Positions 1 to 64,000 of a stretch of DNA of 64,000 bases are shown here, one piece after another; position 1 is the stretch's first letter, and each line of letters starts with the position of its first letter. The DNA comes from Ferrovum sp. JA12 (lineage in GTDB: Bacteria > Pseudomonadota > Gammaproteobacteria > Burkholderiales > Ferrovaceae), in NCBI RefSeq assembly GCF_001431705.1, contig NZ_LJWX01000001.1:124001-188000 (forward strand), read 5' to 3'. Position numbers and translations under genes: made by a program. The notes under the pieces were generated by a model. That model was not told the DNA's origin. It ran no database searches and saw nothing but the letters and a program-made list of their open reading frames with translations.

Positions 1-2
1 TG

Positions 3-1211
3 CTGTGTGAGTTGCCCGTGGACGCCACCTTGCGTGAGTTCCTGACGGGCCATGGGCTGCAGATGCCTGACGACTTTGCTTGGACTGACAAGCCCGAGAC
101 CACGCAAACCCTGATCGCGGCATTGCTCGGCTGCCCGGACATGGCCGTGCGCGACACGGTGGCCGCCAAACTGCGTGCCAGTGTCGCTCTTGGCGATTCG
201 GCCGGATCGCAGGCCATGTTCCAGGTGGCCACCGGTGACGGAGCTGCCTTGACAGCACTGGCCACATGCAAGAGCGACATCCATCGCTCGTTCTGGCTGT
301 ACGTCAAGCACCCGGAACTGTTTGACCGTGCCGGTGATGTGGATCACTTCGAGCGCCAATCGGCCAACGCCCAGCAGCATGACTTGGGCGTCAAAACCAT
401 CCCCGACACATCGGATGCCGCCCTGGCCGCACTGCGCGCCGATGTTTCGGCCTTCTACCAGCGCGAGTTGCAGTGCGGTGACCGCAGCAAGGCCTACGTC
501 ATGGAGCGCAGCCCCGGCGTTTTCCTGCTGAGCGTCCACGTCAAGGACCTGTCGACGGTCCAATTGGAATTCCAGGGGGATGACCTCAAGCGCCGCGTCG
601 GCAACCCCAACATCCACTCGGTGCTGGAGTACTCGACACGCACCGGCGTCACCCGCTCGCTGGTCAAGGGCGGGGCCAAATACCACCAGATGCTGCTCAA
701 GGCGTTCGCCGAACATCTGCTGCACACAACTCTCGATGCGCAACGTTTGAAGGCACCGACGCTCGATTTGTCGGCGCTGCGGCTGGGATTTAATGTGCCG
801 CAGGCGCAGACCGACGGCTTCAACGTGCTGCAGGTGAAATCGATCAGCCTGCTCAGCCCTGACAACCAGTTGAAGCTTGACTGCACGGCCATGGCGGCAA
901 GCGAGCACCGCTGCGTCACCGACCTGCTGACTGAAAAGCTGCCGGGCCCGTTGTCGGAGAACTGGTTGGTCACCGCTGTGCAGATCAACCTGTACTACCC
1001 ACCCGAGCCGGGCAAGTCGAAGGCGAAATTGGTGACCATCGAGATCACCCGCAAAGGGCGGCTGAATCTGCACAAGTTCGACGCGCCATTGCAGGCGCAG
1101 TTGGAGGGCTACCTGGTGGCTCTTGGCATTCTGACCAAGGGGCAGACGCTCAATGCGCAGGAGGTGACGATAGGGGATGGTCAGGATCTGCAACCCGCCT
1201 ACCAGGACTGA
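3..1211 (+). CDS. Unrecognised protein, 5' end cut by window edge
   Basis: This frame is open from the window edge. The first in-frame start is a TTG at 12, but codons before it (L, C, E) are also open, so the true start is probably upstream and the gene partial. At least 399 residues are visible, mixed alpha/beta in character, with no signal peptide, membrane segment or catalytic motif that I recognise. It lies 3 nt before the next co-directional gene, so the two are probably co-transcribed. The GC-rich codon use marks it as foreign to the surrounding chromosome. It could belong to a defence or mobile-element module, but nothing in the sequence proves that. Confidence 0.6.
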   Translation: MCELPVDATLREFLTGHGLQMPDDFAWTDKPETTQTLIAALLGCPDMAVRDTVAAKLRASVALGDSAGSQAMFQVATGDGAALTALATCKSDIHRSFWLYVKHPELFDRAGDVDHFERQSANAQQHDLGVKTIPDTSDAALAALRADVSAFYQRELQCGDRSKAYVMERSPGVFLLSVHVKDLSTVQLEFQGDDLKRRVGNPNIHSVLEYSTRTGVTRSLVKGGAKYHQMLLKAFAEHLLHTTLDAQRLKAPTLDLSALRLGFNVPQAQTDGFNVLQVKSISLLSPDNQLKLDCTAMAASEHRCVTDLLTEKLPGPLSENWLVTAVQINLYYPPEPGKSKAKLVTIEITRKGRLNLHKFDAPLQAQLEGYLVALGILTKGQTLNAQEVTIGDGQDLQPAYQD

Positions 1212-1214
1212 TCG

Positions 1215-2165
1215 ATGTCGACCCACGTAGCGTGGTCGCTGGCCTGTCGACTGTTTCGGGGCGGCACGCCCATATTCCGAGGTGCGTTGTCACCAGCCGA
1301 GGTGACGGCCTGCGCCAGCCTGGGTGCAGCGATCAAGCCAACAGTCATCAGCCGCAACTTCGTGCTGTGCCCGTATTGCCAGCTGCAAAGCGGTCAGATC
1401 GTTGGTGACGGTAAAGGTGGACAGGTCTGCCAGTGCCCTGAATGCGGTCCCATCACGCTGACACCTGACGATCGGGCGGCGGTGATGTTGGACGAGGGGT
1501 GGCTGCGGTCAAAGCTGAGGATGGCCCTGGAAATCGAAAGCCGGGATGGCATCACCGACATTGCCGATGGTGTCTGGCGGTTGGGCGACGCACGGCGCTC
1601 GCCGGTGCTGCTGGCCAGGAGCCTGTACCGGCTGTGGTCCGACCCGTCCATCTTCGAGCGCGTCCGTATTGCCGGCGCCGAAATCCGGGTCATCGCGCCC
1701 AAGGCACCAGAGGTCCGTGGCAATCCGTTTGCGCTCGGCATTCAGTGGTTGCCGCTGGAGGAACGGTTCACGCTGTACGGCGGCGGGATTGCATTGATCG
1801 GATCAGATCCGTACCAGTCACCCATGATGGTGGCCGAGCCATGGGCCACGTACCTGGGCCCCTTCTCGGCAGACTTCAGGTGGGTATCGCTGGATGACTG
1901 GCCCCACGGTCCGATCCGCTGCACCGAAGGCCAGGCTGCCGTCTTCAAGGCGCTCTGGTCATTCAAGGGCGTCAAGGTCGACGCCGAGCGAGTGATGCTC
2001 AAAGCGGGCCAGGACAGCCAAAAGCCCAACGACCTCTTCAAGATCAAGAAAGAGAACAAGGGCAAGCCTGAGTACGAGGGACCGTTGCATGCGTACCGCA
2101 CGCTGGTGAAGTCAACCCAGCGCCCCGGGGAGTACTGGATGCCGTGTGCCAGCGGCGCGAGCTGA
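1215..2165 (+). CDS. Unrecognised protein with N-terminal zinc ribbon
   Basis: The protein is 316 residues and starts at ATG 1215, directly after the upstream stop. Near residues 53-77 are two cysteine pairs (LCPYC and QCPECG) spaced as in a zinc ribbon, followed by an alpha-helical and beta-strand region without a motif I recognise. A positively charged stretch near residues 275-290 (KIKKENKGK) could contact nucleic acid. It is the second gene of an apparent three-gene operon and shares the GC-rich composition of its neighbours. The zinc ribbon suggests nucleic-acid or protein binding. The function is unknown. Confidence 0.6.
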   Translation: MSTHVAWSLACRLFRGGTPIFRGALSPAEVTACASLGAAIKPTVISRNFVLCPYCQLQSGQIVGDGKGGQVCQCPECGPITLTPDDRAAVMLDEGWLRSKLRMALEIESRDGITDIADGVWRLGDARRSPVLLARSLYRLWSDPSIFERVRIAGAEIRVIAPKAPEVRGNPFALGIQWLPLEERFTLYGGGIALIGSDPYQSPMMVAEPWATYLGPFSADFRWVSLDDWPHGPIRCTEGQAAVFKALWSFKGVKVDAERVMLKAGQDSQKPNDLFKIKKENKGKPEYEGPLHAYRTLVKSTQRPGEYWMPCASGAS

Positions 2166-2220
2166 GACAGAAATTTGGGATGCCAGACAGGCATTCCGCA
2201 CGTACAACGAAAGGATCGAA

Positions 2221-2526
2221 ATGGAAGACAAGAACCCCATCACGGCAAGCATCGATTGGTTGGTCGCGCAGGGCTTTGACCGCAAGCAGGCCACCAACAT
2301 CTGCAAAGCCATCAAGGCGGACAGCCCGGAAAAACTCTGGGAGGACGCGCCAGCCTGGATCGAATGGTGTGGCAAGGTCAAGCGTGATCATGACTGCATC
2401 GTCATGCTGGCGGCCATGGGACTGACCACGGTGCGGATCGGCACAGGAGGCGTAGAGAACGATTTACGCATGGCGCTCGTCGAGGGCATTGAGTTGTCGC
2501 CAGAGATATCTGCGAAGGGCAACTGA
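2221..2526 (+). CDS. Small unrecognised protein, third gene of island operon
   Basis: The frame is open from 2146, but the ATG at 2221 is preceded by a good ribosome-binding site (AAAGGA, about 5 nt away), so I choose it. That gives a 101-residue acidic, helical protein beginning MEDKNPITASIDWLVAQGFD. No catalytic motif, signal peptide or membrane segment is visible. It follows the zinc-ribbon gene by 55 nt on the same strand and has the same GC-rich codon use, so it is probably the last gene of the module. A role as a small regulatory or adaptor subunit is possible but unproven. Confidence 0.55.
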   Translation: MEDKNPITASIDWLVAQGFDRKQATNICKAIKADSPEKLWEDAPAWIEWCGKVKRDHDCIVMLAAMGLTTVRIGTGGVENDLRMALVEGIELSPEISAKGN

Positions 2527-2726
2527 AGCAGGCGAGCCAGCCTTATGTACCGCCCATCCAAGCCTTCTGGCGAATCCGAAAAATCGACACACGCATAAGC
2601 CCTTGTCGCACATAGCAATATGCGTGCGGTGTGGCGTAAAAGTTGGCGTCTCTTTACCAGAGAACAGAGGGCAGAAAAGGAGCGAACTGGCCGTCTCCGT
2701 GGTCCGCTCTGCCTGCCCCCGGCGCA

Positions 2727-2759
2727 CGCAGAATGCGCCTGAACACCACGTGTTCTGCG
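2727..2759. repeat. Nested inverted repeats near island end
   Basis: An outer pair CGCAGAA / TTCTGCG (2727-2733 and 2753-2759) overlaps an inner palindrome GAACAC-CAC-GTGTTC (2741-2755). It lies in the non-coding stretch between the island genes and the tRNA-Phe terminator. It could be a recombination or protein-binding site. I cannot assign a function. Confidence 0.4.
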
Positions 2760-2772
2760 GGACCCACCAACG

Positions 2773-2800
2773 AAAACGCCCAACCGAGAGAGGTTGGGCG
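2773..2800 (-). terminator. Rho-independent terminator of tRNA-Phe
   Basis: Read on the minus strand this is a perfect 9-bp stem (CGCCCAACC with GGTTGGGCG, loop of 6) followed by TTTT. It begins 8 nt past the 3' end of the tRNA-Phe gene, so it most simply ends that transcript. Confidence 0.8.
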
Positions 2801-2808
2801 CTGAATGG

Positions 2809-2884
<76 letters not shown>

Positions 2885-3480
2885 AATCAAGCCAATGATT
2901 ATACAATAATCTTGTGATTTTATGTAGTCTTATCTCATTGCCTGGTGTGCTATTTGTTTAATCCCCATCAATCACCAGCTTTACCACTACAAATGCTCCA
3001 GTAGCTAGTGGTTATTTCTTCGGGGTTTTCATCTCATAGCTGGAGCACACGGAGTATATTGTGTTCGTGTTGAAAATATTATACTTCTGAGCTCCCCCGC
3101 TTGAACTGCTTTTCAAGTGATTAGTTCAAGTGAGATAGCTTTCCACTTGTAAGCGTTGTTTAAACAGACAGTACTTGTTGTTTTATACTACTACTGTTGT
3201 ATGAGGTAATGAAGAAATCCGTATTAACCGTGATAATGAAGTATTGCCATCCAGCCCATTATGTATAGTATCCGCCGCGTAGGCGTTATCACTTGAATCT
3301 GTGGATACTCAATGACATTGGTAGTGGTAGTGGTAGTGGTATTTATACTGCCAACCTCTAGTTGTTGTTTACCAAATCATACTCAACAGATGCCGACTTA
3401 TATTTGATACATTGCCGCATCTCAACCTTAATTTAGTGATTGAATAGCTACAACACTAAAGAGTATTGAAATTGAGCTAA
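2885..3480. other. Intergenic region, no gene seen
   Basis: This AT-rich 596-bp stretch holds no convincing reading frame. It contains an inverted repeat TGCTCCAG / CTGGAGCA (2994-3001 and 3040-3047) and a short tandem repeat of GGTAGT, about 3.7 copies, at 3320-3341. Neither can be given a function from the sequence. Confidence 0.5.
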
Positions 3481-3852
3481 CTATCCCATTAACACGTAGA
3501 AAAATAATCCCATTTGAATAAAATTAATTACGACACTAGCAGTATGTAACACATGGAATGTGGTTTGTTTTTGCTCATCTCTAGCCTTATTCACCATTGG
3601 AGTAATGACCCAGAGCGTGAAGAAAAATAGAGCAGCAACAATTAGAAGTAGGGATCTTACCACCAGGGTCGGCGTTAAAAATGCCGCCACTAGACTGACC
3701 AAACCTAAAAAAAAGTAGTATTTAGGAAAGAACTTTCTGACATAGACACCCGCCCACTCCTGAGGAAGATGTTTAAAAATGCCTGGCGCCACAGCTACCG
3801 AAAAAAATATCATAATACCTAAATTAGCCGAAACAAGATAATTCGTAATCAT
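3481..3852 (-). CDS. DUF4149-type small membrane protein
   Basis: The protein is 123 residues and mostly hydrophobic, with about four membrane segments (roughly residues 4-24, 47-65, 66-88 and 103-122). The N-terminal pattern FSVAVAPGIFKHLP, the FFPKYY stretch and the LHTASVVINFIQ motif resemble the DUF4149/TMEM205-like family, whose function is not established. It lies 2 nt after the upstream oxidoreductase gene on the same strand, so the two are probably one transcript. Confidence 0.75.
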   Translation of the reverse strand: MITNYLVSANLGIMIFFSVAVAPGIFKHLPQEWAGVYVRKFFPKYYFFLGLVSLVAAFLTPTLVVRSLLLIVAALFFFTLWVITPMVNKARDEQKQTTFHVLHTASVVINFIQMGLFFYVLMG

Positions 3853-3854
3853 TT

Positions 3855-4739
3855 TTACCTCAACCCAGCATTTTCTGCTGTAACCAGTTCAATGGCGCTC
3901 CAATCTAAGGAGGCTCTATTTTTTTCTAAGGAAATCATAAATTTCGATAATAAAATATCCACTATCGGCATGGGAACTCTCGCCCTGTCCGATGCCAAAT
4001 GCATTAAATTCACATCCTTGAGACCTAACTCTAACTTAAAGCCAGCGGGCTCATAGTTTCTTTGTGCAATAATTTTTCCATAATTTTGGTAAATAGGAAC
4101 ATTAAACAAAGTAGTTGTAATGAAATCGACAAATTGCTGCCTTGAAATATGGTTTTTTTCAAGTAAAGCCATGGATTCAGACAGTGCTTCCACCATAGAG
4201 AGAATCATAAAATTACCGGCAATTTTAATTAAATTTGCAGCAGATACCTGTTCACCAAAATCAAAAACCCCCTGTCCCATGGCTTCTAACACATTGTTTA
4301 TTCCTTCTTTGGCAATGGGATCCCCTGACACCACCATCCATAATTTTTTGGCTAATGCCGCCTCGGGCCGACCAAACACTGGCGCAGAGACCAGAAAATG
4401 TTGATTCTTGTTATGCGCCTTTAAGAGTTCTTCTATCAGCTCAGGTGAAACGGTACTCATTGAAATATGTATGGCATCTTTTTTGGCGTTTTCAATGATT
4501 CCCTCACTACCATAACACACTGATTTCAACGCTTCGTCGTTTGACAGCATGGTGATAATGACATCCACATCTTTAATAGCCTCCTTGAGGACAGTAAAAC
4601 CCTGAGCACCGAGGCTCTCCATCTCGTTGACTTTACTGGTGGTTCTATTAAATACATGGAGTTGATATCCTGCACTCTGCAGATTTTTTGCCATGGGCAT
4701 ACCCATACTGCCCAAACCGATGAATGCCACTTTTTTCAT
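3855..4739 (-). CDS. NAD(P)-dependent oxidoreductase, 3-hydroxyisobutyrate dehydrogenase family
   Basis: The protein is 294 residues, the usual length of beta-hydroxyacid dehydrogenases. The N-terminal Rossmann fold begins VAFIGLGSMGMPMAKNL. The segment LIKIAGNFMILSMVEALSES near residue 170 carries the conserved catalytic lysine region. Family members reduce or oxidise small hydroxy acids such as 3-hydroxyisobutyrate, tartronate semialdehyde, glyoxylate or succinic semialdehyde. The substrate cannot be told here. It is cytoplasmic, probably co-transcribed with the DUF4149 gene downstream, and follows cfa with a 52-nt gap. Confidence 0.88.
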   Translation of the reverse strand: MKKVAFIGLGSMGMPMAKNLQSAGYQLHVFNRTTSKVNEMESLGAQGFTVLKEAIKDVDVIITMLSNDEALKSVCYGSEGIIENAKKDAIHISMSTVSPELIEELLKAHNKNQHFLVSAPVFGRPEAALAKKLWMVVSGDPIAKEGINNVLEAMGQGVFDFGEQVSAANLIKIAGNFMILSMVEALSESMALLEKNHISRQQFVDFITTTLFNVPIYQNYGKIIAQRNYEPAGFKLELGLKDVNLMHLASDRARVPMPIVDILLSKFMISLEKNRASLDWSAIELVTAENAGLR

Positions 4740-4791
4740 ATTTCTTCCTTAAAGAGAGATTGACCTACTCCCCCACATTAGGTTCACAGAG

Positions 4792-5961
4792 TTATTGATG
4801 TTGCAGTCGAACAGAGCGATAATCTTGGCGCCGATGCCTGGTGGTAAGAATTATCTGCCACAGTTGTCCGTATCGTGATCTAAAATATCCCGCACAGGAG
4901 AGTAAATAATAATTCCACATTCTATAAAAACGGTCGTCATAGCGTGATTTGATTTCAGGCCAATGGTCGTTGAACTGTTGGTGCCATGCCATGAGCGTTC
5001 TATCATAATCATGACCAAAGTTGTGCCAATCCTCAACCAAGAATTTACCCTCAATATTTTTTACGATATCAAGTGCAGAAGGGATTTTCCCATTGGGAAA
5101 AATATAACGATTTATCCAGGGGTCAGTGCCCCGACTTGAGTCTGCGTTGCCTATAGTATGCAAAAGAAAAAGCCCAGAGTCTTTCAGTGAGCGTTTTATA
5201 ATTGTAAAAAAATCTTGATAGTTTTTTAGTCCCACATGTTCAAACATCCCCACAGAGACTATTTTATCGAATTGACCATTTAATTCCCTGTAATCCATGA
5301 GCTCTATGGTAACGGGTAAACCCTGACATCTCTCTTCTGCTATTTTTTTCTGTTCCTTGGATACGGTAATTCCTAGCACCTTTACCCCATAGTGTTTGGC
5401 TGCATAGTAAGCCAGTCCACCCCAACCACAGCCCACTTCTAATAAAGTGTCATGGGGTTTTAATTCTAGTTTTTGGCATATCATCTCAAGCTTGTCTCTT
5501 TGAGCCTGCTCTAGAGTGGTAGCATATTGCCAATAACCGCAAGAATACATCATCAATGGGTCAAGCATTCTCTCAAAGAGATCATTACCAATATCATAGT
5601 GTTGTTCTGCCACTTGAAAAGCTCTACCGATACTTTGTAAATTCACAAGCCGGGACTTTATGGTGTGCCAAGCAATAGGTATTCTTGCAAACCCCTTCAC
5701 TTGTTCATCTAAGTTGGCGTCAAGAAGTTTACAAATCAAGTTATCAATAGATCGACATTCCCAGTCATGATTCATGTAGGACTCACCTAAACCTAGAGAC
5801 CACTTCATGAGGATGTCACGATACGCTTTAGAGTGAATGATTTGGATATCCCAAGGCTGCTGACCATTAATAGTCACTCCAGCTTGATGGAACAATCTGT
5901 TTAATAATTCAGGTGCTGCACCCGTAGAGGGCGTTTTGTTTTGAGTGGTAACATAATTCAT
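4792..5961 (-). CDS. cfa: Cyclopropane-fatty-acyl-phospholipid synthase
   Basis: The protein is 389 residues, close to the 382 of E. coli Cfa and similar throughout. The N-terminal helical domain (about 1-120) precedes a SAM-dependent methyltransferase domain with the LEVGCGWGGLAYYAAKHYG SAM loop near residue 175. The conserved YSCGYW and EQHYDIGNDLFERML segments are present. It transfers a methylene group from SAM to cis double bonds of membrane phospholipids and is membrane-associated in the cytoplasm. The gene starts an apparent minus-strand run (cfa, oxidoreductase, DUF4149) and is divergent from an MFS transporter 80 nt away. Confidence 0.95.
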   Translation of the reverse strand: MNYVTTQNKTPSTGAAPELLNRLFHQAGVTINGQQPWDIQIIHSKAYRDILMKWSLGLGESYMNHDWECRSIDNLICKLLDANLDEQVKGFARIPIAWHTIKSRLVNLQSIGRAFQVAEQHYDIGNDLFERMLDPLMMYSCGYWQYATTLEQAQRDKLEMICQKLELKPHDTLLEVGCGWGGLAYYAAKHYGVKVLGITVSKEQKKIAEERCQGLPVTIELMDYRELNGQFDKIVSVGMFEHVGLKNYQDFFTIIKRSLKDSGLFLLHTIGNADSSRGTDPWINRYIFPNGKIPSALDIVKNIEGKFLVEDWHNFGHDYDRTLMAWHQQFNDHWPEIKSRYDDRFYRMWNYYLLSCAGYFRSRYGQLWQIILTTRHRRQDYRSVRLQHQ

Positions 5962-6041
5962 GCTATACCTTCACTAAAGGATTCACATATTATTGATATT
6001 CACTTTTTTCATGCCAGGATCCCCCGAGGATCTTTTATTAT

Positions 6042-7220
6042 ATGATACTTAATTCATTGATATCACTACCTAAAACTGTCTGGCTTGTTGGTTTGATTAG
6101 TTTTTTAAATGATAGTGCCAGTGAAATGATTTATCCTATTCTACCTTTTTATATCATATCAGTTCTGGGTGCTGGCCCAAAAATACTAGGACTGATTGAG
6201 GGGATTGCTGAAGCCACATCAAGTTTATTTAAACTGCTGTCAGGAATCCTGATAGATAAAACTCAAACATCAAAAATTTTCATTCTGATTGGTTATGCAC
6301 TCCCTAGTGTTGGGAGACCCATCCTATATTTAGCAAGTGGTTGGAAGTTAGCTCTATGGGTGCGTTTTTTTGATCGCTTGGGAAAAGGTCTTCGTACTAC
6401 CCCTAGAGATACGCTTCTCGCTCTGTCCGTCCCAGAGAACAAGAGAGGATTCACCTTTGGTTTTCATCGCTCTTTAGATAATTTAGGCGCTTTTATTGGT
6501 CCTCTATTGACGACACTAATCTTAAGTATGGGGTTTTCCATTAAAAGTGTTTTTTTGTTTGCAGTGATTCCAAGCCTCATGGCTCTAGTATTGATTTTTT
6601 TTATCAAAGCACCCAACAGAGCACCACCCGTAACACCTAAAAAGTTTAATTGGTTTTTTTTCTCCTTACCCGTTAAATTCAGACGCTATTTGTATGCTTA
6701 CGCTCTTCTCTCCCTAGGCAACTCATCGGACTTATTCATTTTATTACGCGCTAAAGAGATAGGGGTACCTGAACAATATATTCCATTGTTATGGGCTGTT
6801 TTATCCCTGTCAATTAGTCTGTTAGGGACTCCCTTATCCAGTTTATCCGATAGAGTTGGGCGGCGCGTGCTGCTCATTTCCTCATGGTTGATTTACGGTT
6901 TATTTAACCTCTTGCTTGCCACCTTCGCCACTTCACTCATATTTTTCTTCTTATCGCTGAGCCTCTATGGGATGTACAAAGGCATGTCAGAGGGGATCGA
7001 AAAGGCTTTAGTAGCAGATATGGTTGATGTAGAGCATACAGGAATAGCTTTTGGCTGGTTTAACTTAACTGGTGGACTATTATTACTGCCCGCCTCAATG
7101 ATATTTGGATGGCTTTATCAACACTATAACTATTCAAGCGCTTTTCTGTTTTCAGCCACTTGCTGTGTCCTAGCGAGTTCTTATGCTTGGTTTAATTTTC
7201 ATAAAACAAATTTAAGTTAA
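6042..7220 (+). CDS. MFS transporter
   Basis: The protein is 392 residues with about 12 predicted membrane segments. It contains two major facilitator signature-like loops: FDRLGKGLRTTPRD near residue 108 and SDRVGRRVL near residue 270. The family moves small solutes across the inner membrane, usually by proton antiport or symport. The GLRTTPRD motif resembles a group of poorly characterised MFS permeases, and the substrate cannot be assigned. Start ATG 6042 follows a GAGGA-like site at about 12 nt. It lies divergent from cfa and 43 nt before a second, unrelated MFS gene. Confidence 0.85.
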   Translation: MILNSLISLPKTVWLVGLISFLNDSASEMIYPILPFYIISVLGAGPKILGLIEGIAEATSSLFKLLSGILIDKTQTSKIFILIGYALPSVGRPILYLASGWKLALWVRFFDRLGKGLRTTPRDTLLALSVPENKRGFTFGFHRSLDNLGAFIGPLLTTLILSMGFSIKSVFLFAVIPSLMALVLIFFIKAPNRAPPVTPKKFNWFFFSLPVKFRRYLYAYALLSLGNSSDLFILLRAKEIGVPEQYIPLLWAVLSLSISLLGTPLSSLSDRVGRRVLLISSWLIYGLFNLLLATFATSLIFFFLSLSLYGMYKGMSEGIEKALVADMVDVEHTGIAFGWFNLTGGLLLLPASMIFGWLYQHYNYSSAFLFSATCCVLASSYAWFNFHKTNLS

Positions 7221-7263
7221 ACTAAGTTAAACTAGTCTGTTTCTAAACACCCCCTATCCCATA

Positions 7264-8550
7264 ATGACTAACACCTCATCCAAACAGACTGAACACTCTA
7301 TTTTTCATGTTCTTGTGGCCAGCCTCATGGGTACCACCATTGAGTTCTTTGATTTTTATATTTACGCCACGGCTGCTGTGTTAGTGTTTCCTAAATTGTT
7401 TTTCCCCTCTGGAAACCCGACCACCTCCATATTGCAATCACTGGCGACTTTTGCTCTGGCCTTTTTTGCGAGACCCATTGGGGCGATTATTTTTGGTCAT
7501 TTTGGAGACAAAATTGGTAGAAAAGCAACCTTGGTTGCAGCGTTAATGACCATGGGACCCTCCACGGTTGCTATTGGATTACTGCCTACCTACGACAGTA
7601 TTGGCGTGTTTGCTCCACTACTCTTAGCGTTATTTAGACTAGGGCAAGGATTAGGACTCGGTGGAGAGTGGGGAGGAGCGATTCTTCTCGCCACCGAATT
7701 CGCTCCAAAAGGAAAGCATTCATGGTATGGGATGTTCCCCCAATTAGGAGCACCCCTTGGTTTTCTGATGTCCAGTGGGGTATTTATTGCCTTAAATCTG
7801 TTCCTTTCCGAGAAAGACTTTATTAGCTTTGGTTGGCGTATCCCTTTTCTTGCAAGCGCGATATTAGTGTGGATAGGTTTATATGTTCGTTTGAAATTAG
7901 CTGAAACTCCAGCCTTTATGGAAGTTATTGAGAATAATGAACAGGTGTCAGTGCCCATGGGGTCCATCATAAAGCATCATGTTAAAGCGCTCATACTAGG
8001 GACATTGGTGTCAGTCACCACTTTTTTACTCTTTTACCTCATGACCGTGTTTACCCTAAGCTGGGGCACTAGCCATTTCCACTATCCAAAGGGAGAGTTT
8101 TTGTCATGGCAAATGCTTGGGGTCTTATTCTTTGGGCTTGGGATTCCTATTTCCGCCAAACTGGCTGATAGAATAGGTGTTAAAACCATGTTAATTATTG
8201 CCACCATACTTATTTTAGTATTTGGTTTATTCTTTAGCACTCTTTTTGTGGCAAATGACCCCTTCACCACAATTGTCTTTCTGATAATTGGTTTGTTTCT
8301 AATGGGTTTAACCTACGGCCCACTGGGCTCTGCCCTTGCCAGTTATTTTCCTGCGTCAGTGCGTTATACGGGAGCCTCTCTGTCCTTTACACTGGCCGGT
8401 ATTCTGGGGGCTTCCGTCGCGCCTTATTTAGCAACATGGCTTGCAGTGAATTACGGATTAATGTTTGTCGGATATTATTTAGTTATTGCCACGGTGGTAA
8501 CACTCATTGCCTTAGTGTTTACTACCCAAGTTTCCCACTCTACTCAATAG
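7264..8550 (+). CDS. MFS transporter, metabolite:H+ symporter (MHS) family
   Basis: The protein is 428 residues with 12 membrane segments and features of the MHS group (ShiA/ProP/KgtP-like). These are SLMGTTIEFFDFYIYATAA at the N-terminus, GHFGDKIGRKATL after the second segment, and GQGLGLGGEWGGAILLATEF near residue 130. Family members import organic acids or zwitterions with protons across the inner membrane. The substrate is not deducible. The next gene, a secreted metallo-beta-lactamase-fold protein, starts 7 nt later, so the two are probably co-transcribed. Confidence 0.88.
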   Translation: MTNTSSKQTEHSIFHVLVASLMGTTIEFFDFYIYATAAVLVFPKLFFPSGNPTTSILQSLATFALAFFARPIGAIIFGHFGDKIGRKATLVAALMTMGPSTVAIGLLPTYDSIGVFAPLLLALFRLGQGLGLGGEWGGAILLATEFAPKGKHSWYGMFPQLGAPLGFLMSSGVFIALNLFLSEKDFISFGWRIPFLASAILVWIGLYVRLKLAETPAFMEVIENNEQVSVPMGSIIKHHVKALILGTLVSVTTFLLFYLMTVFTLSWGTSHFHYPKGEFLSWQMLGVLFFGLGIPISAKLADRIGVKTMLIIATILILVFGLFFSTLFVANDPFTTIVFLIIGLFLMGLTYGPLGSALASYFPASVRYTGASLSFTLAGILGASVAPYLATWLAVNYGLMFVGYYLVIATVVTLIALVFTTQVSHSTQ

Positions 8551-8557
8551 GTGACCT

Positions 8558-9394
8558 ATGAAACCCATCAATCCCTTTGTTTTAACTGTCATGACGCTAG
8601 TGATTGGTCTCTGTTCGCTAACGAGTTATGGCGCTGAACAGACTGATTCCGTTAAAGTCCAATGGTTTGGTCAGTCAGCGATTAAAATTACCACCCCTGA
8701 TGGAGAAAACATTCTCATTGACCCTTACTTGACCGCCAATCCCAAGACGCCAGAACCCTATAAAAACCTGAAGAACTTAGGAAAAATTGATTTAATTTTA
8801 GTCACTCATGGACACTTCGATCATCTTGGAGACACGGCGGATCTCTTAACATTGTGCCATTGCAAACTCGTGGCGCCCTCTGGTCTGGAAGATAATCTGG
8901 TGAATACGGGAGACGTGGATAGGAGTCAACTTATCCATATGAACAAAAGTGGGAGTATCAACCCCTTTCCTGATGTCACCATCACCATGGTCCACGCAGA
9001 GCATAGCTCAGAGTATGACTGGTATGATTCAAAGAAGGGGACTCATCAAGTGCTCTACGGTGGAGAACCCGTAGGATTCATTATTAATATTCGTCAACGC
9101 TTTACGATTTACCATATGGGGGATACTGGATTATTTGGCGACATGTCTTTCATTGGTAACTATTACCACCCTGATCTTATTCTTATTCCTATTGGTGGCA
9201 ATTTCACCATGGGCCCACAGGAGGCGGCGTTTGCCACCAGTCATTGGTTGAACCCCAAGTATGCTCTTCCTATTCATTATGGAACTTATCCTATTCTCAA
9301 GGGAACTCCGATGGAATATGAAAAGTCTCTCACTCAACACACTACGGAAGTGATTCATTTACAACCAGGTGAAACGAGAACTTTTAACTTTTAA
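8558..9394 (+). CDS. Exported metal-dependent hydrolase, UPF0173/UlaG-like metallo-beta-lactamase fold
   Basis: The protein is 278 residues with a signal peptide (residues 1-25, ending SYGA-EQ). The metallo-beta-lactamase fold is shown by the THGHFDHLGD metal motif near residue 87, a histidine at HAEHSSEYD, an aspartate in HMGDTGLFGDM, and a C-terminal PIHYGTYP histidine. The family is UPF0173, whose cytoplasmic members include L-ascorbate-6-phosphate lactonase-like enzymes. Export to the periplasm is unusual for that group. Start ATG 8558 follows AGGTGA. It is 7 nt after the MHS transporter and 16 nt before NIPSNAP, suggesting a shared operon. Confidence 0.85.
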   Translation: MKPINPFVLTVMTLVIGLCSLTSYGAEQTDSVKVQWFGQSAIKITTPDGENILIDPYLTANPKTPEPYKNLKNLGKIDLILVTHGHFDHLGDTADLLTLCHCKLVAPSGLEDNLVNTGDVDRSQLIHMNKSGSINPFPDVTITMVHAEHSSEYDWYDSKKGTHQVLYGGEPVGFIINIRQRFTIYHMGDTGLFGDMSFIGNYYHPDLILIPIGGNFTMGPQEAAFATSHWLNPKYALPIHYGTYPILKGTPMEYEKSLTQHTTEVIHLQPGETRTFNF

Positions 9395-9410
9395 TATCAA
9401 AGGGAACACT

Positions 9411-9737
9411 ATGATCCATGAACTCAGAATTTACCATTGCGCACCAGGTAGACTACCTGCCTTGAATCAACGCTTTGAACAAACGACCCTAAAGTTTTGG
9501 GAGAAATACGGCATTAAGCCCATCGGTTTTTGGACCACCTTAATTGGTCCTAGTAACCAAACACTGACCTATTTATTAGAGTGGGAAAGTCTTGCGGAAA
9601 GAGAGCAAAAGTGGAACGCTTTCTCCAGCGATCCCGAGTGGCTGGCTAAAAGAGCCGCCACCGAGGCAGCAGGAACCATTGTTGAGAGAATCGACAATCA
9701 AATCTTAGTTCCCACTGCCTATTCGGCTATCCGTTAA
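9411..9737 (+). CDS. NIPSNAP family protein
   Basis: The protein is 108 residues from ATG 9411, which follows AAAGGGA. An upstream in-frame GTG at 9369 would overlap the previous gene and is less likely. MIHELRIYHCAPGRLPALNQ followed by LTYLLEWESLAERE and a tryptophan near WNAFSSDPEW is the dimeric ferredoxin-like NIPSNAP fold. The biochemical role of bacterial members is uncertain. It ends exactly one base before the stop of the convergent nitroreductase. Confidence 0.88.
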   Translation: MIHELRIYHCAPGRLPALNQRFEQTTLKFWEKYGIKPIGFWTTLIGPSNQTLTYLLEWESLAEREQKWNAFSSDPEWLAKRAATEAAGTIVERIDNQILVPTAYSAIR

Positions 9738-10340
9738 TTAGAAGCGATCTGTAATAATCATGTCTTGACGGGGAAGATACCCAGGTTTGGGCCATGCTGG
9801 TTTTACTGCTTTACCAATCACTAGCATGGCGCCAACGGCATGCCCCTCAGGGAGATTGATCAACTGTGCTACCCGATCAAAGTCAAAGCCCACCATAGGA
9901 CATGAATCGTAATCCATCGCTTTAGCAGCCAGCATTAAGGTTTGTAACATGATGCCCACTGAACGCATGGCTTCATCTCGTTGCAGTTGTTCTTTACCTG
10001 AATAAAAAGGATCAATCCACGGCACTAAAATGTCCTGTACAGCTTTGGGGGCATTCACCCAATAGCGAGCAGGATCCTTTTTCCAAGCATCAATATCTGC
10101 TGTAATCACAAACAAGAGTGAAGCCTCGGTGACTTGTGCCTGGTTATTAGCAGCCTCTCTGAGTTGTTGCCGTAACGCTGTATCCTTGACATGAACTATG
10201 CGCCAATGCTGTAAGTTGAATGAAGAGGGAGCTTGGGCTGCCAAATCCACTAATTGCTCAAACTCAGCAGGACTTAATTGATGATGGGGATCAAAATGCT
10301 TAATTGCTCTTCTTTGTCTAATGGCTTCAAAGGTATCCAT
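9738..10340 (-). CDS. Nitroreductase family protein
   Basis: The protein is 200 residues from the ATG at 10340, chosen because AGGAGA lies 5 nt upstream. A start 10 codons earlier lacks a site. The FMN-binding fold is shown by RQRRAIKHFDPHH, APSSFNLQHWRIVHV and the C-terminal VGAMLVIGKAVKPAWPKPGY. Members reduce nitroaromatics, quinones or similar electrophiles with NAD(P)H. The physiological substrate is unknown. It is cytoplasmic, convergent with NIPSNAP, and 33 nt downstream of the HPP-like membrane gene on the same strand. Confidence 0.9.
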   Translation of the reverse strand: MDTFEAIRQRRAIKHFDPHHQLSPAEFEQLVDLAAQAPSSFNLQHWRIVHVKDTALRQQLREAANNQAQVTEASLLFVITADIDAWKKDPARYWVNAPKAVQDILVPWIDPFYSGKEQLQRDEAMRSVGIMLQTLMLAAKAMDYDSCPMVGFDFDRVAQLINLPEGHAVGAMLVIGKAVKPAWPKPGYLPRQDMIITDRF

Positions 10341-10373
10341 GCTGTCTCCTATAGATAATATACTGTCCAACAG

Positions 10374-11300
10374 TTAATTAGCGTCCGTACTTTTTCTAAC
10401 AAAATGATTATATAAGAAGTAATAGGCAATGAATATGCTGATACCTATTGCCGTTGAAATTAATAACTGACTATCTGGATGGGGTGCCACAAAGGGTAAT
10501 AATCCTATGGCCATAGCAGGCGGCAGATACATGTTGACCATGCGACAGATGACTATGCCAGTCACCATGGTTAATAGGATTGCTGGTGAATGATTGCCTA
10601 GAATATGCAAACTCACCAAACCCACTGCCACCATGGCTAGAGTGAGAAACAGTAATTGAATGAGTTGTTTAGCCCAGGGGCAATGGGCGGGTTTTGTTAA
10701 TATTTCATAGCTCACTACGACTAGTGGAGGAAAAAGAATAAACTTTAATCCAGAAAAATAGACCATCACTTGCATGAGCAACACGAACACAATGAAAGAC
10801 AGGAGTCCGACGTGATCAATCTTTAATAACTCCTCGACACTTTGATGGGGCAGATCCATTAATTGGGGCTTATAAAAAGGCCGCAACACTATCAGAATGA
10901 GGACTAGCAAGCTAATCGTGACACACACCGCTATAGGATAGGCGAAGCTGTCTTCACCCAAAATGACGGGTAAGTAGCCCGCCGCGAGTGCTGGCACAAT
11001 GGGAGAGCGCAATAAAACAATGACCAATAAGGCGAGGGCAATGGAGAGACTTACCGACAAGGGACTGTAACCCCAATACCTTTCAATGATCACACCGATT
11101 AAGGCTGCCAAGGTCGGCGTTAGCACCAATAAAACAGGTTGTTTTGCCCAGCTGCCCTGAGGTTTACTCAACACCCCATAGGCAATAGCGCCTAGCTCCG
11201 GAAACACAATAACTGAAATACCTGTAATCAATGCCGCTTGTGAGGCGCCAAATAAGAAAAGTAGCGTGGTAAACTCGCCCAGATAAAATAAATCGGTCAT
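10374..11300 (-). CDS. HPP-like integral membrane protein with internal duplication
   Basis: The protein is 308 residues with about eight to ten membrane segments. Two halves look alike. The first half contains VFPELGAIAYGVLSKPQGSW-AKQPVLL (residues ~32-58), and the second contains LFPPLVVVSYEILTKPAHCPW-AKQLIQL (~190-217). Each half is followed by a P-x-L/M-A-x-G-x-LP segment (VPALAAGYLP and PPAMAIGLLP). This layout resembles HPP-family membrane proteins, some of which are implicated in nitrite transport. The duplication and assignment are by eye. It is 13 nt downstream of the ICMT-like gene. Confidence 0.65.
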   Translation of the reverse strand: MTDLFYLGEFTTLLFLFGASQAALITGISVIVFPELGAIAYGVLSKPQGSWAKQPVLLVLTPTLAALIGVIIERYWGYSPLSVSLSIALALLVIVLLRSPIVPALAAGYLPVILGEDSFAYPIAVCVTISLLVLILIVLRPFYKPQLMDLPHQSVEELLKIDHVGLLSFIVFVLLMQVMVYFSGLKFILFPPLVVVSYEILTKPAHCPWAKQLIQLLFLTLAMVAVGLVSLHILGNHSPAILLTMVTGIVICRMVNMYLPPAMAIGLLPFVAPHPDSQLLISTAIGISIFIAYYFLYNHFVRKSTDAN

Positions 11301-11313
11301 CTTTAATGAGTGA

Positions 11314-11775
11314 TTAGAATAATAAGGGGATTAATCGCTTCACCTTCTTTTGATAATCCGCGTAATGGGGATATAAAAAACATAATAAAGACTCTTCAAA
11401 ACGGGATTTAACGTTAAGCAACGCAAACAATGCGATGGCTAATAACGCTAGCCCCGTATCCACCGCCATAAAAGACAACCCCACAGCAGACATCACCAAA
11501 CCTAAGTAAATAGGATGCCTCACCACTGAGAAAGGTCCGTTAGTGATTAATTGATGATTGTTTATTGGGATAGGAAGTGGCGTTAGTAGCTTCCCCATAA
11601 ACATTGCACTATACAAGGAGAACAATCCTCCCACACAAAACAGAAGCCAACCTAAAATAGTCACGGGATTCCAGTCAAACAACCGATCAAAGCAGGCTAT
11701 CGCTCGCAACACAATAAGAGCTAGTAATAGCCCTTGTAGTGCCACAAAAATCAATCCTTTTTTACGGTCAGACAC
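11314..11775 (-). CDS. Isoprenylcysteine carboxyl methyltransferase-like membrane protein
   Basis: The protein is 153 residues with about four membrane segments. The C-terminal half holds the family signature: GPFSVVRHPIYLG near residue 87, then a conserved glutamate in SRFEESLL and a YPHYADYQKKVKRLIP tail. Bacterial members of this ICMT/PEMT-like fold methylate lipids or small molecules using SAM. The substrate is unknown. It lies 8 nt after a small hypothetical gene and 13 nt before the HPP-like gene, so a three-gene minus-strand operon is likely. Confidence 0.82.
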   Translation of the reverse strand: MSDRKKGLIFVALQGLLLALIVLRAIACFDRLFDWNPVTILGWLLFCVGGLFSLYSAMFMGKLLTPLPIPINNHQLITNGPFSVVRHPIYLGLVMSAVGLSFMAVDTGLALLAIALFALLNVKSRFEESLLCFLYPHYADYQKKVKRLIPLLF

Positions 11776-11783
11776 TGTGGGTA

Positions 11784-12095
11784 TTACTCTTTTTTGGGAG
11801 CCAGCTGTTTAAAGACCTCTTCATCAATGGGACTTTCGCCATCGGGTAAACCGCTTTCCATGCGCTCTTTTCTGAGCTCACCCCGTAACAACAACAACCC
11901 CTTTAACGTTAGTAACTCTTTTGATAGGCTGTCCTTTGACTGATATAAAGTATCATCTGACAGCAGACGATCAGTTTGCGCTGGGTTGGTTAAATCAATT
12001 TTTAAAATATAGGCTAAACGAACAATTTCACGATTCAAAGCATGCAAATCATGATCAAATTCGTTGGGGGAAATAGGATTGTCATCATAATCCAT
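11784..12095 (-). CDS. Small hypothetical protein
   Basis: The protein is 103 residues, acidic at the N-terminus (MDYDDNPISPNEFDHDL) and predicted largely helical, with no membrane segment or signal peptide. The central stretch from LNREIVRLAYIL to LTLKGLLLLRGELRKERM could form a coiled coil. I do not recognise the family. It is the first gene of the minus-strand run leading to the ICMT-like and HPP-like genes, 8 nt before the former. Confidence 0.6.
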   Translation of the reverse strand: MDYDDNPISPNEFDHDLHALNREIVRLAYILKIDLTNPAQTDRLLSDDTLYQSKDSLSKELLTLKGLLLLRGELRKERMESGLPDGESPIDEEVFKQLAPKKE

Positions 12096-12168
12096 AAGGG
12101 TCTAATTAAATTATAAAAAAGCTATTATACTCCTGATATTGAGTCACAAGCTGGCAAGCCTTTAGTTT

Positions 12169-12306
12169 ATGTCAAAAAACAAGATCCTTTACTTGATGAT
12201 TATCATTGTTGTCATTTACTTACTGGCAAGAGCAATGGCTAAACTGCCTCTTGATAATGCTGTGCTAGGGTTCTTAAGAGCCCCCATTGGAACGGTGATT
12301 TATTGA
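12169..12306 (+). CDS. Possible small single-span membrane protein
   Basis: A 45-codon frame from ATG 12169 encodes a short basic start (MSKNK), one strongly hydrophobic segment of about 16 residues (ILYLMIIIVVIYLLA) and a short soluble tail ending GTVIY. A -10-like TATACT lies about 40 nt upstream. No good ribosome-binding site is seen. The hydrophobic segment after a basic start favours a real small membrane protein, but at this length it could be chance. Confidence 0.35.
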   Translation: MSKNKILYLMIIIVVIYLLARAMAKLPLDNAVLGFLRAPIGTVIY

Positions 12307-12749
12307 AGCCTAATCATTCATGCCCATACTAACGCCAACGATGTCTTCACTTTAGCTTCTAGTGGCGTCACCGCCACTTGAAATAGAGCGTACACCCTTC
12401 ACACTGTGATGAATAGCCGGTGACTTACACCTGGAATAATCTCATTTTTTGGTTAACACATCAGTGAAACCGATAGTGAATGCTCCCTGTACCGTGCTAG
12501 GAACCTGAATATTGCAGTTAAAGCTGTGAGTTGGGATGGGCTGATTGTTACAGTTAACTACTCTGCTCAGAGTCACATCTGTCAGGCATCGTTAGGCCAC
12601 ACTAAGCTGCCAAACCATTAGGGTTAGCCATCCAAATCCCGCTCCTACAGAGTCACCTGGTTTTTACCTCACTTTAAGTTAAGTGAGATAAGGAATTAGC
12701 ACGGGATCATAGAGCGAAGGGTCAGCAATCATGGAATAGAAACCACCGT
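12307..12749. other. Intergenic region with a possible minus-strand gene remnant
   Basis: No intact gene is seen. On the minus strand, 12442-12591 is an open frame of 49 codons without a start codon. It has spaced cysteines and a sequence that reads like a protein C-terminus (VPSTVQGAFTIGFTDVLTKK). Stops interrupt every frame upstream. It may be the tail of a decayed gene. The family was not recognised. Confidence 0.3.
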
Positions 12750-13088
12750 TTATTTCAACTGGTTAAATAAATAATCCAATTCTTTTTTAACGGATAAAGT
12801 CATATTTTTTTCCAGTAACCTGTAGCTTTGTAATATATTCAACCCTAAGTCTGATAAAAATGCACCTCCTCCATGGCTTCCTCCGTGACTCGTGATGATA
12901 ATTGGGGAAATAAATGACTCATTCATCACGTTAACCAACTCCCAAGCTCTTCTATAGGACATGTTCATTTTTTGGGCGGCTTTTGATATAGAGCCACATT
13001 CAATGATCGCTTCAAGGAGGTCTGCTTTACCTGGACCCATGGCAGTATTTGGGCCATAACTTATTCTGATTTTTAATCTTTTTTCCAT
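12750..13088 (-). CDS. ModE-like winged-helix regulator (DNA-binding domain only)
   Basis: The protein is 112 residues and corresponds to the N-terminal LysR-like HTH domain of ModE. Features are GPGKADLLEAIIECGSISKA, the MSYRRAWELVNVMN recognition helix and the SHGGSHGGGAFLSDLG wing. The C-terminal molbindin domains that bind molybdate in full ModE (about 260 residues) are absent, so this is the stand-alone form common in many bacteria. It probably regulates a nearby or molybdenum-related gene. No molybdate genes are visible in this window. An inverted repeat just upstream may be its own operator. Confidence 0.85.
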   Translation of the reverse strand: MEKRLKIRISYGPNTAMGPGKADLLEAIIECGSISKAAQKMNMSYRRAWELVNVMNESFISPIIITSHGGSHGGGAFLSDLGLNILQSYRLLEKNMTLSVKKELDYLFNQLK

Positions 13089-13106
13089 ATGGATACTCCA
13101 TGAAAT

Positions 13107-13130
13107 CTAATCTCATCAAGTTAAGATTAG
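13107..13130. promoter_or_regulatory. Inverted repeat upstream of ModE-like gene
   Basis: A perfect 7-bp pair CTAATCT / AGATTAG with a 10-bp spacer lies 19 bp upstream of the ModE-like start codon. The position suits an operator, possibly autoregulatory. This is inferred only from symmetry and location. Confidence 0.4.
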
Positions 13131-13448
13131 TGGCGCACTAAGTATTATTCAATGATCATATAAAATCGGTAAACTAAACACTGTCTCGCCTCAAATGAGT
13201 GAGTGTATTATAGAGAGAGTAATTGTGGGTAATTGTTTCCTAATTCAAATCGTCCTATCAACACTTGATTTATTCACTCTATTGTCTTCTACTAAGGCCA
13301 AATAATGCCACTTCCTTAAACTTGCACTGCGATATTAATTTGAATAAGACTCACCCGACAATTTGTGAATATTTGTAAATTTACTCAATGATTCATTATT
13401 TATTGTAATAATTTATTATTGCCATTTATTCAATGAAATTCGTCTCCT
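13131..13448. other. AT-rich intergenic region
   Basis: The 318 bp between the ModE-like gene and the Tat-signal small gene contain no convincing gene. The stretch is AT-rich with several possible -10 elements and presumably holds the promoter of the GMC oxidoreductase operon, but no single promoter stands out. Confidence 0.4.
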
Positions 13449-13577
13449 ATGAACAGAAGATTTTTTTTGCTCTCAGCTGTAAGCGTAGCTTTCTCCTTTG
13501 CTTTACCTCTCTTTTCTAAAAACAAATCCCAATTGGTTCTCAATGGCTGGATCTTAAAAAATAAGGATATTGCGTGA
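13449..13577 (+). CDS. Tiny Tat-signal protein coupled to GMC oxidoreductase
   Basis: A 42-residue frame starts MNRRFFLLSAVSVAFSFALP, a good twin-arginine-type signal with RR followed by FF and a hydrophobic core. About 20 further residues follow (ending NGWILKNKDIA). Its TGA overlaps the GTG start of the GMC oxidoreductase in a GTGA arrangement, so the two are translationally coupled. In fructose and sorbitol dehydrogenase-type complexes a small subunit carries the Tat signal for the FAD subunit. This may be a minimal version. It could alternatively be a remnant of such a subunit. Confidence 0.6.
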   Translation: MNRRFFLLSAVSVAFSFALPLFSKNKSQLVLNGWILKNKDIA

Positions 13578-14986
13578 TCGCTGATTTAAATTCAGATCCT
13601 TTACTGAACTTTAATCAAAGTCAGTTTGATGTTTGTATTGTAGGATCTGGCGCTGCTGGTATAACCATTGCCTTGCAATTAGAAAAACAGGGCTTAAAAG
13701 TCGCCTTGTGTGAGGGAGGGGGATTAGATTTTTCAATCGATTCTCAAGACTCTTATTTCGGCTCTACCACAGGAGACCCCTATCTGTCCCTAGAAGGGTC
13801 CCGTCTGAGATATTTTGGAGGGAGTACTAATCATTGGGCAGGATGGTGCAGACCCTTTTCGGCAATTGATTTTAATCGAGGTTATTTGGGAGAGGAGTTT
13901 GTGTGGCCTATTTCTAACAATGATATTGAACCATACTTGGCAAAGGCCTGCGATATCCTAGAAATACCAAATCAATTTGAAGACGCTAATCAGAGAGATA
14001 AATATATTAAAACAGTCGTAACAGAGTTCTCTCCACCAGTACGTTTTGCAAAAAAATATAAAAAAGATATTGCCGCTTACTCTAATATGGTTCTTTTTTT
14101 AAACAGTAATCTGATTGATATTTCAGGAAATGATAGAACGATCACCGCAGCTCAGTTTATTAGCTTTTCTGGTAATCAGTTAACTATTAACGCTAACAAA
14201 TTCATTTTTGCCATGGGGGGCATTGAAAACTCAAGATTTTTACTGTGGTTTAACCAAAAGTATCAAGGTAAATATTTCACTTCCACCCTACCCATTGGAC
14301 AGTATTGGATGGAGCATCCTCATTTCACCCTAGGACAAGCCATTGTAGATTATCAAATCGGTAAAGATAGGTTTTATTTACTCACAGATGAAACTCAAAT
14401 ACACAAGAAGATTCTAGGTTGCGGATTTCGTTTAGATCTACAGCCAGAGGGGGCCACTGAGGAAATGATTAAAGAAGTGAGTTGTCTTGCCCCAAAATTA
14501 GGCAAAAAACTGGTCTCTCTTGCTCAACACAATTTGATTTGTGGAGTCAGGTTCAGAGCCGCATGGGAACAATCCCCTAGCACATCTAACACCATCACAC
14601 TAACCCATGCCACAGATCGCTTAGGTATTCCCAGAATCAACTTAAACTGGCAAAAAAGCACTTTTGACAGACTTACTCTAACGGAATCTATTAAAGTATT
14701 TAACAATTGGATGTTAAACAATGATTGGGGTCGCATTCAATTACAAGAATGGGTAACCAATAACCTCGCTTATCCCACTAATGACGAATTAGCTGGTAAC
14801 CACCATATGGGAGGAACGCGTATGGCCTCTAGTCCACGCTATGGGGTGGTTGATAAAAACTGCAAAGTATTTGGCTCAAATAACTTATATATCATTGGCT
14901 CGTCTATATTTACCACGTCCGGGGCCAACAATCCAACTCTACCCATCACTCAATTTTCACTTCGTCTTGCAGATCATCTGATGTAG
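13574..14986 (+). CDS. GMC family FAD-dependent oxidoreductase
   Basis: The protein is 470 residues with start GTG 13574, supported by AAGGA about 9 nt upstream and the overlap with the small Tat gene. The FAD-binding Rossmann motif is VCIVGSGAAGITIALQLE near residue 16, followed by LRYFGGSTNHWAG around residue 77. The C-terminal GMC domain has NHHMGGTRMA and ends GANNPTLPITQFSLRLADHL. Members oxidise sugars, alcohols or polyols. HMGGTRM is typical of sugar-dehydrogenase-like members. No signal peptide of its own is visible, so export, if any, would need the Tat partner. The substrate is unknown. Confidence 0.9.
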   Translation: MIADLNSDPLLNFNQSQFDVCIVGSGAAGITIALQLEKQGLKVALCEGGGLDFSIDSQDSYFGSTTGDPYLSLEGSRLRYFGGSTNHWAGWCRPFSAIDFNRGYLGEEFVWPISNNDIEPYLAKACDILEIPNQFEDANQRDKYIKTVVTEFSPPVRFAKKYKKDIAAYSNMVLFLNSNLIDISGNDRTITAAQFISFSGNQLTINANKFIFAMGGIENSRFLLWFNQKYQGKYFTSTLPIGQYWMEHPHFTLGQAIVDYQIGKDRFYLLTDETQIHKKILGCGFRLDLQPEGATEEMIKEVSCLAPKLGKKLVSLAQHNLICGVRFRAAWEQSPSTSNTITLTHATDRLGIPRINLNWQKSTFDRLTLTESIKVFNNWMLNNDWGRIQLQEWVTNNLAYPTNDELAGNHHMGGTRMASSPRYGVVDKNCKVFGSNNLYIIGSSIFTTSGANNPTLPITQFSLRLADHLM

Positions 14987-15015
14987 AGCTATGCTTTCTT
15001 ATTTTTTAAAGAAAC

Positions 15016-15252
15016 TTATTCTCTAAAAATAATATACAGTACTGTCGCAAAAAAAAGGACAACAATCGTTAGGAATGTCACACTAAGACTCACCCACCCA
15101 GGACTACTGTTGGTCCAACTCAATAGCAAAATTATTGAGCCCAAACCCGTCGCCCAAGCGGCTAATAATTTGGGAATGGTTGGCAGTTTCTTCCAAAACA
15201 AAGTTAATAAAATAACTATACCAAAAATTATAAAAGGACTGATCTTTAGCAT
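15016..15252 (-). CDS. Small membrane protein, unknown function
   Basis: The protein is 78 residues with three likely membrane segments (about residues 4-20, 30-46 and 52-76) separated by short polar loops. It has no recognisable motif. It is convergent with the GMC oxidoreductase, 29 nt past that gene's stop. The next plus-strand feature is the decayed tRNA-Met about 230 bp away. It is likely a real gene because the frame is almost entirely hydrophobic and patterned. Confidence 0.55.
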   Translation of the reverse strand: MLKISPFIIFGIVILLTLFWKKLPTIPKLLAAWATGLGSIILLLSWTNSSPGWVSLSVTFLTIVVLFFATVLYIIFRE

Positions 15253-15481
15253 GTTATTTACTCCTGTTAATCTAAAAAGAGTTACATTAAGTTACTGTTA
15301 CTTTATTGTAGTGGATACCACAAAAGGAAAGAGTAAGCATTTATTTCTCTAATAAAATAGGATCCAACAGAACACTTTCGTTATATCACCGACTTATTTG
15401 ATGGCTTGATTGTTCTCATCGACTAAAGACCTATTGATCATATAGAACAGAGGTCAATAGATATGTTAAAGTTAAAAACTT

Positions 15482-15556
15482 GGCGAATTAGCTCAGCCGA
15501 TTAGAGCGACGGAATCATAATTTCTAGGCTTCAGGGCTTTCAATCCCTTTGCCCAA
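15482..15556 (+). pseudogene. Decayed tRNA-Met copy
   Basis: The first 40 nt match the intact tRNA-Met at 21862 except for one base. After the CAT anticodon the sequence diverges: the anticodon stem, variable loop and T arm are only loosely similar (AGGCTTCAGG...TTTCAATCCC), and the acceptor stem and CCA are lost. It cannot fold as a functional tRNA. It marks the left edge of the island. Confidence 0.85.
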
Positions 15557-15699
15557 TAAAATCTATTACTTAGAAAACCAAGGTTTTCACCGTAGCACAT
15601 ACCGTGTGACACACCACCCGCAAAGTACCGAAGAATAAGGCTTTACTGGAGAAAAGCGTTCTAGCATATGGCTTAGAGCGGAGGGCTGTGGAAAAAAAT

Positions 15700-15714
15700 G
15701 TCGTTCAAAACGAC
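15700..15714. promoter_or_regulatory. Island palindrome 1, upstream of toxin-antitoxin operon
   Basis: The site is GTCGTT-CAA-AACGAC, a perfect 6+3+6 palindrome, 36 bp before the toxin start codon. A possible -10 (TAATAT, 15739-15744) lies between the two. The same motif recurs at 19363 and 21726 and as a half site at 21650. The Xre-type antitoxin encoded just downstream is the obvious candidate binder. Confidence 0.65.
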
Positions 15715-15750
15715 GCATAAACTTAGATTGTCTATTGTTAATATAAGCTC

Positions 15751-16074
15751 ATGAGTAATTCCATTACTTATTACAGCGAACAGGTCCAAGAGGACATCAT
15801 GAGCCTCCCAGAAACACTTCAAGCTCGCTATATTGGTTTAACTCAGAGGATGCTTGAGCATGACCCTAATTTAGGTTTGCCACACACAGATGCGTTTGGA
15901 GGTGGTTTATTTGAATTAAGACTAAAGGATGCTGAAGGAATTGCTAGGGTATTTTTCTGCACGATGGTGGAGCAAGAGATCGTCATGCTTCATAGTTTTA
16001 TTAAGAAGACCCAGAAGACACCTGATAAAGAATTAAAGATTGCGAAATCACGCATGAAGGAGTTAAAGACATGA
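15751..16074 (+). CDS. RelE/HigB-type toxin (Gp49-like)
   Basis: The protein is 107 residues and basic at the C-terminus. The segments GLPHTDAFGGGLFELRLKDAEGIARVFF and VMLHSFIKKTQKTP are characteristic of the phage-derived Gp49-like/RelE-HigB toxin family, which cleaves mRNA at the ribosome. The toxin-first order with a downstream antitoxin, overlapping by ATGA (16071-16074), is typical of HigBA-type operons. The palindrome at 15700 probably mediates autoregulation. Catalytic basic residues (K/R in the C-terminal half) are present, so it is probably active. Confidence 0.9.
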   Translation: MSNSITYYSEQVQEDIMSLPETLQARYIGLTQRMLEHDPNLGLPHTDAFGGGLFELRLKDAEGIARVFFCTMVEQEIVMLHSFIKKTQKTPDKELKIAKSRMKELKT

Positions 16075-16382
16075 CAACACAAAAGAAAACAAAAATACTT
16101 ACTCATAAACAAATGGTAAGCAAGATGATGAAGAATCCTGCTGTGAAGGCTACAGCGGAAGAACTAGATCGCACTGAGTTCGCGATTCTTGATGAAATCC
16201 TGGCAGCTAGAAAAGAGGCAGGGTTAACTCAAGCACAGGTAGCAAAGCGTATGGGTACACAAACTCCAGCTATTGCTAGGTTGGAAAATTCTTTAGCTAC
16301 AGGCAAGCATTCACCAAGTCTAAACACGATCAAGCGTTATGCGGCTGCTTTAGGCAAGAAGGTGGAGCTTCATTTGGTTTGA
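16071..16382 (+). CDS. Xre/HigA-type antitoxin
   Basis: The protein is 103 residues. The C-terminal two-thirds are a Cro/C1-type helix-turn-helix: EAGLTQAQVAKRMGTQTPAI followed by ARLENSL and SLNTIKRYAAALGKKVELHLV. It should neutralise the RelE-like toxin and repress the operon. Its start overlaps the toxin stop (ATGA). It is the only DNA-binding regulator visible in the island, hence the best candidate for recognising the repeated GTCGTT-N3-AACGAC palindrome. Confidence 0.92.
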   Translation: MTTQKKTKILTHKQMVSKMMKNPAVKATAEELDRTEFAILDEILAARKEAGLTQAQVAKRMGTQTPAIARLENSLATGKHSPSLNTIKRYAAALGKKVELHLV

Positions 16383-16458
16383 TATACCGCTAGAAAGGGG
16401 TAGTTAATAACATTTCCAAATTAGCGAATGTTTGGTTTAGAAATAAGGGAATTAAGAT

Positions 16459-16611
16459 ATGGCTAGATGTACGGCACCAAGAAATGGGCATCGCACAGCA
16501 AGTGGGGCGGCGGCATGTCCTGCGTGTAGTAGTCGCCGCAATTATGGTAGCTATCGGTCGATTGGTATTCCCCCAAAAAAACGGACACTTTCATTAAGGA
16601 TGTTAATATGA
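16459..16611 (+). pseudogene. Truncated gene with N-terminal zinc ribbon
   Basis: A 50-codon frame starting MARCTAPRNGHRTASGAAAC carries C4 and a CPAC pair, a pattern I associate from memory with the N-terminus of larger multidomain proteins in mobile or defence-like loci. AAGGGA lies about 8 nt before the ATG. After about residue 36 the sequence changes character and ends, consistent with interruption by the adjacent IS3-type remnant. It is probably the leftover start of a larger island gene. Confidence 0.5.
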
Positions 16612-16623
16612 AAGGAGGAAGTG

Positions 16624-16919
16624 ATGGAGGGAATGATGAGGTTAAGGAAGAAGTACAGTGCTGAGTTTAAGGCTGAAGCAGTTAAATTAGCCCAACAGCC
16701 AGGAAAGGTACTCATAACGGTTGAGTCAGACTTAGGTATTCACGACAGTTTAATTAGACGCTGGGTCAAGGAAGCTGAAGGTGGGGTATTGAATAAAACC
16801 TCTACTCCACAACCGTCGGATCTGGCTAAAGAAGTGATAAGGCTGAAACGTGAGAATGATAGCCTTCGTATGGAGCGAGATATCATAAAAAAGGCGCTCG
16901 GCTACTTCGCGAAATTCTG
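16624..16919 (+). pseudogene. IS3-family transposase OrfA, truncated
   Basis: The frame begins at ATG 16624 with GGAGG 5 nt upstream. It encodes the OrfA helix-turn-helix and leucine-zipper region: RKKYSAEFKAEAVKLAQQPG, LGIHDSLIRRWVKEAEGG and LKRENDSLRMERDIIKKALGYFAK. Normally OrfB follows after YFAK. Here the left inverted repeat of the IS256 element starts at 16920 and no OrfB exists in the window, so the IS3 element is dead. Confidence 0.85.
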
Positions 16920-18272
16920 GAATATCGGAGGGTGTCCTGGATTTTGTGTAAACGGAATTCATTAATGTTGCGGCATCCGGTCGTCAAACTGGATAGTAAA
17001 CCGGTTTAGCGCCGCCTTCCAATCCCGAATGGGCATCGTCCATTTTTTGCTGATGTTTTGGATCGCCAGGTAGAACAGTTTCAGCAGCGCCTCATCAGTC
17101 GGAAACGAGCCACGATTCTTGGTGATTTTCCTCAGGCTCATGTTCAGCGATTCAATCGCATTAGTGGTGTAAATCACCCGGCGAATCTCCGGCGGATAGT
17201 CAAAGAACGGCGTGATGCGTATCCAGTTGCGCCGCCAGCTTTGGCCAATCGCCGGATAGTCTTTGTCCCACTTTTCCTCAAACGCCGTCAACTGCCGCTC
17301 CGCCTCATCCGCCGTGGCCGCGGTGTAAATGGCGCGCAGATCAGCGGCCACCTCTTTGCGCAGTTTCCAACCGACGTAATTCAGGCTGTAGCGCACCATA
17401 TGTACGATACAAAGCTGAACGGCGGTCTTGGGAAACACGGTTTCAATGGCTTCCGGGAAGCCCTTCAGCCCATCCACGCAGGCGATGAAGATGTCTTGCA
17501 CACCACGATTCTTCAATTCCGTGACCACCTGTAGCCAGAACTTGGCGCCTTCCGTTTGGGCGATCCAGATACCCAGTAATTCCTTCTCTCCATCGAGCTT
17601 GATGCCCAGCGCCAGATAGACTGCTTTAACGCGCACTGCGCCGTTATCCCGCACTTTTACATGAATACAATCCATATAAACAATTGGATACAGCGCATCC
17701 AGCGGCCGGGATTGCCACGCTTTGACTTCTTCGATGACGGCATCGGTCACCGCTGAAATCAGACTGGGCGACACCTCTGTGCCATACATTTCTTCCAGAT
17801 GACCCTGAATCTCACGCACCGTCATGCCACGACCGTACAAGGACAAAATCTTGTCGTCAAAGTCTGTCCAGCGGGTTTGATGTTTGGGGATCAGTTGCGG
17901 CTCAAAGCTGCTTTGCCGGTCGCGCGGAATTTCGATAGGCAATTCGCCAAACTCACCTTTGAGCGTCTTGCGGCTGGTGCCATTACGGGCGTTGCCAGCG
18001 GTATTGGCGATGGGCTCATGCTTGTCATGCCCAAGGTGGGCTTGCCATCTCGGCTTGCAGCGCACGTTCCACGACAGCCTTGGTGAGCTGTTTAAGCAAG
18101 CCATGCTCGCCCAGTATATCTTCGGGTTTCTGGTAGCCGGCCAGCAGTTGGTCAATCAAATCAGGCGAGGGGGATTTCTTTGTTACGGTCATGTTCACTT
18201 CCTTTTCAAAGTTAGGCAGATTTTCCTGCCAAATGACCGTTTACACAAAATTTCTTACACCCTCGGATATTC
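16920..18272 (-). mobile_element. IS256-family insertion sequence
   Basis: The element is 1353 bp with ~36-bp terminal inverted repeats at 16920-16955 and 18237-18272. They share GAATATC, GAGGGTGT and ATTTTGTGTAAACGG blocks, resembling the GTGTAAA-containing ends of IS256 relatives. The flanks (AAATTCTG left, GACTAATT right) do not match, so there is no target duplication. The left flank is an IS3 OrfA and the right flank is the McrB-like gene, so a deletion probably accompanied insertion or followed it. The composition is more GC-rich than the flanks. Confidence 0.85.
16962..18192 (-). pseudogene. IS256-family transposase with one frameshift
   Basis: The reading begins at 18192 (MTVTKKSPSPDLIDQLLAGY), runs through VVERALQAEMAS, then needs a -1 shift near 18037-18043, where CCC replaces an expected CC, to continue HLGHDKHEPIANTAG. 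The rest is a complete mutator-type transposase with DDE residues in YMDCIHVKVRD, ACVDGLKGFPEA and NAIESLNMSLRK. It is either inactivated by the extra base or a base-calling artefact. A start at 18155 without the N-terminus is less natural. Confidence 0.8.
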
Positions 18273-19304
18273 GACTAATTTCAGTCAATGTTTTGATGGG
18301 GCCTCCAGTACCAGGTAACTCTGCTTCTTCAGTAGCAACCCATTTAACTTGCCGGATATTTTTATGCTCTCTTCTGTCTGGGTCATCTACATAGTCAGAA
18401 GTAACTATACCGCCGCCTAGTATCTTTTTTCTCCCAACCTTGGCAATTACAAGGTCCCCCACATTAATTTCATGGGCAAATTGATAGCAACATAAAGAAT
18501 CATTCGTTGGGCTTTGAGCATCAGGGCCCCTAAGCCCGGACAACTTGGCCATTAATTCATCTTGATTCTTGTACTGAGATAAATCCCCTAAGTAGTCCCA
18601 ACCTATCGAAATAATTCCTTTTTCATAAGACTCATTCCATAAGCGACCACCTTCACCAAGACCAATAGCCCATATTTTCCTATTTGGGGCTTCACTCAAA
18701 TCTTCACCACAACTATCTTGCGATACATATTGCTTATAGCAATCAACAAGCTGTCCAAGATCTTTAATTAAATCTTCATTGCTAGGAATTTCATTTTTCT
18801 TGTAGTACTTTGAGTAGATTACTGATGCTTCATATAAGTTTGTGAGTGAACCTCGACCTTCATGTTTATTCACATAAACATCAAAATCAGTATTCATCAT
18901 ATTTGGAAACATTGCTCGAACTTGATCGGCCCGTCGCTGAAGCTCGTCCACAGCAGATGTTCCAGAGCCATATAACTCCTTAATTTCTGTAACACCTTGG
19001 CCTAACTTTAAATGACAACCATCTCCATCAGCACGGAATAAAATCACCACATAAGTACCTTTTTGAGTGGTAGTAGTTTCTCGTTTATCAAGTATGGCTA
19101 TCCAGGGGGTTTCAGCCCAATTACCTTTGCCATATGAATATTTAACTAACAAATTCTGATTGCCTTTAATAAACTCTAAGGCGCTAAATTCTCCCTTCAA
19201 TTTCCAAAGAGTGAGCGAATTTCGTGTTGACCACCAAACTGAGTACCTACTCTTGCGGCGGGATATTTTTCCAAAATTTCTTTTAAAATTTCACGCATGG
19301 CCAT
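18273..19304 (-). pseudogene. McrB-like restriction protein, frameshifted and truncated
   Basis: The reading starts at 19304 (MAMREILKEILEKYPAARVG). It shifts frame near 19200, where GGAAATTG would read on as GGAAAATTG, and continues KGEFSALEFIKGNQNLLVKY. This N-terminal part matches the MrcB_N (DUF3578) domain of McrB relatives. A second domain (KIWAIGLGEGGRLWNESYEKG, IISIGWDYLGDL, GDLVIAKVGRKKILGGGIV) resembles an EVE/PUA-type modified-base reader. The AAA+ GTPase motor and a McrC partner are missing: the gene is cut at the IS256 right end. It is non-functional as a restriction system. Confidence 0.75.
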
Positions 19305-19362
19305 TTCTAATAATTAGCAGACTTATCAATATAGCCTTCTTTGTTACTTTTGTTAATTTTTT

Positions 19363-19377
19363 GTGGTTTAAAACGAC
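19363..19377. promoter_or_regulatory. Island palindrome 2, between McrB-like and MazG-like genes
   Basis: GTGGTT-TAA-AACGAC differs from the perfect island palindrome by one base in the left arm. It lies in the divergent intergenic region, about 59 bp upstream of the McrB-like start and 45 bp upstream of the MazG-like start, so it could control both. Confidence 0.6.
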
Positions 19378-19422
19378 ATGTTTTTGAATAGCGAAGAAGA
19401 AAAACTGTAGTAGCATTACTTA

Positions 19423-19752
19423 ATGTCTGAAATATCTGAACTAATTCAAAAATTACTCTCCTTTAGAGATGTCCGCGATTGGAAGCAATTTCACAACCCC
19501 AAAGATCTTGCTATTGCCCTTTCCATTGAATCCGCTGAATTGTTGGAGGCGTTTCTGTGGAAATCCTCTGATGAGGCGTCAAAAGAAAAAATTGAAGAAG
19601 AATTGGCCGATGTTCTTGCCTATGCATTTCTTATAGCCCATGAATGTAATTTGGATATTTCAGAAATTGTTTCCGCAAAAATCGAGGCTAATAAATTAAA
19701 ATACCCAGTTGACAAAGTTAAGGGTAGCGCAAAAAAATATAACGAAATTTAA
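19423..19752 (+). CDS. MazG-like nucleotide pyrophosphohydrolase
   Basis: The protein is 109 residues, all-alpha, with the metal-binding glutamate pattern of the MazG/RS21-C6 group: SIESAELLEAFLWKS and IEEELADVLAYAFLIAHE. It also has a typical N-terminal FRDVRDWKQFHNPKDLAIAL. Members hydrolyse NTPs or dNTPs to monophosphates, clearing abnormal or excess nucleotides. In the island it is divergent from the McrB-like remnant and convergent with the DUF2075 ATPase, sharing TTAA as overlapping stops. Pairing with a nuclease/helicase suggests an antiviral nucleotide or DNA-targeting role, which is inference. Confidence 0.88.
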   Translation: MSEISELIQKLLSFRDVRDWKQFHNPKDLAIALSIESAELLEAFLWKSSDEASKEKIEEELADVLAYAFLIAHECNLDISEIVSAKIEANKLKYPVDKVKGSAKKYNEI

Positions 19753-21623
19753 TTTCTAGTCTTCAACCTATCTTCAAAATAAGTATTAGTCTCAGGGTCA
19801 GTGCAAAAAATATAACAACCCTTCATCCCTCTTGTCATCAAGGTTCTATAAGTATTCCTAATAATTGAATCAACTCTTTTTGTTGCCAACTCTGGGCTCT
19901 CTTTCATCAGTTTTTTATAGCCACTAATTGATTTGTCCGTCTTTGCTCTCGCACTAGGGTTAGTCAAGACCTCTCCATTGCGTACAATTAAATCGCTGCC
20001 AATAATTACACCTATGTAATCAACCTCTAAACCTTGGCAAGTGTGAATACAACCAATTTCACTTACTGAATTTGGCGCCTGGATCCACAAAGACCCATCG
20101 GTATCTAAATTCCATTGCATAGTAAAATTGTGCTCAGGAAAATTTATATCAAATAAAGATTTATCTGCCTTACTAATCCAGTTCCAACAGTACCCCGCAA
20201 CAATTCTTGCTTTATTGTTAATTTTATTTTTTTCAAAAATTAATTCTTTTAACTCTGTAGGAGTCGATAAAACACGAAAATCATATTCACTACTATTAAG
20301 AGATTTATTAGCAGTTTCTCTAATCCCCAAAACATCGTCTAACCAAGCGAGATATCCATCAGAACCATTGCACCTAAATTGTGACTCAAGAACCATATGA
20401 TGAACGGTTGCCCCATTGATTTCCGCCCACTTTTCAATTTCTTGAGAACTTCCAATATCACTAAAGCTCACCCTCTGATCTTCATCGACAAAGAAAATTG
20501 ATAGCTTGCTAGATTTAATAATTTCTTTGACCTGATTTTCACCTATGTTCTTAAATATACCTGATTTTTCATTCAGCCTATGGGCCTCATCGACAATGAG
20601 TACATCAAAGGTGTTGGCTTCTAAAGAATGGAAAGAGCCAGACCCAGTGAATAAATTTGAAATGGCTGTTTTCTTCATTGAGCCAGTTAATTTGGCTTCA
20701 TAAACTGCTCTTGGTGCGGCATTTTTCGTAATGTATTGGGCTAATAATCTATGTTGTTGAATAAGATTGACGAGTAAATTAACAGCGACCACCGACTTTC
20801 CCGTACCTGGACCACCCTGAACAATTAACACGTTTTTGTTTGTCGGCGTTGATTGATTTGCTAATTTAATTGCTGTTTCATAAACTAGTTTTTGTTCATC
20901 AAGCATGATAAATTCAGAATTACCACCTATCATTTTTGCGAGGCAATCAGCTAAGCTTTTAGAAGGCTTTATTTTTCCGTTTTCTATACGTAACATCAAA
21001 TTTGATTTATCGCCATACCTGATTAAATTCTTAATGAAGAACTTTAATTTTTCCTTTTCCTCTTTTCCTTTAAGAAATACTGGGGCTTTTTCAATGTAAG
21101 GCTGATAAAAACTATTTTTTATTACATTATCTTCTATGTAATTGTGCAAATAAGCACAAGGCGCCAAATGAATATTCTCCGAATATACCGTCTCATTCAA
21201 TTGATTTAGTAATTCGCTATACGACCATGCTTGATAAGATGGATGACTTGTTTCAACTAGACCATGCTGAAACCTTGTTTTAACAACAGCATCTTTATCA
21301 GTTAACTCTGCTGATTCCCATTGCTTCAACTCAATAATGACAACTTGATCGTCTTTATTTTGATTTTGGCCAGTAATTACAAAATCAATTCTTTTGGAGG
21401 TTTGCGGTATCGAATACTCAATACTCACCCCCACATCACTTGGGATATCTTGATCTCCAATCACCGCACCCATAAACCTCATTGACTCTTGCCATGATCT
21501 CAATTCATTTTTTGCAACCTTGCGACCTGTTTTTTTGATATAAGTTGCTTCGATAATCTCGTGTATTTCATTTGAGATCAAATTTTTTAAAAACTGGTCT
21601 TTGTTTGACTGGTAAATAATCAT
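19749..21623 (-). CDS. DUF2075 nuclease/SF1-helicase-like ATPase
   Basis: The protein is 624 residues. The N-terminal ~200 residues contain RIDFVITGQN and VVIIELKQW, resembling the D...ExK core of PD-(D/E)XK nucleases. The ATPase domain has Walker A GGPGTGKS near residue 270, Walker B VLIVDEAHRLNE near 345, FFVDEDQRVSF, and the C-terminal helicase-like motifs IHTCQGLEVDYIGVIIG and RNTYRTLMTRGMKG. This is the DUF2075 architecture, often found in defence or mobile islands. The exact function is unproven. One perfect palindrome and one half site lie upstream. It appears intact. Confidence 0.85.
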   Translation of the reverse strand: MIIYQSNKDQFLKNLISNEIHEIIEATYIKKTGRKVAKNELRSWQESMRFMGAVIGDQDIPSDVGVSIEYSIPQTSKRIDFVITGQNQNKDDQVVIIELKQWESAELTDKDAVVKTRFQHGLVETSHPSYQAWSYSELLNQLNETVYSENIHLAPCAYLHNYIEDNVIKNSFYQPYIEKAPVFLKGKEEKEKLKFFIKNLIRYGDKSNLMLRIENGKIKPSKSLADCLAKMIGGNSEFIMLDEQKLVYETAIKLANQSTPTNKNVLIVQGGPGTGKSVVAVNLLVNLIQQHRLLAQYITKNAAPRAVYEAKLTGSMKKTAISNLFTGSGSFHSLEANTFDVLIVDEAHRLNEKSGIFKNIGENQVKEIIKSSKLSIFFVDEDQRVSFSDIGSSQEIEKWAEINGATVHHMVLESQFRCNGSDGYLAWLDDVLGIRETANKSLNSSEYDFRVLSTPTELKELIFEKNKINNKARIVAGYCWNWISKADKSLFDINFPEHNFTMQWNLDTDGSLWIQAPNSVSEIGCIHTCQGLEVDYIGVIIGSDLIVRNGEVLTNPSARAKTDKSISGYKKLMKESPELATKRVDSIIRNTYRTLMTRGMKGCYIFCTDPETNTYFEDRLKTRN

Positions 21624-21649
21624 TTACTATTAATCATAAGTTTGATTTA

Positions 21650-21655
21650 AACGAC
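21650..21655. promoter_or_regulatory. Island palindrome half site upstream of DUF2075 gene
   Basis: AACGAC, within TTTAAACGACG, lies 27 bp upstream of the DUF2075 start codon. The left arm is degenerate (3 of 6 bases), so this is only a candidate second binding site next to the perfect palindrome at 21726. Confidence 0.35.
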
Positions 21656-21725
21656 GTTACCTGAATAAGGTATTTCTTTCTAGCAATTTTTATAAAATTT
21701 TTGCAACAATGCCTCACAAAAACTT

Positions 21726-21740
21726 GTCGTTTTAAACGAC
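21726..21740. promoter_or_regulatory. Island palindrome 3, upstream of DUF2075 gene
   Basis: GTCGTT-TTA-AACGAC sits at the centre of a perfect 19-bp palindrome (21724-21742). It is the best copy of the motif shared across the island and lies about 100 bp upstream of the DUF2075 start on the minus strand. Confidence 0.65.
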
Positions 21741-21822
21741 AAATTCTGTACAAAAGGTGTGTACCGTTCTCGACCGTAGAAAACACCATTTCTTATGACG
21801 ACAGAACTTAAGCTATTTCATA

Positions 21823-21851
21823 TTGCGGGATAGGGCGATTTTTGCTATACT
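21823..21851 (+). promoter_or_regulatory. Sigma-70 promoter of tRNA-Met
   Basis: The sequence is TTGCGG (21823-21828), a 17-bp spacer and TATACT (21846-21851), ending 10 bp before the mature tRNA-Met. The decayed copy at 15482 has no comparable promoter, which marks the right copy as the working gene. Confidence 0.7.
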
Positions 21852-21861
21852 TTCGCTCTTT

Positions 21862-21938
<77 letters not shown>

Positions 21939-22007
21939 CTTTCACTCGCACCTAACAATTACCATCAAAACATTATGAATCTTTCCCATTTAGGGGGGCA
22001 GTTTTAA

Positions 22008-23160
22008 TCATCCACAGAGCCCCTTAACACGCACTCTGACATTCTCAAAGTTTCTGAATCAATCAGCTCTTCTTTGAATCAGTTTCATCTTACGGTGGCA
22101 TTCTTCTGTAATGCCATTAGATTTACTAAACCGCCACATTCTGGCACTCTCCTCTTTCCATGAGCTGAGTGTTTTACCTAAAGCAGCCACTGGTTTAAAG
22201 GCACTTTGTTTTAACTCAGTTAACATCGTTAGGAATACAGGAATCACTTCACCACATGCCCGTTGCGTTAAAGCTCTTTTCATCAATAGCGTATGAAGTG
22301 GTTGTTGGAAGGGATAAATGGCTGCAATAGCTGGATACCTGTCTAAGAACAGATCTCTGTTAGTCTGTTTATCTTGAGTGAGATTGTCTGGCCTGATTCT
22401 CAATAACGCCAAGATCCCTCTATTGTTTTTTATCTCACCACAGAGTTCTCTATAAGTCATCATGCACTGATGTTGAATTAAACGAATGACGTGGAATTAT
22501 CGCTAACGATTAATGCATTAGGGAAGTACTTTTTAACCAGAGAGCGATAGGTGCTACTTAAGTCCATACAGACCACCTTAACTCGTTCTTTGCCAGGTTA
22601 CTGATGCAGATAGTCTTTTAAATCCCCTTCACTACGACCACGAACCACATCAAAGATCCGATGCTTTCTCAGATCGCAGAGCGTGGTGGCAAAGCTTTCT
22701 TTCTTGCTAAAGAAATGTTCATCAATACCCAGCACCAACGGACAGACTTTGGATAATAGTTCTCTATGCTGTAGTGGGTAGTGACGTTGATAGTAACGCT
22801 CTATGGTTGCTTTGCCTTTATTGTAGCGTTCAGCCAAGTCTTGTTGAGAGACCCCCTCGGCCATGGTCATGAAATACTGCTGCTTGCACTCGTGAGGTAG
22901 CATGTTGGTGTTTATTAATACCAGGGAATTGTTGGTGATCATCACGACAACAGGTATGGCAGGACAACTTATAGCCTTTAAACCTTAATATACTACGCCT
23001 ATGGCCTATGAGTTCATGATGAACTGTGCGTAGGTAGGATGCTTTTTACGAACTTTTCCCTTGCTTTGCACCACCACTTCCTGCTGTCTTTCACGTATGA
23101 CGGATTGTCGAAGGTGGTTGAATACCAGTGCTTTGGAGCCGGACAGGAAAAGCCATCTTG
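22008..23160 (-). pseudogene. ISL3-family transposase, multiply inactivated
   Basis: Read on the minus strand, segments of one ISL3 transposase appear in order: LIGHRRSILRFKGYKLSCHTC (zinc-binding part), MAEGVSQQDLAERYNKGKAT, CPLVLGIDEHFFSKKESFAT, VVRGRSEGDLKDYL, VVCMDLSSTYRSLVKKYFP, RLIQHQCMMTYRELCGE, and LSSWKEESARMWRFSKSNGI followed by FRNFENVRVRV. They are broken by at least two in-frame stops (TAA after DYLHQ, TGA near 22057) and several frameshifts. The element is dead and its ends are not clear. It sits directly beside the tRNA-Met edge of the island. Confidence 0.85.
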
Positions 23161-23297
23161 CACTTCATCCTACCCAGCACAAGAATAGAGTGAGCCCATT
23201 ACACACTCTAATATAGGCAATTTGTTTCTTCCTGCCGCTCTACCAGTTTTCCTGAATACATCTATTGATAGTTAAGCAGTTATTTACATATACATGT

Positions 23298-23331
23298 ATA
23301 GGCCTTGTTCCAATAAGGCCTATCATTTTTT
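23298..23331 (+). terminator. Rho-independent terminator
   Basis: A 9-bp stem ATAGGCCTT / AAGGCCTAT with an 8-nt loop is followed by CATTTTTT on the plus strand. The only plus-strand transcription unit upstream is the tRNA-Met. The minus-strand barrel gene ends 15 bp away, but on that strand the hairpin lacks a T tract. The gene it originally served may be gone. Confidence 0.7.
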
Positions 23332-23345
23332 CACGGTAATTATCC

Positions 23346-24251
23346 TTAGAAGGTTATCCTAACCGTACCTAGCCATGCATGGCCAAACAGTGGATTATCA
23401 AAACTTCCCCCTGTTCCCTGTGCGGTCTGATAACCAACTCCCACAATTGCTTTGACCCTTTTCTCAATTTCAAAGCGCCCTACCGTTGTACCATAAGTAA
23501 TCACTAATTGATTTTTTCCTGCGGAAACAGCCTGACCATCATAAAACTTATAATAAGTGGTTTCGATTTCCGGCCAAAAGAGCCCTTCATGCGCCTGAAA
23601 AGAGGTGCTCCAAATTAAAGTTTTTCCAATAAACCCCACGTTGGCAGTGGGGACGGTATAGCTCACGGTACTTTGAATATCAAAACCTTGATGACGTCCA
23701 CCCCACCCCTTACCCACAGCGATAGTTGGTGTAACGCTAGCATTATGATAAAAAGTATTATTGGCTTTATCGTAAACAGAAAATATTTGATTACCCGTGG
23801 GTAAGGTGGCTCCCATAAACATGGTAACAATATAGTTACCTGTTTCTTCGTTGGCTGTTAATACTCTATATTTAAATAATAAACTTTCATCGGCAAAGCC
23901 TGAGCCTGAAGTATTGGGGGCAAAAGATGAACTTTGGTTTGTGTAAGAGGGAACACCTACAATAATTTCCGTATTTTCACTTGGAATTAATTCAACCCCT
24001 TTTCCAATGCCGGTATATTGTGTTTGTACCTTTGTACCATTACTTTGAGGGATATAGATTCTTGTGAAATCTGCACGATACTCTTGCTCAAGTCTTGGCG
24101 TAACAGTGACGAGCGGAGTCATCCAATGAGGCTGAATTTCCTGGGTTTTGCTGACATTATCCAGCCAGTTGGAGAAAAAAGATCCCTCTGACCAGGAATT
24201 AAAAGATAAAAATAAAAGAGATAAACTTAAGAGGGTTAATAAGCGCCGCAT
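23346..24251 (-). CDS. Putative outer-membrane beta-barrel protein
   Basis: The protein is 301 residues from ATG 24251, preceded by AAGGA about 6 nt away. A GTG one codon earlier is less likely. A signal peptide covers roughly residues 1-21 (LLFLSFNSWS). The rest is rich in alternating polar and aromatic strands, with glycine turns and a terminal phenylalanine (GTVRITF), as in outer-membrane barrels. The pattern is like uncharacterised transporters near the MetA-pathway family, but I cannot name it. It is divergent from the glutathione peroxidase gene. Confidence 0.7.
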   Translation of the reverse strand: MRRLLTLLSLSLLFLSFNSWSEGSFFSNWLDNVSKTQEIQPHWMTPLVTVTPRLEQEYRADFTRIYIPQSNGTKVQTQYTGIGKGVELIPSENTEIIVGVPSYTNQSSSFAPNTSGSGFADESLLFKYRVLTANEETGNYIVTMFMGATLPTGNQIFSVYDKANNTFYHNASVTPTIAVGKGWGGRHQGFDIQSTVSYTVPTANVGFIGKTLIWSTSFQAHEGLFWPEIETTYYKFYDGQAVSAGKNQLVITYGTTVGRFEIEKRVKAIVGVGYQTAQGTGGSFDNPLFGHAWLGTVRITF

Positions 24252-24273
24252 CACTTGTCCTTAATAGTTAGTA

Positions 24274-24301
24274 TTCGTTATACCCGTACGGGAACATCGA
24301 A
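24274..24301. promoter_or_regulatory. Palindrome between barrel protein and glutathione peroxidase
   Basis: A perfect 10-bp palindrome CCCGTACGGG (24283-24292) sits inside a longer imperfect symmetry running from TTCG to CGAA. It is 23 bp upstream of the barrel-protein start, in the divergent intergenic region. A repressor or activator site is plausible. The binder is unknown. Confidence 0.4.
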
Positions 24302-24438
24302 TGTTAAATTTAATTTAATTTTCTGTCAAATGGATATTAAAAAAATATTAAAAAAAGAATCAACCGGTTAATATCAATCCTGTTGAAACTTTTACACTAA
24401 ATACCTTTCAAAGAAAAATAATCAAAGGAATCAGTAAT

Positions 24439-24984
24439 ATGAAACTAGTTAAATTATTCTTAGTGCTAATCTCCACCAGTGTTTTGGCTGGCGAGATGTG
24501 TCCAACATCCCTTAACTTCACTTTTCCTAGGTTGCAAGACAACCGTCCACAAAATCTTTGTCAATATAAAGGCAAGGTGGTGTTAGTAGTCAATACAGCG
24601 AGCTATTGTGGATTTACGCCACAATATGAAGGCCTTGAGCGCCTGTATAGCCAATATAAAAGTAAAGGTTTAGTCATTTTAGGATTTCCTTCCAACAACT
24701 TCGGCCACCAAGAACCCGGATCAAATCAGGAAATCGCTGAATTTTGCAGTAAAACCTACGGAGTCAAGTTCCCCATGTTTGGCAAGTCCGATGTTGTTGG
24801 CGCCAATACTAATCCATTGTTTAAACTGCTCTCTCACACCACACAAGATGCTCCCAGTTGGAATTTTCATAAATATTTGATTGATAAAAAAGGACATATA
24901 GTAGGCAGTTATGCCAGCGATATGGATCCCGAGTCCTCTGAATTCCAGCATCAAGTGAATCTGCTCCTAGCTGAAAAACCATAA
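24439..24984 (+). CDS. Glutathione peroxidase, exported
   Basis: The protein is 181 residues with a signal peptide (residues 1-17, ending VLAG), followed by the thioredoxin-like peroxidase fold. Catalytic motifs are NTASYCGFTPQYEGLE with a cysteine (not selenocysteine), FPSNNFGHQEPG with its glutamine, and WNFHKYLI. It reduces hydroperoxides, probably in the periplasm. AAAGGA lies 9 nt before the ATG. The last codons and stop form the left target duplication of the adjacent insertion sequence, so the gene is intact despite the insertion. Confidence 0.92.
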   Translation: MKLVKLFLVLISTSVLAGEMCPTSLNFTFPRLQDNRPQNLCQYKGKVVLVVNTASYCGFTPQYEGLERLYSQYKSKGLVILGFPSNNFGHQEPGSNQEIAEFCSKTYGVKFPMFGKSDVVGANTNPLFKLLSHTTQDAPSWNFHKYLIDKKGHIVGSYASDMDPESSEFQHQVNLLLAEKP

Positions 24985-24986
24985 CT
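24969..24986. repeat. Left target-site duplication of ISNCY/IS1202-type element
   Basis: AGCTGAAAAACCATAACT (18 bp) is repeated exactly at 26451-26468 on the other side of the element. It covers the last codons and the stop of the glutathione peroxidase gene. Confidence 0.92.
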
Positions 24987-26450
24987 GTCAACGCTAAATA
25001 GAAATGTCCGCTTTCCTGCAAAGTAGAAATGTCCGCTTTTGCTGTTTCCCTTGCGCTACGGTGTTGCGCGCTGCCCGTCGTGGGCGGATTTGCCGACGGG
25101 CATTTTTCTCCAGGGGTGATTGGCTGCAGGCTTGTGTCCGGTGTTGCGCCGAGTCAGTGCCTTGTCGACTCGTGCATTGACCGATTTGCCATCGGCCACC
25201 GCCGACTGTCGTTCCGGTTTGTCCATCACGCTGTATGTCAATTCGCGTTTTCTCCAAAGCAGTTCACACGTGCCGTCAAAGTGCCGATGCACCGTCACTT
25301 TCGCGCCCCGTAGTCCCAGACCCGTGCCCGTCGTTTCGACCTGCAGCAACTGGTTTTCATGCTGGCAAGACAGGTTTTTTGAGAGCGTTTTCGTTACTTG
25401 AACCGACAGGGTGCGCATCAGGCTGGCGGGTGTTCCGGCATAGGCCAGGTGCGCGTCAGACGGGTCTTTGGGCGCGACCGCAAAGCGCCTGTTGAAGTCC
25501 TCGATATAGCCCGGCAACCACGCATTGGCCTCGTCCATGTTGTTGATGCCGGCCAGTCGCATTTCCTTGACCAGCCTGTCCTGCAAGGTCTGATTGGCGC
25601 GTTCCACGCGTCCTTTGGCCTGCGGGCTGTGCGCGTGGATGCATGCGATTCCCAGCTCGCGCGCCGCACGCGAGAATTGTGTTTCGGCCTCCGGATCGGA
25701 CTCCTTGGCGTTGATGCGGAAGATGCTGTGGCGGTCAGAGTACAACGCCGCAGGTACGCCGTGCGCCAGAATATGATCGTGCAACACCTGCATATAGTCC
25801 AGCGTGGTTTCGCTCGGTGCAAAGCGCAGTTGCGTCAGCCGTCCGGTAGCATCGTCGATGAATACCAGCAGAGTGCAATATTCGCCGCGGTCTTCAAACC
25901 AGTCGTGGGGGCTGCCGTCGATCTGGATCATCTCGCCGAAGCGGGCGCGACGCTCGCGCATCGGGTGTGCGCATATGGAGCCGCCTTTCCTGGGGTGCCA
26001 GTGGCCCGCCTTGATCATTAGCTGGCGCGTGGTCTCGACAGACAGATTTACCTCATGCAGTTCGGCCAGCTTCTCGCAGGCCAGCGTCGGCCCGAAGTCG
26101 CTGTAATGCGCGCCAATGAGATCAATGGCCATCGTGCAGATGGCATCGTCCAGCCGCCGATTCGATGCCTTGCCGCGCTTCCTGCTGATCAGTCCGGACA
26201 GCCCCGCTGCCTGATAACGCCGGGTCAGGCGGCGCACCTGGCGGGTAGTGATACCCAGTCGCCGCGCGGCTTCCTGTTGGTCGATTTTGCCCTCTGTCAA
26301 CAGATCCAGCATCTGGGCTCGCTTCACTTCTTTTTGACTCATGAGTTTGTCCATCTTCAAAATATCCGCCACTGTTTCTAACAGCGTGAGTTTAACTACC
26401 AGCGGACATTTCTATTTGGGAGAAACCGGACATTACTACTTTGCGCTAAC
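24987..26450 (-). mobile_element. ISNCY / IS1202-type insertion sequence
   Basis: The element is 1464 bp, bounded by an exact 18-bp target duplication. The ~50-bp terminal inverted repeats (24987-25036 and 26402-26450) each contain two copies of a TAGAAATGTCCGC-like unit, presumably transposase binding sites. The single gene encodes an ISNCY-family transposase. Long target duplications are known for the IS1202 group. GC-rich composition contrasts with the flanks and the duplication is perfect, so insertion is recent. Confidence 0.9.
25056..26372 (-). CDS. ISNCY-family transposase
   Basis: The protein is up to 438 residues. The GTG at 26372 is the farthest start, but ATG at 26354 or 26342 (MSQKEVKRAQMLDLL) is as likely. 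The N-terminal helix-turn-helix region is QQEAARRLGITTRQVRRLTR. The DDE catalytic core has IQIDGSPHDWFEDRG, a D in ALYSDRHSIFR, and HSPQAKGRVERANQTLQDRL with the glutamate. The C-terminus is basic (RKRELTYSVMDKPER). The frame is complete and uninterrupted, so the element may be active. GC-rich codon use is unlike its neighbours. Confidence 0.92.
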   Translation of the reverse strand: MADILKMDKLMSQKEVKRAQMLDLLTEGKIDQQEAARRLGITTRQVRRLTRRYQAAGLSGLISRKRGKASNRRLDDAICTMAIDLIGAHYSDFGPTLACEKLAELHEVNLSVETTRQLMIKAGHWHPRKGGSICAHPMRERRARFGEMIQIDGSPHDWFEDRGEYCTLLVFIDDATGRLTQLRFAPSETTLDYMQVLHDHILAHGVPAALYSDRHSIFRINAKESDPEAETQFSRAARELGIACIHAHSPQAKGRVERANQTLQDRLVKEMRLAGINNMDEANAWLPGYIEDFNRRFAVAPKDPSDAHLAYAGTPASLMRTLSVQVTKTLSKNLSCQHENQLLQVETTGTGLGLRGAKVTVHRHFDGTCELLWRKRELTYSVMDKPERQSAVADGKSVNARVDKALTRRNTGHKPAANHPWRKMPVGKSAHDGQRATP

Positions 26451-26468
26451 AGCTGAAAAACCATAACT
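26451..26468. repeat. Right target-site duplication of ISNCY/IS1202-type element
   Basis: This is an exact copy of the 18 bp at 24969-24986. It lies 38 bp upstream of the miaB start codon, so the insertion sits between miaB and any upstream promoter shared with the peroxidase gene. Confidence 0.92.
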
Positions 26469-26506
26469 CTTTTAATTCGGTTTTTTCTGTTAAAATTACC
26501 AGTCTT

Positions 26507-27838
26507 GTGACTAAAAAAGTTTTTATACGCACTTTCGGCTGTCAAATGAACGAGTATGACTCGGAAAAGATGGCCGATTTGTTGCACGCCACCCATCACT
26601 TCGTTCGCACGGATTCTCCCGACAATGCCGACGTTGTGATTCTTAACACCTGTTCAGTACGTGAAAAAGCAGAAGACAAAGTCTACTCAGACCTTGGCAG
26701 GCTCAATGAATTAAAACGAATAAAGCCTAACTTAATCATTGCAGTCGGTGGATGCGTTGCCTCGCAAGAAGGCGAAACCATTATTGAGAGAGCCCCTTAT
26801 GTGGATGTGGTGTTTGGACCACAAACCTTACACCGACTACCGGATCTCATCTTGGCAAAAGAAACAACCGGCCAATCTCAAATGGACATTTCATTTCCTG
26901 AAATTGAAAAGTTTGACGCACTTCCCACACCAGAAGCCAAGGGCCCCACCGCCTACGTCTCCATCATGGAAGGATGCAGTAAATATTGCACCTTCTGTGT
27001 GGTGCCCTACACGCGGGGAGAAGAGTTCTCACGGCCAGCGCAAGACATTGTGAATGAGATTGAGGCCTTAGTGGATCAAGGCGTAAAAGAGATCACCCTA
27101 TTGGGCCAAAATGTCAATGCATGGCAAACTTTAGATGAAGCGGGCAATGACTTAGATTTTACTTGGCTCATAGAACAGATTCATCATATAGATCAATTGC
27201 AAAGAATTCGTTTTACAACCAGTCACCCCTTAGAGTTTAGTGATCGATTAATCGATGCCTTTGGACGTTTACCTAAACTGATGAATCAAGTGCATCTTCC
27301 TGTTCAATCTGGATCAGATAAAATCTTGGCGCAAATGAAACGTGGCTATACCGCCAAACAATACATAGAAATAATTAATAAACTAAAACAAGCCTGCCCT
27401 AGCTTGTCCATCTCCAGTGATTTTATCATTGGTTTTCCCGGTGAAACGGAAGAGGATTTTCAGGCAACACTTGACTTAATTGATGAAGTACAATTTGATG
27501 GGAGCTACGCTTTCATTTATAGTCCAAGGCCTGGGACCCCAGCCGCAAAATTGGTGGACAATGTTTCCGCTGAACAAAAAAAGAGTCGCCTATCGAGGCT
27601 CTTACAAAAAACAGACTCAGCCCATATCAACTACAGTCAACACATGGTGGATACGGTTCAAGACGTTCTGGTGGATGGTTTTTCAAAAAGAGACTCAACC
27701 CAATTACGGGGAAAAACCTCCAATAACAGAGTCATTAACTTTACGGGGCACCCAAGGCTAATCGGTCAAATCATCCCAGTTAAAATCTCGTCCATTGCCC
27801 ACTTTTCATTGCGCGGGGAAGTTGTTACCTCTTCATGA
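26507..27838 (+). CDS. miaB: tRNA-2-methylthio-N6-dimethylallyladenosine synthase
   Basis: The protein is 443 residues, the normal length for MiaB, with start GTG 26507. The N-terminal UPF0004 domain has three cluster cysteines ([31 protein letters not shown]). The radical-SAM motif [17 protein letters not shown] follows near residue 155, and a C-terminal TRAM domain covers about 380-443. It methylthiolates A37 of tRNAs reading UNN codons. It overlaps ybeZ by ATGA and heads the miaB-ybeZ-ybeY-corC-lnt operon. A TAAAAT -10-like box lies about 16 bp upstream, beyond the insertion sequence. Confidence 0.97.
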
Positions 27839-28776
27839 GTACATTAGAATTAGAATTGATTCCTGCAAACAATCAACAGTTAGCAAATTTGTGTGGGGTG
27901 TTGGATCAAAACCTCAAATACCTAGAGAAACTCTTTACAGTAAACTTGAGGCGGCGGGGTTCCCATATCACCATTCAAGGTGATCACAGCACATTAGAAG
28001 ACCTATCCCAAACCATCCTTGAGTTATATGCCCAGTCAAAACAAATGCTAGACCCAAGGGATATTGACCGCTTGTTAACCAGGATCAACAAAACAGAACA
28101 ACCCAGTCACTCGCCCCTTCTATTGCAGCGTGCAGAGTTCAACGTCAGAAATGAAAAACAAGCTCAGTACCTAGAGCAGATAACACAACATGTCATCACC
28201 TTTGGGGTGGGTCCTGCGGGAACAGGAAAAACATATTTAGCTGTTGCCTCGGCAGTTGACGCCCTGGAACGAGATCAAGTTCGGCGTATTATTTTGGTGC
28301 GACCCGCCGTTGAAGCCGGGGAAAAACTGGGTTTCCTACCAGGAGATCTCTCACAAAAGGTAGACCCTTATTTAAGACCACTATATGACGCACTCTATGA
28401 TTTGATGGGCTACGAAAAGGTCAGCCGACTATTTGAAAGAAATATCATAGAAATTGCTCCGCTGGCTTTTATGCGCGGACGAACATTAAATCATAGCTTT
28501 ATCATTTTAGATGAAGCACAAAACACTACCCCTGAACAAATGAAAATGTTTTTAACTCGGATTGGTTTTGGGACAAAAGCGGTGATTACAGGGGATGTAA
28601 CTCAAATCGACCTGAATCGTCATCAAAAAAGTGGGCTAATTGATGCGCGAAATGTATTGTCTAAGGTAGAAGGGATCGCCTTCACCATTTTTCAAACAGA
28701 GGATGTAGTAAGGCACCCCTTGGTTCAGCAAATTGTTAATGCCTATGATATGCAAGCGAAAACCAGTCACTACTAA
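27835..28776 (+). CDS. ybeZ: PhoH-like ATPase YbeZ
   Basis: The protein is 313 residues. A short N-terminal KH-like region is followed by the PhoH ATPase domain: Walker [12 protein letters not shown] near residue 125, [17 protein letters not shown], and Walker [20 protein letters not shown] near 225. The domain ends [17 protein letters not shown]. YbeZ works with YbeY in 16S rRNA maturation and ribosome quality control. It starts within the miaB stop (ATGA) and is followed 8 nt later by ybeY. Confidence 0.95.
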
Positions 28777-28783
28777 TACTCTC

Positions 28784-29245
28784 ATGGCATCTAACTTACT
28801 CACCTTACATGTTCAGTCTGCTAGCAAAACCACGGAACAACCTAGTCGTAAAGATTTTTTGACATGGGGGAAAAAGGCTTGTCTAGTCCCCTGTGACATC
28901 ACATTGCGTTTAGTTGATCGACGGGAGGGATTACAATTAAACCACTTATACCGTCATAAAAATTACCCCACAAATGTGCTAACCTTTGAACTAGGTCACA
29001 GCTTAGAGGGCAAACTATTGGGTGACATTGTTATCTGTTGTCCTGTAGTCAAAGATGAGGCTAAACAACAACAAAAAATATTATCCCATCATTATGCGCA
29101 TCTGTTTATTCACGGGATCTTACATTTACAAGGTTATGACCATATCACTCATACACAGGCAAACGAAATGGAATCGCTTGAAATTGACATACTTCGTTCA
29201 CTTAATATTGCTAACCCCTATTCGAGTGACGACACCCCATCATGA
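28784..29245 (+). CDS. ybeY: Endoribonuclease YbeY
   Basis: The protein is 153 residues from ATG 28784. A longer frame from 28733 would overlap ybeZ and is not needed. The zinc site is the family signature HLFIHGILHLQGYDH near residue 115, preceded by YRHKNYPTNVLTFE and LGDIVICC. YbeY is a single-strand endoribonuclease required for 16S rRNA 3'-end maturation. Its stop overlaps the corC start (ATGA). Confidence 0.94.
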   Translation: MASNLLTLHVQSASKTTEQPSRKDFLTWGKKACLVPCDITLRLVDRREGLQLNHLYRHKNYPTNVLTFELGHSLEGKLLGDIVICCPVVKDEAKQQQKILSHHYAHLFIHGILHLQGYDHITHTQANEMESLEIDILRSLNIANPYSSDDTPS

Positions 29246-30090
29246 CTGACGAACCTCATAAATTATCGCTCATTGAAAGACTCAGCCAATGGTTACATCA
29301 TGAGCCAGAAACCCGTGAAGAATTAATTGAAATATTAAAGCATGCCCTCGAAAGACATCTTCTTGATACGGATGCATTAAGCATGATTGAAGGAGTCTTA
29401 GGGGTCGCTGACATGCAAGTCAGAGATGTTATGATTCCTCGAGCTCAAATGGATATTATCGACGTGAATCACACACCCGATCAATTTATCCCTTTTGTTA
29501 TTGAAACCGCTCACTCACGCTTTCCTGTCGTCAGTGAAAATAAAGATGATGTGATTGGCATACTCCTCGCTAAGGATCTACTGCGACTGTATGCTGGAGA
29601 GGAGATTAATGTTAGAGATATTCTAAGGCCAGCGGTGTTTGTGCCTGAATCAAAAAGACTTAACGTGTTACTCAGGGAATTTCGTGTCAAGCGTAATCAT
29701 ATAGCCATTGTGGTTGACGAGTTTGGTGGCGTGTCAGGACTTGTGACCATTGAAGATGTATTAGAACAAATTGTTGGGGATATTGAAGACGAGTACGACT
29801 TTGATGAAACCGAAGACAATATTGTTCCAGATCGCATGGGCAAATATAGAGTTAAAGCACAAACGAAACTTGAGGATTTAAACGCTGTGTTAGGCACTCA
29901 TTTCGAGTCTGACGATTACGATACGGTCGGAGGATTACTGATTAGTCATTTTGGCCATCTACCTAAACGAGGCGAACGACTCATATTCGAGAGTTTATCG
30001 GTTCAGGTATTACGCGCTGACAGTCGACGAATTCATACTATATTAGTGAATAAGATTGAACATGCTGAAGAAAATACCAGCGATCATTGA
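29242..30090 (+). CDS. ybeX: CorC/HlyC-type CBS-domain protein (YbeX)
   Basis: The protein is 282 residues. Two CBS domains span about residues 60-185 (VRDVMIPRAQMDIID and VRDILRPAVFVPESKRL). After EFGGVSGLVTIEDVLEQIVGDIEDE comes the CorC_HlyC C-terminal domain (about 200-275). The family is linked to cobalt/magnesium efflux and, as YbeX, to ribosome and RNA metabolism. It lies in the usual ybeY-ybeX-lnt order, overlapping both neighbours. Confidence 0.93.
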   Translation: MTDEPHKLSLIERLSQWLHHEPETREELIEILKHALERHLLDTDALSMIEGVLGVADMQVRDVMIPRAQMDIIDVNHTPDQFIPFVIETAHSRFPVVSENKDDVIGILLAKDLLRLYAGEEINVRDILRPAVFVPESKRLNVLLREFRVKRNHIAIVVDEFGGVSGLVTIEDVLEQIVGDIEDEYDFDETEDNIVPDRMGKYRVKAQTKLEDLNAVLGTHFESDDYDTVGGLLISHFGHLPKRGERLIFESLSVQVLRADSRRIHTILVNKIEHAEENTSDH

Positions 30091-31561
30091 GTTTATCGCC
30101 ACGCTATCAGGGGCTCTTGCTGTATCAGGCTTTGCACCCTATCACTTTTGGTTGGCCCCCATACTGTCTCTAACGGTCTTATTTCTTCTCTGGCAACGTG
30201 CGGGAAACGCTCGGGGGGCCGCTGAAATTGGATTCTTATGGGGAATGGGCTTTTTTATTAGCGGTATTAGCTGGATTGACATCAGTCTCCATGACTTCGG
30301 TGGCATGCCCCTACCTCTTTCTATTCTTTGTATTGTCTTGTTTGGTGCGCTGCTGGCGAGCTTTCCTGGTTTAGTGGGCTATTTTGTATTTAAATTTCAC
30401 CATATTTCTCCTGTTCGCTGGTTACTGATCACTCCCGCATTGTGGACACTGTCAGAATGGTTTCGAAGTTTTGTCTTAACGGGCTTTCCTTGGTTATCCC
30501 TCGGTTACTCACAGACGCCCAACGGCATATTAAGTGGTTGGACTCCTGTATTAGGCGTATTTGGAACCACCTACCTCATCGTTTTTATTGCCGGATTAAT
30601 GTTATTGTTAACCCAATCAAGAACACCCTCTCGCTCCACCCTGCTTTATTTAGGCGTACTGATTACTGTGCTCTCATCAGGGATTGGTTTAAGGAAAATA
30701 ACATGGACTCATCCAGTGGGAGAAGTGGTATCGGTCAGTCTATTACAAGGCAATTTCGCGCAAGATAAGAAATTTGACGACAATATGGTGCAGCTCGCTC
30801 TGGAGCGATACTTAACCATGATTAATAATAGTCAAAGTCAGTTAATCATACTGCCCGAGAGCGCTTTTCCGGTTTTTCGTCAGGAGTTACCCGAATACGT
30901 CATAGACGATATCACCAACTTTGGGCGCACTCAAAATGCGGATATTTTAGTTGGGATGTTCTCCGAACCTGAACCTCATCAGTACTATAATAGTGTGTTT
31001 AGTTTTGGGCACTCTCCCTCGCAAATATATCAAAAAGTGCATCTGGTACCCTTTGGTGAATTTATTCCTCTCTCAGCACTATTAAAACCCCTCATCAATT
31101 CTGTATTAAAAATACCGCTAGACAACCAACAGTCGGGTTCCCTTCCGCAACCACCCATGAGAGTATCTGGTCAGAAAGTTGCCGTAAACATCTGTTATGA
31201 GGATGTATTTGGTGACCAAATTGTTCAAAGTCTTCCTGCCGCCACCCTATTAGCGAATGTCACTAATGACGCATGGTTTGGTAACTCTATTGGTCCGGAA
31301 CAACACTTACAGATGGCGCAAACCCGTTCTCTAGAAACTGGACGGCCCATGTTACGCGCCACGAATACTGGCGTGAGTGCTATTATTGACCCATTAGGAC
31401 GCATCATTAACCGTGCACCAAGAGAACAAGTTTTTGTATTAAATGGGGAGATCCGAGGCTATCAAGGCAATACCCCATTTGATATATGGGGCAATAGTGG
31501 CATCGTCTCTTTATGCACCCTTATTTTAATATTTGCTAAATATAGGCGTAGGACCAAATAA
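30062..31561 (+). CDS. lnt: Apolipoprotein N-acyltransferase
   Basis: The protein is 499 residues from ATG 30062. A TTG two codons earlier is possible. About seven N-terminal membrane segments precede the nitrilase-like domain with the catalytic triad in LPESAFPVF (Glu), KVHLVPFGEFIP (Lys) and NICYEDVFGD (Cys). It adds the third acyl chain to lipoproteins at the periplasmic face of the inner membrane. It starts inside the end of ybeX and is followed without a gap by dsbB. With lgt at 63 kb, two of the three lipoprotein maturation enzymes are in this window. Confidence 0.96.
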   Translation: MLKKIPAIIEFIATLSGALAVSGFAPYHFWLAPILSLTVLFLLWQRAGNARGAAEIGFLWGMGFFISGISWIDISLHDFGGMPLPLSILCIVLFGALLASFPGLVGYFVFKFHHISPVRWLLITPALWTLSEWFRSFVLTGFPWLSLGYSQTPNGILSGWTPVLGVFGTTYLIVFIAGLMLLLTQSRTPSRSTLLYLGVLITVLSSGIGLRKITWTHPVGEVVSVSLLQGNFAQDKKFDDNMVQLALERYLTMINNSQSQLIILPESAFPVFRQELPEYVIDDITNFGRTQNADILVGMFSEPEPHQYYNSVFSFGHSPSQIYQKVHLVPFGEFIPLSALLKPLINSVLKIPLDNQQSGSLPQPPMRVSGQKVAVNICYEDVFGDQIVQSLPAATLLANVTNDAWFGNSIGPEQHLQMAQTRSLETGRPMLRATNTGVSAIIDPLGRIINRAPREQVFVLNGEIRGYQGNTPFDIWGNSGIVSLCTLILIFAKYRRRTK

Positions 31562-32044
31562 ATGAGTAGAAGACTACTAAATGGTTTAACACTACTGGCA
31601 ATCATTGGCATACTGTGCTTTGCTCTCTACCTGCAATATTTTAAAGGAGAGGATCCCTGCCCCTTATGTATTTTTCAGAGAGTGGCGTATCTCTTACTGG
31701 GCATTTTCCTGTTGCTTGACTGGTTACATAATCCTAAAAAATGGGGCGTCTACATTTATTCTCTGTTTCAGGGCATGTCGGCCTTGGCTGGAATAGTGCT
31801 TGCTGGCAGACAAGTATGGTTGCAGCATCTTCCCCCTGAATTGGTACCGAGTTGCGGTCCAGGTTTATCCTATATCTTAGCCACCCACCCCCTTCTCAAG
31901 GCTTTTTCAATCGTCTTACAGGGCTCAGGCGACTGCGCTGTGGTGTCATGGCGTTACCTCAACTTATCCCTGGCACAGTGGTCCTTGTGTTTATTTATTA
32001 CATTCTTCTTTTTAACTCTCATCAACACGCTTAACCGTCGATAA
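31562..32044 (+). CDS. dsbB: Disulfide bond formation protein B
   Basis: The protein is 160 residues with four membrane segments. The first periplasmic CxxC is CPLCIFQRVAYLLLG near residue 34. The second cysteine pair is spread over VPSCGPGL and GSGDCAVVSW in the second periplasmic loop. DsbB re-oxidises DsbA with ubiquinone. The gene starts immediately after the lnt stop. No dsbA is in the window, but dsbC lies at 37 kb. Confidence 0.95.
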   Translation: MSRRLLNGLTLLAIIGILCFALYLQYFKGEDPCPLCIFQRVAYLLLGIFLLLDWLHNPKKWGVYIYSLFQGMSALAGIVLAGRQVWLQHLPPELVPSCGPGLSYILATHPLLKAFSIVLQGSGDCAVVSWRYLNLSLAQWSLCLFITFFFLTLINTLNRR

Positions 32045-32088
32045 GGGACGCCTGATCTGGTAACATGTGCAGATCAGGAGCGTTCACT

Positions 32089-32976
32089 ATGCACAGTTTT
32101 CAAGACATCATTCTCGAATTACAACGATTTTGGGGGCAACAAGGTTGCGCCTTGCTGCAACCCATCGACATGGAAGTGGGGGCCGGCACATCACACACCG
32201 CCACTTTCTTAAGAGCACTCGGCCCAGAGCCTTGGCGTGCTGCCTATGTTCAGCCTTCCCGTCGCCCTAAGGATGGGCGCTATGGCGACAACCCCAATCG
32301 GCTACAACATTATTATCAGTTTCAAGTGGTTCTCAAACCCTCCCCAGAGAATATTCAAGAACTCTATTTGGATTCATTGCGCGCGATTGGCATTGATTTA
32401 AAAAAAAATGATGTCAGATTCGTTGAAGATGACTGGGAAAACCCCACTTTAGGGGCTTGGGGATTGGGCTGGGAAGTGTGGTTAAACGGCATGGAATCCA
32501 CTCAATTCACCTACTTCCAAGAAGTGGGTGGGCTGGTGTGTCAACCTGTTCTCGGTGAAATCACCTACGGTCTTGAACGGTTGGCGATGGCACTTCAAGG
32601 CTGTGACAATATTTATGATTTAGTGTGGACACCAGGCATAAGTTATGGGGATGTTTACCATCAAAATGAAGTGGAACAATCTCGTTATAACTTTGAATTG
32701 AGTAACGCCAACTGGCTGTTTGACCAATTTAACGGCTTTGAATCGGAGGCAACACGTCTCATTCATAATCAGCTTCCCTTGCCTGCTTATGAAATGACAT
32801 TAAAATGCTCCCATACCTTTAATCTTCTGGATGCCAGAGGAGCCATTTCGGTCACCGAGAGAGCGAGCTACATTGGACGGATTAGACATTTAGCCAAACA
32901 AGTAGCCCAAGCCTATTTTGAATCACGCGAAGCCTTAGGTTTTCCGATGCTACAGAAGGAGACAAACCATGGCTGA
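32089..32976 (+). CDS. glyQ: Glycine-tRNA ligase alpha subunit
   Basis: The protein is 295 residues from ATG 32089, preceded by AGGAG. An earlier in-frame ATG at 32065 lacks a site. The class II synthetase sequence is highly conserved: [40 protein letters not shown] and [12 protein letters not shown]-like [13 protein letters not shown]. It forms the alpha2beta2 glycyl-tRNA synthetase with GlyS, which starts 8 nt before this gene's end. Confidence 0.97.
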
Positions 32977-35038
32977 CACCCTGTTAATTGAGTTACTGAC
33001 AGAGGAGCTCCCTCCTAAGCGCTTAAAGTCACTCTCCGAGTCTTTCTCACAGGCCGTATTAAAGAGTTTGTCTGAAGCCCAATTGATTGAGGCGTCTCAT
33101 TCTTTTACCTCTTTTGCTACACCAAGACGATTAGCTATTGCCATAGAAAAAGTAAAACCACAACAACCCACACAACGAATAGAAAAAAAAGGGCCCAATA
33201 TCAAGCAGGCTTTTCTGAGTGACGGCTCAGCCTCCCCGGCATTACAAGGTTTCATGCGTTCCTCTGCAATCACTATTGATCAATTGGTTGTTCTGAAAGA
33301 CAACAAAGGTCAAGAGGTCTATGGTTTTAGTTATACGGAAGAGGGAAAAACTCTAGCAGAACTACTGTCAGGGATAGTTGAAAAAGCCTGCGCGCAACTG
33401 CCCGTTGCTAAAATGATGCGTTGGGGAAATAGTCCTTTTCATTTTGTGCGACCGGTTCATGGATTAGTTGTCATGTATGGGCAGTCAGTGATGCCTCTGA
33501 CATGGTTTGGTCTGAATGCCACCAACCAAACGCGCGGTCACCGTTTTTTATGTAGTCATCCCATTACGATTACCCATGCTGATCAGTATGCCCAACAACT
33601 CAAAGATGAAGGATGGGTGATTGCTCACTTTGAGGAAAGAAAAAAAATAATTGCAGAAGGGCTGCATCAATTGGCCGATGGGTTAAACATGGTGGGGGAC
33701 GATCACTTAATCAATGAAGTGACTTCACTGGTGGAGTGGCCTCAAGTATTGAGTGGCCATTTTGATGAGGATTTTTTAACAGTTCCATCAGAATGTCTTA
33801 TTTTATCGATGCAACAGCATCAAAAATACTTCCCCCTTGAGGATAATCAGAAACGGTTACAACCCCAATTCTTAATGGTCAGTAACTTACATACTGCTGA
33901 CCCCAGTTTGATTGTGGATGGTAATGAGCGAGTGTTAAAAGCGCGGTTATCGGATGCGCAATTCTTTTATCAAACCGATTTAAAAACGCCTCTTATCAAT
34001 CGTCTCGATCATTTAAAACAAGTGGTTTACGTCAAGAGCTTAGGTAGTGTTTTCGAGCGCGTCACCCGCCTTAAAGAACTCACCGCATTTATCGCCACAA
34101 GCATCTTGGCCAATGCGTTATCTGCCACCACAGCGGCGGAATTGTGTAAAGCGGATTTAATCAGTGATATGGTCGGTGAGTTTCCAGAGCTCCAGGGCGT
34201 CATGGGCAAATACTACGCACTGAATGATGGCTATAGTCAAGAGATTGCTGAGGCCATCGAAGATCATTACCGACCCAGATTCGCTAATGACGGTCTACCA
34301 CGCACAAAAGAAGGGTTTGCTTTGGCTTTGGCCGATAAGCTTGAATCACTGGTTGGCCTATTTGCTTGCGGGCAAATCCCCACTGGAGATAAAGATCCCT
34401 ATGGCTTACGCAGAGCAAGCCTTGGGGTAATTCGTTTGGGAATTGAAGGTCAGTTACCCCTGTCTCTTGACCAATTAATTCACCATAGCGCCATGACTTT
34501 CACACAAGTTTCTGTAAGCGGTGACACCAAAGAGAAGCTGACTCAATTTATTATTGAGCGACTTAAGGGCTATCTGAAGGAACAAGGTTTTACTTTTGCA
34601 GAAATCGAATCGGTTTTGCCCTTCGCAAGCGGGCGGTTAGACTTAATTCTGAAGCGACTCCATGCCATTAGAGCCTTTAGTGAGTTACCCCAGAGCCAAG
34701 AACTTGCTGCGGCCAATAAACGAATTAAAAATATCCTGAAAAAAAATCATCATGAGATCAGTGACAGCGCAGTGGATCACCTGAATGATCCTGTGGAACA
34801 ACAACTCATCAGTTGTTTACAGACCGTCAAGGAGAAAATGACGCTCGCCATGGAACAAGAGGATTTTAATTTGGCCTTGCAGCATCTCATTCCTTTAACT
34901 GAGCCCATTCATCTTTTTTTTAATGAAGTCATGATCATGGCTGAGGATCCGATAATACGAGGACAAAGATTATCATTACTCAATACTATTTATCAGTTAA
35001 TGCAACAGGTCGCTGATATAGGGATGTTAGATGCCTAA
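32969..35038 (+). CDS. glyS: Glycine-tRNA ligase beta subunit
   Basis: The protein is 689 residues, the expected length. It begins [20 protein letters not shown] and has [18 protein letters not shown] near residue 147. Conserved [12 protein letters not shown]-type ([21 protein letters not shown]) and [11 protein letters not shown] segments follow, and a C-terminal anticodon-binding-like helical region ends the protein. It overlaps glyQ upstream and gmhB downstream by 8 nt each, indicating one operon. Confidence 0.97.
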
Positions 35039-35579
35039 TACTAAACTGATTATTCTTGATCGTGATGGCGTCATTAATTATGACAGCGACAAATACATCA
35101 AAAGTCCGGAAGAGTGGAAACCACTACCCGGTAGCCTTGAGGCGATTGCTCGTCTTAATCAAGCTGGCTACCAAGTGGTCATTGCCACAAATCAATCAGG
35201 GGTGGCACGGGGCTTTTTTGATATGAGTACGCTTAATGCTATTCACAATAAAATGATTCAAGCTCTCTCGCAAGTGGGCGGGCGCATTGATGGGATTTTC
35301 TTTTGCCCCCATTCTAATGAAGCCAATTGTAATTGTCGTAAACCTAAAACCGGTTTATTTGAGGAAATTGCCCGGGTATTTAATATTTCCCTTAAACATG
35401 TTCCAGCTATCGGAGACTCCCTCAGGGATCTACAGGCGGCAAGCCTGATGCAAGCACTCCCTATTCTGGTGTTAACTGGAAAAGGGGAAAAAACCCTCAA
35501 ACAGGGAGAGTTACCTGCTAATACGGTGGTTGAGAATAATCTCGCCTCGGCTGTTGAACATTTAATTAATCCATCCTAA
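35031..35579 (+). CDS. gmhB: D-glycero-beta-D-manno-heptose-1,7-bisphosphate 7-phosphatase
   Basis: The protein is 182 residues and a HAD-superfamily member. Motif I is LIILDRDGVINYDSDKYIKS, motif II is ATNQSGVARG, a zinc loop is CPHSNEANCNCRKPKTGL, and the C-terminal GDSLRDLQAA supplies the last acidic residues. It makes heptose-1-phosphate for lipopolysaccharide core synthesis. The glyS-gmhB-plsC order is common in betaproteobacteria. Confidence 0.94.
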   Translation: MPNTKLIILDRDGVINYDSDKYIKSPEEWKPLPGSLEAIARLNQAGYQVVIATNQSGVARGFFDMSTLNAIHNKMIQALSQVGGRIDGIFFCPHSNEANCNCRKPKTGLFEEIARVFNISLKHVPAIGDSLRDLQAASLMQALPILVLTGKGEKTLKQGELPANTVVENNLASAVEHLINPS

Positions 35580-35583
35580 TTTA

Positions 35584-37047
35584 ATGAAACTCCTGGGCTC
35601 TCTCCTCTACCTTATCATTCAAAGTCTCGTCACCCCCTTATTCGCTGTGTTAATGGTCCTCTCGGCCTTCATCGACCGCCATACTTTACCCAAACTCTTA
35701 GCCAAATATTGGTGTACCTTCATGTTATGGTGTGGCGTATTCTTAAGAAGAGTGCGTTTTTCAGTATCCGGTTTAGAGCATCTTCCCTCCACCCCCTGTG
35801 TCATTTTGTCAAAGCATCAATCAGAATGGGAAACACTGTTTCTCCCCGCCGTGCTGCCCCCACACGTCATGGTACTCAAACAAGAACTACTTAAAATCCC
35901 TTTTTTTGGCTGGGGACTCAAGCTGTTAGAGCCTATTGCCATAGATCGATCACAAAAAAAGGCCGCCCTTGAACAGGTCATCCGTCAGGGTATTGCCCGA
36001 CTAGAACAGGGGCTCTATGTGGTTATTTTCCCGGAAGGAACCCGTGTCAAAGTGGGGTATAAGGGGCGCTACGCACAAAGCGGCGCCCAGCTTGCCACTA
36101 AAGCTCAAGTTCCGATTATTCCTGTCGCTCATAATGCAGGAGTTTACTGGCCAAAAGGATTGTTTAAACAACCCGGAATCATTACCGTACGTTTTGGCGA
36201 ACCGATTAGCACGGATAATAAAACTGCGGCGCAAGTCATCGCAGAGGTAGAGACGTGGATTGAAAGCAATATGGAACAAATCACCGGTCATCCCGCTCAA
36301 GATCTTAGAAAAACTCCCTCCCAAGCCTTAACTAAAAAAAAACCTAGGGAGTTAACCATTAACATTGATGAAAAAATCATTCCCTATAGAATAGTGCGTA
36401 GAAAAAACCGAAAAACCATAGGCCTCATCATGGATCATCAGGGACTGTCCGTGGCTATTCCACAATGGGTGAGTCTGCAACAGGTTGAAGAGGCCTTGCG
36501 CCAACAGCATCAATGGATAACCCATAAATACCAGGCTTGGCAAAGCCAACCCAAGCCCATTGCGCCGAGCTGGAATGAGGGGTCGAGTATTCCCTGGTTA
36601 GGTAACAGTAAAACCATTGTGTTTCATGAAGGGCAACAACTGTCTTTGTTTGCCGATCAAGATACGTTTATCCGGATCAATAACACCGAGGGAGATGTAA
36701 AAAACACGGTTATTAAGGCCTATCGCGAAGCAATTCTCCCTATTTTAAAAGAAGACATAGAGTATTTTTGTGATCAGCTTAAGATACACCCCATACCGAC
36801 ATTTACAATCAGTAATGCTCAAACTCGTTGGGGGAGTTGTAGTGAAAAAGGCCAGCTACGCTTTAACTGGCGTTTAATGAAAGCCAGTCGAGATGAGATT
36901 CGCTATGTGGTAGCCCATGAAATCGCCCATTTATTCGAGTTCAATCATGGGCCTAAGTTTTGGCAATTGGTTGAACGCATTTATCCCCAATATCGCTCTG
37001 CCAAAGAGCGTTTAAAAAAGAATGACTCTCTCTATCGCCAGTTTTAG
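35584..37047 (+). CDS. Fusion of 1-acylglycerol-3-phosphate acyltransferase and YgjP-like metallopeptidase
   Basis: The protein is 487 residues in one uninterrupted frame. Residues 1-240 are PlsC: an N-terminal membrane segment, the acyltransferase HxxxxE motif in LSKHQSEWETLF, and FPEGTRVKVGYKGRY. Residues ~255-487 are a DUF45/YgjP (WLM-type) metallopeptidase, with RKNRKTIGLIMDHQGLSVAI, TRWGSCSEKGQLRFNWRL and the zinc motif VVAHEIAHLFEFNHGPKFW. In related genomes these are usually two adjacent genes. No stop, start or ribosome site divides them here. It is convergent with dsbC, one base apart. PlsC makes phosphatidic acid; the peptidase role is unknown. Confidence 0.9.
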   Translation: MKLLGSLLYLIIQSLVTPLFAVLMVLSAFIDRHTLPKLLAKYWCTFMLWCGVFLRRVRFSVSGLEHLPSTPCVILSKHQSEWETLFLPAVLPPHVMVLKQELLKIPFFGWGLKLLEPIAIDRSQKKAALEQVIRQGIARLEQGLYVVIFPEGTRVKVGYKGRYAQSGAQLATKAQVPIIPVAHNAGVYWPKGLFKQPGIITVRFGEPISTDNKTAAQVIAEVETWIESNMEQITGHPAQDLRKTPSQALTKKKPRELTINIDEKIIPYRIVRRKNRKTIGLIMDHQGLSVAIPQWVSLQQVEEALRQQHQWITHKYQAWQSQPKPIAPSWNEGSSIPWLGNSKTIVFHEGQQLSLFADQDTFIRINNTEGDVKNTVIKAYREAILPILKEDIEYFCDQLKIHPIPTFTISNAQTRWGSCSEKGQLRFNWRLMKASRDEIRYVVAHEIAHLFEFNHGPKFWQLVERIYPQYRSAKERLKKNDSLYRQF

Positions 37048-37048
37048 A

Positions 37049-37780
37049 TCAATGGGATCCCAGTAGCTTCTCTAAATCATTCGCAGAAATCACCCCGGGT
37101 ACTTTTTGTCCGTTTTTAAATATTAAAGTGGGGGTGCCGTTAATATTTAATTTCTCCGCTAGCAATTGCACCTTCTCTAAATCAGACACATCGCATTGTG
37201 TGTTTTTATTGATCTGTTTCTTATTTAACAGATACTCATCCCAGGCTTGAGCGCGATTGTGAGCACACCAAATTTCTGCAGAGCGTTGCGGTGCATGAGG
37301 GTGCAAAGAGGCAATTGGGTAGACAAAAGTATAAATTGTCACATCGTTAATGTTCTTTAATTCAGATTCTAAGCGACGGCAATAGGGGCAATCTGGATCT
37401 GAAAAAACCACTAACTCACGCTGTCCATTCCCTTTCACTCTTTTGATAGCGAGAGATAGAGGTAAGTCTTGCCACGCTACAGCGTTGATTGTATCCAATC
37501 TTTTTTGCGTCAGGTTTTCAAGGTTAGTGGTTTGATAAATCTCACCGGCAAACAAATAGGATACATTTTTATCCGTATAAATTATCTGATGATCATCTGT
37601 GTCAACTTCGTAGAGATCCCACACCCCGGAGGACTGGATACTTTGTATGTGCCCCTTAAGCTTGGGAACTTTACTCAGTATTTTCTCTTTTAACAAGTCA
37701 TAGTTAGTATCTTGCGCCTCTGCCACCTGACAACAGATTAAACAGAGTACTAGCCCTAATCCCATCATCTTGTATTTCAT
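37049..37780 (-). CDS. dsbC: Thiol:disulfide interchange protein DsbC
   Basis: The protein is 243 residues from ATG 37780, which overlaps the upstream gene's stop by ATGA. A start 15 codons earlier would lie deep in that gene. A signal peptide (residues 1-22, ending CCQVAEA) precedes the dimerisation domain. The thioredoxin domain carries the CPYC active site (VFSDPDCPYCRRLESEL) and the cis-proline NGTPTLIF. It isomerises wrong disulfides in the periplasm. Confidence 0.94.
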   Translation of the reverse strand: MKYKMMGLGLVLCLICCQVAEAQDTNYDLLKEKILSKVPKLKGHIQSIQSSGVWDLYEVDTDDHQIIYTDKNVSYLFAGEIYQTTNLENLTQKRLDTINAVAWQDLPLSLAIKRVKGNGQRELVVFSDPDCPYCRRLESELKNINDVTIYTFVYPIASLHPHAPQRSAEIWCAHNRAQAWDEYLLNKKQINKNTQCDVSDLEKVQLLAEKLNINGTPTLIFKNGQKVPGVISANDLEKLLGSH

Positions 37781-38976
37781 GCGTGCCCCGCTTGTTTGAG
37801 TAATAATTTTTTTATTCCTGGCCATTGATTAATTATACTCATTCCAGTATTCATGACCATGCTAATCCAGGGTTGTGGTGAGTTAAATCCCACATATAAC
37901 GAGTGAGTTAAGGTTTGCATCAGGAGAATGGATTCTCTTCTTCTTCGGGCGTAGGCCGATAATAATCGAGGATTACCCACATCTTCACTACTGCCCCCCC
38001 TCTTTTCAAATAATTCCATAAATGTGCTCACATCGGCTAGCCCTAAGTTTAAACCTTGCCCTGCCATCGGGTGAACTCCATGGGCCGCATCGCCACATAA
38101 CATAAACCGATCTAACACAAGCGGATCCACTGTCAGCATGAGTAAAGGGAATCGTTGCGGGGGCGTGATTTCTTGAAGGGCTCCGACACCATACCCCACG
38201 GCATGGATAATGCTTGTTATGCGCTCACTCGCTGAGGCCTTGACCAGGTATTCAGCTTTAGTGTGTTGTGTTGACCACACCATGGATACTTTTTTATCTG
38301 GTAGTGGCAACCAAGCCAATATGTCGCCATCGGGTAAAAACCACTGTTTTGCTTCACCAAGATGATCACGATCACTTTGATAATTAGCAACCACTGCAGA
38401 ATGCTGATAGGGGATGATTGTCTCATTAATCCCCAATAGTTTTCGTGTGGCGGAATGGACGCCATCTGAGGCAATGAGTAACTTAGCGCCAAATCGTCTG
38501 TTATCCTCCAGGGTTACCACACGCTCTTCCCCTTGCAACTCCACCAAACTCACCCTGTCACCATGAAACAAGGTGATCCGTGGATGCTGTTGAACACACT
38601 GACGTAAGGCATGAATCATTTGCCTGCTTTCTATAATCACTCCCAAGGAATCATTATCGATAGATTTTTCAGTGGCATTAAAAACAAGCTCTCCACTTCT
38701 ATCACCCAACACCTTCATGGATCTAATGGGTTGGATACGCTGTTCATCACACAAATCCCATACACCTATTTTTTTCAGATACTCAATACTATTTTCATTT
38801 AAGGCATAAATTCTTGAGTCATAGGTGTGTTGATCATGCTGGTTCTGTGCGGGAAGGGCCGCATCGATAATGAAAACCTGTTGCTGATGTTGTGCCAGGG
38901 ATAAAGCAATGGCCATCCCATTAATGCCAGCGCCTACTATTATTGCGTCAGCTGAAGCATTGGTTAAATAGGTCAT
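37777..38976 (-). CDS. UbiH/UbiF-family FAD-dependent hydroxylase
   Basis: The protein is 399 residues and a flavoprotein monooxygenase. It has the N-terminal dinucleotide fold DAIIVGAGINGMAIALSLA, DSRIYALNENSI, the GD-like LLIASDGVHSATRKLLG near residue 165 and MLCGDAAHGVHPMAGQGLNLGLADV near 290. It hydroxylates the ubiquinone ring. Which position cannot be told, and UbiF, UbiI or UbiM-like are all possible. It overlaps ubiH upstream and dsbC downstream by 4 nt each. Confidence 0.88.
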   Translation of the reverse strand: MTYLTNASADAIIVGAGINGMAIALSLAQHQQQVFIIDAALPAQNQHDQHTYDSRIYALNENSIEYLKKIGVWDLCDEQRIQPIRSMKVLGDRSGELVFNATEKSIDNDSLGVIIESRQMIHALRQCVQQHPRITLFHGDRVSLVELQGEERVVTLEDNRRFGAKLLIASDGVHSATRKLLGINETIIPYQHSAVVANYQSDRDHLGEAKQWFLPDGDILAWLPLPDKKVSMVWSTQHTKAEYLVKASASERITSIIHAVGYGVGALQEITPPQRFPLLMLTVDPLVLDRFMLCGDAAHGVHPMAGQGLNLGLADVSTFMELFEKRGGSSEDVGNPRLLSAYARRRRESILLMQTLTHSLYVGFNSPQPWISMVMNTGMSIINQWPGIKKLLLKQAGHA

Positions 38977-40151
38977 TTTAAAACACCCGTCACTCCATAC
39001 AACATGACTTTAGTGAGCAGACGCCTTAAGGGTGGTACCACGTTAATCCCGAACAGCACTTGATTTCGTAGTTTAGTGACCACAGGAAAATTATTTGAAA
39101 AGCCCGTAACAAGTAAATGGGTTAATCCTATGCCAAAGATACGGTCAAATCGTCGTCGTTGCTGGTAAGCTTGATTAAAGGCGACGTCCCCCAAGCCTTT
39201 TGCAGAAAACTGCCGAACCACTTCCGTGAGAGCCTTGGCATCCCGCAAACCAAGATTAAAGCCCTGCCCTGCCACAGGATGCATGGTTTGCGCCGCATTA
39301 CCAATACAAATGAGATGGGGCTTAGTAAGGCTTTCAACAACTTTTAAGGTTAGCGGATAACTGTTTCTTGCCTTGACAGTTAAGAACTGCCCAGATCGAT
39401 ATCCAAAATGGCTCTGCAGTGCTGTCAGAAAGCTCTCGTCAGGGAGAGCCAATAACTCTGTCACTCTCTCTTGCGTGCCAGTCCACACTAATGCGTAATG
39501 ATCCTCAAAGGGTAACAACGCCACCGGCCCATCAGCGGTAAATCGTTCATAGGCCATTCCCTCATGGGCTTTACTACAGGTGACATGGGCCACTAAGGCC
39601 ACTTGTTTATACACACTTTCATACTTGTTTTTAAATAATGAGGCGGTTAACTGTTTCCCTCCGTCCGCTAAAATGGCCAGGGAAGCGATCATCTTTCTTG
39701 GTCTCTCGCCGCCTATGTCAATCTCGGCAAACCCTTCACCTGAGGTAACCTGCACAACAGGAGAGCTGGTTTCGATGTTAACCGAGGTATTGTTAAGGGC
39801 TTGGAGAAGGGTGTCGACCAATACGTTATACTTTAGGACATAGCCTAAAGCTGGCAAACCCATTTCATCGGCAGTTAACAGCGTTTGGCCACAATGACCT
39901 TTATCTGTGACATGAATCTTTTTAATAGATGTTGTGGCCGTGGAGGGCCAGGCATGAATATTCTCTAATATGTCACGACTCCCCTGCGAGAGAGCAAGAG
40001 TTCTTTTTTCATCCGCGTGGAGATGATCACGGGCCTCAAGAAGAACCACCTTCAACCCAAAACCAGAGAGTCCCAATGCGACGGCAGAACCCACCGGTCC
40101 AGCTCCAATCACCGCAATATCTACTTTATCCCAGGTTACTGATTCATCCAT
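38973..40151 (-). CDS. ubiH: UbiH-type ubiquinone biosynthesis hydroxylase
   Basis: The protein is 392 residues. The FAD motif is VDIAVIGAGPVGSAVALGLSG. RTLALSQGSRDIL follows, then LAILADGGKQLTASLF and CIGNAAQTMHPVAGQGFNLGLRD. It is most like 2-octaprenyl-6-methoxyphenol hydroxylase (UbiH), C-4 hydroxylation in ubiquinone synthesis. The two hydroxylases next to pepP reproduce the pepP-ubiH-ubiI/F order of many proteobacteria. The start overlaps the pepP end by 16 nt. Confidence 0.9.
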   Translation of the reverse strand: MDESVTWDKVDIAVIGAGPVGSAVALGLSGFGLKVVLLEARDHLHADEKRTLALSQGSRDILENIHAWPSTATTSIKKIHVTDKGHCGQTLLTADEMGLPALGYVLKYNVLVDTLLQALNNTSVNIETSSPVVQVTSGEGFAEIDIGGERPRKMIASLAILADGGKQLTASLFKNKYESVYKQVALVAHVTCSKAHEGMAYERFTADGPVALLPFEDHYALVWTGTQERVTELLALPDESFLTALQSHFGYRSGQFLTVKARNSYPLTLKVVESLTKPHLICIGNAAQTMHPVAGQGFNLGLRDAKALTEVVRQFSAKGLGDVAFNQAYQQRRRFDRIFGIGLTHLLVTGFSNNFPVVTKLRNQVLFGINVVPPLRRLLTKVMLYGVTGVLK

Positions 40152-41446
40152 GACTCAATTTCATCCACTGTTTTATAAGCTTGATTAGTGAGTATCTCAA
40201 CCCCTTGGTGCGTCACCAATACGTCATCTTCAATTCTAATACCAATCCCATGAAACTGTTCTGGGACCGAGGAATCTGCTCTGATATACAGTCCCGGCTC
40301 AACCGTCATGACCATACCTGGCTCAAGACGACGAGATTGTCCCTCAACACTGTACTGCCCCACATCATGAACATCTCTACCCAGCCAATGACCTGTTCGG
40401 TGCATATAAAAACGCCGATAATCCCCTGACTCAATAACGCCATCCACTGTTCCAGTGCAGAGTTTCAAATCAATTAATCCCGCAACCAAGGCTCGAACAG
40501 CGCACAGATGGTAATCATTAAATTGAATACCCGGTTTAATGCAGTCAATGGCTTTCATTTGTGCATCTAATACTATTTCATATAATTCTTTTTGTACTCC
40601 CGAAAAGGACCCGCTCATCGGAAAGGTTCTCGTGATGTCAGAGGCATAGCCTTGCCATTCACAACCCGCATCAATCAACATTAAGTCCTTTTTATTGAGG
40701 CTCCCATTATTTTCTATATAGTGAAGTATCGTGGCATGGTTTCCCGCCGCAACAATTGACGGATAGGCCGGGGCGTCGGCACCGGAGTGTTTAAATTCAT
40801 GCAGAATTACCGCCTCAATCTCATACTCATAGCGCGCATCTTTTATAGCCAGCATAGAACGATTATGGGCCCGAGCTGCAATGTTAGCTCCATGGCGCAG
40901 GATTGCAATTTCTGATGAGTCTTTAATTAAACGCATTTCATGGATACTGGAGAGTACATCTACCCATTGACTGGGAGCGCTCACGCCCTGCCTAGCCCTC
41001 GACTTGATGTCGTTGATAGCGTTAACAATACTCTCTTCCAAGGGGCTTTTATTACCCCAAGTGGAGAAAATCGTGGTCTGATCGGTCAGATAATGGGATA
41101 ACCGGTCATTCAATTCATGAATTGAATAGGCCTCATCCATAGCGAGCTCTTCCACCGCAGCCTCTGGCCCCAGACGAAGACCATCCCATATTTCTTTGTC
41201 AGGATCTTTCGGCTGACAAAACAAAATATCCTGTGACAGGCCATCATGAATAATCATCAGTAATACTGCATTGGGCTCTTTAAAACCCGTGAGATAGTGA
41301 AAATTACTATCCCAACGATAATTAAAATGCGTATCAGCGTTTCTGATAACTTGGGGGGCAGTACATAGGATGAATACCCCTTCTTTTAAAGTACGAGCTA
41401 AGCGTTGTCGTCTTTGTTTGAAATCTTGCTCGATCAGCCCTATCAT
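40136..41446 (-). CDS. pepP: Xaa-Pro aminopeptidase
   Basis: The protein is 436 residues. An N-terminal creatinase-like domain (1-170) precedes the pita-bread metallopeptidase domain. Metal ligands sit in LMLIDAGCEWQGYASDITRTF (two Asp), HRTGHWLGRDVHDVG (His), GMVMTVEPGLYI (Glu) and GIGIRIEDDVLVT (Glu). It removes N-terminal residues preceding proline. It is directly adjacent to murU (no gap) and overlaps ubiH. Confidence 0.95.
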   Translation of the reverse strand: MIGLIEQDFKQRRQRLARTLKEGVFILCTAPQVIRNADTHFNYRWDSNFHYLTGFKEPNAVLLMIIHDGLSQDILFCQPKDPDKEIWDGLRLGPEAAVEELAMDEAYSIHELNDRLSHYLTDQTTIFSTWGNKSPLEESIVNAINDIKSRARQGVSAPSQWVDVLSSIHEMRLIKDSSEIAILRHGANIAARAHNRSMLAIKDARYEYEIEAVILHEFKHSGADAPAYPSIVAAGNHATILHYIENNGSLNKKDLMLIDAGCEWQGYASDITRTFPMSGSFSGVQKELYEIVLDAQMKAIDCIKPGIQFNDYHLCAVRALVAGLIDLKLCTGTVDGVIESGDYRRFYMHRTGHWLGRDVHDVGQYSVEGQSRRLEPGMVMTVEPGLYIRADSSVPEQFHGIGIRIEDDVLVTHQGVEILTNQAYKTVDEIESWMNQ

Positions 41447-42118
41447 TTATCGACTCATTAGTTGGTTAATTCTCGTTAATTCATTTATCGTACCGATGTT
41501 AGACCACAATCCTGTAAAAAGTTGTCCACTCACCTGTTGTCGAGCGACTGCCTGCCTCAGATATTGTCCCAAGTCCAACACTTGTCCAGAGGGAAAAGCG
41601 GTTAAAGCCTGCCGTTGATATAGACCCATATTGCCATAAGTATAGGCAGTCTGGTTAGGCTCTTGAACGCGGTCTAAATGAAGAGAAAAGTCCCCTTCAA
41701 AGGGGCTCTTTTCAATTAATACAAGATGCGCCACATCTTGATTCTCAAGGGATCTATTGAGTAAGGGCTGAAAATCAAAATCTGTAAAAATATCTGCGCT
41801 CAGCACCAAAAATTGTTCTTCTTGGAGTAAGGGAAGAGCGTTAACAATTCCCCCAAGCGTGCCTAAGGCGCTCTCTTCAACAGAATAATCAATTGTTACC
41901 TGGAAGCGACTGCCATCACCCAGCGCCTTTTCAATCAGGTGACCCAGCCAAGACAGGTTTATAACAATGTGCTCTACCCCCGCTCGAGCCAGCGCTTCCA
42001 CATGTCTTTCAATCAGCGTCTTGCCCTTCACAAGTTGTAGGGGTTTTGGCATAGTATCCGTCAATGGACGCATTCTCTCCCCGCGGCCTGCCGCAAGAAT
42101 CATGACCTCAGTAATCAA
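41447..42118 (-). CDS. murU: N-acetylmuramate-1-phosphate uridylyltransferase-type nucleotidyltransferase
   Basis: The protein is 223 residues. The nucleotidyltransferase signature is MILAAGRGERMRPLTDTMPKPL at the N-terminus (the 20-residue core is intact), with SVEESALGTLGGIVNALPLL and LSADIFTDFDF around the metal site. With AmgK it forms the MurU route that recycles N-acetylmuramate to UDP-MurNAc, bypassing de novo synthesis. The 4-nt overlap with amgK supports this. Confidence 0.9.
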   Translation of the reverse strand: MITEVMILAAGRGERMRPLTDTMPKPLQLVKGKTLIERHVEALARAGVEHIVINLSWLGHLIEKALGDGSRFQVTIDYSVEESALGTLGGIVNALPLLQEEQFLVLSADIFTDFDFQPLLNRSLENQDVAHLVLIEKSPFEGDFSLHLDRVQEPNQTAYTYGNMGLYQRQALTAFPSGQVLDLGQYLRQAVARQQVSGQLFTGLWSNIGTINELTRINQLMSR

Positions 42119-43116
42119 AAGGTATACCCTGTATCCACATGGCTATTTTCAATATAATCCAGGACTCTCATTAACGGAGACAGTTCTTGATAACGGGAGA
42201 CAGCACTTCTTAAGTATCCCCAAACACGGGGAATATCCGCCAAATAACTCAATTTATGGTCTCGGTGGGCCAGTCTTGCAAAAATACCCACCACTTTTAA
42301 ATGTCGTTGAATTCCCATCATCTCAACATCACGATAAAACTGAGAAAAGTCATTGTCTTCTAACATGTTTTCCCGTCGCAGCTCTTGCCAGTAGCGGATC
42401 AACCAATCCAACTGCTGCTCTTCAGGCCAAGCAATATAAGCATCTCTGAGTAGGGAGACCGGGTCATAAGTCAGCGGTCCGTAGACCGCATCCTGAAAAT
42501 CAATAATGCCTAACCCTCCCTTATAAATCATTAGGTTACGACTATGATAATCACGATGCACCCACACCCTCTTTTGTTTCATTATACTGGCTATGATGCG
42601 ATCTATCGCTTTATTTAAGGAGACGGTGAGCTCGTCACTCAGCACCATCTTTTTTTCTACCGTCACATACCAGTCGTTAAATAAAGCCATTTCATGACGC
42701 AACAATTGTTCAGAATAATCTGGAAATATTCCTGGCTGACTGTTTTTTTGGATGGGAATAAGTGCCTGCAAGGCTTGTTGATACCATAGGTTAGCCTCAT
42801 CGGGATAGTGCGACACTCTCTGTAAAAACGTCTCAGTGCCAAAATCCGTTAATAATAAAAAACCCAACTCGGGTGCCTGACGAAAAATCTCAGGCACAGC
42901 TACGCCAACTTGGTACAATTGCTGTTGCACGGTGATGAAAGGACGACAATCCTCTAAGTTTGGCGGGGCATCCATCACAATAAATGACTCCCCCTGCCAT
43001 GAGAATCGATAATATCGTCGATGGGAAGCATCAGCTGAGGCTGGGATAACCTCATTGGCCGAAACGGGATGGCTCTCATTGAGCCATGTCATGAGTGCCT
43101 GAAATCTCTGATCCAT
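42115..43116 (-). CDS. amgK: N-acetylmuramate/N-acetylglucosamine kinase, AmgK-type phosphotransferase
   Basis: The protein is 333 residues from ATG 43116, chosen because AAGGA lies 4 nt upstream. A longer frame would run into lptD. The aminoglycoside-phosphotransferase fold shows PASADASHRRYYRF (nucleotide loop), VWVHRDYHSRNLMIYKGG (catalytic loop, Asp and Asn) and LGIIDFQDAVYGPLTYD (metal Asp). It phosphorylates cell-wall amino sugars at C1 for MurU. It is divergent from lptD with a 76-bp gap. Confidence 0.92.
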   Translation of the reverse strand: MDQRFQALMTWLNESHPVSANEVIPASADASHRRYYRFSWQGESFIVMDAPPNLEDCRPFITVQQQLYQVGVAVPEIFRQAPELGFLLLTDFGTETFLQRVSHYPDEANLWYQQALQALIPIQKNSQPGIFPDYSEQLLRHEMALFNDWYVTVEKKMVLSDELTVSLNKAIDRIIASIMKQKRVWVHRDYHSRNLMIYKGGLGIIDFQDAVYGPLTYDPVSLLRDAYIAWPEEQQLDWLIRYWQELRRENMLEDNDFSQFYRDVEMMGIQRHLKVVGIFARLAHRDHKLSYLADIPRVWGYLRSAVSRYQELSPLMRVLDYIENSHVDTGYTF

Positions 43117-43192
43117 GTCATCCTTGATCTTCGTTGCAATAAGACTTACTTTATGAGATTTTAACAAAATTAAACAATGAATTGACTGTCTG

Positions 43193-45559
43193 ATGCCGCC
43201 TTTTTTATTCCGTAGATTGCTCATATTGTTACTACTATTGCCATGGGAGGCTTTAGCTGAAGACAGTATTGATCATGCCCTTATACTGCAACCCGCAAAA
43301 AAATATCGTTTATCTATCCCGCCCCTCCCTGATAACGAGCAGGTTGTATTTATCCGTGGTGATCATGTGGTATCTCAAAATGGTTTTGTGGCTCAAGCAG
43401 ATGGGCACGCTGAAGCACGTCGCGGCAGCCTGTCTTTATTCGCTGACCACATTTACTTCAAACAACAAACCAACACCATCGATGCGACAGACCACGTTCA
43501 TTTGGTCAAAGATGGGTTAATTACCGTAGACGGACCCCATGGTGTATTGAATATGGATACCCATCAAGGCTTTTTCGACAATCCAACTTTGTTTTACGCC
43601 CCAACCCCAGATCGACCCTGGGGGGCCAGGGTAAGCGCCTCCTTAATGAACTTCTTAAACGATCATCAGGAACATGGTATCAATAGTTCTTACACCACCT
43701 GCCCCATTGGACGAGACGATTGGAGTATTAATACAAGCTCCCTGGATTTAAATCAAGAAACCAACAAAGGAACCGCCCATAACGGGACCATTGATTTTAT
43801 GGGCACTCCCATATTGTATGCTCCCCAGCTCACCTTCCCTCTCAATGGTTCACGTCAATCCGGGTTTTTGTCTCCGACCATTGGGGCGAGTACCAGCACC
43901 GGACAGGATTACGCTATTCCCTATTATTTTAATTTAGCGCCTAATTTTGACGACACCCTTACTCCAAGAACCATGAGTGCCAGGGGTATTCAGTTGGGGA
44001 ATGATTTTCGTTACCTAGAACCCGCCTTCTCTGGTGATTTAATCACTGAAATTCTTCCTCATGATGTACAAACCAATACTTCCCGTTGGTTTTATAGCTG
44101 GAAAAATAATTACGCTATTGCACCAGGTGTTGGGGTATCCACGGACATCGAGCAAGTGTCTGACCCCAATTACTTTAACGATTTGAGTTCACTGTTGTCA
44201 CCCTTGGCTTTGGCATATTTACCAAGAAACATTAACTTAACTTACAACCGTATCCCTAACTGGACCATTAATTTACAATCTATTTCATACCAAACATTAT
44301 TCGGCGCCACGCCTCAATACCGGATGGAGCCACAAATTAATGCCAATTATTCTAAAATCAGTGAGAGTGGAAATTACGCTATTGATGCTGTCAATCAGTA
44401 CACTAACTTTGTCAGTCCGGGTTTTTACATTAATGGTAATTCTAATTACAACGGGATTGTCTACAATGCCGCACAACAATCTGTCACGAGCGCCGATCGC
44501 TTTGTGAGTTACCCCTCCATCACTTTTCCATTTCACAATAGTTATAGTTTTATTAAATTCAAAACGGGGCTTAACCTGACGCAATACAATTTAACTGAAT
44601 TTGCGAATCAAGCAGGCTATCCCTCCTCAACCTTAACAAGAACGTTACCCATTACGAGCGTAGACTCGGGGCTGATTTTTGAAAGAAACGACTCTCTACT
44701 GGGTCATAGCTATACACAAACCCTGGAGCCCAGGCTTTACTACCTATATATCCCCTATCAAAATCAGTCACAGTTTCCGGTTTTTGATACTTCCCTGGCT
44801 AATTTTGACTCAACGACCATATTCTCAGAAAACCAATTTAATGGTTATGATCGAATCAATAATGCAAACCAGTTAACGGCAGCCGTCACCTCTCGGTTTA
44901 TTGAACCCACCTCGCAAATTGAGGAATTAAGACTCATGGTGGGGCAACGTTTTTATTTCACACAAAATCAAGTATTGCTGCCAGGGGAAGCCGCTTACCC
45001 TTATAGCGTGTCAGACTATATTGCTGAAGCCAGTGCAAATATTAATAACAAATGGAAATTCAGCGGCACCCTTGATTTAAACGCACAAACCCATCAAACA
45101 GAACAGATTTATATTTATGGTAATTACTCACCGGCCCCAGGAAAACTAGTTAATGTTGGCTATCAAAATAATGTTAATCAATTCTTTACGATTAACCCCA
45201 CGATTACGCCAGCGCAGGTGTATAACAACACCATTCAAACCTTTTCCTATTTTCCGATTCGCCAGTGGGATGTGTCTACACAATGGCCGGTGACACAACA
45301 AATATCAGTCCTCGGGCGAGTGTCCTATTCGACAATTATCAATCAAGTCATGCAAGGTTTGATGGGAATTGAGTATAATCAAGGTTGTTGGGCATTACGC
45401 TTAGTCAGTACACGATTTGCAGTGTCATCGATTCAAACCAACTCTGCATTTTTTATTCAATTAGAATTAGGAGGACTTGGTTTAGGGCAAAACCCACTGC
45501 AGTCACTACTGCTGAATATTCCAGGTTACGTTAAAACCACTACCCTTGATACCCCATGA
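43193..45559 (+). CDS. lptD: LPS-assembly protein LptD
   Basis: The protein is 788 residues with a signal peptide (1-22, ending WEALA). An N-terminal OstA/LptA-like beta-taco region covers about 45-150 (FIRGDHVVSQNGFVAQADGH, DATDHVHLVKDG) and a large C-terminal outer-membrane barrel follows. Cysteines in SYTTCPIGRDDW and near the end in NQGCWALRL are placed for the domain-linking disulfide. It inserts lipopolysaccharide into the outer leaflet. It is first in lptD-surA-pdxA-rsmA, the classic order, with an ATGA overlap to surA. Confidence 0.97.
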   Translation: MPPFLFRRLLILLLLLPWEALAEDSIDHALILQPAKKYRLSIPPLPDNEQVVFIRGDHVVSQNGFVAQADGHAEARRGSLSLFADHIYFKQQTNTIDATDHVHLVKDGLITVDGPHGVLNMDTHQGFFDNPTLFYAPTPDRPWGARVSASLMNFLNDHQEHGINSSYTTCPIGRDDWSINTSSLDLNQETNKGTAHNGTIDFMGTPILYAPQLTFPLNGSRQSGFLSPTIGASTSTGQDYAIPYYFNLAPNFDDTLTPRTMSARGIQLGNDFRYLEPAFSGDLITEILPHDVQTNTSRWFYSWKNNYAIAPGVGVSTDIEQVSDPNYFNDLSSLLSPLALAYLPRNINLTYNRIPNWTINLQSISYQTLFGATPQYRMEPQINANYSKISESGNYAIDAVNQYTNFVSPGFYINGNSNYNGIVYNAAQQSVTSADRFVSYPSITFPFHNSYSFIKFKTGLNLTQYNLTEFANQAGYPSSTLTRTLPITSVDSGLIFERNDSLLGHSYTQTLEPRLYYLYIPYQNQSQFPVFDTSLANFDSTTIFSENQFNGYDRINNANQLTAAVTSRFIEPTSQIEELRLMVGQRFYFTQNQVLLPGEAAYPYSVSDYIAEASANINNKWKFSGTLDLNAQTHQTEQIYIYGNYSPAPGKLVNVGYQNNVNQFFTINPTITPAQVYNNTIQTFSYFPIRQWDVSTQWPVTQQISVLGRVSYSTIINQVMQGLMGIEYNQGCWALRLVSTRFAVSSIQTNSAFFIQLELGGLGLGQNPLQSLLLNIPGYVKTTTLDTP

Positions 45560-46875
45560 TATCTCTAAAGAAAATTTTTACTTCAGCCTTTATTTACTTA
45601 TTATTGCTATATGGCTTTGCAGCAGGGGCTGTTGATAAACAACCAGCTCCCCCTGATGTGATTGATCGGATTGTGGCCGTGGTTAACTCTGACGTGATCA
45701 CCTCCTCAGATTTGGCAGACAAAACCAACTTAATTGCGAAACAACTTCAACAACAAAATATTCCCTTACCAGATAAAAAAATCCTGATGCGGCAAGTATT
45801 GGAAAAAATGATCTATGACTCAGTACAAAAACAATACGCTATTGAGATGGGGCTTAACGTGGAAGACTCACAACTTGATCAAGCAATTGAAAGAATCGCT
45901 GCCAGTAATCATTTATCCGTTAAGAATTTTTACAAGCAAGTCACTACCGAAGGGGTTCCAGTTAAAAAATTTCGTGAAGAAATTCGCACTGAAATGCTGT
46001 TGGCTGAATTAAAGAAAAGAGAAGTGGATAACAAAGTTCAAGTGAGTGACAGTGAAATCAAAGCACAACTGGCCCAAGAAAAAAAATTAGGTGCCAACGC
46101 ACAAGAAGAATATGAAATTGCCCATATTTATGTTGCAGTCCCGGAAAACTCTACCAGAGATCAACGCGAAGCGAGCCGAAAAAAAATAGAAAAAGCCTTA
46201 AATATTATTAAATCCGGTACAGCTTTTTCTCAAGTGGCCGCCAGTTATTCAGATGCGCCCGATGCACTTCAAGGTGGGAACTTAGGCTGGCGTCCCTCAT
46301 CTCGCCTTCCCGTTCTGTTTGTAGAAGCCTTACAAACCATGCATGCAGGCGATGTGAGTAAGATCTTAGAAACCTCCAACGGTTTTCATTTGATTCAATT
46401 ATTAGATGTTCGCGGTGGCGCTAGTGCCAAAAAAATAACTCAGTATCATGTCCGTCAGATCCTCGTGAAAGTCAATCCAGGGCAAGAAGCGGAAGCCAAA
46501 AGAAAGATTTTATCCCTCTATGATCGTTTACGGGGTGGGGAAGACTTTGCCAAAGTAGCCAGCTTGGCCTCCGAAGATGACAGTCGGAACAACGGGGGCG
46601 ACGTGGGTTGGATTACAGCAGGAGAGACCCTGCCGGAGTTTGAAAAAGAACTGGTCCCTCTTCATGTTGGCGACATCAGTCAACCCTTTCAAACCGCCTT
46701 GGGTTGGCATATTGTTCAATTGGTGGGTGAGCGACAAAATGATACGTCTCTGGAAGGACGTATGGCAGCTATTAGACAAGGCATTACCGCCCGTAAAACC
46801 GATGAATTGTTCGATGAATGGGTTCGCCAACTCAGGGATAATGCCTACGTCGATATAAGAACCGATGACTACTAA
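45556..46875 (+). CDS. surA: Periplasmic chaperone/peptidyl-prolyl isomerase SurA
   Basis: The protein is 439 residues with a signal peptide (1-24), a SurA N-terminal helical domain (about 35-165) and two parvulin domains. The first parvulin domain (about 180-280) contains YEIAHIYVAVPENS and ALQGGNLGWRPSSRLP. The second (about 290-390) contains YHVRQILVKVNPGQ and NNGGDVGWITAGETLP. SurA folds outer-membrane proteins including LptD, encoded just upstream. It overlaps lptD and pdxA. Confidence 0.96.
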   Translation: MISLKKIFTSAFIYLLLLYGFAAGAVDKQPAPPDVIDRIVAVVNSDVITSSDLADKTNLIAKQLQQQNIPLPDKKILMRQVLEKMIYDSVQKQYAIEMGLNVEDSQLDQAIERIAASNHLSVKNFYKQVTTEGVPVKKFREEIRTEMLLAELKKREVDNKVQVSDSEIKAQLAQEKKLGANAQEEYEIAHIYVAVPENSTRDQREASRKKIEKALNIIKSGTAFSQVAASYSDAPDALQGGNLGWRPSSRLPVLFVEALQTMHAGDVSKILETSNGFHLIQLLDVRGGASAKKITQYHVRQILVKVNPGQEAEAKRKILSLYDRLRGGEDFAKVASLASEDDSRNNGGDVGWITAGETLPEFEKELVPLHVGDISQPFQTALGWHIVQLVGERQNDTSLEGRMAAIRQGITARKTDELFDEWVRQLRDNAYVDIRTDDY

Positions 46876-47854
46876 ATATAATAAACGGATTGCCCTATCA
46901 GTGGGCGAACCCGCAGGGATAGGACCTGATCTCGCCGTATTATTAGCCCATCAAGCTCAGTGTGAGGCCCAACTGATTTTTTGCGCTGACCAGCACTTAC
47001 TGAGCTCACGGGCCGCCCTGTTAGGCATCCCATTCGATTACGAGGAATTTGATCCTCATCATAGCGAACAATGCCAGGGAGCCGTTTACGTATGGCATCA
47101 TCCTCTGAAATCCCCTGTGACACCAGGGCAACTGAACAGCGCTAATGCCCCTTATGTGTTAGAAGCCCTCAATAGTGCGGCGGAGTTAACCGCGCAGGGC
47201 ATAAGCCACGCTTTGGTTACGGGTCCCATTCAAAAAAGCATTATCGAAGAGGCTGGAATTCCGTTTACTGGCCACACAGAATATTTGGCACATAAATTTA
47301 CTGTCCCTAAAGTGGTCATGCTGTTAGAGGGAGGCCATCTTCGGGTAGCTTTGGCCACCACTCATTTACCGTTAAGTTGCGTTGCCAGCGCCATTACAGA
47401 AGAGGATTTGTTTTCAACTATACAAATCCTTCATCAGGGATTAATTCATCGCTTTGGGATCCCGCAGCCAACTATTAAGGTTGCTGGCCTCAACCCTCAT
47501 GCAGGTGAGAATGGTCACTTGGGCCTTGAGGAAATCACCATTATCTCTCCCGTGATAGAACGCTGCCGTGCATTGGGGCAACATATTGACGGCCCCTTCT
47601 CTGCCGATACTCTCTTTCTTGATGAGGTACTTCAAGGAGTGGACTGTGTTCTTGCCATGTATCATGATCAAGGCCTCCCTGTATTAAAAACCAAAAGCTT
47701 TGGTCAGGGCGTGAATATTACCCTGGGCTTACCTATCATTCGCACATCCGTTGATCATGGAACCGCTTTGTCACTGGCTGGCAAAAAAGAGAGCTTGATT
47801 GACACGGGCAGCTTAAAACAAGCCATTGACACCGCTTTATCCATGCAAACATAA
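46865..47854 (+). CDS. pdxA: 4-hydroxythreonine-4-phosphate dehydrogenase
   Basis: The protein is 329 residues. It begins IALSVGEPAGIGPDLAVLLA and has the metal-site segment GHTEYLAHKF near residue 138, GLNPHAGENGHLGLEE near 210 and MYHDQGLPVLKTKSFGQGVN near 265, then RTSVDHGTA. It catalyses the oxidation step in the DXP-dependent pyridoxal phosphate pathway. It overlaps surA by 11 nt and rsmA by one base (TAATG). Confidence 0.96.
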   Translation: MTTKYNKRIALSVGEPAGIGPDLAVLLAHQAQCEAQLIFCADQHLLSSRAALLGIPFDYEEFDPHHSEQCQGAVYVWHHPLKSPVTPGQLNSANAPYVLEALNSAAELTAQGISHALVTGPIQKSIIEEAGIPFTGHTEYLAHKFTVPKVVMLLEGGHLRVALATTHLPLSCVASAITEEDLFSTIQILHQGLIHRFGIPQPTIKVAGLNPHAGENGHLGLEEITIISPVIERCRALGQHIDGPFSADTLFLDEVLQGVDCVLAMYHDQGLPVLKTKSFGQGVNITLGLPIIRTSVDHGTALSLAGKKESLIDTGSLKQAIDTALSMQT

Positions 47855-48633
47855 TGGCCAGACATATTCCTCGAAAGCGCTTTGGGCAACATTTTTTGGT
47901 GGATCAATCTGTTATTAAACAGATTATTCTAGCCAGCCATCTCAAGCAAACCGATCATGTCATTGAAATTGGCCCAGGCTTAGGAGCGCTCACTCATCCC
48001 TTATTGGCCGAGTTAAATCATCTCACCATCATTGAACTCGATAGAAACTTAATTGACTATTGGCAACAACAAACCCAATACAAGGATAAGTTATCCATTA
48101 TTGACAGCGATGTACTGGCGGTCAATTTTAAAGAGTTCCCACAGGGTTATCGTCTCTTTGGAAACCTCCCCTATAATATTTCCACCCCCTTACTGTTTCA
48201 CTTAAATGATGGTGCCACTCAATGGCAGGACGCTCATTTTATGCTTCAAAAAGAAGTGGTCGATCGCTTGACGGCGTTACCCAATTGCCGAGACTACGGA
48301 CGTTTAACGGTGATGATGTCCTACCGCTATAATCTGGAGCATTTGTTTGATGTGCCGCCCGAAGCCTTTGATCCCCCACCAAAAGTGATGTCTGCTATGG
48401 TCAGACTAATGCCCAAACCCCCAGAGCAACTCACTGCACACAATGAGAAACATTTTGAAAAACTGGTGATGACAGCTTTTTCTCAAAGAAGGAAAATGCT
48501 TCGCTCAACGCTTAAAGGTTGGGTGAGTGACCACCAATGGCGCGAGCTCGGAATGGATTCTCAGCGTCGTGCTGAAACGCTGAGCTTAGAAGAGTTTATT
48601 AATATGTCTAATTATTTGTGCGATACAGATTAA
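47854..48633 (+). CDS. rsmA: 16S rRNA (adenine1518/1519-N6)-dimethyltransferase
   Basis: The protein is 259 residues. It begins [19 protein letters not shown], with the SAM motif [16 protein letters not shown], an acidic IIELDRNLI, and the catalytic motif [16 protein letters not shown]. The [15 protein letters not shown]-terminal region binds rRNA. It dimethylates two adenines of the 16S 3' hairpin. Its end overlaps the convergent trpG by 26 nt. Confidence 0.97.
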
Positions 48634-49186
48634 GAAAATTATTCAGTAGCTGATGCCCCTGTTCCGTTAGAATGGATTCAGGATGAAACTGAACCCCCTC
48701 TAATGGATAGTGGATATGTTTTAAGCCCATGATTTCTCCATCCTGGGTCCAGGCGGTCACTGTTAACTCAGCAGGTAACGATTCCCTCTCAACAGCTAAC
48801 GAATGATAACGAGTGGCCTTCATGGGATTGGGAAGATCCGTAAAAACTCCTTGATGCTGATGAAAGATGGGGGAGACTTTACCATGCATCACAGTCTTAG
48901 CATGAATCACCTTACCACCCAAGGCCTCGCCAATGGCTTGATGACCTAAACACACACCCAGGATGGGGATGTGTCCAGCTAATTGACGAATCACTTCCAC
49001 GGATATACCCGCTTCCTTGGGGCTACAGGGACCAGGGGAGATCACGATATAACTTGGCTTGAGTTGAATGACCTCTTGCAGAGTGATGTCGTCATTTCTT
49101 TTGACCAAGACTTCCTCACCTAATTCACCAAAATACTGGACTAGGTTATAGGTGAACGAATCATAATTATCAATCATTAACAGCAT
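48608..49186 (-). CDS. trpG: Anthranilate synthase component II (glutamine amidotransferase)
   Basis: The protein is 192 residues from ATG 49186 ([20 protein letters not shown]). A GTG at 49201 overlapping the previous stop would add five residues. The class I glutaminase triad is complete: Cys in [15 protein letters not shown], and His and Glu in [14 protein letters not shown]. It feeds ammonia to TrpE and may also serve PabB. It is separated from trpE by the LOG-type gene, all on one minus-strand run starting at rpe. Confidence 0.93.
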
Positions 49187-49200
49187 AGGTTTTTCAATCA

Positions 49201-50217
49201 CTAAATAGGGTCGGGCCGCAGTGAGGATTTGGTTCTAGGTAGAATATGTCCTTCACCATCAAAAATATCAGTTCCATTATTACGATGCCATTCTTTGATA
49301 CCAGACCACACCTCATCAGCGGTTTCCGCGTACCAAAAAAGATTCAAATCTTCTTGATCAATATTGCCATATTCCAATAGCCGTTCAAAGTTAACCACCT
49401 CACGCCAATAACTCTCACCCACTAACACAATGGGAATGGGGGCAATTTTTCTGGTTTGAATGAGGGTTAATGCGCCAAACAACTCATCTAAGGTGCCATA
49501 GCCTCCAGGCACTGCCACCAAGGCGACTGCGCGTTTCATAAAATGCAATTTACGCAAAGCAAAATAGTGAAACTGAAAACATAACCCCGGTGTGATATAG
49601 GGATTGGGGTACTGCTCTCTGGGCAGGGTAATGTTTAAGCCCACGGTGCGAGCCCCCACCTCAAAGGCTCCTCGGTTAGCCGCCTCCATGCCACCGGGGC
49701 CCCCTCCTGTCATAATGACTAAACTTGAATCCTGCGGTCCATGACCTGACTGCCCCACTAATCGACCTAACTGACGAGCCACTTCATAATACCGTGACAA
49801 TCCAACCTGTTTTTCCGATAGACGGACCTCTTGTTGTAAAGCCGAATTAGTAGGGTCGGCTGCCAATTTGGATAAGATTAACTCGTGATCCATTTTAGCC
49901 ACTCTCTCGTCTTTTAAGCGAGTACTGCCAAACACCACAATCGCATGATGAATGCCATAGGCATTCATGGTGGCCTCAGCTTTGGTGTAATCCAATTGCA
50001 AACGAACGCCTCTTAACTCGTCTTCATGGATAAAGGACACATCACGATCAGGCTCAACATAGGAGGGATTATCCATAATCTCCTGTTGGCGTCGCTTTAA
50101 CTCCTCAGCCTGCTGAATGCTTACCGGATGCTCCCATGGCAGAGGGCATACTCTCTCTAGTCTACGGGGGGGGGTCGGGATCCCTTTAGAGTGGTCTTGA
50201 TGAGAGTTATCTGTCAT
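49201..50217 (-). CDS. TIGR00730/LOG-family Rossmann-fold protein
   Basis: The protein is 338 residues, longer than the ~190-residue short form. The lysine-decarboxylase-like motif is complete: [20 protein letters not shown] near residue 165, and [21 protein letters not shown] near 235. Family members are nucleotide-5'-monophosphate phosphoribohydrolases (LOG/PpnN-like), cleaving the N-glycosidic bond of NMPs or cytokinin nucleotides. The substrate is not established. The N-terminal ~90 residues are an extension. It lies between trpE (4-nt overlap) and trpG. Confidence 0.85.
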
Positions 50218-51683
50218 GGCGAGTTAAGTCCTTGTTCTGCTAATTGAGCCGCTTTGTGAACGGCACGGGACTTATTAACCGTTTCTTGCCATTCGTTGGC
50301 CGCTTCGGAATCTGCGACAATTCCACCGCCTGCTTGGACATATAACACTTCGTCCTTAATCACTGCCGTGCGAATGGCTATAGCTAAATCCATATTTCCC
50401 GAATAATCAAGATACCCCACCGCCCCACCATATACCCCTCGGCGCAGTGGCTCCAATTCATCAATAATTTCAAGGGCACGAATCTTCGGCGCGCCACTTA
50501 AGGTGCCTGCCGGAAAAGTGGCTTTTAAGACATCCATGGCCTTCAAACCTGGTTTGAGCTTCCCTTCCACATTTGAGACAATATGCATGACGTGGGAGTA
50601 ACGCTCAATCACCATTTTTTCTGTAACGATCACCGACCCCGTCTGAGCAATCCGACCCACGTCATTGCGACCCAAGTCCATTAACATAATATGCTCGGCA
50701 ATTTCTTTGGGATCATTTAACAAATCCCTGGCCAAATCGTCATCCTCAAGCTCGTCTTGCCCACGAGGCCTTGTGCCAGCAATAGGTCTTAAGGTGACTT
50801 TATCCTGTTCTAGGCGCACTAAAATTTCCGGCGAGGCTCCCACCACATAAAAGTCACCCATGTTGTAATAGAACATATAGGGCGACGGGTTAAGTCTTCT
50901 GAGGGCCCGATATAAGGCCAAGGGCTTGGCTGTAAAGCTTCGATGCATACGACGGCTCAACACCACCTGCATAATATCGCCTGCTGTAATGTAATCAAGT
51001 GCTCGTTTGATGGCGCTCTCATGCCATTGCTGATCGGTGTCGTTAAGTAATTCCTCTGACTCGCTGATCAGTAACTCCGGTAATACTGGCGGTTTTTTAA
51101 GTTCAAGAGATAACTCGTCTAAGCGTTTTACCGCTTGTTCAAAACCCTGCGGATGCGCGGCGTTAGCATAAACAATTAAGTGCAACTGCCCTGACAGATT
51201 ATCAATCACCACTAACTCAGTGGTCACTAACAAGAGAATATCAGGTGTTCCGATATCATCCTCTTTCCAACCCTGACTCAACCGGGGTTCAATGTAGCGA
51301 ATAATGTCATGGCCGAAATAACCGGCTAAGCCCCCACAAAAACGGGGTAACGATTTAATGGGAGCGGCTTTATATTGTCCCTGGTAATGTTCAATAAAAT
51401 CCAGGGGATTCTCAACAGTTAAGGTCTCTGTGGCCATCCCTTCAGTTTCAATGACCACTTGGTATTGGGTCACTCGAATACGTTTTTGAGCAGGTAAACC
51501 AATGAAAGAATAGCGACCAAAGCGCTCCCCCCCATGCACTGACTCCAACAAAAAAGTATAAGGAGCTTGGGCCAATTTGGCGTAGACGGAAAGGGGGGTA
51601 TCCAAATCAGCCAATTGCGTTTTCACAACAGGAATTAAGTTATATCCTGATTGACTTAAGGCAATAAACTCATCTTTTGTCAT
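50214..51683 (-). CDS. trpE: Anthranilate synthase component I
   Basis: The protein is 489 residues. The N-terminal regulatory domain contains [20 protein letters not shown], with the ESVE-like tryptophan site partly altered to ESVHGGE. The chorismate-binding domain has [44 protein letters not shown] and [18 protein letters not shown]. It converts chorismate to anthranilate with TrpG. It overlaps rpe upstream and the LOG gene downstream by 4 nt each. Confidence 0.95.
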
Positions 51684-52339
51684 CGACTCAACTCTTTGCG
51701 CATAGCAGAAATAGTTGCAAGATAATCTGGCGTATTAAATATTGCCGATCCCGCAACAAACGTATCGGCTCCAGCCTCTTTGATGGCATGAATATTATCC
51801 ACCTTCACGCCACCGTCTATTTCTAACAAAATATCATGTCCCGATTGATTGATTCGAGATCTCACTTCACGTAATTTATTTAAGGCTTCAGGAATAAAAG
51901 ACTGGCCACCAAAACCCGGATTCACTGACATAATGAGGATTAAATCCAATTTATCCATAACATGATCTAAGTAACTAAGGGGAGTGGCGGGATTAAACAC
52001 CAACCCTGCCCGACATCCTTGATCATGGATCAGACCAATTGTCCGGTCAATATGTTCACTGGCCTCAGGATGAAAACTGATAATTCCGGCCCCCGCTTTA
52101 GCAAAGTCTGGAATAATACGATCCACCGGTTTGACCATTAAATGCACATCAATCGGAACCGTGGCGTAGGATCGAATCGCTTCACAGACCAAGGGGCCAA
52201 TAGTCAAGTTTGGGACATAGTGATTATCCATCACGTCAAAGTGAATTAAGTCAGCTCCCGCTTGGATAACCTCGGTAACCTCCTGTCCCAGTTTAGCAAA
52301 ATCGGCAGACAACAAACTCGGTGCAATCTTATAAGACAT
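51680..52339 (-). CDS. rpe: Ribulose-phosphate 3-epimerase
   Basis: The protein is 219 residues and a TIM barrel. It has [17 protein letters not shown] at the N-terminus, [53 protein letters not shown] and [11 protein letters not shown]. The metal-binding His/Asp residues are all present. It interconverts ribulose-5-P and xylulose-5-P. It leads the rpe-trpE-LOG-trpG run and is divergent from mltA. Confidence 0.96.
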
Positions 52340-52465
52340 CTTCTCTCCCCCTAAAATTATTGATCTGGGTTTTATTCTATCAGAGTGTGCACTTCGCTTC
52401 AGAGACGCTGTGATATTCTTTTTTTAATTTTTAAAGAAATCGTTATAATATTAATACTTGAATCT

Positions 52466-53665
52466 ATGATGAAGCATTTCACTTTACTTTTATTACTGTT
52501 TGTAACAGGATGCGCGAGTCTCCCCCAAGATAAGGAGCCCTCTCAAGGTACGAGTCCGCCCCCGGTGACTTGCCCCTCGCCCAGCCCTCCTATTGCGGGA
52601 TATCAACCTCCTCATTTTGTGAAAACAGACTTTGCGTCTCTTCCTGATTGGCATAAAGGGGTTCATCCTGAGGCCTGGACAGCTCTTCTCAGGCAGTGCA
52701 CAACCTTACAAAATAAACCACATTGGAACAAGATTTGCTCCGCCGCTAAGGCTCTTGGTGAAGGGGTCTCGGCCTCAGCACAACTGCATTTTTTTGAAAA
52801 CCACTTTGATGTATGGCAAATTAAGAATGCCGACGACACTCCTAACGGGCTGATTACTGGGTATTACGAGCCTGTGTTAAAGGGTAGCCTGACTCGTACA
52901 CATTATTATAACTACCCCATCTACGCCGAACCCAAGGATCTGTTAACCATCGACTTAGGGGCCATCGTGCCTGAACTCAAGGGTAAACGGTTACGCGGCA
53001 GGCTTCAAGGCCAAAAGGTGGTTCCGTACCTATCGAGGGCCGATATCGACTTAGCGGATCCACCGCTCAATGCGCCAGTACTCGCCTTTGTTCACGACCC
53101 AGTGGATTTGTTTTTTATGCAAATTCAAGGTTCTGGGCAAATTATTCTGGATCATGGTGCTCATCTTCATTTAGGCTATGCTGACCAAAATGGTTACCCC
53201 TACCGCTCAATTGGTCGATATTTAATTGATCAAAAAGAATTAACGCTGAGTCATGCGTCAGTAAACGGCATAAAAAAATGGTTACATAAGCACCCTAACC
53301 AACTGCATCATCTCCTCAACCAAAACCCCAGTTATGTGTTTTTCAAAATTCTACCTGATAACTTGGTCGATCCCATTGGAGCTTTGGGTGTCCCACTCAC
53401 GCCCCAGGCAAGTTTGGCGGTGGATACACGGGCCATTCCACTGGGTAGCCCTATTTACCTCAATACCACCTATCCCGACCGCACACGTCCACTCACTAAG
53501 CTGATGTTTGCTCAGGACATGGGAGGGGCCATTAGAGGAGCAGTGAGAGCGGATTTTTATTGGGGAACCGGTTCTAATGCCGGCCAAGAAGCAGGGGCTA
53601 TGCGGCAATCGGGACAAATGTGGGTGTTTTACCCTAAGGGGAGCGAACCTGTTCTGACACATTAA
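52466..53665 (+). CDS. mltA: Membrane-bound lytic murein transglycosylase A
   Basis: The protein is 399 residues from ATG 52466 (or 52469), chosen because a lipoprotein signal follows (LLLLFVTGCASL, lipobox cysteine about residue 17). A longer frame from 52385 would bury it. The MltA domain has GLITGYYEPVLKGSLTR and VDLFFMQIQGSGQIIL. The C-terminal 3D domain has LMFAQDMGGAIRGAVRADFYWGTG and the three Asp. It cleaves peptidoglycan from the outer membrane. It needs Lgt and Lnt for acylation, both encoded in this window. Confidence 0.93.
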   Translation: MMKHFTLLLLLFVTGCASLPQDKEPSQGTSPPPVTCPSPSPPIAGYQPPHFVKTDFASLPDWHKGVHPEAWTALLRQCTTLQNKPHWNKICSAAKALGEGVSASAQLHFFENHFDVWQIKNADDTPNGLITGYYEPVLKGSLTRTHYYNYPIYAEPKDLLTIDLGAIVPELKGKRLRGRLQGQKVVPYLSRADIDLADPPLNAPVLAFVHDPVDLFFMQIQGSGQIILDHGAHLHLGYADQNGYPYRSIGRYLIDQKELTLSHASVNGIKKWLHKHPNQLHHLLNQNPSYVFFKILPDNLVDPIGALGVPLTPQASLAVDTRAIPLGSPIYLNTTYPDRTRPLTKLMFAQDMGGAIRGAVRADFYWGTGSNAGQEAGAMRQSGQMWVFYPKGSEPVLTH

Positions 53666-53689
53666 AGGACAGAGTTAGGATAAGACAGT

Positions 53690-53695
53690 TATAAT
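53690..53695 (+). promoter_or_regulatory. Possible -10 box of hemA promoter
   Basis: A consensus TATAAT lies between mltA and hemA, 24 bp upstream of the first hemA start candidate. No good -35 is at 16-18 bp. A 10-codon ORF starts inside it (ATG 53694) and ends just within hemA. Confidence 0.45.
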
Positions 53696-53718
53696 GGAAT
53701 TATTCTTCACTTATTGTA

Positions 53719-54999
53719 TTGGTTAGCGGATTGGCTGATTCAACTTCTTTTATACATACTTTTGGGCTCAACCATGACAGCGCTCCGGTTGCTGTGCGCG
53801 AAAAAATTGCCTTTAATGATGAGCAATTAATCCCTGCTCTACTACGGCTCACCCAAGACACCCACAGTGACGAAGCGGTTATTTTATCCACTTGTAACCG
53901 CACCGAGATCTACGTACGCAATCAATCTCCCACCTCCATTACTGAGTGGCTACAGCGACATCATCATTTGGGACAATTTGACATCAGTCAATACCTCTAC
54001 CAACTCAATGGAACAGCCGTTGCCCATCATGCCTTTAAAGTTGCCTCAGGGTTAGATTCAATGGTATTGGGGGAGCCACAGATTTTAGGTCAAGTAAAAC
54101 AAGCGGTAAGGGTGGCCAGTGAAGCGGGAACACTGGGTCCCATGTTAGACAAACTCTTTCAAATTACCTTTTCTGTGGCCAAGGAAGTACGCAGTCAAAC
54201 AGCGATCGGGGAGAGATCTGTCTCCCTTGCAGCAGCTGCCCTTAAACTGACCAACAGCGTGTTAGGCAATATCAATGAGCAAAAGATTTTGTTTATTGGC
54301 GCGGGAGAAATGATTGAACTGGTCGCCACACATTTTGTAGCCAAACATCCCCAACAAGTCACCATAGCCAACCGTACGCTGGAGCGCGCACGATTACTGG
54401 CTGAGCGATTTAACGGTCAAGCGGTTACCCTCTCTGAACTGGCCAGAGAAATTCCTCGTCATGATGTCATCATCTCTTGTACAGCAAGTCACCTGCCCTT
54501 AATTGGTAAAGGCATGATTGAAAATGCCTTGAAAACAAGAAGGCACAAGCCCATGGTGTTAGTGGATTTGGCGGTCCCCCGAGATATCGAACCTGAAGTG
54601 GGAAAGCTTGCTGATATATTCTTATATACCGTGGATGACTTGGGTAACATTATCCAAGAAAACAAAGAGTCAAGACAAGCGGCGGTCGAGGAAGCAGAAA
54701 GAATTATTTTGCATAGAGTGCAAGACTTTGTGCATTGGATGCAGGCAAGAGAAGTAGTTCCGACCATTAAAAAGCTACGTGAGCACGCCGACAGCTATCG
54801 TCGCAGTGAATTAGAAAAAGCCAAAAAGGCCTTATCTCGAGGTGAACCCGCGGAGTTAGTTGTTGAACAACTGGCCAATAGTTTAATGAATAAATTCCTG
54901 CATCATCCCACTCAAGCACTTAATCAAACTCAAGGTGAACATCAACAACATTTAGTTGATGCAGCCCATAAACTCTTTATCCGTAATCAGGATTCTTAA
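53719..54999 (+). CDS. hemA: Glutamyl-tRNA reductase
   Basis: The protein is up to 426 residues. The start is uncertain: TTG 53719 or TTG 53731, since no ATG or GTG precedes the conserved [20 protein letters not shown]. The catalytic cysteine is in [12 protein letters not shown] near residue 55. [20 protein letters not shown], the Rossmann [17 protein letters not shown] and a C-terminal helical dimerisation domain follow. It makes glutamate-1-semialdehyde, the first committed step of haem synthesis. It is followed 5 nt later by prfA in the usual order. Confidence 0.95.
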
Positions 55000-55004
55000 C
55001 TTCC

Positions 55005-56084
55005 ATGAAAGATTCACTTAAAACAAGACTGATCGCTCTTGATCAACGTCTGAATGAAATTGATTTGTTGCTCTCAAACCCGCATATTACTGATGATATG
55101 GATCAATATCGTAAACTGACTAAAGAGCATGCCGACATTACACCGGTGGTTCTCTTGTTTCATCAATACCAACAAGCCATGCAAGACATTGAAACTGCGC
55201 AAATGATGTTGCAGGATCCTGAACTCAAAGGGTTTGCTGAAGACGAGATGAGGTCAGGAAAGGAACAGATAGAGCATATTGAGTCCCATATTCAACATGA
55301 ACTCCTACCGAAGGATCCTAATGATGATCGAAATATTTTTATGGAGATCAGAGCTGGGACCGGCGGGGATGAATCCGCTCTGTTTGCTGGCTCTCTCTTT
55401 AGAATGTATTCACGTTACGCCGAACGACAAGGTTGGCCCATTGAAATCATCTCCCACAGCGATGGAGAGGTGGGCGGTTTTAAAGAAGTTATTTTTAGAA
55501 TTGAAGGGCATGGCGCCTATTCACGCTTAAAATTTGAATCAGGTGGTCATCGTGTACAGCGGGTCCCTGAAACAGAAACTCAAGGTCGTATTCATACCTC
55601 AGCGTGTACCGTGGCGGTGATGCCAGAGGCCGATGAAGTGGGCGATGTCACCCTTAATCCATCGGAGCTGAGGATTGATACCTTTAGGGCCAGTGGCGCG
55701 GGAGGTCAACACATTAACAAAACCGACTCCGCGGTACGGATCACCCACCTTCCTACGGGGATTGTGGTGGAGTGCCAGGATGGCAGGAGTCAACATAAAA
55801 ACAAGGCACAGGCTATGGCGGTTTTGGTTGCTCGTATTAAAGATAAACAATATAGAGAGCAACAGGCCAAAGAAGCTGCTACACGTAAATCATTAATTGG
55901 TAGCGGAGATCGCTCTGAACGCATTCGGACCTATAATTTTCCTCAAGGAAGAGTGACCGATCATCGCATTAATTTAACGTTATATAAAATTGATGCCATG
56001 ATGGATGGCGATATTAATGAGTTAACTTCTGCTCTCATGGCCGAACATCAAGCAGAGTTATTAGCCAACCTAGGTGAGGAATGA
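55005..56084 (+). CDS. prfA: Peptide chain release factor 1
   Basis: The protein is 359 residues. The catalytic motif is [20 protein letters not shown] near residue 227. The codon-recognition domain contains [20 protein letters not shown], and the N-terminal helical domain covers about 1-100. RF1 ends translation at UAA and UAG. PrmC, encoded next with an ATGA overlap, methylates its GGQ glutamine. Confidence 0.97.
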
Positions 56085-56899
56085 TTGTTGCGGATGCCTT
56101 GAATGTCAGAGATCCCCTGCGTCTTGAAAGACGTCGACTCCTGGAACATATTACCCGTCGTGATTATGCTTATTTACTAGCTCATGCGGAGGACCCTCTA
56201 TCAGAACATCAAGAACACTTATTTCTTCAATGTCTGTCTCGTTTACAAACCGGTGAACCCTTAGCCTATATTTTAGGGGAACAAGAATTCTACGGTATTA
56301 CTTTCCAAGTGACTCCAGCAGTACTCATTCCACGCCCTGATACAGAGTTATTGGTTGAAGAAGCGCACAAAGTCATTCGGAGCTTGGCTCACCCGTCAGC
56401 CATCGATTTGGGCACGGGATCAGGGGCCATTGCCATCACCTTAAGTCTGTTATGCCCAACCCTGCGTATCACTGCCACGGATATTTCTTCATCAGCACTC
56501 GCCGTGGCGCAGCACAATGCCCAGCGTTTGGTTCAAGATTCTGCTTCACGTATTTCTTGGCTCACGAGTGATTGGTTTGATAGCGTGACAGACACCTTTG
56601 ATGTGATCCTCTCCAATCCTCCTTATATTGCAATGGGAGACCCCCATCTCAAGGGAGAGGGTTTACCCTTTGAGCCAGAGATCGCACTCACTTCCGGGCC
56701 TCAGGGTAGGCAAGCTTTGGCATGCATCATTGAGCAAGCTCCGCGTTTTCTAAAAAGACCTGGGTATATGTTTATAGAGCACGGTTATAATCAGGAAGTC
56801 TTTGTTCAAAACGCCATGGAACAGGCAGGATTTGTTAAGATATCCACTCATCTGGATCTTAATCGACTGCCTCGATTAACTCAGGGGATGTTGGGCTAA
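56081..56899 (+). CDS. prmC: Release factor glutamine methyltransferase
   Basis: The protein is 272 residues. The N-terminal helical domain includes [21 protein letters not shown] and [14 protein letters not shown]. The SAM domain has [18 protein letters not shown] and the catalytic [15 protein letters not shown]. It methylates the GGQ motif of RF1/RF2. It starts within the prfA stop. Confidence 0.96.
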
Positions 56900-56945
56900 A
56901 TTAGTGTAAAATTATTTTACTAAGTACTACAAAAGACAACAGACT

Positions 56946-57872
56946 ATGGATCGAGAAGCCACATTACCAGGATCACGCCGTATAATTAAGGGCGAAGAGC
57001 GGGTATTTTATGATGGATATTGGATTAAATATTACGCTCCTCCCGCTGACACCTTAACCGCCAAGAAACAACTGATTACGGCACTCACTCGACGACTTTT
57101 TAATCATGTGGAGCATGGTATTAATATACCGGGCTCAAAGCTCAACGACGCCAGATCTTGCTACGAAGAGGAAACTGACCCCAATTTAAAAAGAGTGAAA
57201 GGGGCCATGCTAGCGGGATCTTTGTTCAATCGTGCTACCGATATTATTACTAAACTGGTGGAAATCCAAGCCTTAGGCGTTGAAATTAGCTCGGATAATG
57301 GCTTACTCCGTGAATGCGGTCGTTGCCTACAAGAGGCCTTAGGTCTTGGACGGCTTGTCTTACATCGTAGCGGCGAGGAGGGTATTGATGAGTTGTGGGG
57401 GGAACCTTTACACGCCTTCTCCATTCCTGTGGAAGCTTTCTATGAGAGCCGCTATATTAAAATCGCTTCCACCATGCGAGATGTGGATCGCATTGGTCAA
57501 GCCTTAACCAAGACATTCATGTCTGAACGCGCTTATGATGGCATCCAACCCTTAATCGAAGCGGTCAATAAAACGGCTCACCTTAAGGTAGAGACACTGC
57601 AAACCGATAACGCCATTTTTACTGTATGGCCAAATTTTGTGGTGGCCAGTGAACGCCTGTTGGCCTTTAGACCGCAAGCAAAAGACAATGCCAGTCTAGA
57701 ATATAACCGCTTGCAAGATGAAGGGGTACGCCTGATTAGTCAAGGGCAGTCAATCATTAGCGATATTATTCGTGCACGCACGCCCATGCCTAAAACTACC
57801 CGTGAATACATCACGCGACTTGACTCATACCGTGAAAAAGTAATTCGTGAAGCCGCGCGTCACAGTGATTAA
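56946..57872 (+). CDS. Conserved-looking hypothetical protein
   Basis: The protein is 308 residues, soluble, mostly helical and rich in charged residues, with no signal peptide or membrane segment. It begins [21 protein letters not shown] do not recognise a domain. It lies 46 nt after prmC on the same strand and its stop shares TTAA with the convergent grxD. It is probably a real gene given its length, its clean frame and the tight fit with neighbours. Confidence 0.65.
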
Positions 57873-58175
57873 AGAATCTCTTTTAATTCACCATTTTGAT
57901 ACATTTCTGTGAGAATATCAGAACCACCAACAAACTCACCATTGATGTACAGTTGTGGAATGGTTGGCCAATTGGCGTATTCCTTGATACCTTGACGGAT
58001 TTCAGGGTCTTGTAAAACATCTACGGCCAAAAAGTCGTTAACACCACTTTGACGTAAGATTTTGACCGCGTTAGCAGAAAAAAAAACCACATTGAGGAAA
58101 ATCCGGGCTACCTTTCATGTACAACACAACTTTATTGGATTTCACTTGATTATCTATGACATCTTTAACTGACAT
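57869..58175 (-). pseudogene. grxD: Monothiol glutaredoxin Grx4, frameshifted at a poly-A/T tract
   Basis: From ATG 58175 (GGAGAAAG upstream) the frame reads MSVKDVIDNQVKSNKVVLYM then [10 protein letters not shown], then meets a run of nine T (58078-58086 as A on the plus strand) and falls into a stop. With eight T the frame continues [20 protein letters not shown], through [20 protein letters not shown], to the end. The family motif is CGFS, so the tract has probably grown. Grx4 carries Fe-S clusters. The gene may be broken, rescued by slippage, or miscalled. Confidence 0.85.
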
Positions 58176-59109
58176 GGCACACTTTCTCCATAAAAAATAC
58201 GTAAAAGAATATTATCCTAGGCCTTGCGTTTACTATCAAGGTTTAATTGGACTAATTTTGTCCTTTTTTTGTTCCTCAGCATCGGCGTGGGGTGATTTAG
58301 GCCACGAAGTGGTCATGGCCATTGCTTGGCAACACTTGACCCCGCATAGTCAACAAGTTGTACAACAACTGATCGCCACGGATCACAACACCTTAACAGC
58401 CAGCGATCCCATTGCTATAGCCACCTGGGCTGATCGCTATCGTAACCAAAGACATCATGACAGCGTCGATGCCTATCAACAGACCCATTTATGGCACTTT
58501 GTTGACCTCAACATAGATCACCCTGATTTGAACGCCGCCTGTTATCACCATCCCGCCTATTCAGGTCTAGCAAGCCAAGGGCCGAGTCATGCTTGCGTGG
58601 TGGATAGGATTCAAGCTTTTTCAGCGGAATTAAAAGCCTATCATTCCAGCCCACAGATCCCTGAGCAGCAAGAAGCTCTACTGGCATTAAAATTCCTCAT
58701 TCATTTTGTCGGGGATCTACACCAACCCCTACACGCCAGTGATCACCATGACAGCGGGGGAAATAAAATCCGTCTCTTAGTCAATCATAAGAACATGTCA
58801 TTACACCATTTTTGGGATACCCGCATTGTTCTCTCTCTGGGTTCTGATCCATTATTGATTGCTCAGTCTTTAAATAAAACCATCACCGTTAACACCCTTC
58901 GTCACTGGCAACAAGGTGATCCAGTGGATTGGGCCTGGGAGTCCTTTAGAACAGCTAAAGAGTTAATTTACCAACCTTTGCTCAAGAGTGGTGATCGCAG
59001 TTATTACTCTGAACCCAATCACTTTCGTGCCGCTCAACATATCGCTCGTATCCAATTAGAGGAAGCAGGTATTCGCTTAGCGTTATTACTTAACCGAGAT
59101 TTACTTTAA
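58174..59109 (+). CDS. S1/P1-type nuclease, exported
   Basis: The protein is 311 residues from ATG 58174. An ATG at 58156 would add six residues. Neither has a clear ribosome site. A long signal peptide ends SSASA before WGDLGHEVV, so the mature N-terminal tryptophan and His match the zinc-cluster ligands of the family. Other ligands lie in IATWADRYR, HLWHFVDLN, FLIHFVGDLHQPLHASDHHD and LHHFWDTRIV. It degrades single-stranded nucleic acids in the periplasm or outside the cell. Its start codon overlaps that of grxD on the other strand. Confidence 0.92.
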   Translation: MAHFLHKKYVKEYYPRPCVYYQGLIGLILSFFCSSASAWGDLGHEVVMAIAWQHLTPHSQQVVQQLIATDHNTLTASDPIAIATWADRYRNQRHHDSVDAYQQTHLWHFVDLNIDHPDLNAACYHHPAYSGLASQGPSHACVVDRIQAFSAELKAYHSSPQIPEQQEALLALKFLIHFVGDLHQPLHASDHHDSGGNKIRLLVNHKNMSLHHFWDTRIVLSLGSDPLLIAQSLNKTITVNTLRHWQQGDPVDWAWESFRTAKELIYQPLLKSGDRSYYSEPNHFRAAQHIARIQLEEAGIRLALLLNRDLL

Positions 59110-59612
59110 GCGAGAACAATCTGCTGGATAGGAAAAGTGAGACGCTGCACTTTTCCTAATAACTCCACCAGAATCAATGCTCGTGCCTCCCCCGTCTTGG
59201 CCTCACTAATGTTATCCAAAATACCCACTAGCCCTTTAAAAGGCCCCTCTTTAATGAGTAACACATCACCCTGATGATATAAGGGCTGAGGATGTTGCGC
59301 CGATTCCTCAGTCATTCTACGAATATCGTTAATGATCTCATCAGGAATGGTAGCGGGCTTCTCACCAAAGAGTAATAATCCCTTCCCTACCCCACGGGTA
59401 GAACGAATGGTGTAGGTGTCATCATGGATATAGTTTAAGTGAATAAACAAATAGCGAGGAAAAAAGGGTTCGCACACTTTTTCTATTGTGTTGTTTTTTT
59501 TCTTTTCAACCACAATTTTAGGCAAGTAGACGCTGTAGCCTTGATTCATTAATTCCATCTCGGCGCGTTCTTCGAGCCGCGGTTTAGTTTGTACCACGTA
59601 CCACTTGTTCAT
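59106..59612 (-). CDS. rfaH: RfaH/NusG-family transcription elongation factor
   Basis: The protein is 168 residues. The NusG N-terminal domain is KWYVVQTKPRLEERAEMELM with the RfaH-like CEPFFPRYLFIHL and TRGVGKGLLLFGEKP. The C-terminal KOW domain is GDVLLIKEGPFKGLVGILDN. RfaH homologues suppress termination in long surface-polysaccharide and virulence operons carrying ops sites. Its position after manC and a HAD gene fits a polysaccharide role. The stop shares TTAA with the S1/P1 nuclease. Confidence 0.87.
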   Translation of the reverse strand: MNKWYVVQTKPRLEERAEMELMNQGYSVYLPKIVVEKKKNNTIEKVCEPFFPRYLFIHLNYIHDDTYTIRSTRGVGKGLLLFGEKPATIPDEIINDIRRMTEESAQHPQPLYHQGDVLLIKEGPFKGLVGILDNISEAKTGEARALILVELLGKVQRLTFPIQQIVLA

Positions 59613-59614
59613 AT

Positions 59615-60308
59615 TTAGACCAATAACTCTAAAATATCCGTTAACTGACTGCCCACTTTAGTTGGGGGCTCACCAATTTCCTCCAAGGGCATCTGATAGC
59701 GATTCACCCAACAGGTTTTGAAGCCAAACCAAGTGGCGCCGAGCGCATCCCATCCATTACTGGAAACAAACAGAATATGTTGCTTAGGACAAGAGAACTC
59801 GCGCAAGGCAAGACTATAGGTCTCTGGAGCCGTTTTAAATAATCGCACCGTCTCCACCGAGAGGACAGCGTCAAGATAAACATCAAAGCCAGCGGCTTTG
59901 ACCACCTTATCCAGCATCTCAGGGGAACCGTTAGATAAAATAGCAGTACGAATATTTTTCTCTTTTAAACTTTTTAACACCCCGATATTTTCTGGGAAGG
60001 GAGTCAAATGATCATAGGCTGCCATCAACTGCTCTTCCCTGTTCTGCGTCAAGGATAAAGAAAGTCGTTTGGCCGCATAGCGAAGAGCTCGGCGGGTCAA
60101 CTCCTCAAAGGGTAAATAGTATTTACTACCCAGTGAATGATGGGGATCACTCTGCGTAATTAAGCGCGTGTACTCAATTTGTTTATCCCGCCAAAGGAGA
60201 GAGAGTGATGAGCCCTGACCTGGAAAAAAACTGTTCCGCTAAGGCCCCTACTGAATACACATCAAACAGTGTTCCGTAAGCATCAAACACAACGGCTTTG
60301 ATAGACAT
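59615..60308 (-). pseudogene. HAD-type haloacid dehalogenase, frameshifted
   Basis: From ATG 60308 the frame reads SIKAVVFDAYGTLFDVYSVG (catalytic Asp) to AEQFF. It then meets a run of seven T (60224-60230 as A on the plus strand) where six would keep the frame. After that point the other frame continues PGQGSSLSLLWRDKQIEYTR to the end, with TAILSNGSPEMLDKVV and FVSSNGWDALGATWFGFKTC. With one base removed it would be 230 residues, the normal length of type II haloacid dehalogenases. Decay or base-calling error are both possible. It abuts the manC stop. Confidence 0.85.
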
Positions 60309-61724
60309 TTATTTTCTCCCATACCCATCTTCAAAACGAACAATATCGTCCTCGCCAAGATAGCTGCCTGACTGCACTTCAATGAGCTCAAGGGCTTCTG
60401 TGGTTAAGTTTTCGAGACGATGCTTAACTCCCAAAGGAATATAAATAGACTGATTTTCTTTCAGGATAATGACTTCCTCATCACGGGTGACGGTGGCCTC
60501 ACCCTTTACTACCACCCAATGCTCTGCGCGATGATGATGCATTTGTAAAGATAGCCGACCGCCTGGCTTAACGGTGATACGTTTCACTTGAAAACGCTCC
60601 CCTTTGTCCAAGGAGTCGAATTCACCCCAAGGTCTTGGTACTCGTCGATGTTGCAAAGCCTCTGGCACGTCAGCGTCCTGCAGATGACTGACCACTTGCT
60701 TGACTTTCTCCACCTGGTCACGGTGTGTCACAAGTAGCGCATCTTGAGTATCCACAATAATCAGATCATTTACCCCAAGAGCCACAACAGGTCGATGTTT
60801 GGCATAAATAAAGTTATTTTGACTCTCGAGTACGTGAGCTTGATCGATGAGTCGGTTGCCAAATGGATCAGCAGGCGTTAATTCCGCTAAGGCACTCCAG
60901 CTGCCCACGTCACTCCATACGCCCTTAAAAGGCATCACTGCCACGTTATCTGCTTTTTCAAATATGGCAATATCAATGGGCTGTGCAGGAATATGTTGAT
61001 AAGCTTGTGCGTCGACGCGGATAAAATGGTGATCTGTTTGTGCTGTTAATAATGCTGTTTTAACTGCCGATAAAATAGCTGGAGCATACTGCTCAAAAGC
61101 TGTTATCAGAGCGTCTTGGCGCATTAAGAAAATGCCAGCATTCCATAAACAACGAGGGTTACTTAATAACTCTACAGCGCGCTTCGCGTCAGGCTTTTCA
61201 ATAAACCCCTCGACCCGATGAACTAGTGAATGAGGCGCCACGCTCTCCTCTGAGGCCTGAATGTAGCCGTAAGCCGTGCTAGGTGCGCTTGGCACAACGC
61301 CAAAAGTCACTAATGCGCCCGCTAGCGCAGCACTTTTAGCCGCCTCAATCATGTCCGCAAAAGCTTGAGCGTCAGGAATAAAATGATCCGCCGGACAACA
61401 TAACAGTAAAGCGTCATCTTCTTGGGTAGTAAGTGCCGCGAAGAGCAGCGCTGCGGCGGTATTTCGAGCAACGGGCTCCAGTAAATGTGTGGCCTTAACC
61501 TGAGCAAGGGTTGCCCCATCATCCACTAAAAAACGATGCTCCTCAGAGGATACCGTCAGAACATTTTCATTGATCAGTTTTAAGCGCTCAAAGGTGAGTT
61601 GCAATAGACTTTTATTATCAATGAGAGGAACAAACTGTTTGGGGAAAGCTTTTCTTGAGAGCGGCCACAAGCGTGTGCCACTCCCACCACATAACACTAC
61701 AGGTTGAATCAAGTTAGCTACCAT
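60309..61724 (-). CDS. manC: Mannose-1-phosphate guanylyltransferase / mannose-6-phosphate isomerase
   Basis: The protein is 471 residues and bifunctional (type II PMI-GMP). The nucleotidyltransferase motif is VVLCGGSGTRLWPLSRKAFP with KQFVPLID, and FIEKPDAKRAVELL follows near 180. The C-terminal cupin isomerase domain has RPWGEFDSLDKGERFQVKRI and LSLQMHHHRAEHWVVVKGEA with its zinc histidines. It makes GDP-mannose for surface polysaccharide. It leads the manC-HAD-rfaH run. The homologue names algA, cpsB and xanB are also used. Confidence 0.94.
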   Translation of the reverse strand: MVANLIQPVVLCGGSGTRLWPLSRKAFPKQFVPLIDNKSLLQLTFERLKLINENVLTVSSEEHRFLVDDGATLAQVKATHLLEPVARNTAAALLFAALTTQEDDALLLCCPADHFIPDAQAFADMIEAAKSAALAGALVTFGVVPSAPSTAYGYIQASEESVAPHSLVHRVEGFIEKPDAKRAVELLSNPRCLWNAGIFLMRQDALITAFEQYAPAILSAVKTALLTAQTDHHFIRVDAQAYQHIPAQPIDIAIFEKADNVAVMPFKGVWSDVGSWSALAELTPADPFGNRLIDQAHVLESQNNFIYAKHRPVVALGVNDLIIVDTQDALLVTHRDQVEKVKQVVSHLQDADVPEALQHRRVPRPWGEFDSLDKGERFQVKRITVKPGGRLSLQMHHHRAEHWVVVKGEATVTRDEEVIILKENQSIYIPLGVKHRLENLTTEALELIEVQSGSYLGEDDIVRFEDGYGRK

Positions 61725-61868
61725 GGTGCTCTCTCATGTGAATTGATCGATGTAATTCGCTATTCTACCTAAAATTACGAATAGATATAAAATTTAGATG
61801 ATTATTGCTACATGTCATATATTTTCTGACGATAATGAATAAAATAGAATCAATGTGTGAACTCAAAC

Positions 61869-61915
61869 TTGTCAAATATGTCATAAAAGTATTACAATTA
61901 GTACGTAAGCGTACT
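61869..61915 (+). promoter_or_regulatory. Promoter and operator-like palindrome upstream of AlkB-like gene
   Basis: TTGTCA (61869-61874), an 18-bp spacer and TACAAT (61893-61898) form a plausible sigma-70 promoter. The expected transcription start falls inside a palindrome AGTACG-TAAG-CGTACT (61900-61915), 22 bp before the start codon. A repressor bound there would block initiation. Confidence 0.55.
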
Positions 61916-61937
61916 TTATGTTGTTTACTTTACTACT

Positions 61938-62936
61938 ATGAGCCTTTCAACTAGACAACCCATTACTCACCCTATGGCCCTCGTAGGTGCCTCCATCGCC
62001 ATAGCCTTTGCCTTTTTACCGAGCCTTTGTCTCCTGCTAGGTCATCCAGGCTGGCCACTATGGATTGGTTTATTTGCCTTGCCTATTCTAGAACTTCTGT
62101 TCCAACGATATCAAGGCCCTATCCCCTACTGGAGTTTTTGGACACTGCGTTGTGTGCTGGCGGTGATTACTATTCAAGGTCTTTTAGGGGCCTTACTAGC
62201 CTCGCATTATGCGTGGTGGTTAGTGATGTTGGCGGGAGCTGGGTCAGGCTATGCGGCAGGGAGCTCAGGCAATGCCCTTGGGCACGAGTTAGGACACAGC
62301 AGAAATATTTGGGATAAACGCTTAGCAAAATGGTTTTTTACTAGCGTCTGCTTTGGCCATTACACTCAAGAACATGGGGCAGGACACCATGTGTTAGTGG
62401 GCACACCTAAGGACAGTTTATACACTAACGTTAACGACAATCTCACCAGCTTCTCACAACGCAATATGATAAAACAATTGCGTCTTGGTATTCAAATAGC
62501 CCGATCACGTGACAATCTCTGGTCAGAGGTATATGGTCCCATTTTCTTTTACGGACTCATCAATCTAGTGATAGGTTATTTTGCAGGTTGGAAGGGGGTC
62601 CTATTTTTAACTTGCCAAACCATCGTTATGTATATGGTAGATGCCTCCATTACCTTCATACAACATTGGTCGCTGTATCGCAAAGAGATCAATGGTCGTT
62701 ATGAGCGTGTGGGCCCGACTCATACCTGGGACTGCGATAACTGGATTACCACGGTAGTCTCCTTCAACAATTGCCGCCATGTGGACCACCACATTAATCC
62801 CGGTAAAGATCTGAATGCACTGGAAAACGTGGCTGCGGCGCCCAAAATGCCCTATGGCTACGCTGTCATGGGGACGCTTGCTAATTTCCCCGGACTATTC
62901 AGGCGAGTCATGGAACCTCTTTTACCCCACTCATAG
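61938..62936 (+). CDS. AlkB-like membrane di-iron monooxygenase
   Basis: The protein is 332 residues with about six membrane segments. The histidine boxes of the alkane hydroxylase/fatty-acid-desaturase fold are present: ALGHELGHSRN near residue 116, TQEHGAGHHVLVGTP near 150, and NNCRHVDHHINPGKDL near 277. The usual NYxEHYGL alkane-hydroxylase box is FIQHWSLYR, and the protein is shorter than typical AlkB (~400), so the substrate may not be an alkane. It is membrane-bound and needs rubredoxin or similar, which is not seen here. Confidence 0.82.
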   Translation: MSLSTRQPITHPMALVGASIAIAFAFLPSLCLLLGHPGWPLWIGLFALPILELLFQRYQGPIPYWSFWTLRCVLAVITIQGLLGALLASHYAWWLVMLAGAGSGYAAGSSGNALGHELGHSRNIWDKRLAKWFFTSVCFGHYTQEHGAGHHVLVGTPKDSLYTNVNDNLTSFSQRNMIKQLRLGIQIARSRDNLWSEVYGPIFFYGLINLVIGYFAGWKGVLFLTCQTIVMYMVDASITFIQHWSLYRKEINGRYERVGPTHTWDCDNWITTVVSFNNCRHVDHHINPGKDLNALENVAAAPKMPYGYAVMGTLANFPGLFRRVMEPLLPHS

Positions 62937-63203
62937 AGGAAAAACTCATCCTGCTGCATGAGTGATTGACCAACTGCCGCTACCCATGCCACTGTGCTAC
63001 AGGACATCGATGCTAAATCTCTCTAGCGGTTATGACCTGGACCTTCACACTCACTGGCATTGATGGTGGTCACTGCCGCCACCAAGCCAACTCATTTCAG
63101 CCTTTGCTGTCATTGAATCTATGGGCTGTAGCCATCCCCTAAGGGAGCTCAATCACTGATTTCATGGGTATAATCGTAATTCTTCTTTTTTAAGGCGTTG
63201 ATC
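62937..63203. promoter_or_regulatory. Intergenic region with lgt -10 box
   Basis: The 267 bp between the AlkB-like gene and lgt hold no gene. A short hairpin ACTCAT / ATGAGT lies just after the AlkB-like stop without a T tract. TATAAT at 63169-63174 is a good -10 for lgt, but no clear -35 precedes it. Confidence 0.5.
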
Positions 63204-63995
63204 ATGCTTGTGCACCCGAACTTTGATCCTGTAGCAATCCATTTAGGCCCCCTGACTGTTCGCTGGTATGGACTGATGTACTTATTTGGCTTTTTAGCAG
63301 GCTCTTATGCTGGACGCTGGCGTATTAACACACAACCCTGGTTAAAGTGGAGCGTGGAGGAGGTTGATCAATTATTGACTTATGTGGTGTTTGGAGTCAT
63401 TGTTGGTGGTCGATTAGGCTATGTGCTCTTTTACAAACCTGAGTATTATTTTTCTCATCCTCTAGAAATCGTGGCTTTATGGAAGGGTGGCATGTCCTTT
63501 CACGGCGGTTTTTTAGGGGTAACTGTGGCGAGTAGTTTATTTGCCAGAAGAAGCCAACGCCGTTGGCTAGATATCACCGACTTTGTGGCCCCTCTTGTCA
63601 CCTTTGGTCTGGGCTTTGGGCGCTTGGGTAATTTTATTAACGGCGAATTACCAGGACGCCCCACTTCGCTTCCCTGGGGGATGATTTTCCCCAATACAGA
63701 CCTCATTGCTCGTCACCCCTCACAGCTCTATGAGGCTCTCCTCGAGGGGCTAGTGCTGGGTACTTTTTTATTTCTCGCGAGCAGAAAACAGCGCCCCACT
63801 GGTGTGTTATCCGCTTACTTTTTAATGGGTTACGGTAGCTTTCGTTTTCTTGTGGAGTTCACCCGCGAGCCCGATAACTTTCTGGGTTTATTGGATTTGG
63901 GATTAAGTATGGGCCAATGGCTAAGCCTGCCTATGATTATTGCCGGGCTAATACTGTGGAGAAGTTCTTTGAAATCGGCTATGATTATAAAATAA
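63204..63995 (+). CDS. lgt: Prolipoprotein diacylglyceryl transferase
   Basis: The protein is 263 residues from ATG 63204, with AAGG 8 nt upstream. A TTG two codons earlier is less likely. It has seven membrane segments. Conserved motifs are [39 protein letters not shown] and [20 protein letters not shown] followed by [14 protein letters not shown]. It transfers diacylglyceryl from phosphatidylglycerol to lipobox cysteines, the first lipoprotein maturation step. Substrates here include MltA. Confidence 0.97.
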
Positions 63996-64000
63996 TAATA

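Follow-up and report, generated by a model that had tools for sequence, protein, structure and literature searches.

A DCTPP1-type MazG gene paired with an SLFN-g3 nuclease-helicase gene in Ferrovum sp. JA12 and in many other microbes

Here, we describe two convergent genes in a 64,000-nucleotide stretch of DNA from Ferrovum sp. JA12 (contig NZ_LJWX01000001.1, positions 124,001 to 188,000; hereafter, the window), encoding a MazG-like NTP pyrophosphohydrolase and a predicted nuclease-helicase. Since genes of these two kinds lie side by side in many unrelated microbes, their products very probably work together. We favor, as a serious possibility still short of an even chance, the view that they constitute one mobile DNA-conflict (defense) module, in which the partner enzyme would clear a dCTP-type, perhaps modified, triphosphate. 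A preliminary description of this DNA had reported two intact genes that face each other and share overlapping stops in TTAA, with a palindrome upstream of each. This arrangement was confirmed: both open reading frames (ORFs) are open and convergent, their TAA stops overlap within TTAA at 19749-19752, and each gene is preceded by a 17-bp palindrome. The relevant features of the window are as follows.

19423..19752, + strand: MazG-like (DCTPP1-type) NTP pyrophosphohydrolase gene, 109 amino acids, stop included (ORF, Pfam PF12643, profile relatives)
19749..21623, - strand: nuclease-helicase gene, 624 amino acids, stop included (ORF, Pfam PF09848, model)
20979..21623, - strand: predicted PD-(D/E)XK-type nuclease domain, residues 1-215 (D80/E98/K100, model, Can2 match)
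19761..20930, - strand: SF1-type helicase core, residues 232-621 (Pfam 263-609; UvrD and SLFN11 matches)
19362..19378, no strand assigned: palindrome copy (17 bp) before the MazG-like gene, candidate operator (pattern search)
21725..21741, no strand assigned: palindrome copy (17 bp) before the nuclease-helicase gene, candidate operator (pattern search)
15699..15715, no strand assigned: third palindrome copy, before a Gp49/HTH (HigBA-like) gene pair (pattern search)

The larger protein matches PF09848 SLFN-g3, presumably the former DUF2075, along the entire profile (positions 1-354 of 354; E value of 1.6e-102, 343.9 bits, cut-off 24), with the Pfam match spanning residues 263-609. In a full-length AlphaFold2 model (pLDDT 87.8), the helicase part matches UvrD (Z 21.3), SLFN11 (Z 19.5), and RecD2. 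Across 25 aligned relatives, neither the Walker A motif GGPGTGK nor residues D80, E98, and K100 vary; these three residues, which are of the PD-(D/E)XK type, are invariant in 31/31 relatives. Modeled alone (mean pLDDT 94.4), the N-terminal domain aligns best with nuclease-bearing chains, namely Can2 (Z 9.6, rmsd 3.3, 140 residues) and at lower scores EndoMS (Z 6.4) and NucC (Z 5.9), all of which we take to belong to the PD-(D/E)XK fold class. Since the D...(E/D)xK residues come with the fold typical of such enzymes, as judged from the Can2 match, this domain is a predicted PD-(D/E)XK-type nuclease, although Foldseek by itself returned nothing better than an E value of 6.9e-3. Both the PD-(D/E)XK-like and the SF1-helicase-like features ascribed to the protein at the outset therefore hold.

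The smaller protein matches PF12643 (E value of 5.1e-18, 65.6 bits, cut-off 27), and its residues E36, E39, E60, and D63 are present in 23/23 aligned MazG relatives. Together with this profile match, the acidic ExxE...ExxD motif, which we regard as the mark of all-alpha NTP pyrophosphohydrolases, places the protein in that group. In a search with a profile of the 23 relatives, the best named solved relatives were dCTP pyrophosphatase 1 and RS21-C6 (E value of 5.9e-30), and 4qgp, labeled just "pyrophosphatase," scored slightly above them. This kinship suggests a dCTP-type triphosphate as the substrate. No PADLOC family matched the protein. The domain assignment made at the outset holds, but the expectation that the protein depletes nucleotides has to be refined: for DCTPP1/RS21-C6, the closest named solved relatives, sanitizing the pool is no less likely a role than depleting it. 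The window MazG retains the catalytic acidic residues; DCTPP1/RS21-C6 is a stand-alone house-cleaning enzyme, whereas the window MazG adjoins a nuclease-helicase. Escherichia coli Orf135 is, we assume, a NUDIX enzyme. In the accessible part of one paper, RS21-C6/DCTPP1 and Orf135 are cited as 5-methyl-dCTP hydrolases and DCTPP1 as a house-cleaning enzyme (PMC10742078).

Contigs were scanned for the helicase with six peptide patterns taken from the window protein, a choice that favors close relatives, and this yielded 53 loci from Pseudomonadota, Bacillota, Bacteroidota, one cyanobacterium, and one Saccharibacterium. In 37/53, no more than 600 bp separate the helicase from a DCTPP1-type MazG, detected with a profile built from these same loci. 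This number includes L052, where the helicase is represented by a C-terminal fragment alone, L008, whose MazG is truncated at the beginning of the contig, and L040 and L046, in which the helicase is spread over more than one frame. MazG is located downstream on the same strand in 22 of the 37 loci, upstream on the same strand in 11, and convergently, as in the window, in 4; in all three layouts adjacency is immediate and often overlapping. A PRA-PH-like gene takes the place of MazG directly downstream of the helicase in L042, L043, and L054 (all Paenibacillus), and a NUDIX gene does so in L023 and L047, bringing the loci with an adjacent NTP pyrophosphatase of any of the three families to 42/53. 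These counts do not represent independent events, since many loci are near-relatives from Lachnospiraceae and three are from Paenibacillus. No partner was seen at the helicase in 11/53 loci. In six of these the contig ends too early (L005, L018, L031, L039, L051, and L053), L050 carries a truncated helicase, and in L010 about 6 kb lie between MazG and the helicase. The flanks of L012, L022, and L033 are ample, yet no partner adjoins the helicase, L033 showing a Macro-domain gene there. When both flanks exceed 500 bp, 36/41 loci have an NTP pyrophosphatase neighbor, which makes it less likely that the two genes are mere neighbors.

Two genome samples led in the same direction. Within the window's phylum, a profile search of 398 genomes detected the helicase in 9 genomes (10 matches), and MazG adjoins it in 9/9, window included; as exceptions, a second helicase copy in G298 has no MazG, and stop codons interrupt the MazG of G033. 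The second sample was drawn from the class of G398 and comprised 291 genomes; G398 was its center and had been chosen for having the pair. Here, the helicase was found in 23 genomes, MazG in 34, both in 18, and both adjacent in 17 (17/23 helicase-bearing genomes, or 16/22 with G398 left out). The exceptions were partial genes near contig ends (G536, G670, and G591), a helicase with only 155 bp of downstream sequence (G431), a split helicase with MazG elsewhere (G571), and a divergent 947-amino-acid protein (G473). A Fisher test on the co-occurrence of helicase and MazG per genome gave p values of 2.7e-7 for 397 genomes, the window being excluded, and 2.7e-15 for the 291 genomes. The preliminary description had proposed to look for a conserved MazG-like/DUF2075 neighborhood across genomes and had held that its absence would speak against a joint system; instead, the pairing proved to be widely conserved. 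That two mobile genes are carried jointly with no common task is hardly tenable. It is in keeping with such a view that each kind of gene also occurs alone: the MazG profile matches 64/398 genomes, most of them without the helicase. However, the immediate adjacency in three layouts, the co-occurrence statistics, and the replacement of MazG by other NTP pyrophosphatases all argue against it.

Outside bacteria, a Halalkalicoccus plasmid and the Microcystis phage Mwe-JY31 record both contain the pair. Among plasmids, 32 records match the helicase, and MazG is present in 4/7 and absent in 3/7 of the regions examined; phage records gave four helicase matches, one of which was examined. Viral contigs contain at least three helicase relatives, and among the matches listed, MazG lies directly upstream in L152 (34% identity), with no MazG directly upstream in L153 (partial) and L154 (weak). 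The low GC content of the window locus (0.356 in 20001-22000) and absence of the nuclease-helicase from three other genomes of the genus fit a mobile unit. A tRNA-linked integration was considered, but the 3' end of tRNA-Met (21862-21938) is not repeated in the window at up to three mismatches, so no att pair is claimed. Elsewhere, positions 1-2000 of the window have a GC content of 0.63 versus 0.36-0.49 in the remainder, which suggests a different origin for that part. In the Microcystis phage record (L065:14131-18365), a TPR-repeat protein precedes MazG and the helicase, and related proteins were found in L036, L068, and L010. Upstream of the window pair, an MrcB_N (McrB-type DNA-binding) protein at 18241-19200, which may represent a truncated McrB-like gene, ends next to a transposase ORF at 16962-18155 that appears IS256-like by eye. 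An MrcB_N gene is also located immediately 5' of MazG and the helicase on a Priestia plasmid (L071). We rejected MrcB_N as a general third component: of the loci searched, no others than the window and L071 have it next to the pair.

Repeated REARRANGEMENT and module exchange are indicated by a tree of 88 MazG domains, on which paired and solo MazGs are intermixed. The tree demands at least 17 pair/solo changes and at least 24 layout changes, and it has 109 columns, 88 rows, and few firm branches; some of the rows are scored as solo only because the helicase is truncated or its distance exceeds 600 bp. Around MazGs that are not beside the helicase, 0/20 regions contained such a helicase (MazG itself being visible in 18/20 gene lists). 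Given the variable order and strand and the mixing of paired and solo MazGs, the pairing has changed repeatedly. The nuclease half varies as well. In L061-L063, a GIY-YIG-like N terminus replaces the PD-(D/E)XK domain and MazG is kept; PF01541 is just under the cut-off in L061 and L063 and unreported at an E value of 0.001 in L062, and PDC-S14 matches L062 and L063. The MazGs of these loci group in the tree set of the window MazG, the one of L063 being 58% identical to it. A separate observation concerns L002:978-1979, directly before the helicase, which encodes an HNH-like nuclease part and a HIT (histidine triad) nucleotide-hydrolase part; L005 has a relative with 61% identity.

Eight relatives (L008, L011, L049, L056, L057, L062, L063, and L067) carry a C-terminal S24 (LexA/UmuD-like) domain, fused to the helicase in seven and encoded by a separate overlapping frame in L067; six of the fusions were detected by Pfam PF00717 and that of L008 by a purpose-built profile only. 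In LexA and UmuD, an A/C-G dipeptide, a Ser, and a Lys form the cleavage site and the autoprotease residues, and all are present in 8/8 of these domains. The S24 fusions are as suggestive of DNA damage as of phage. This raises the alternative of a function in genome maintenance, in which an SOS-linked repair unit would combine a helicase that handles damaged or stalled DNA with a pyrophosphatase that cleans damaged dNTPs. The resemblance of the NUDIX neighbors to MutT as well as NudG, and the house-cleaning role of DCTPP1 in the accessible literature, agree with it. Yet the helicase is patchily distributed (9/398 and 23/291 genomes), copies occur on plasmids and in a phage, some loci have restriction-type neighbors, and the window protein has no S24 domain, placing it outside the S24-regulated forms. 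Overall, we consider a maintenance unit improbable.

Further hints come from the genes surrounding the pair. In a PADLOC scan of 148/161 neighbor genes (13 of L045 and L050-L053 were left out), mREase_IV matches 9/148 proteins and REase_I up to 8 among the best 25 of 113 families; in 65/66 control genes (one with unread bases was left out), no family has more than one member among the best 25 of 96 families. We do not claim an overall enrichment of defense families beside the helicase, as the comparison rests on these best 25/113 and 25/96 families. PLD-DEAD-DUF3427 neighbors match SauUSI over nearly its full length (7clg; E value of 7.7e-200 for L048). Such SauUSI-like genes neighbor some loci, and most of the 53 show none in the stretch covered. 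L029 and L048 contain four-gene runs of NUDIX, SauUSI-like, MazG, and helicase genes in opposite orders. SauUSI is a type IV restriction enzyme that cuts DNA containing 5mC or 5hmC, according to the accessible part of its description (PMC7913695). We surveyed 30 of the 62 SauUSI-like matches from the 291 genomes (Clostridia-like; L121-L150) and found a NUDIX gene nearby in 17/30 loci, in several layouts and orientations, counting one about 900 bp away and one split between frames; a PRA-PH-like gene was present at 2/30. As background, a Nudix box occurred in 1/20 regions, a figure that is indicative only, having been obtained with a stricter motif test in other regions. The closest solved relative of the L047 NUDIX protein is a putative CTP pyrophosphohydrolase (1e-28), followed by others, among them MutT2 (1.1e-19) and CTP pyrophosphohydrolase 2rrk (5.5e-18), ahead of MutT 1mut (3.4e-12). 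The NudG-like model outscores PRK10776 MutT in L047 and L029, the reverse holds for L048, and TIGR00586 mutt is about equal; with NudG and MutT models scoring about equally, assignment of the NUDIX neighbors to the NudG type is not established.

Taken together, this gene context points indirectly to a modified pyrimidine precursor as the molecule that the partner would clear. A more general idea, which we put forward tentatively, is that modification-sensing nuclease-helicases travel with a pool enzyme destroying the free modified dNTP. The former would include this SLFN-g3 family and SauUSI-like enzymes, the latter DCTPP1-type MazG, NudG-like NUDIX, or PRA-PH-like proteins. If true, modified bases would be policed at two levels, DNA and the precursor pool, self-marking would be prevented, and phages hiding behind modified cytosine would be disarmed. 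In L102:1070-3394, we also noticed a helicase-less MazG that adjoins a DUF262/GmrSD-like gene (by eye), another modified-DNA restriction type.

Under the module reading, the nuclease-helicase would load on invading or abnormal DNA, translocate, and cut, and its MazG partner would hydrolyze a dCTP-type triphosphate to the monophosphate. The substrate would most likely be 5-modified dCTP, or dCTP itself; 5-methyl-dCTP has precedent as a substrate, and 5-hydroxymethyl-dCTP would be an extrapolation. The partner might serve self-protection by preventing the nuclease-triggering mark from entering host DNA, it might serve attack by depriving the phage of a precursor, or both. An antiviral role is plausible in view of distant defense relatives and of the neighbors in some loci, and viruses are the most likely target. 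Depletion of dNTPs is a known defense strategy, and a second explanation, rather unlikely in our estimate, makes it the core of the system: MazG would hydrolyze dCTP (or several dNTPs) upon infection and starve phage replication, and the nuclease-helicase would meanwhile sense or attack phage DNA. The DCTPP1-type active site would suit this task, as would the ability of NTP pyrophosphatases of three families to occupy the partner place. Nevertheless, no sensor or switch was seen for MazG itself, and close relatives of it stand by themselves among ordinary genes, so it is not evidently toxic. The favored module, if real, would explain the presence of house-cleaning pyrophosphatases beside DNA-cutting helicases and predicts that the pool enzyme and the nuclease recognize one and the same base. 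As a two-gene unit in which either half is exchanged in natural variants, it would provide a route into the cooperation of nucleotide metabolism and DNA restriction.

Among known systems, Nhi of staphylococci and AbiO share the helicase family (PADLOC E values of 3.5e-13 and 5.2e-13, respectively), and Nhi likewise unites nuclease and helicase in one protein. However, neither match extends beyond the helicase part (residues about 236-419), so that the N-terminal nuclease is left uncovered; for Nhi, the best stretch comprises positions 183-331 of the 470 in the profile, again in the helicase part. Nhi is described as a single-gene anti-phage system linked to phage SSB, and the accessible part of its description mentions no pyrophosphatase partner (PMC12904381), whereas the window helicase has MazG. 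The best PADLOC match of the helicase, PDC-S41 (E value of 2e-15, in two stretches only), is a predicted single-gene candidate, in contrast to the two genes of the window. SauUSI is a nuclease-helicase too, and its relatives likewise lie near an NTP pyrophosphatase, the NUDIX protein mentioned above. It combines a PLD nuclease with an SF2 ATPase in the accessible description (PMC7913695), whereas the window protein combines PD-(D/E)XK with SF1 and has no PLD match in Pfam, which sets it apart from the SauUSI family with its PLD nuclease, SF2 ATPase, and recognition domain; SauUSI-like proteins are neighbors at some loci and not homologs. Nuclease and helicase likewise cooperate in Hachiman (HamAB), and 8zue of this system is a weak structural match to the window N-terminal domain (Z 4.5). 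According to the accessible sources, though, Hachiman encodes them as two genes, with no pyrophosphatase named, whereas they are fused in the window protein. The accessible main text of DefensePredictor lists NTP pyrophosphohydrolase (MazG) among predicted, unvalidated defense domains without DUF2075, Schlafen, or helicase, and its MazG system, compared by that text, may or may not be this pair (PMC13092281). In the open-access literature, outside of which most subscription papers and preprints lie, we found no description of the MazG/nuclease-helicase pair, nor, in the accessible parts, a link between SauUSI and Nudix. The pair could be viewed as a variant of nuclease-helicase defense with a possibly new principle.

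The palindrome TGTCGTTTTAAACGACA is situated at 21725-21741, 101 bases ahead of the helicase start. Its copies at 19362-19378, 44 bases ahead of MazG, and at 15699-15715, 35 bases ahead of a Gp49/HigB-like gene, have one to two mismatches on the better strand. Counting both strands, there are six matches, whereas 100 shuffles average 0.21 and 0/100 reach six. Genome-wide, five sites have up to two mismatches, and 3/5 fall in this 6-kb stretch; sites with three mismatches are no commoner than those of a reversed control pattern. A search of L002-L005 and L052 detected no copy of the palindrome beside the pair; the strict form TGTCG-N5..9-CGACA is absent in L002, L004, L005, and L052, and L003 has one unrelated-looking match away from the pair. 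With a copy before each of them, both convergent genes of the window may answer to one regulator. The Gp49 (PF05973) and HTH genes at 15751-16382 form a HigBA-like pair that carries its own palindrome copy, and the HTH protein of this pair is a candidate regulator for the whole stretch.
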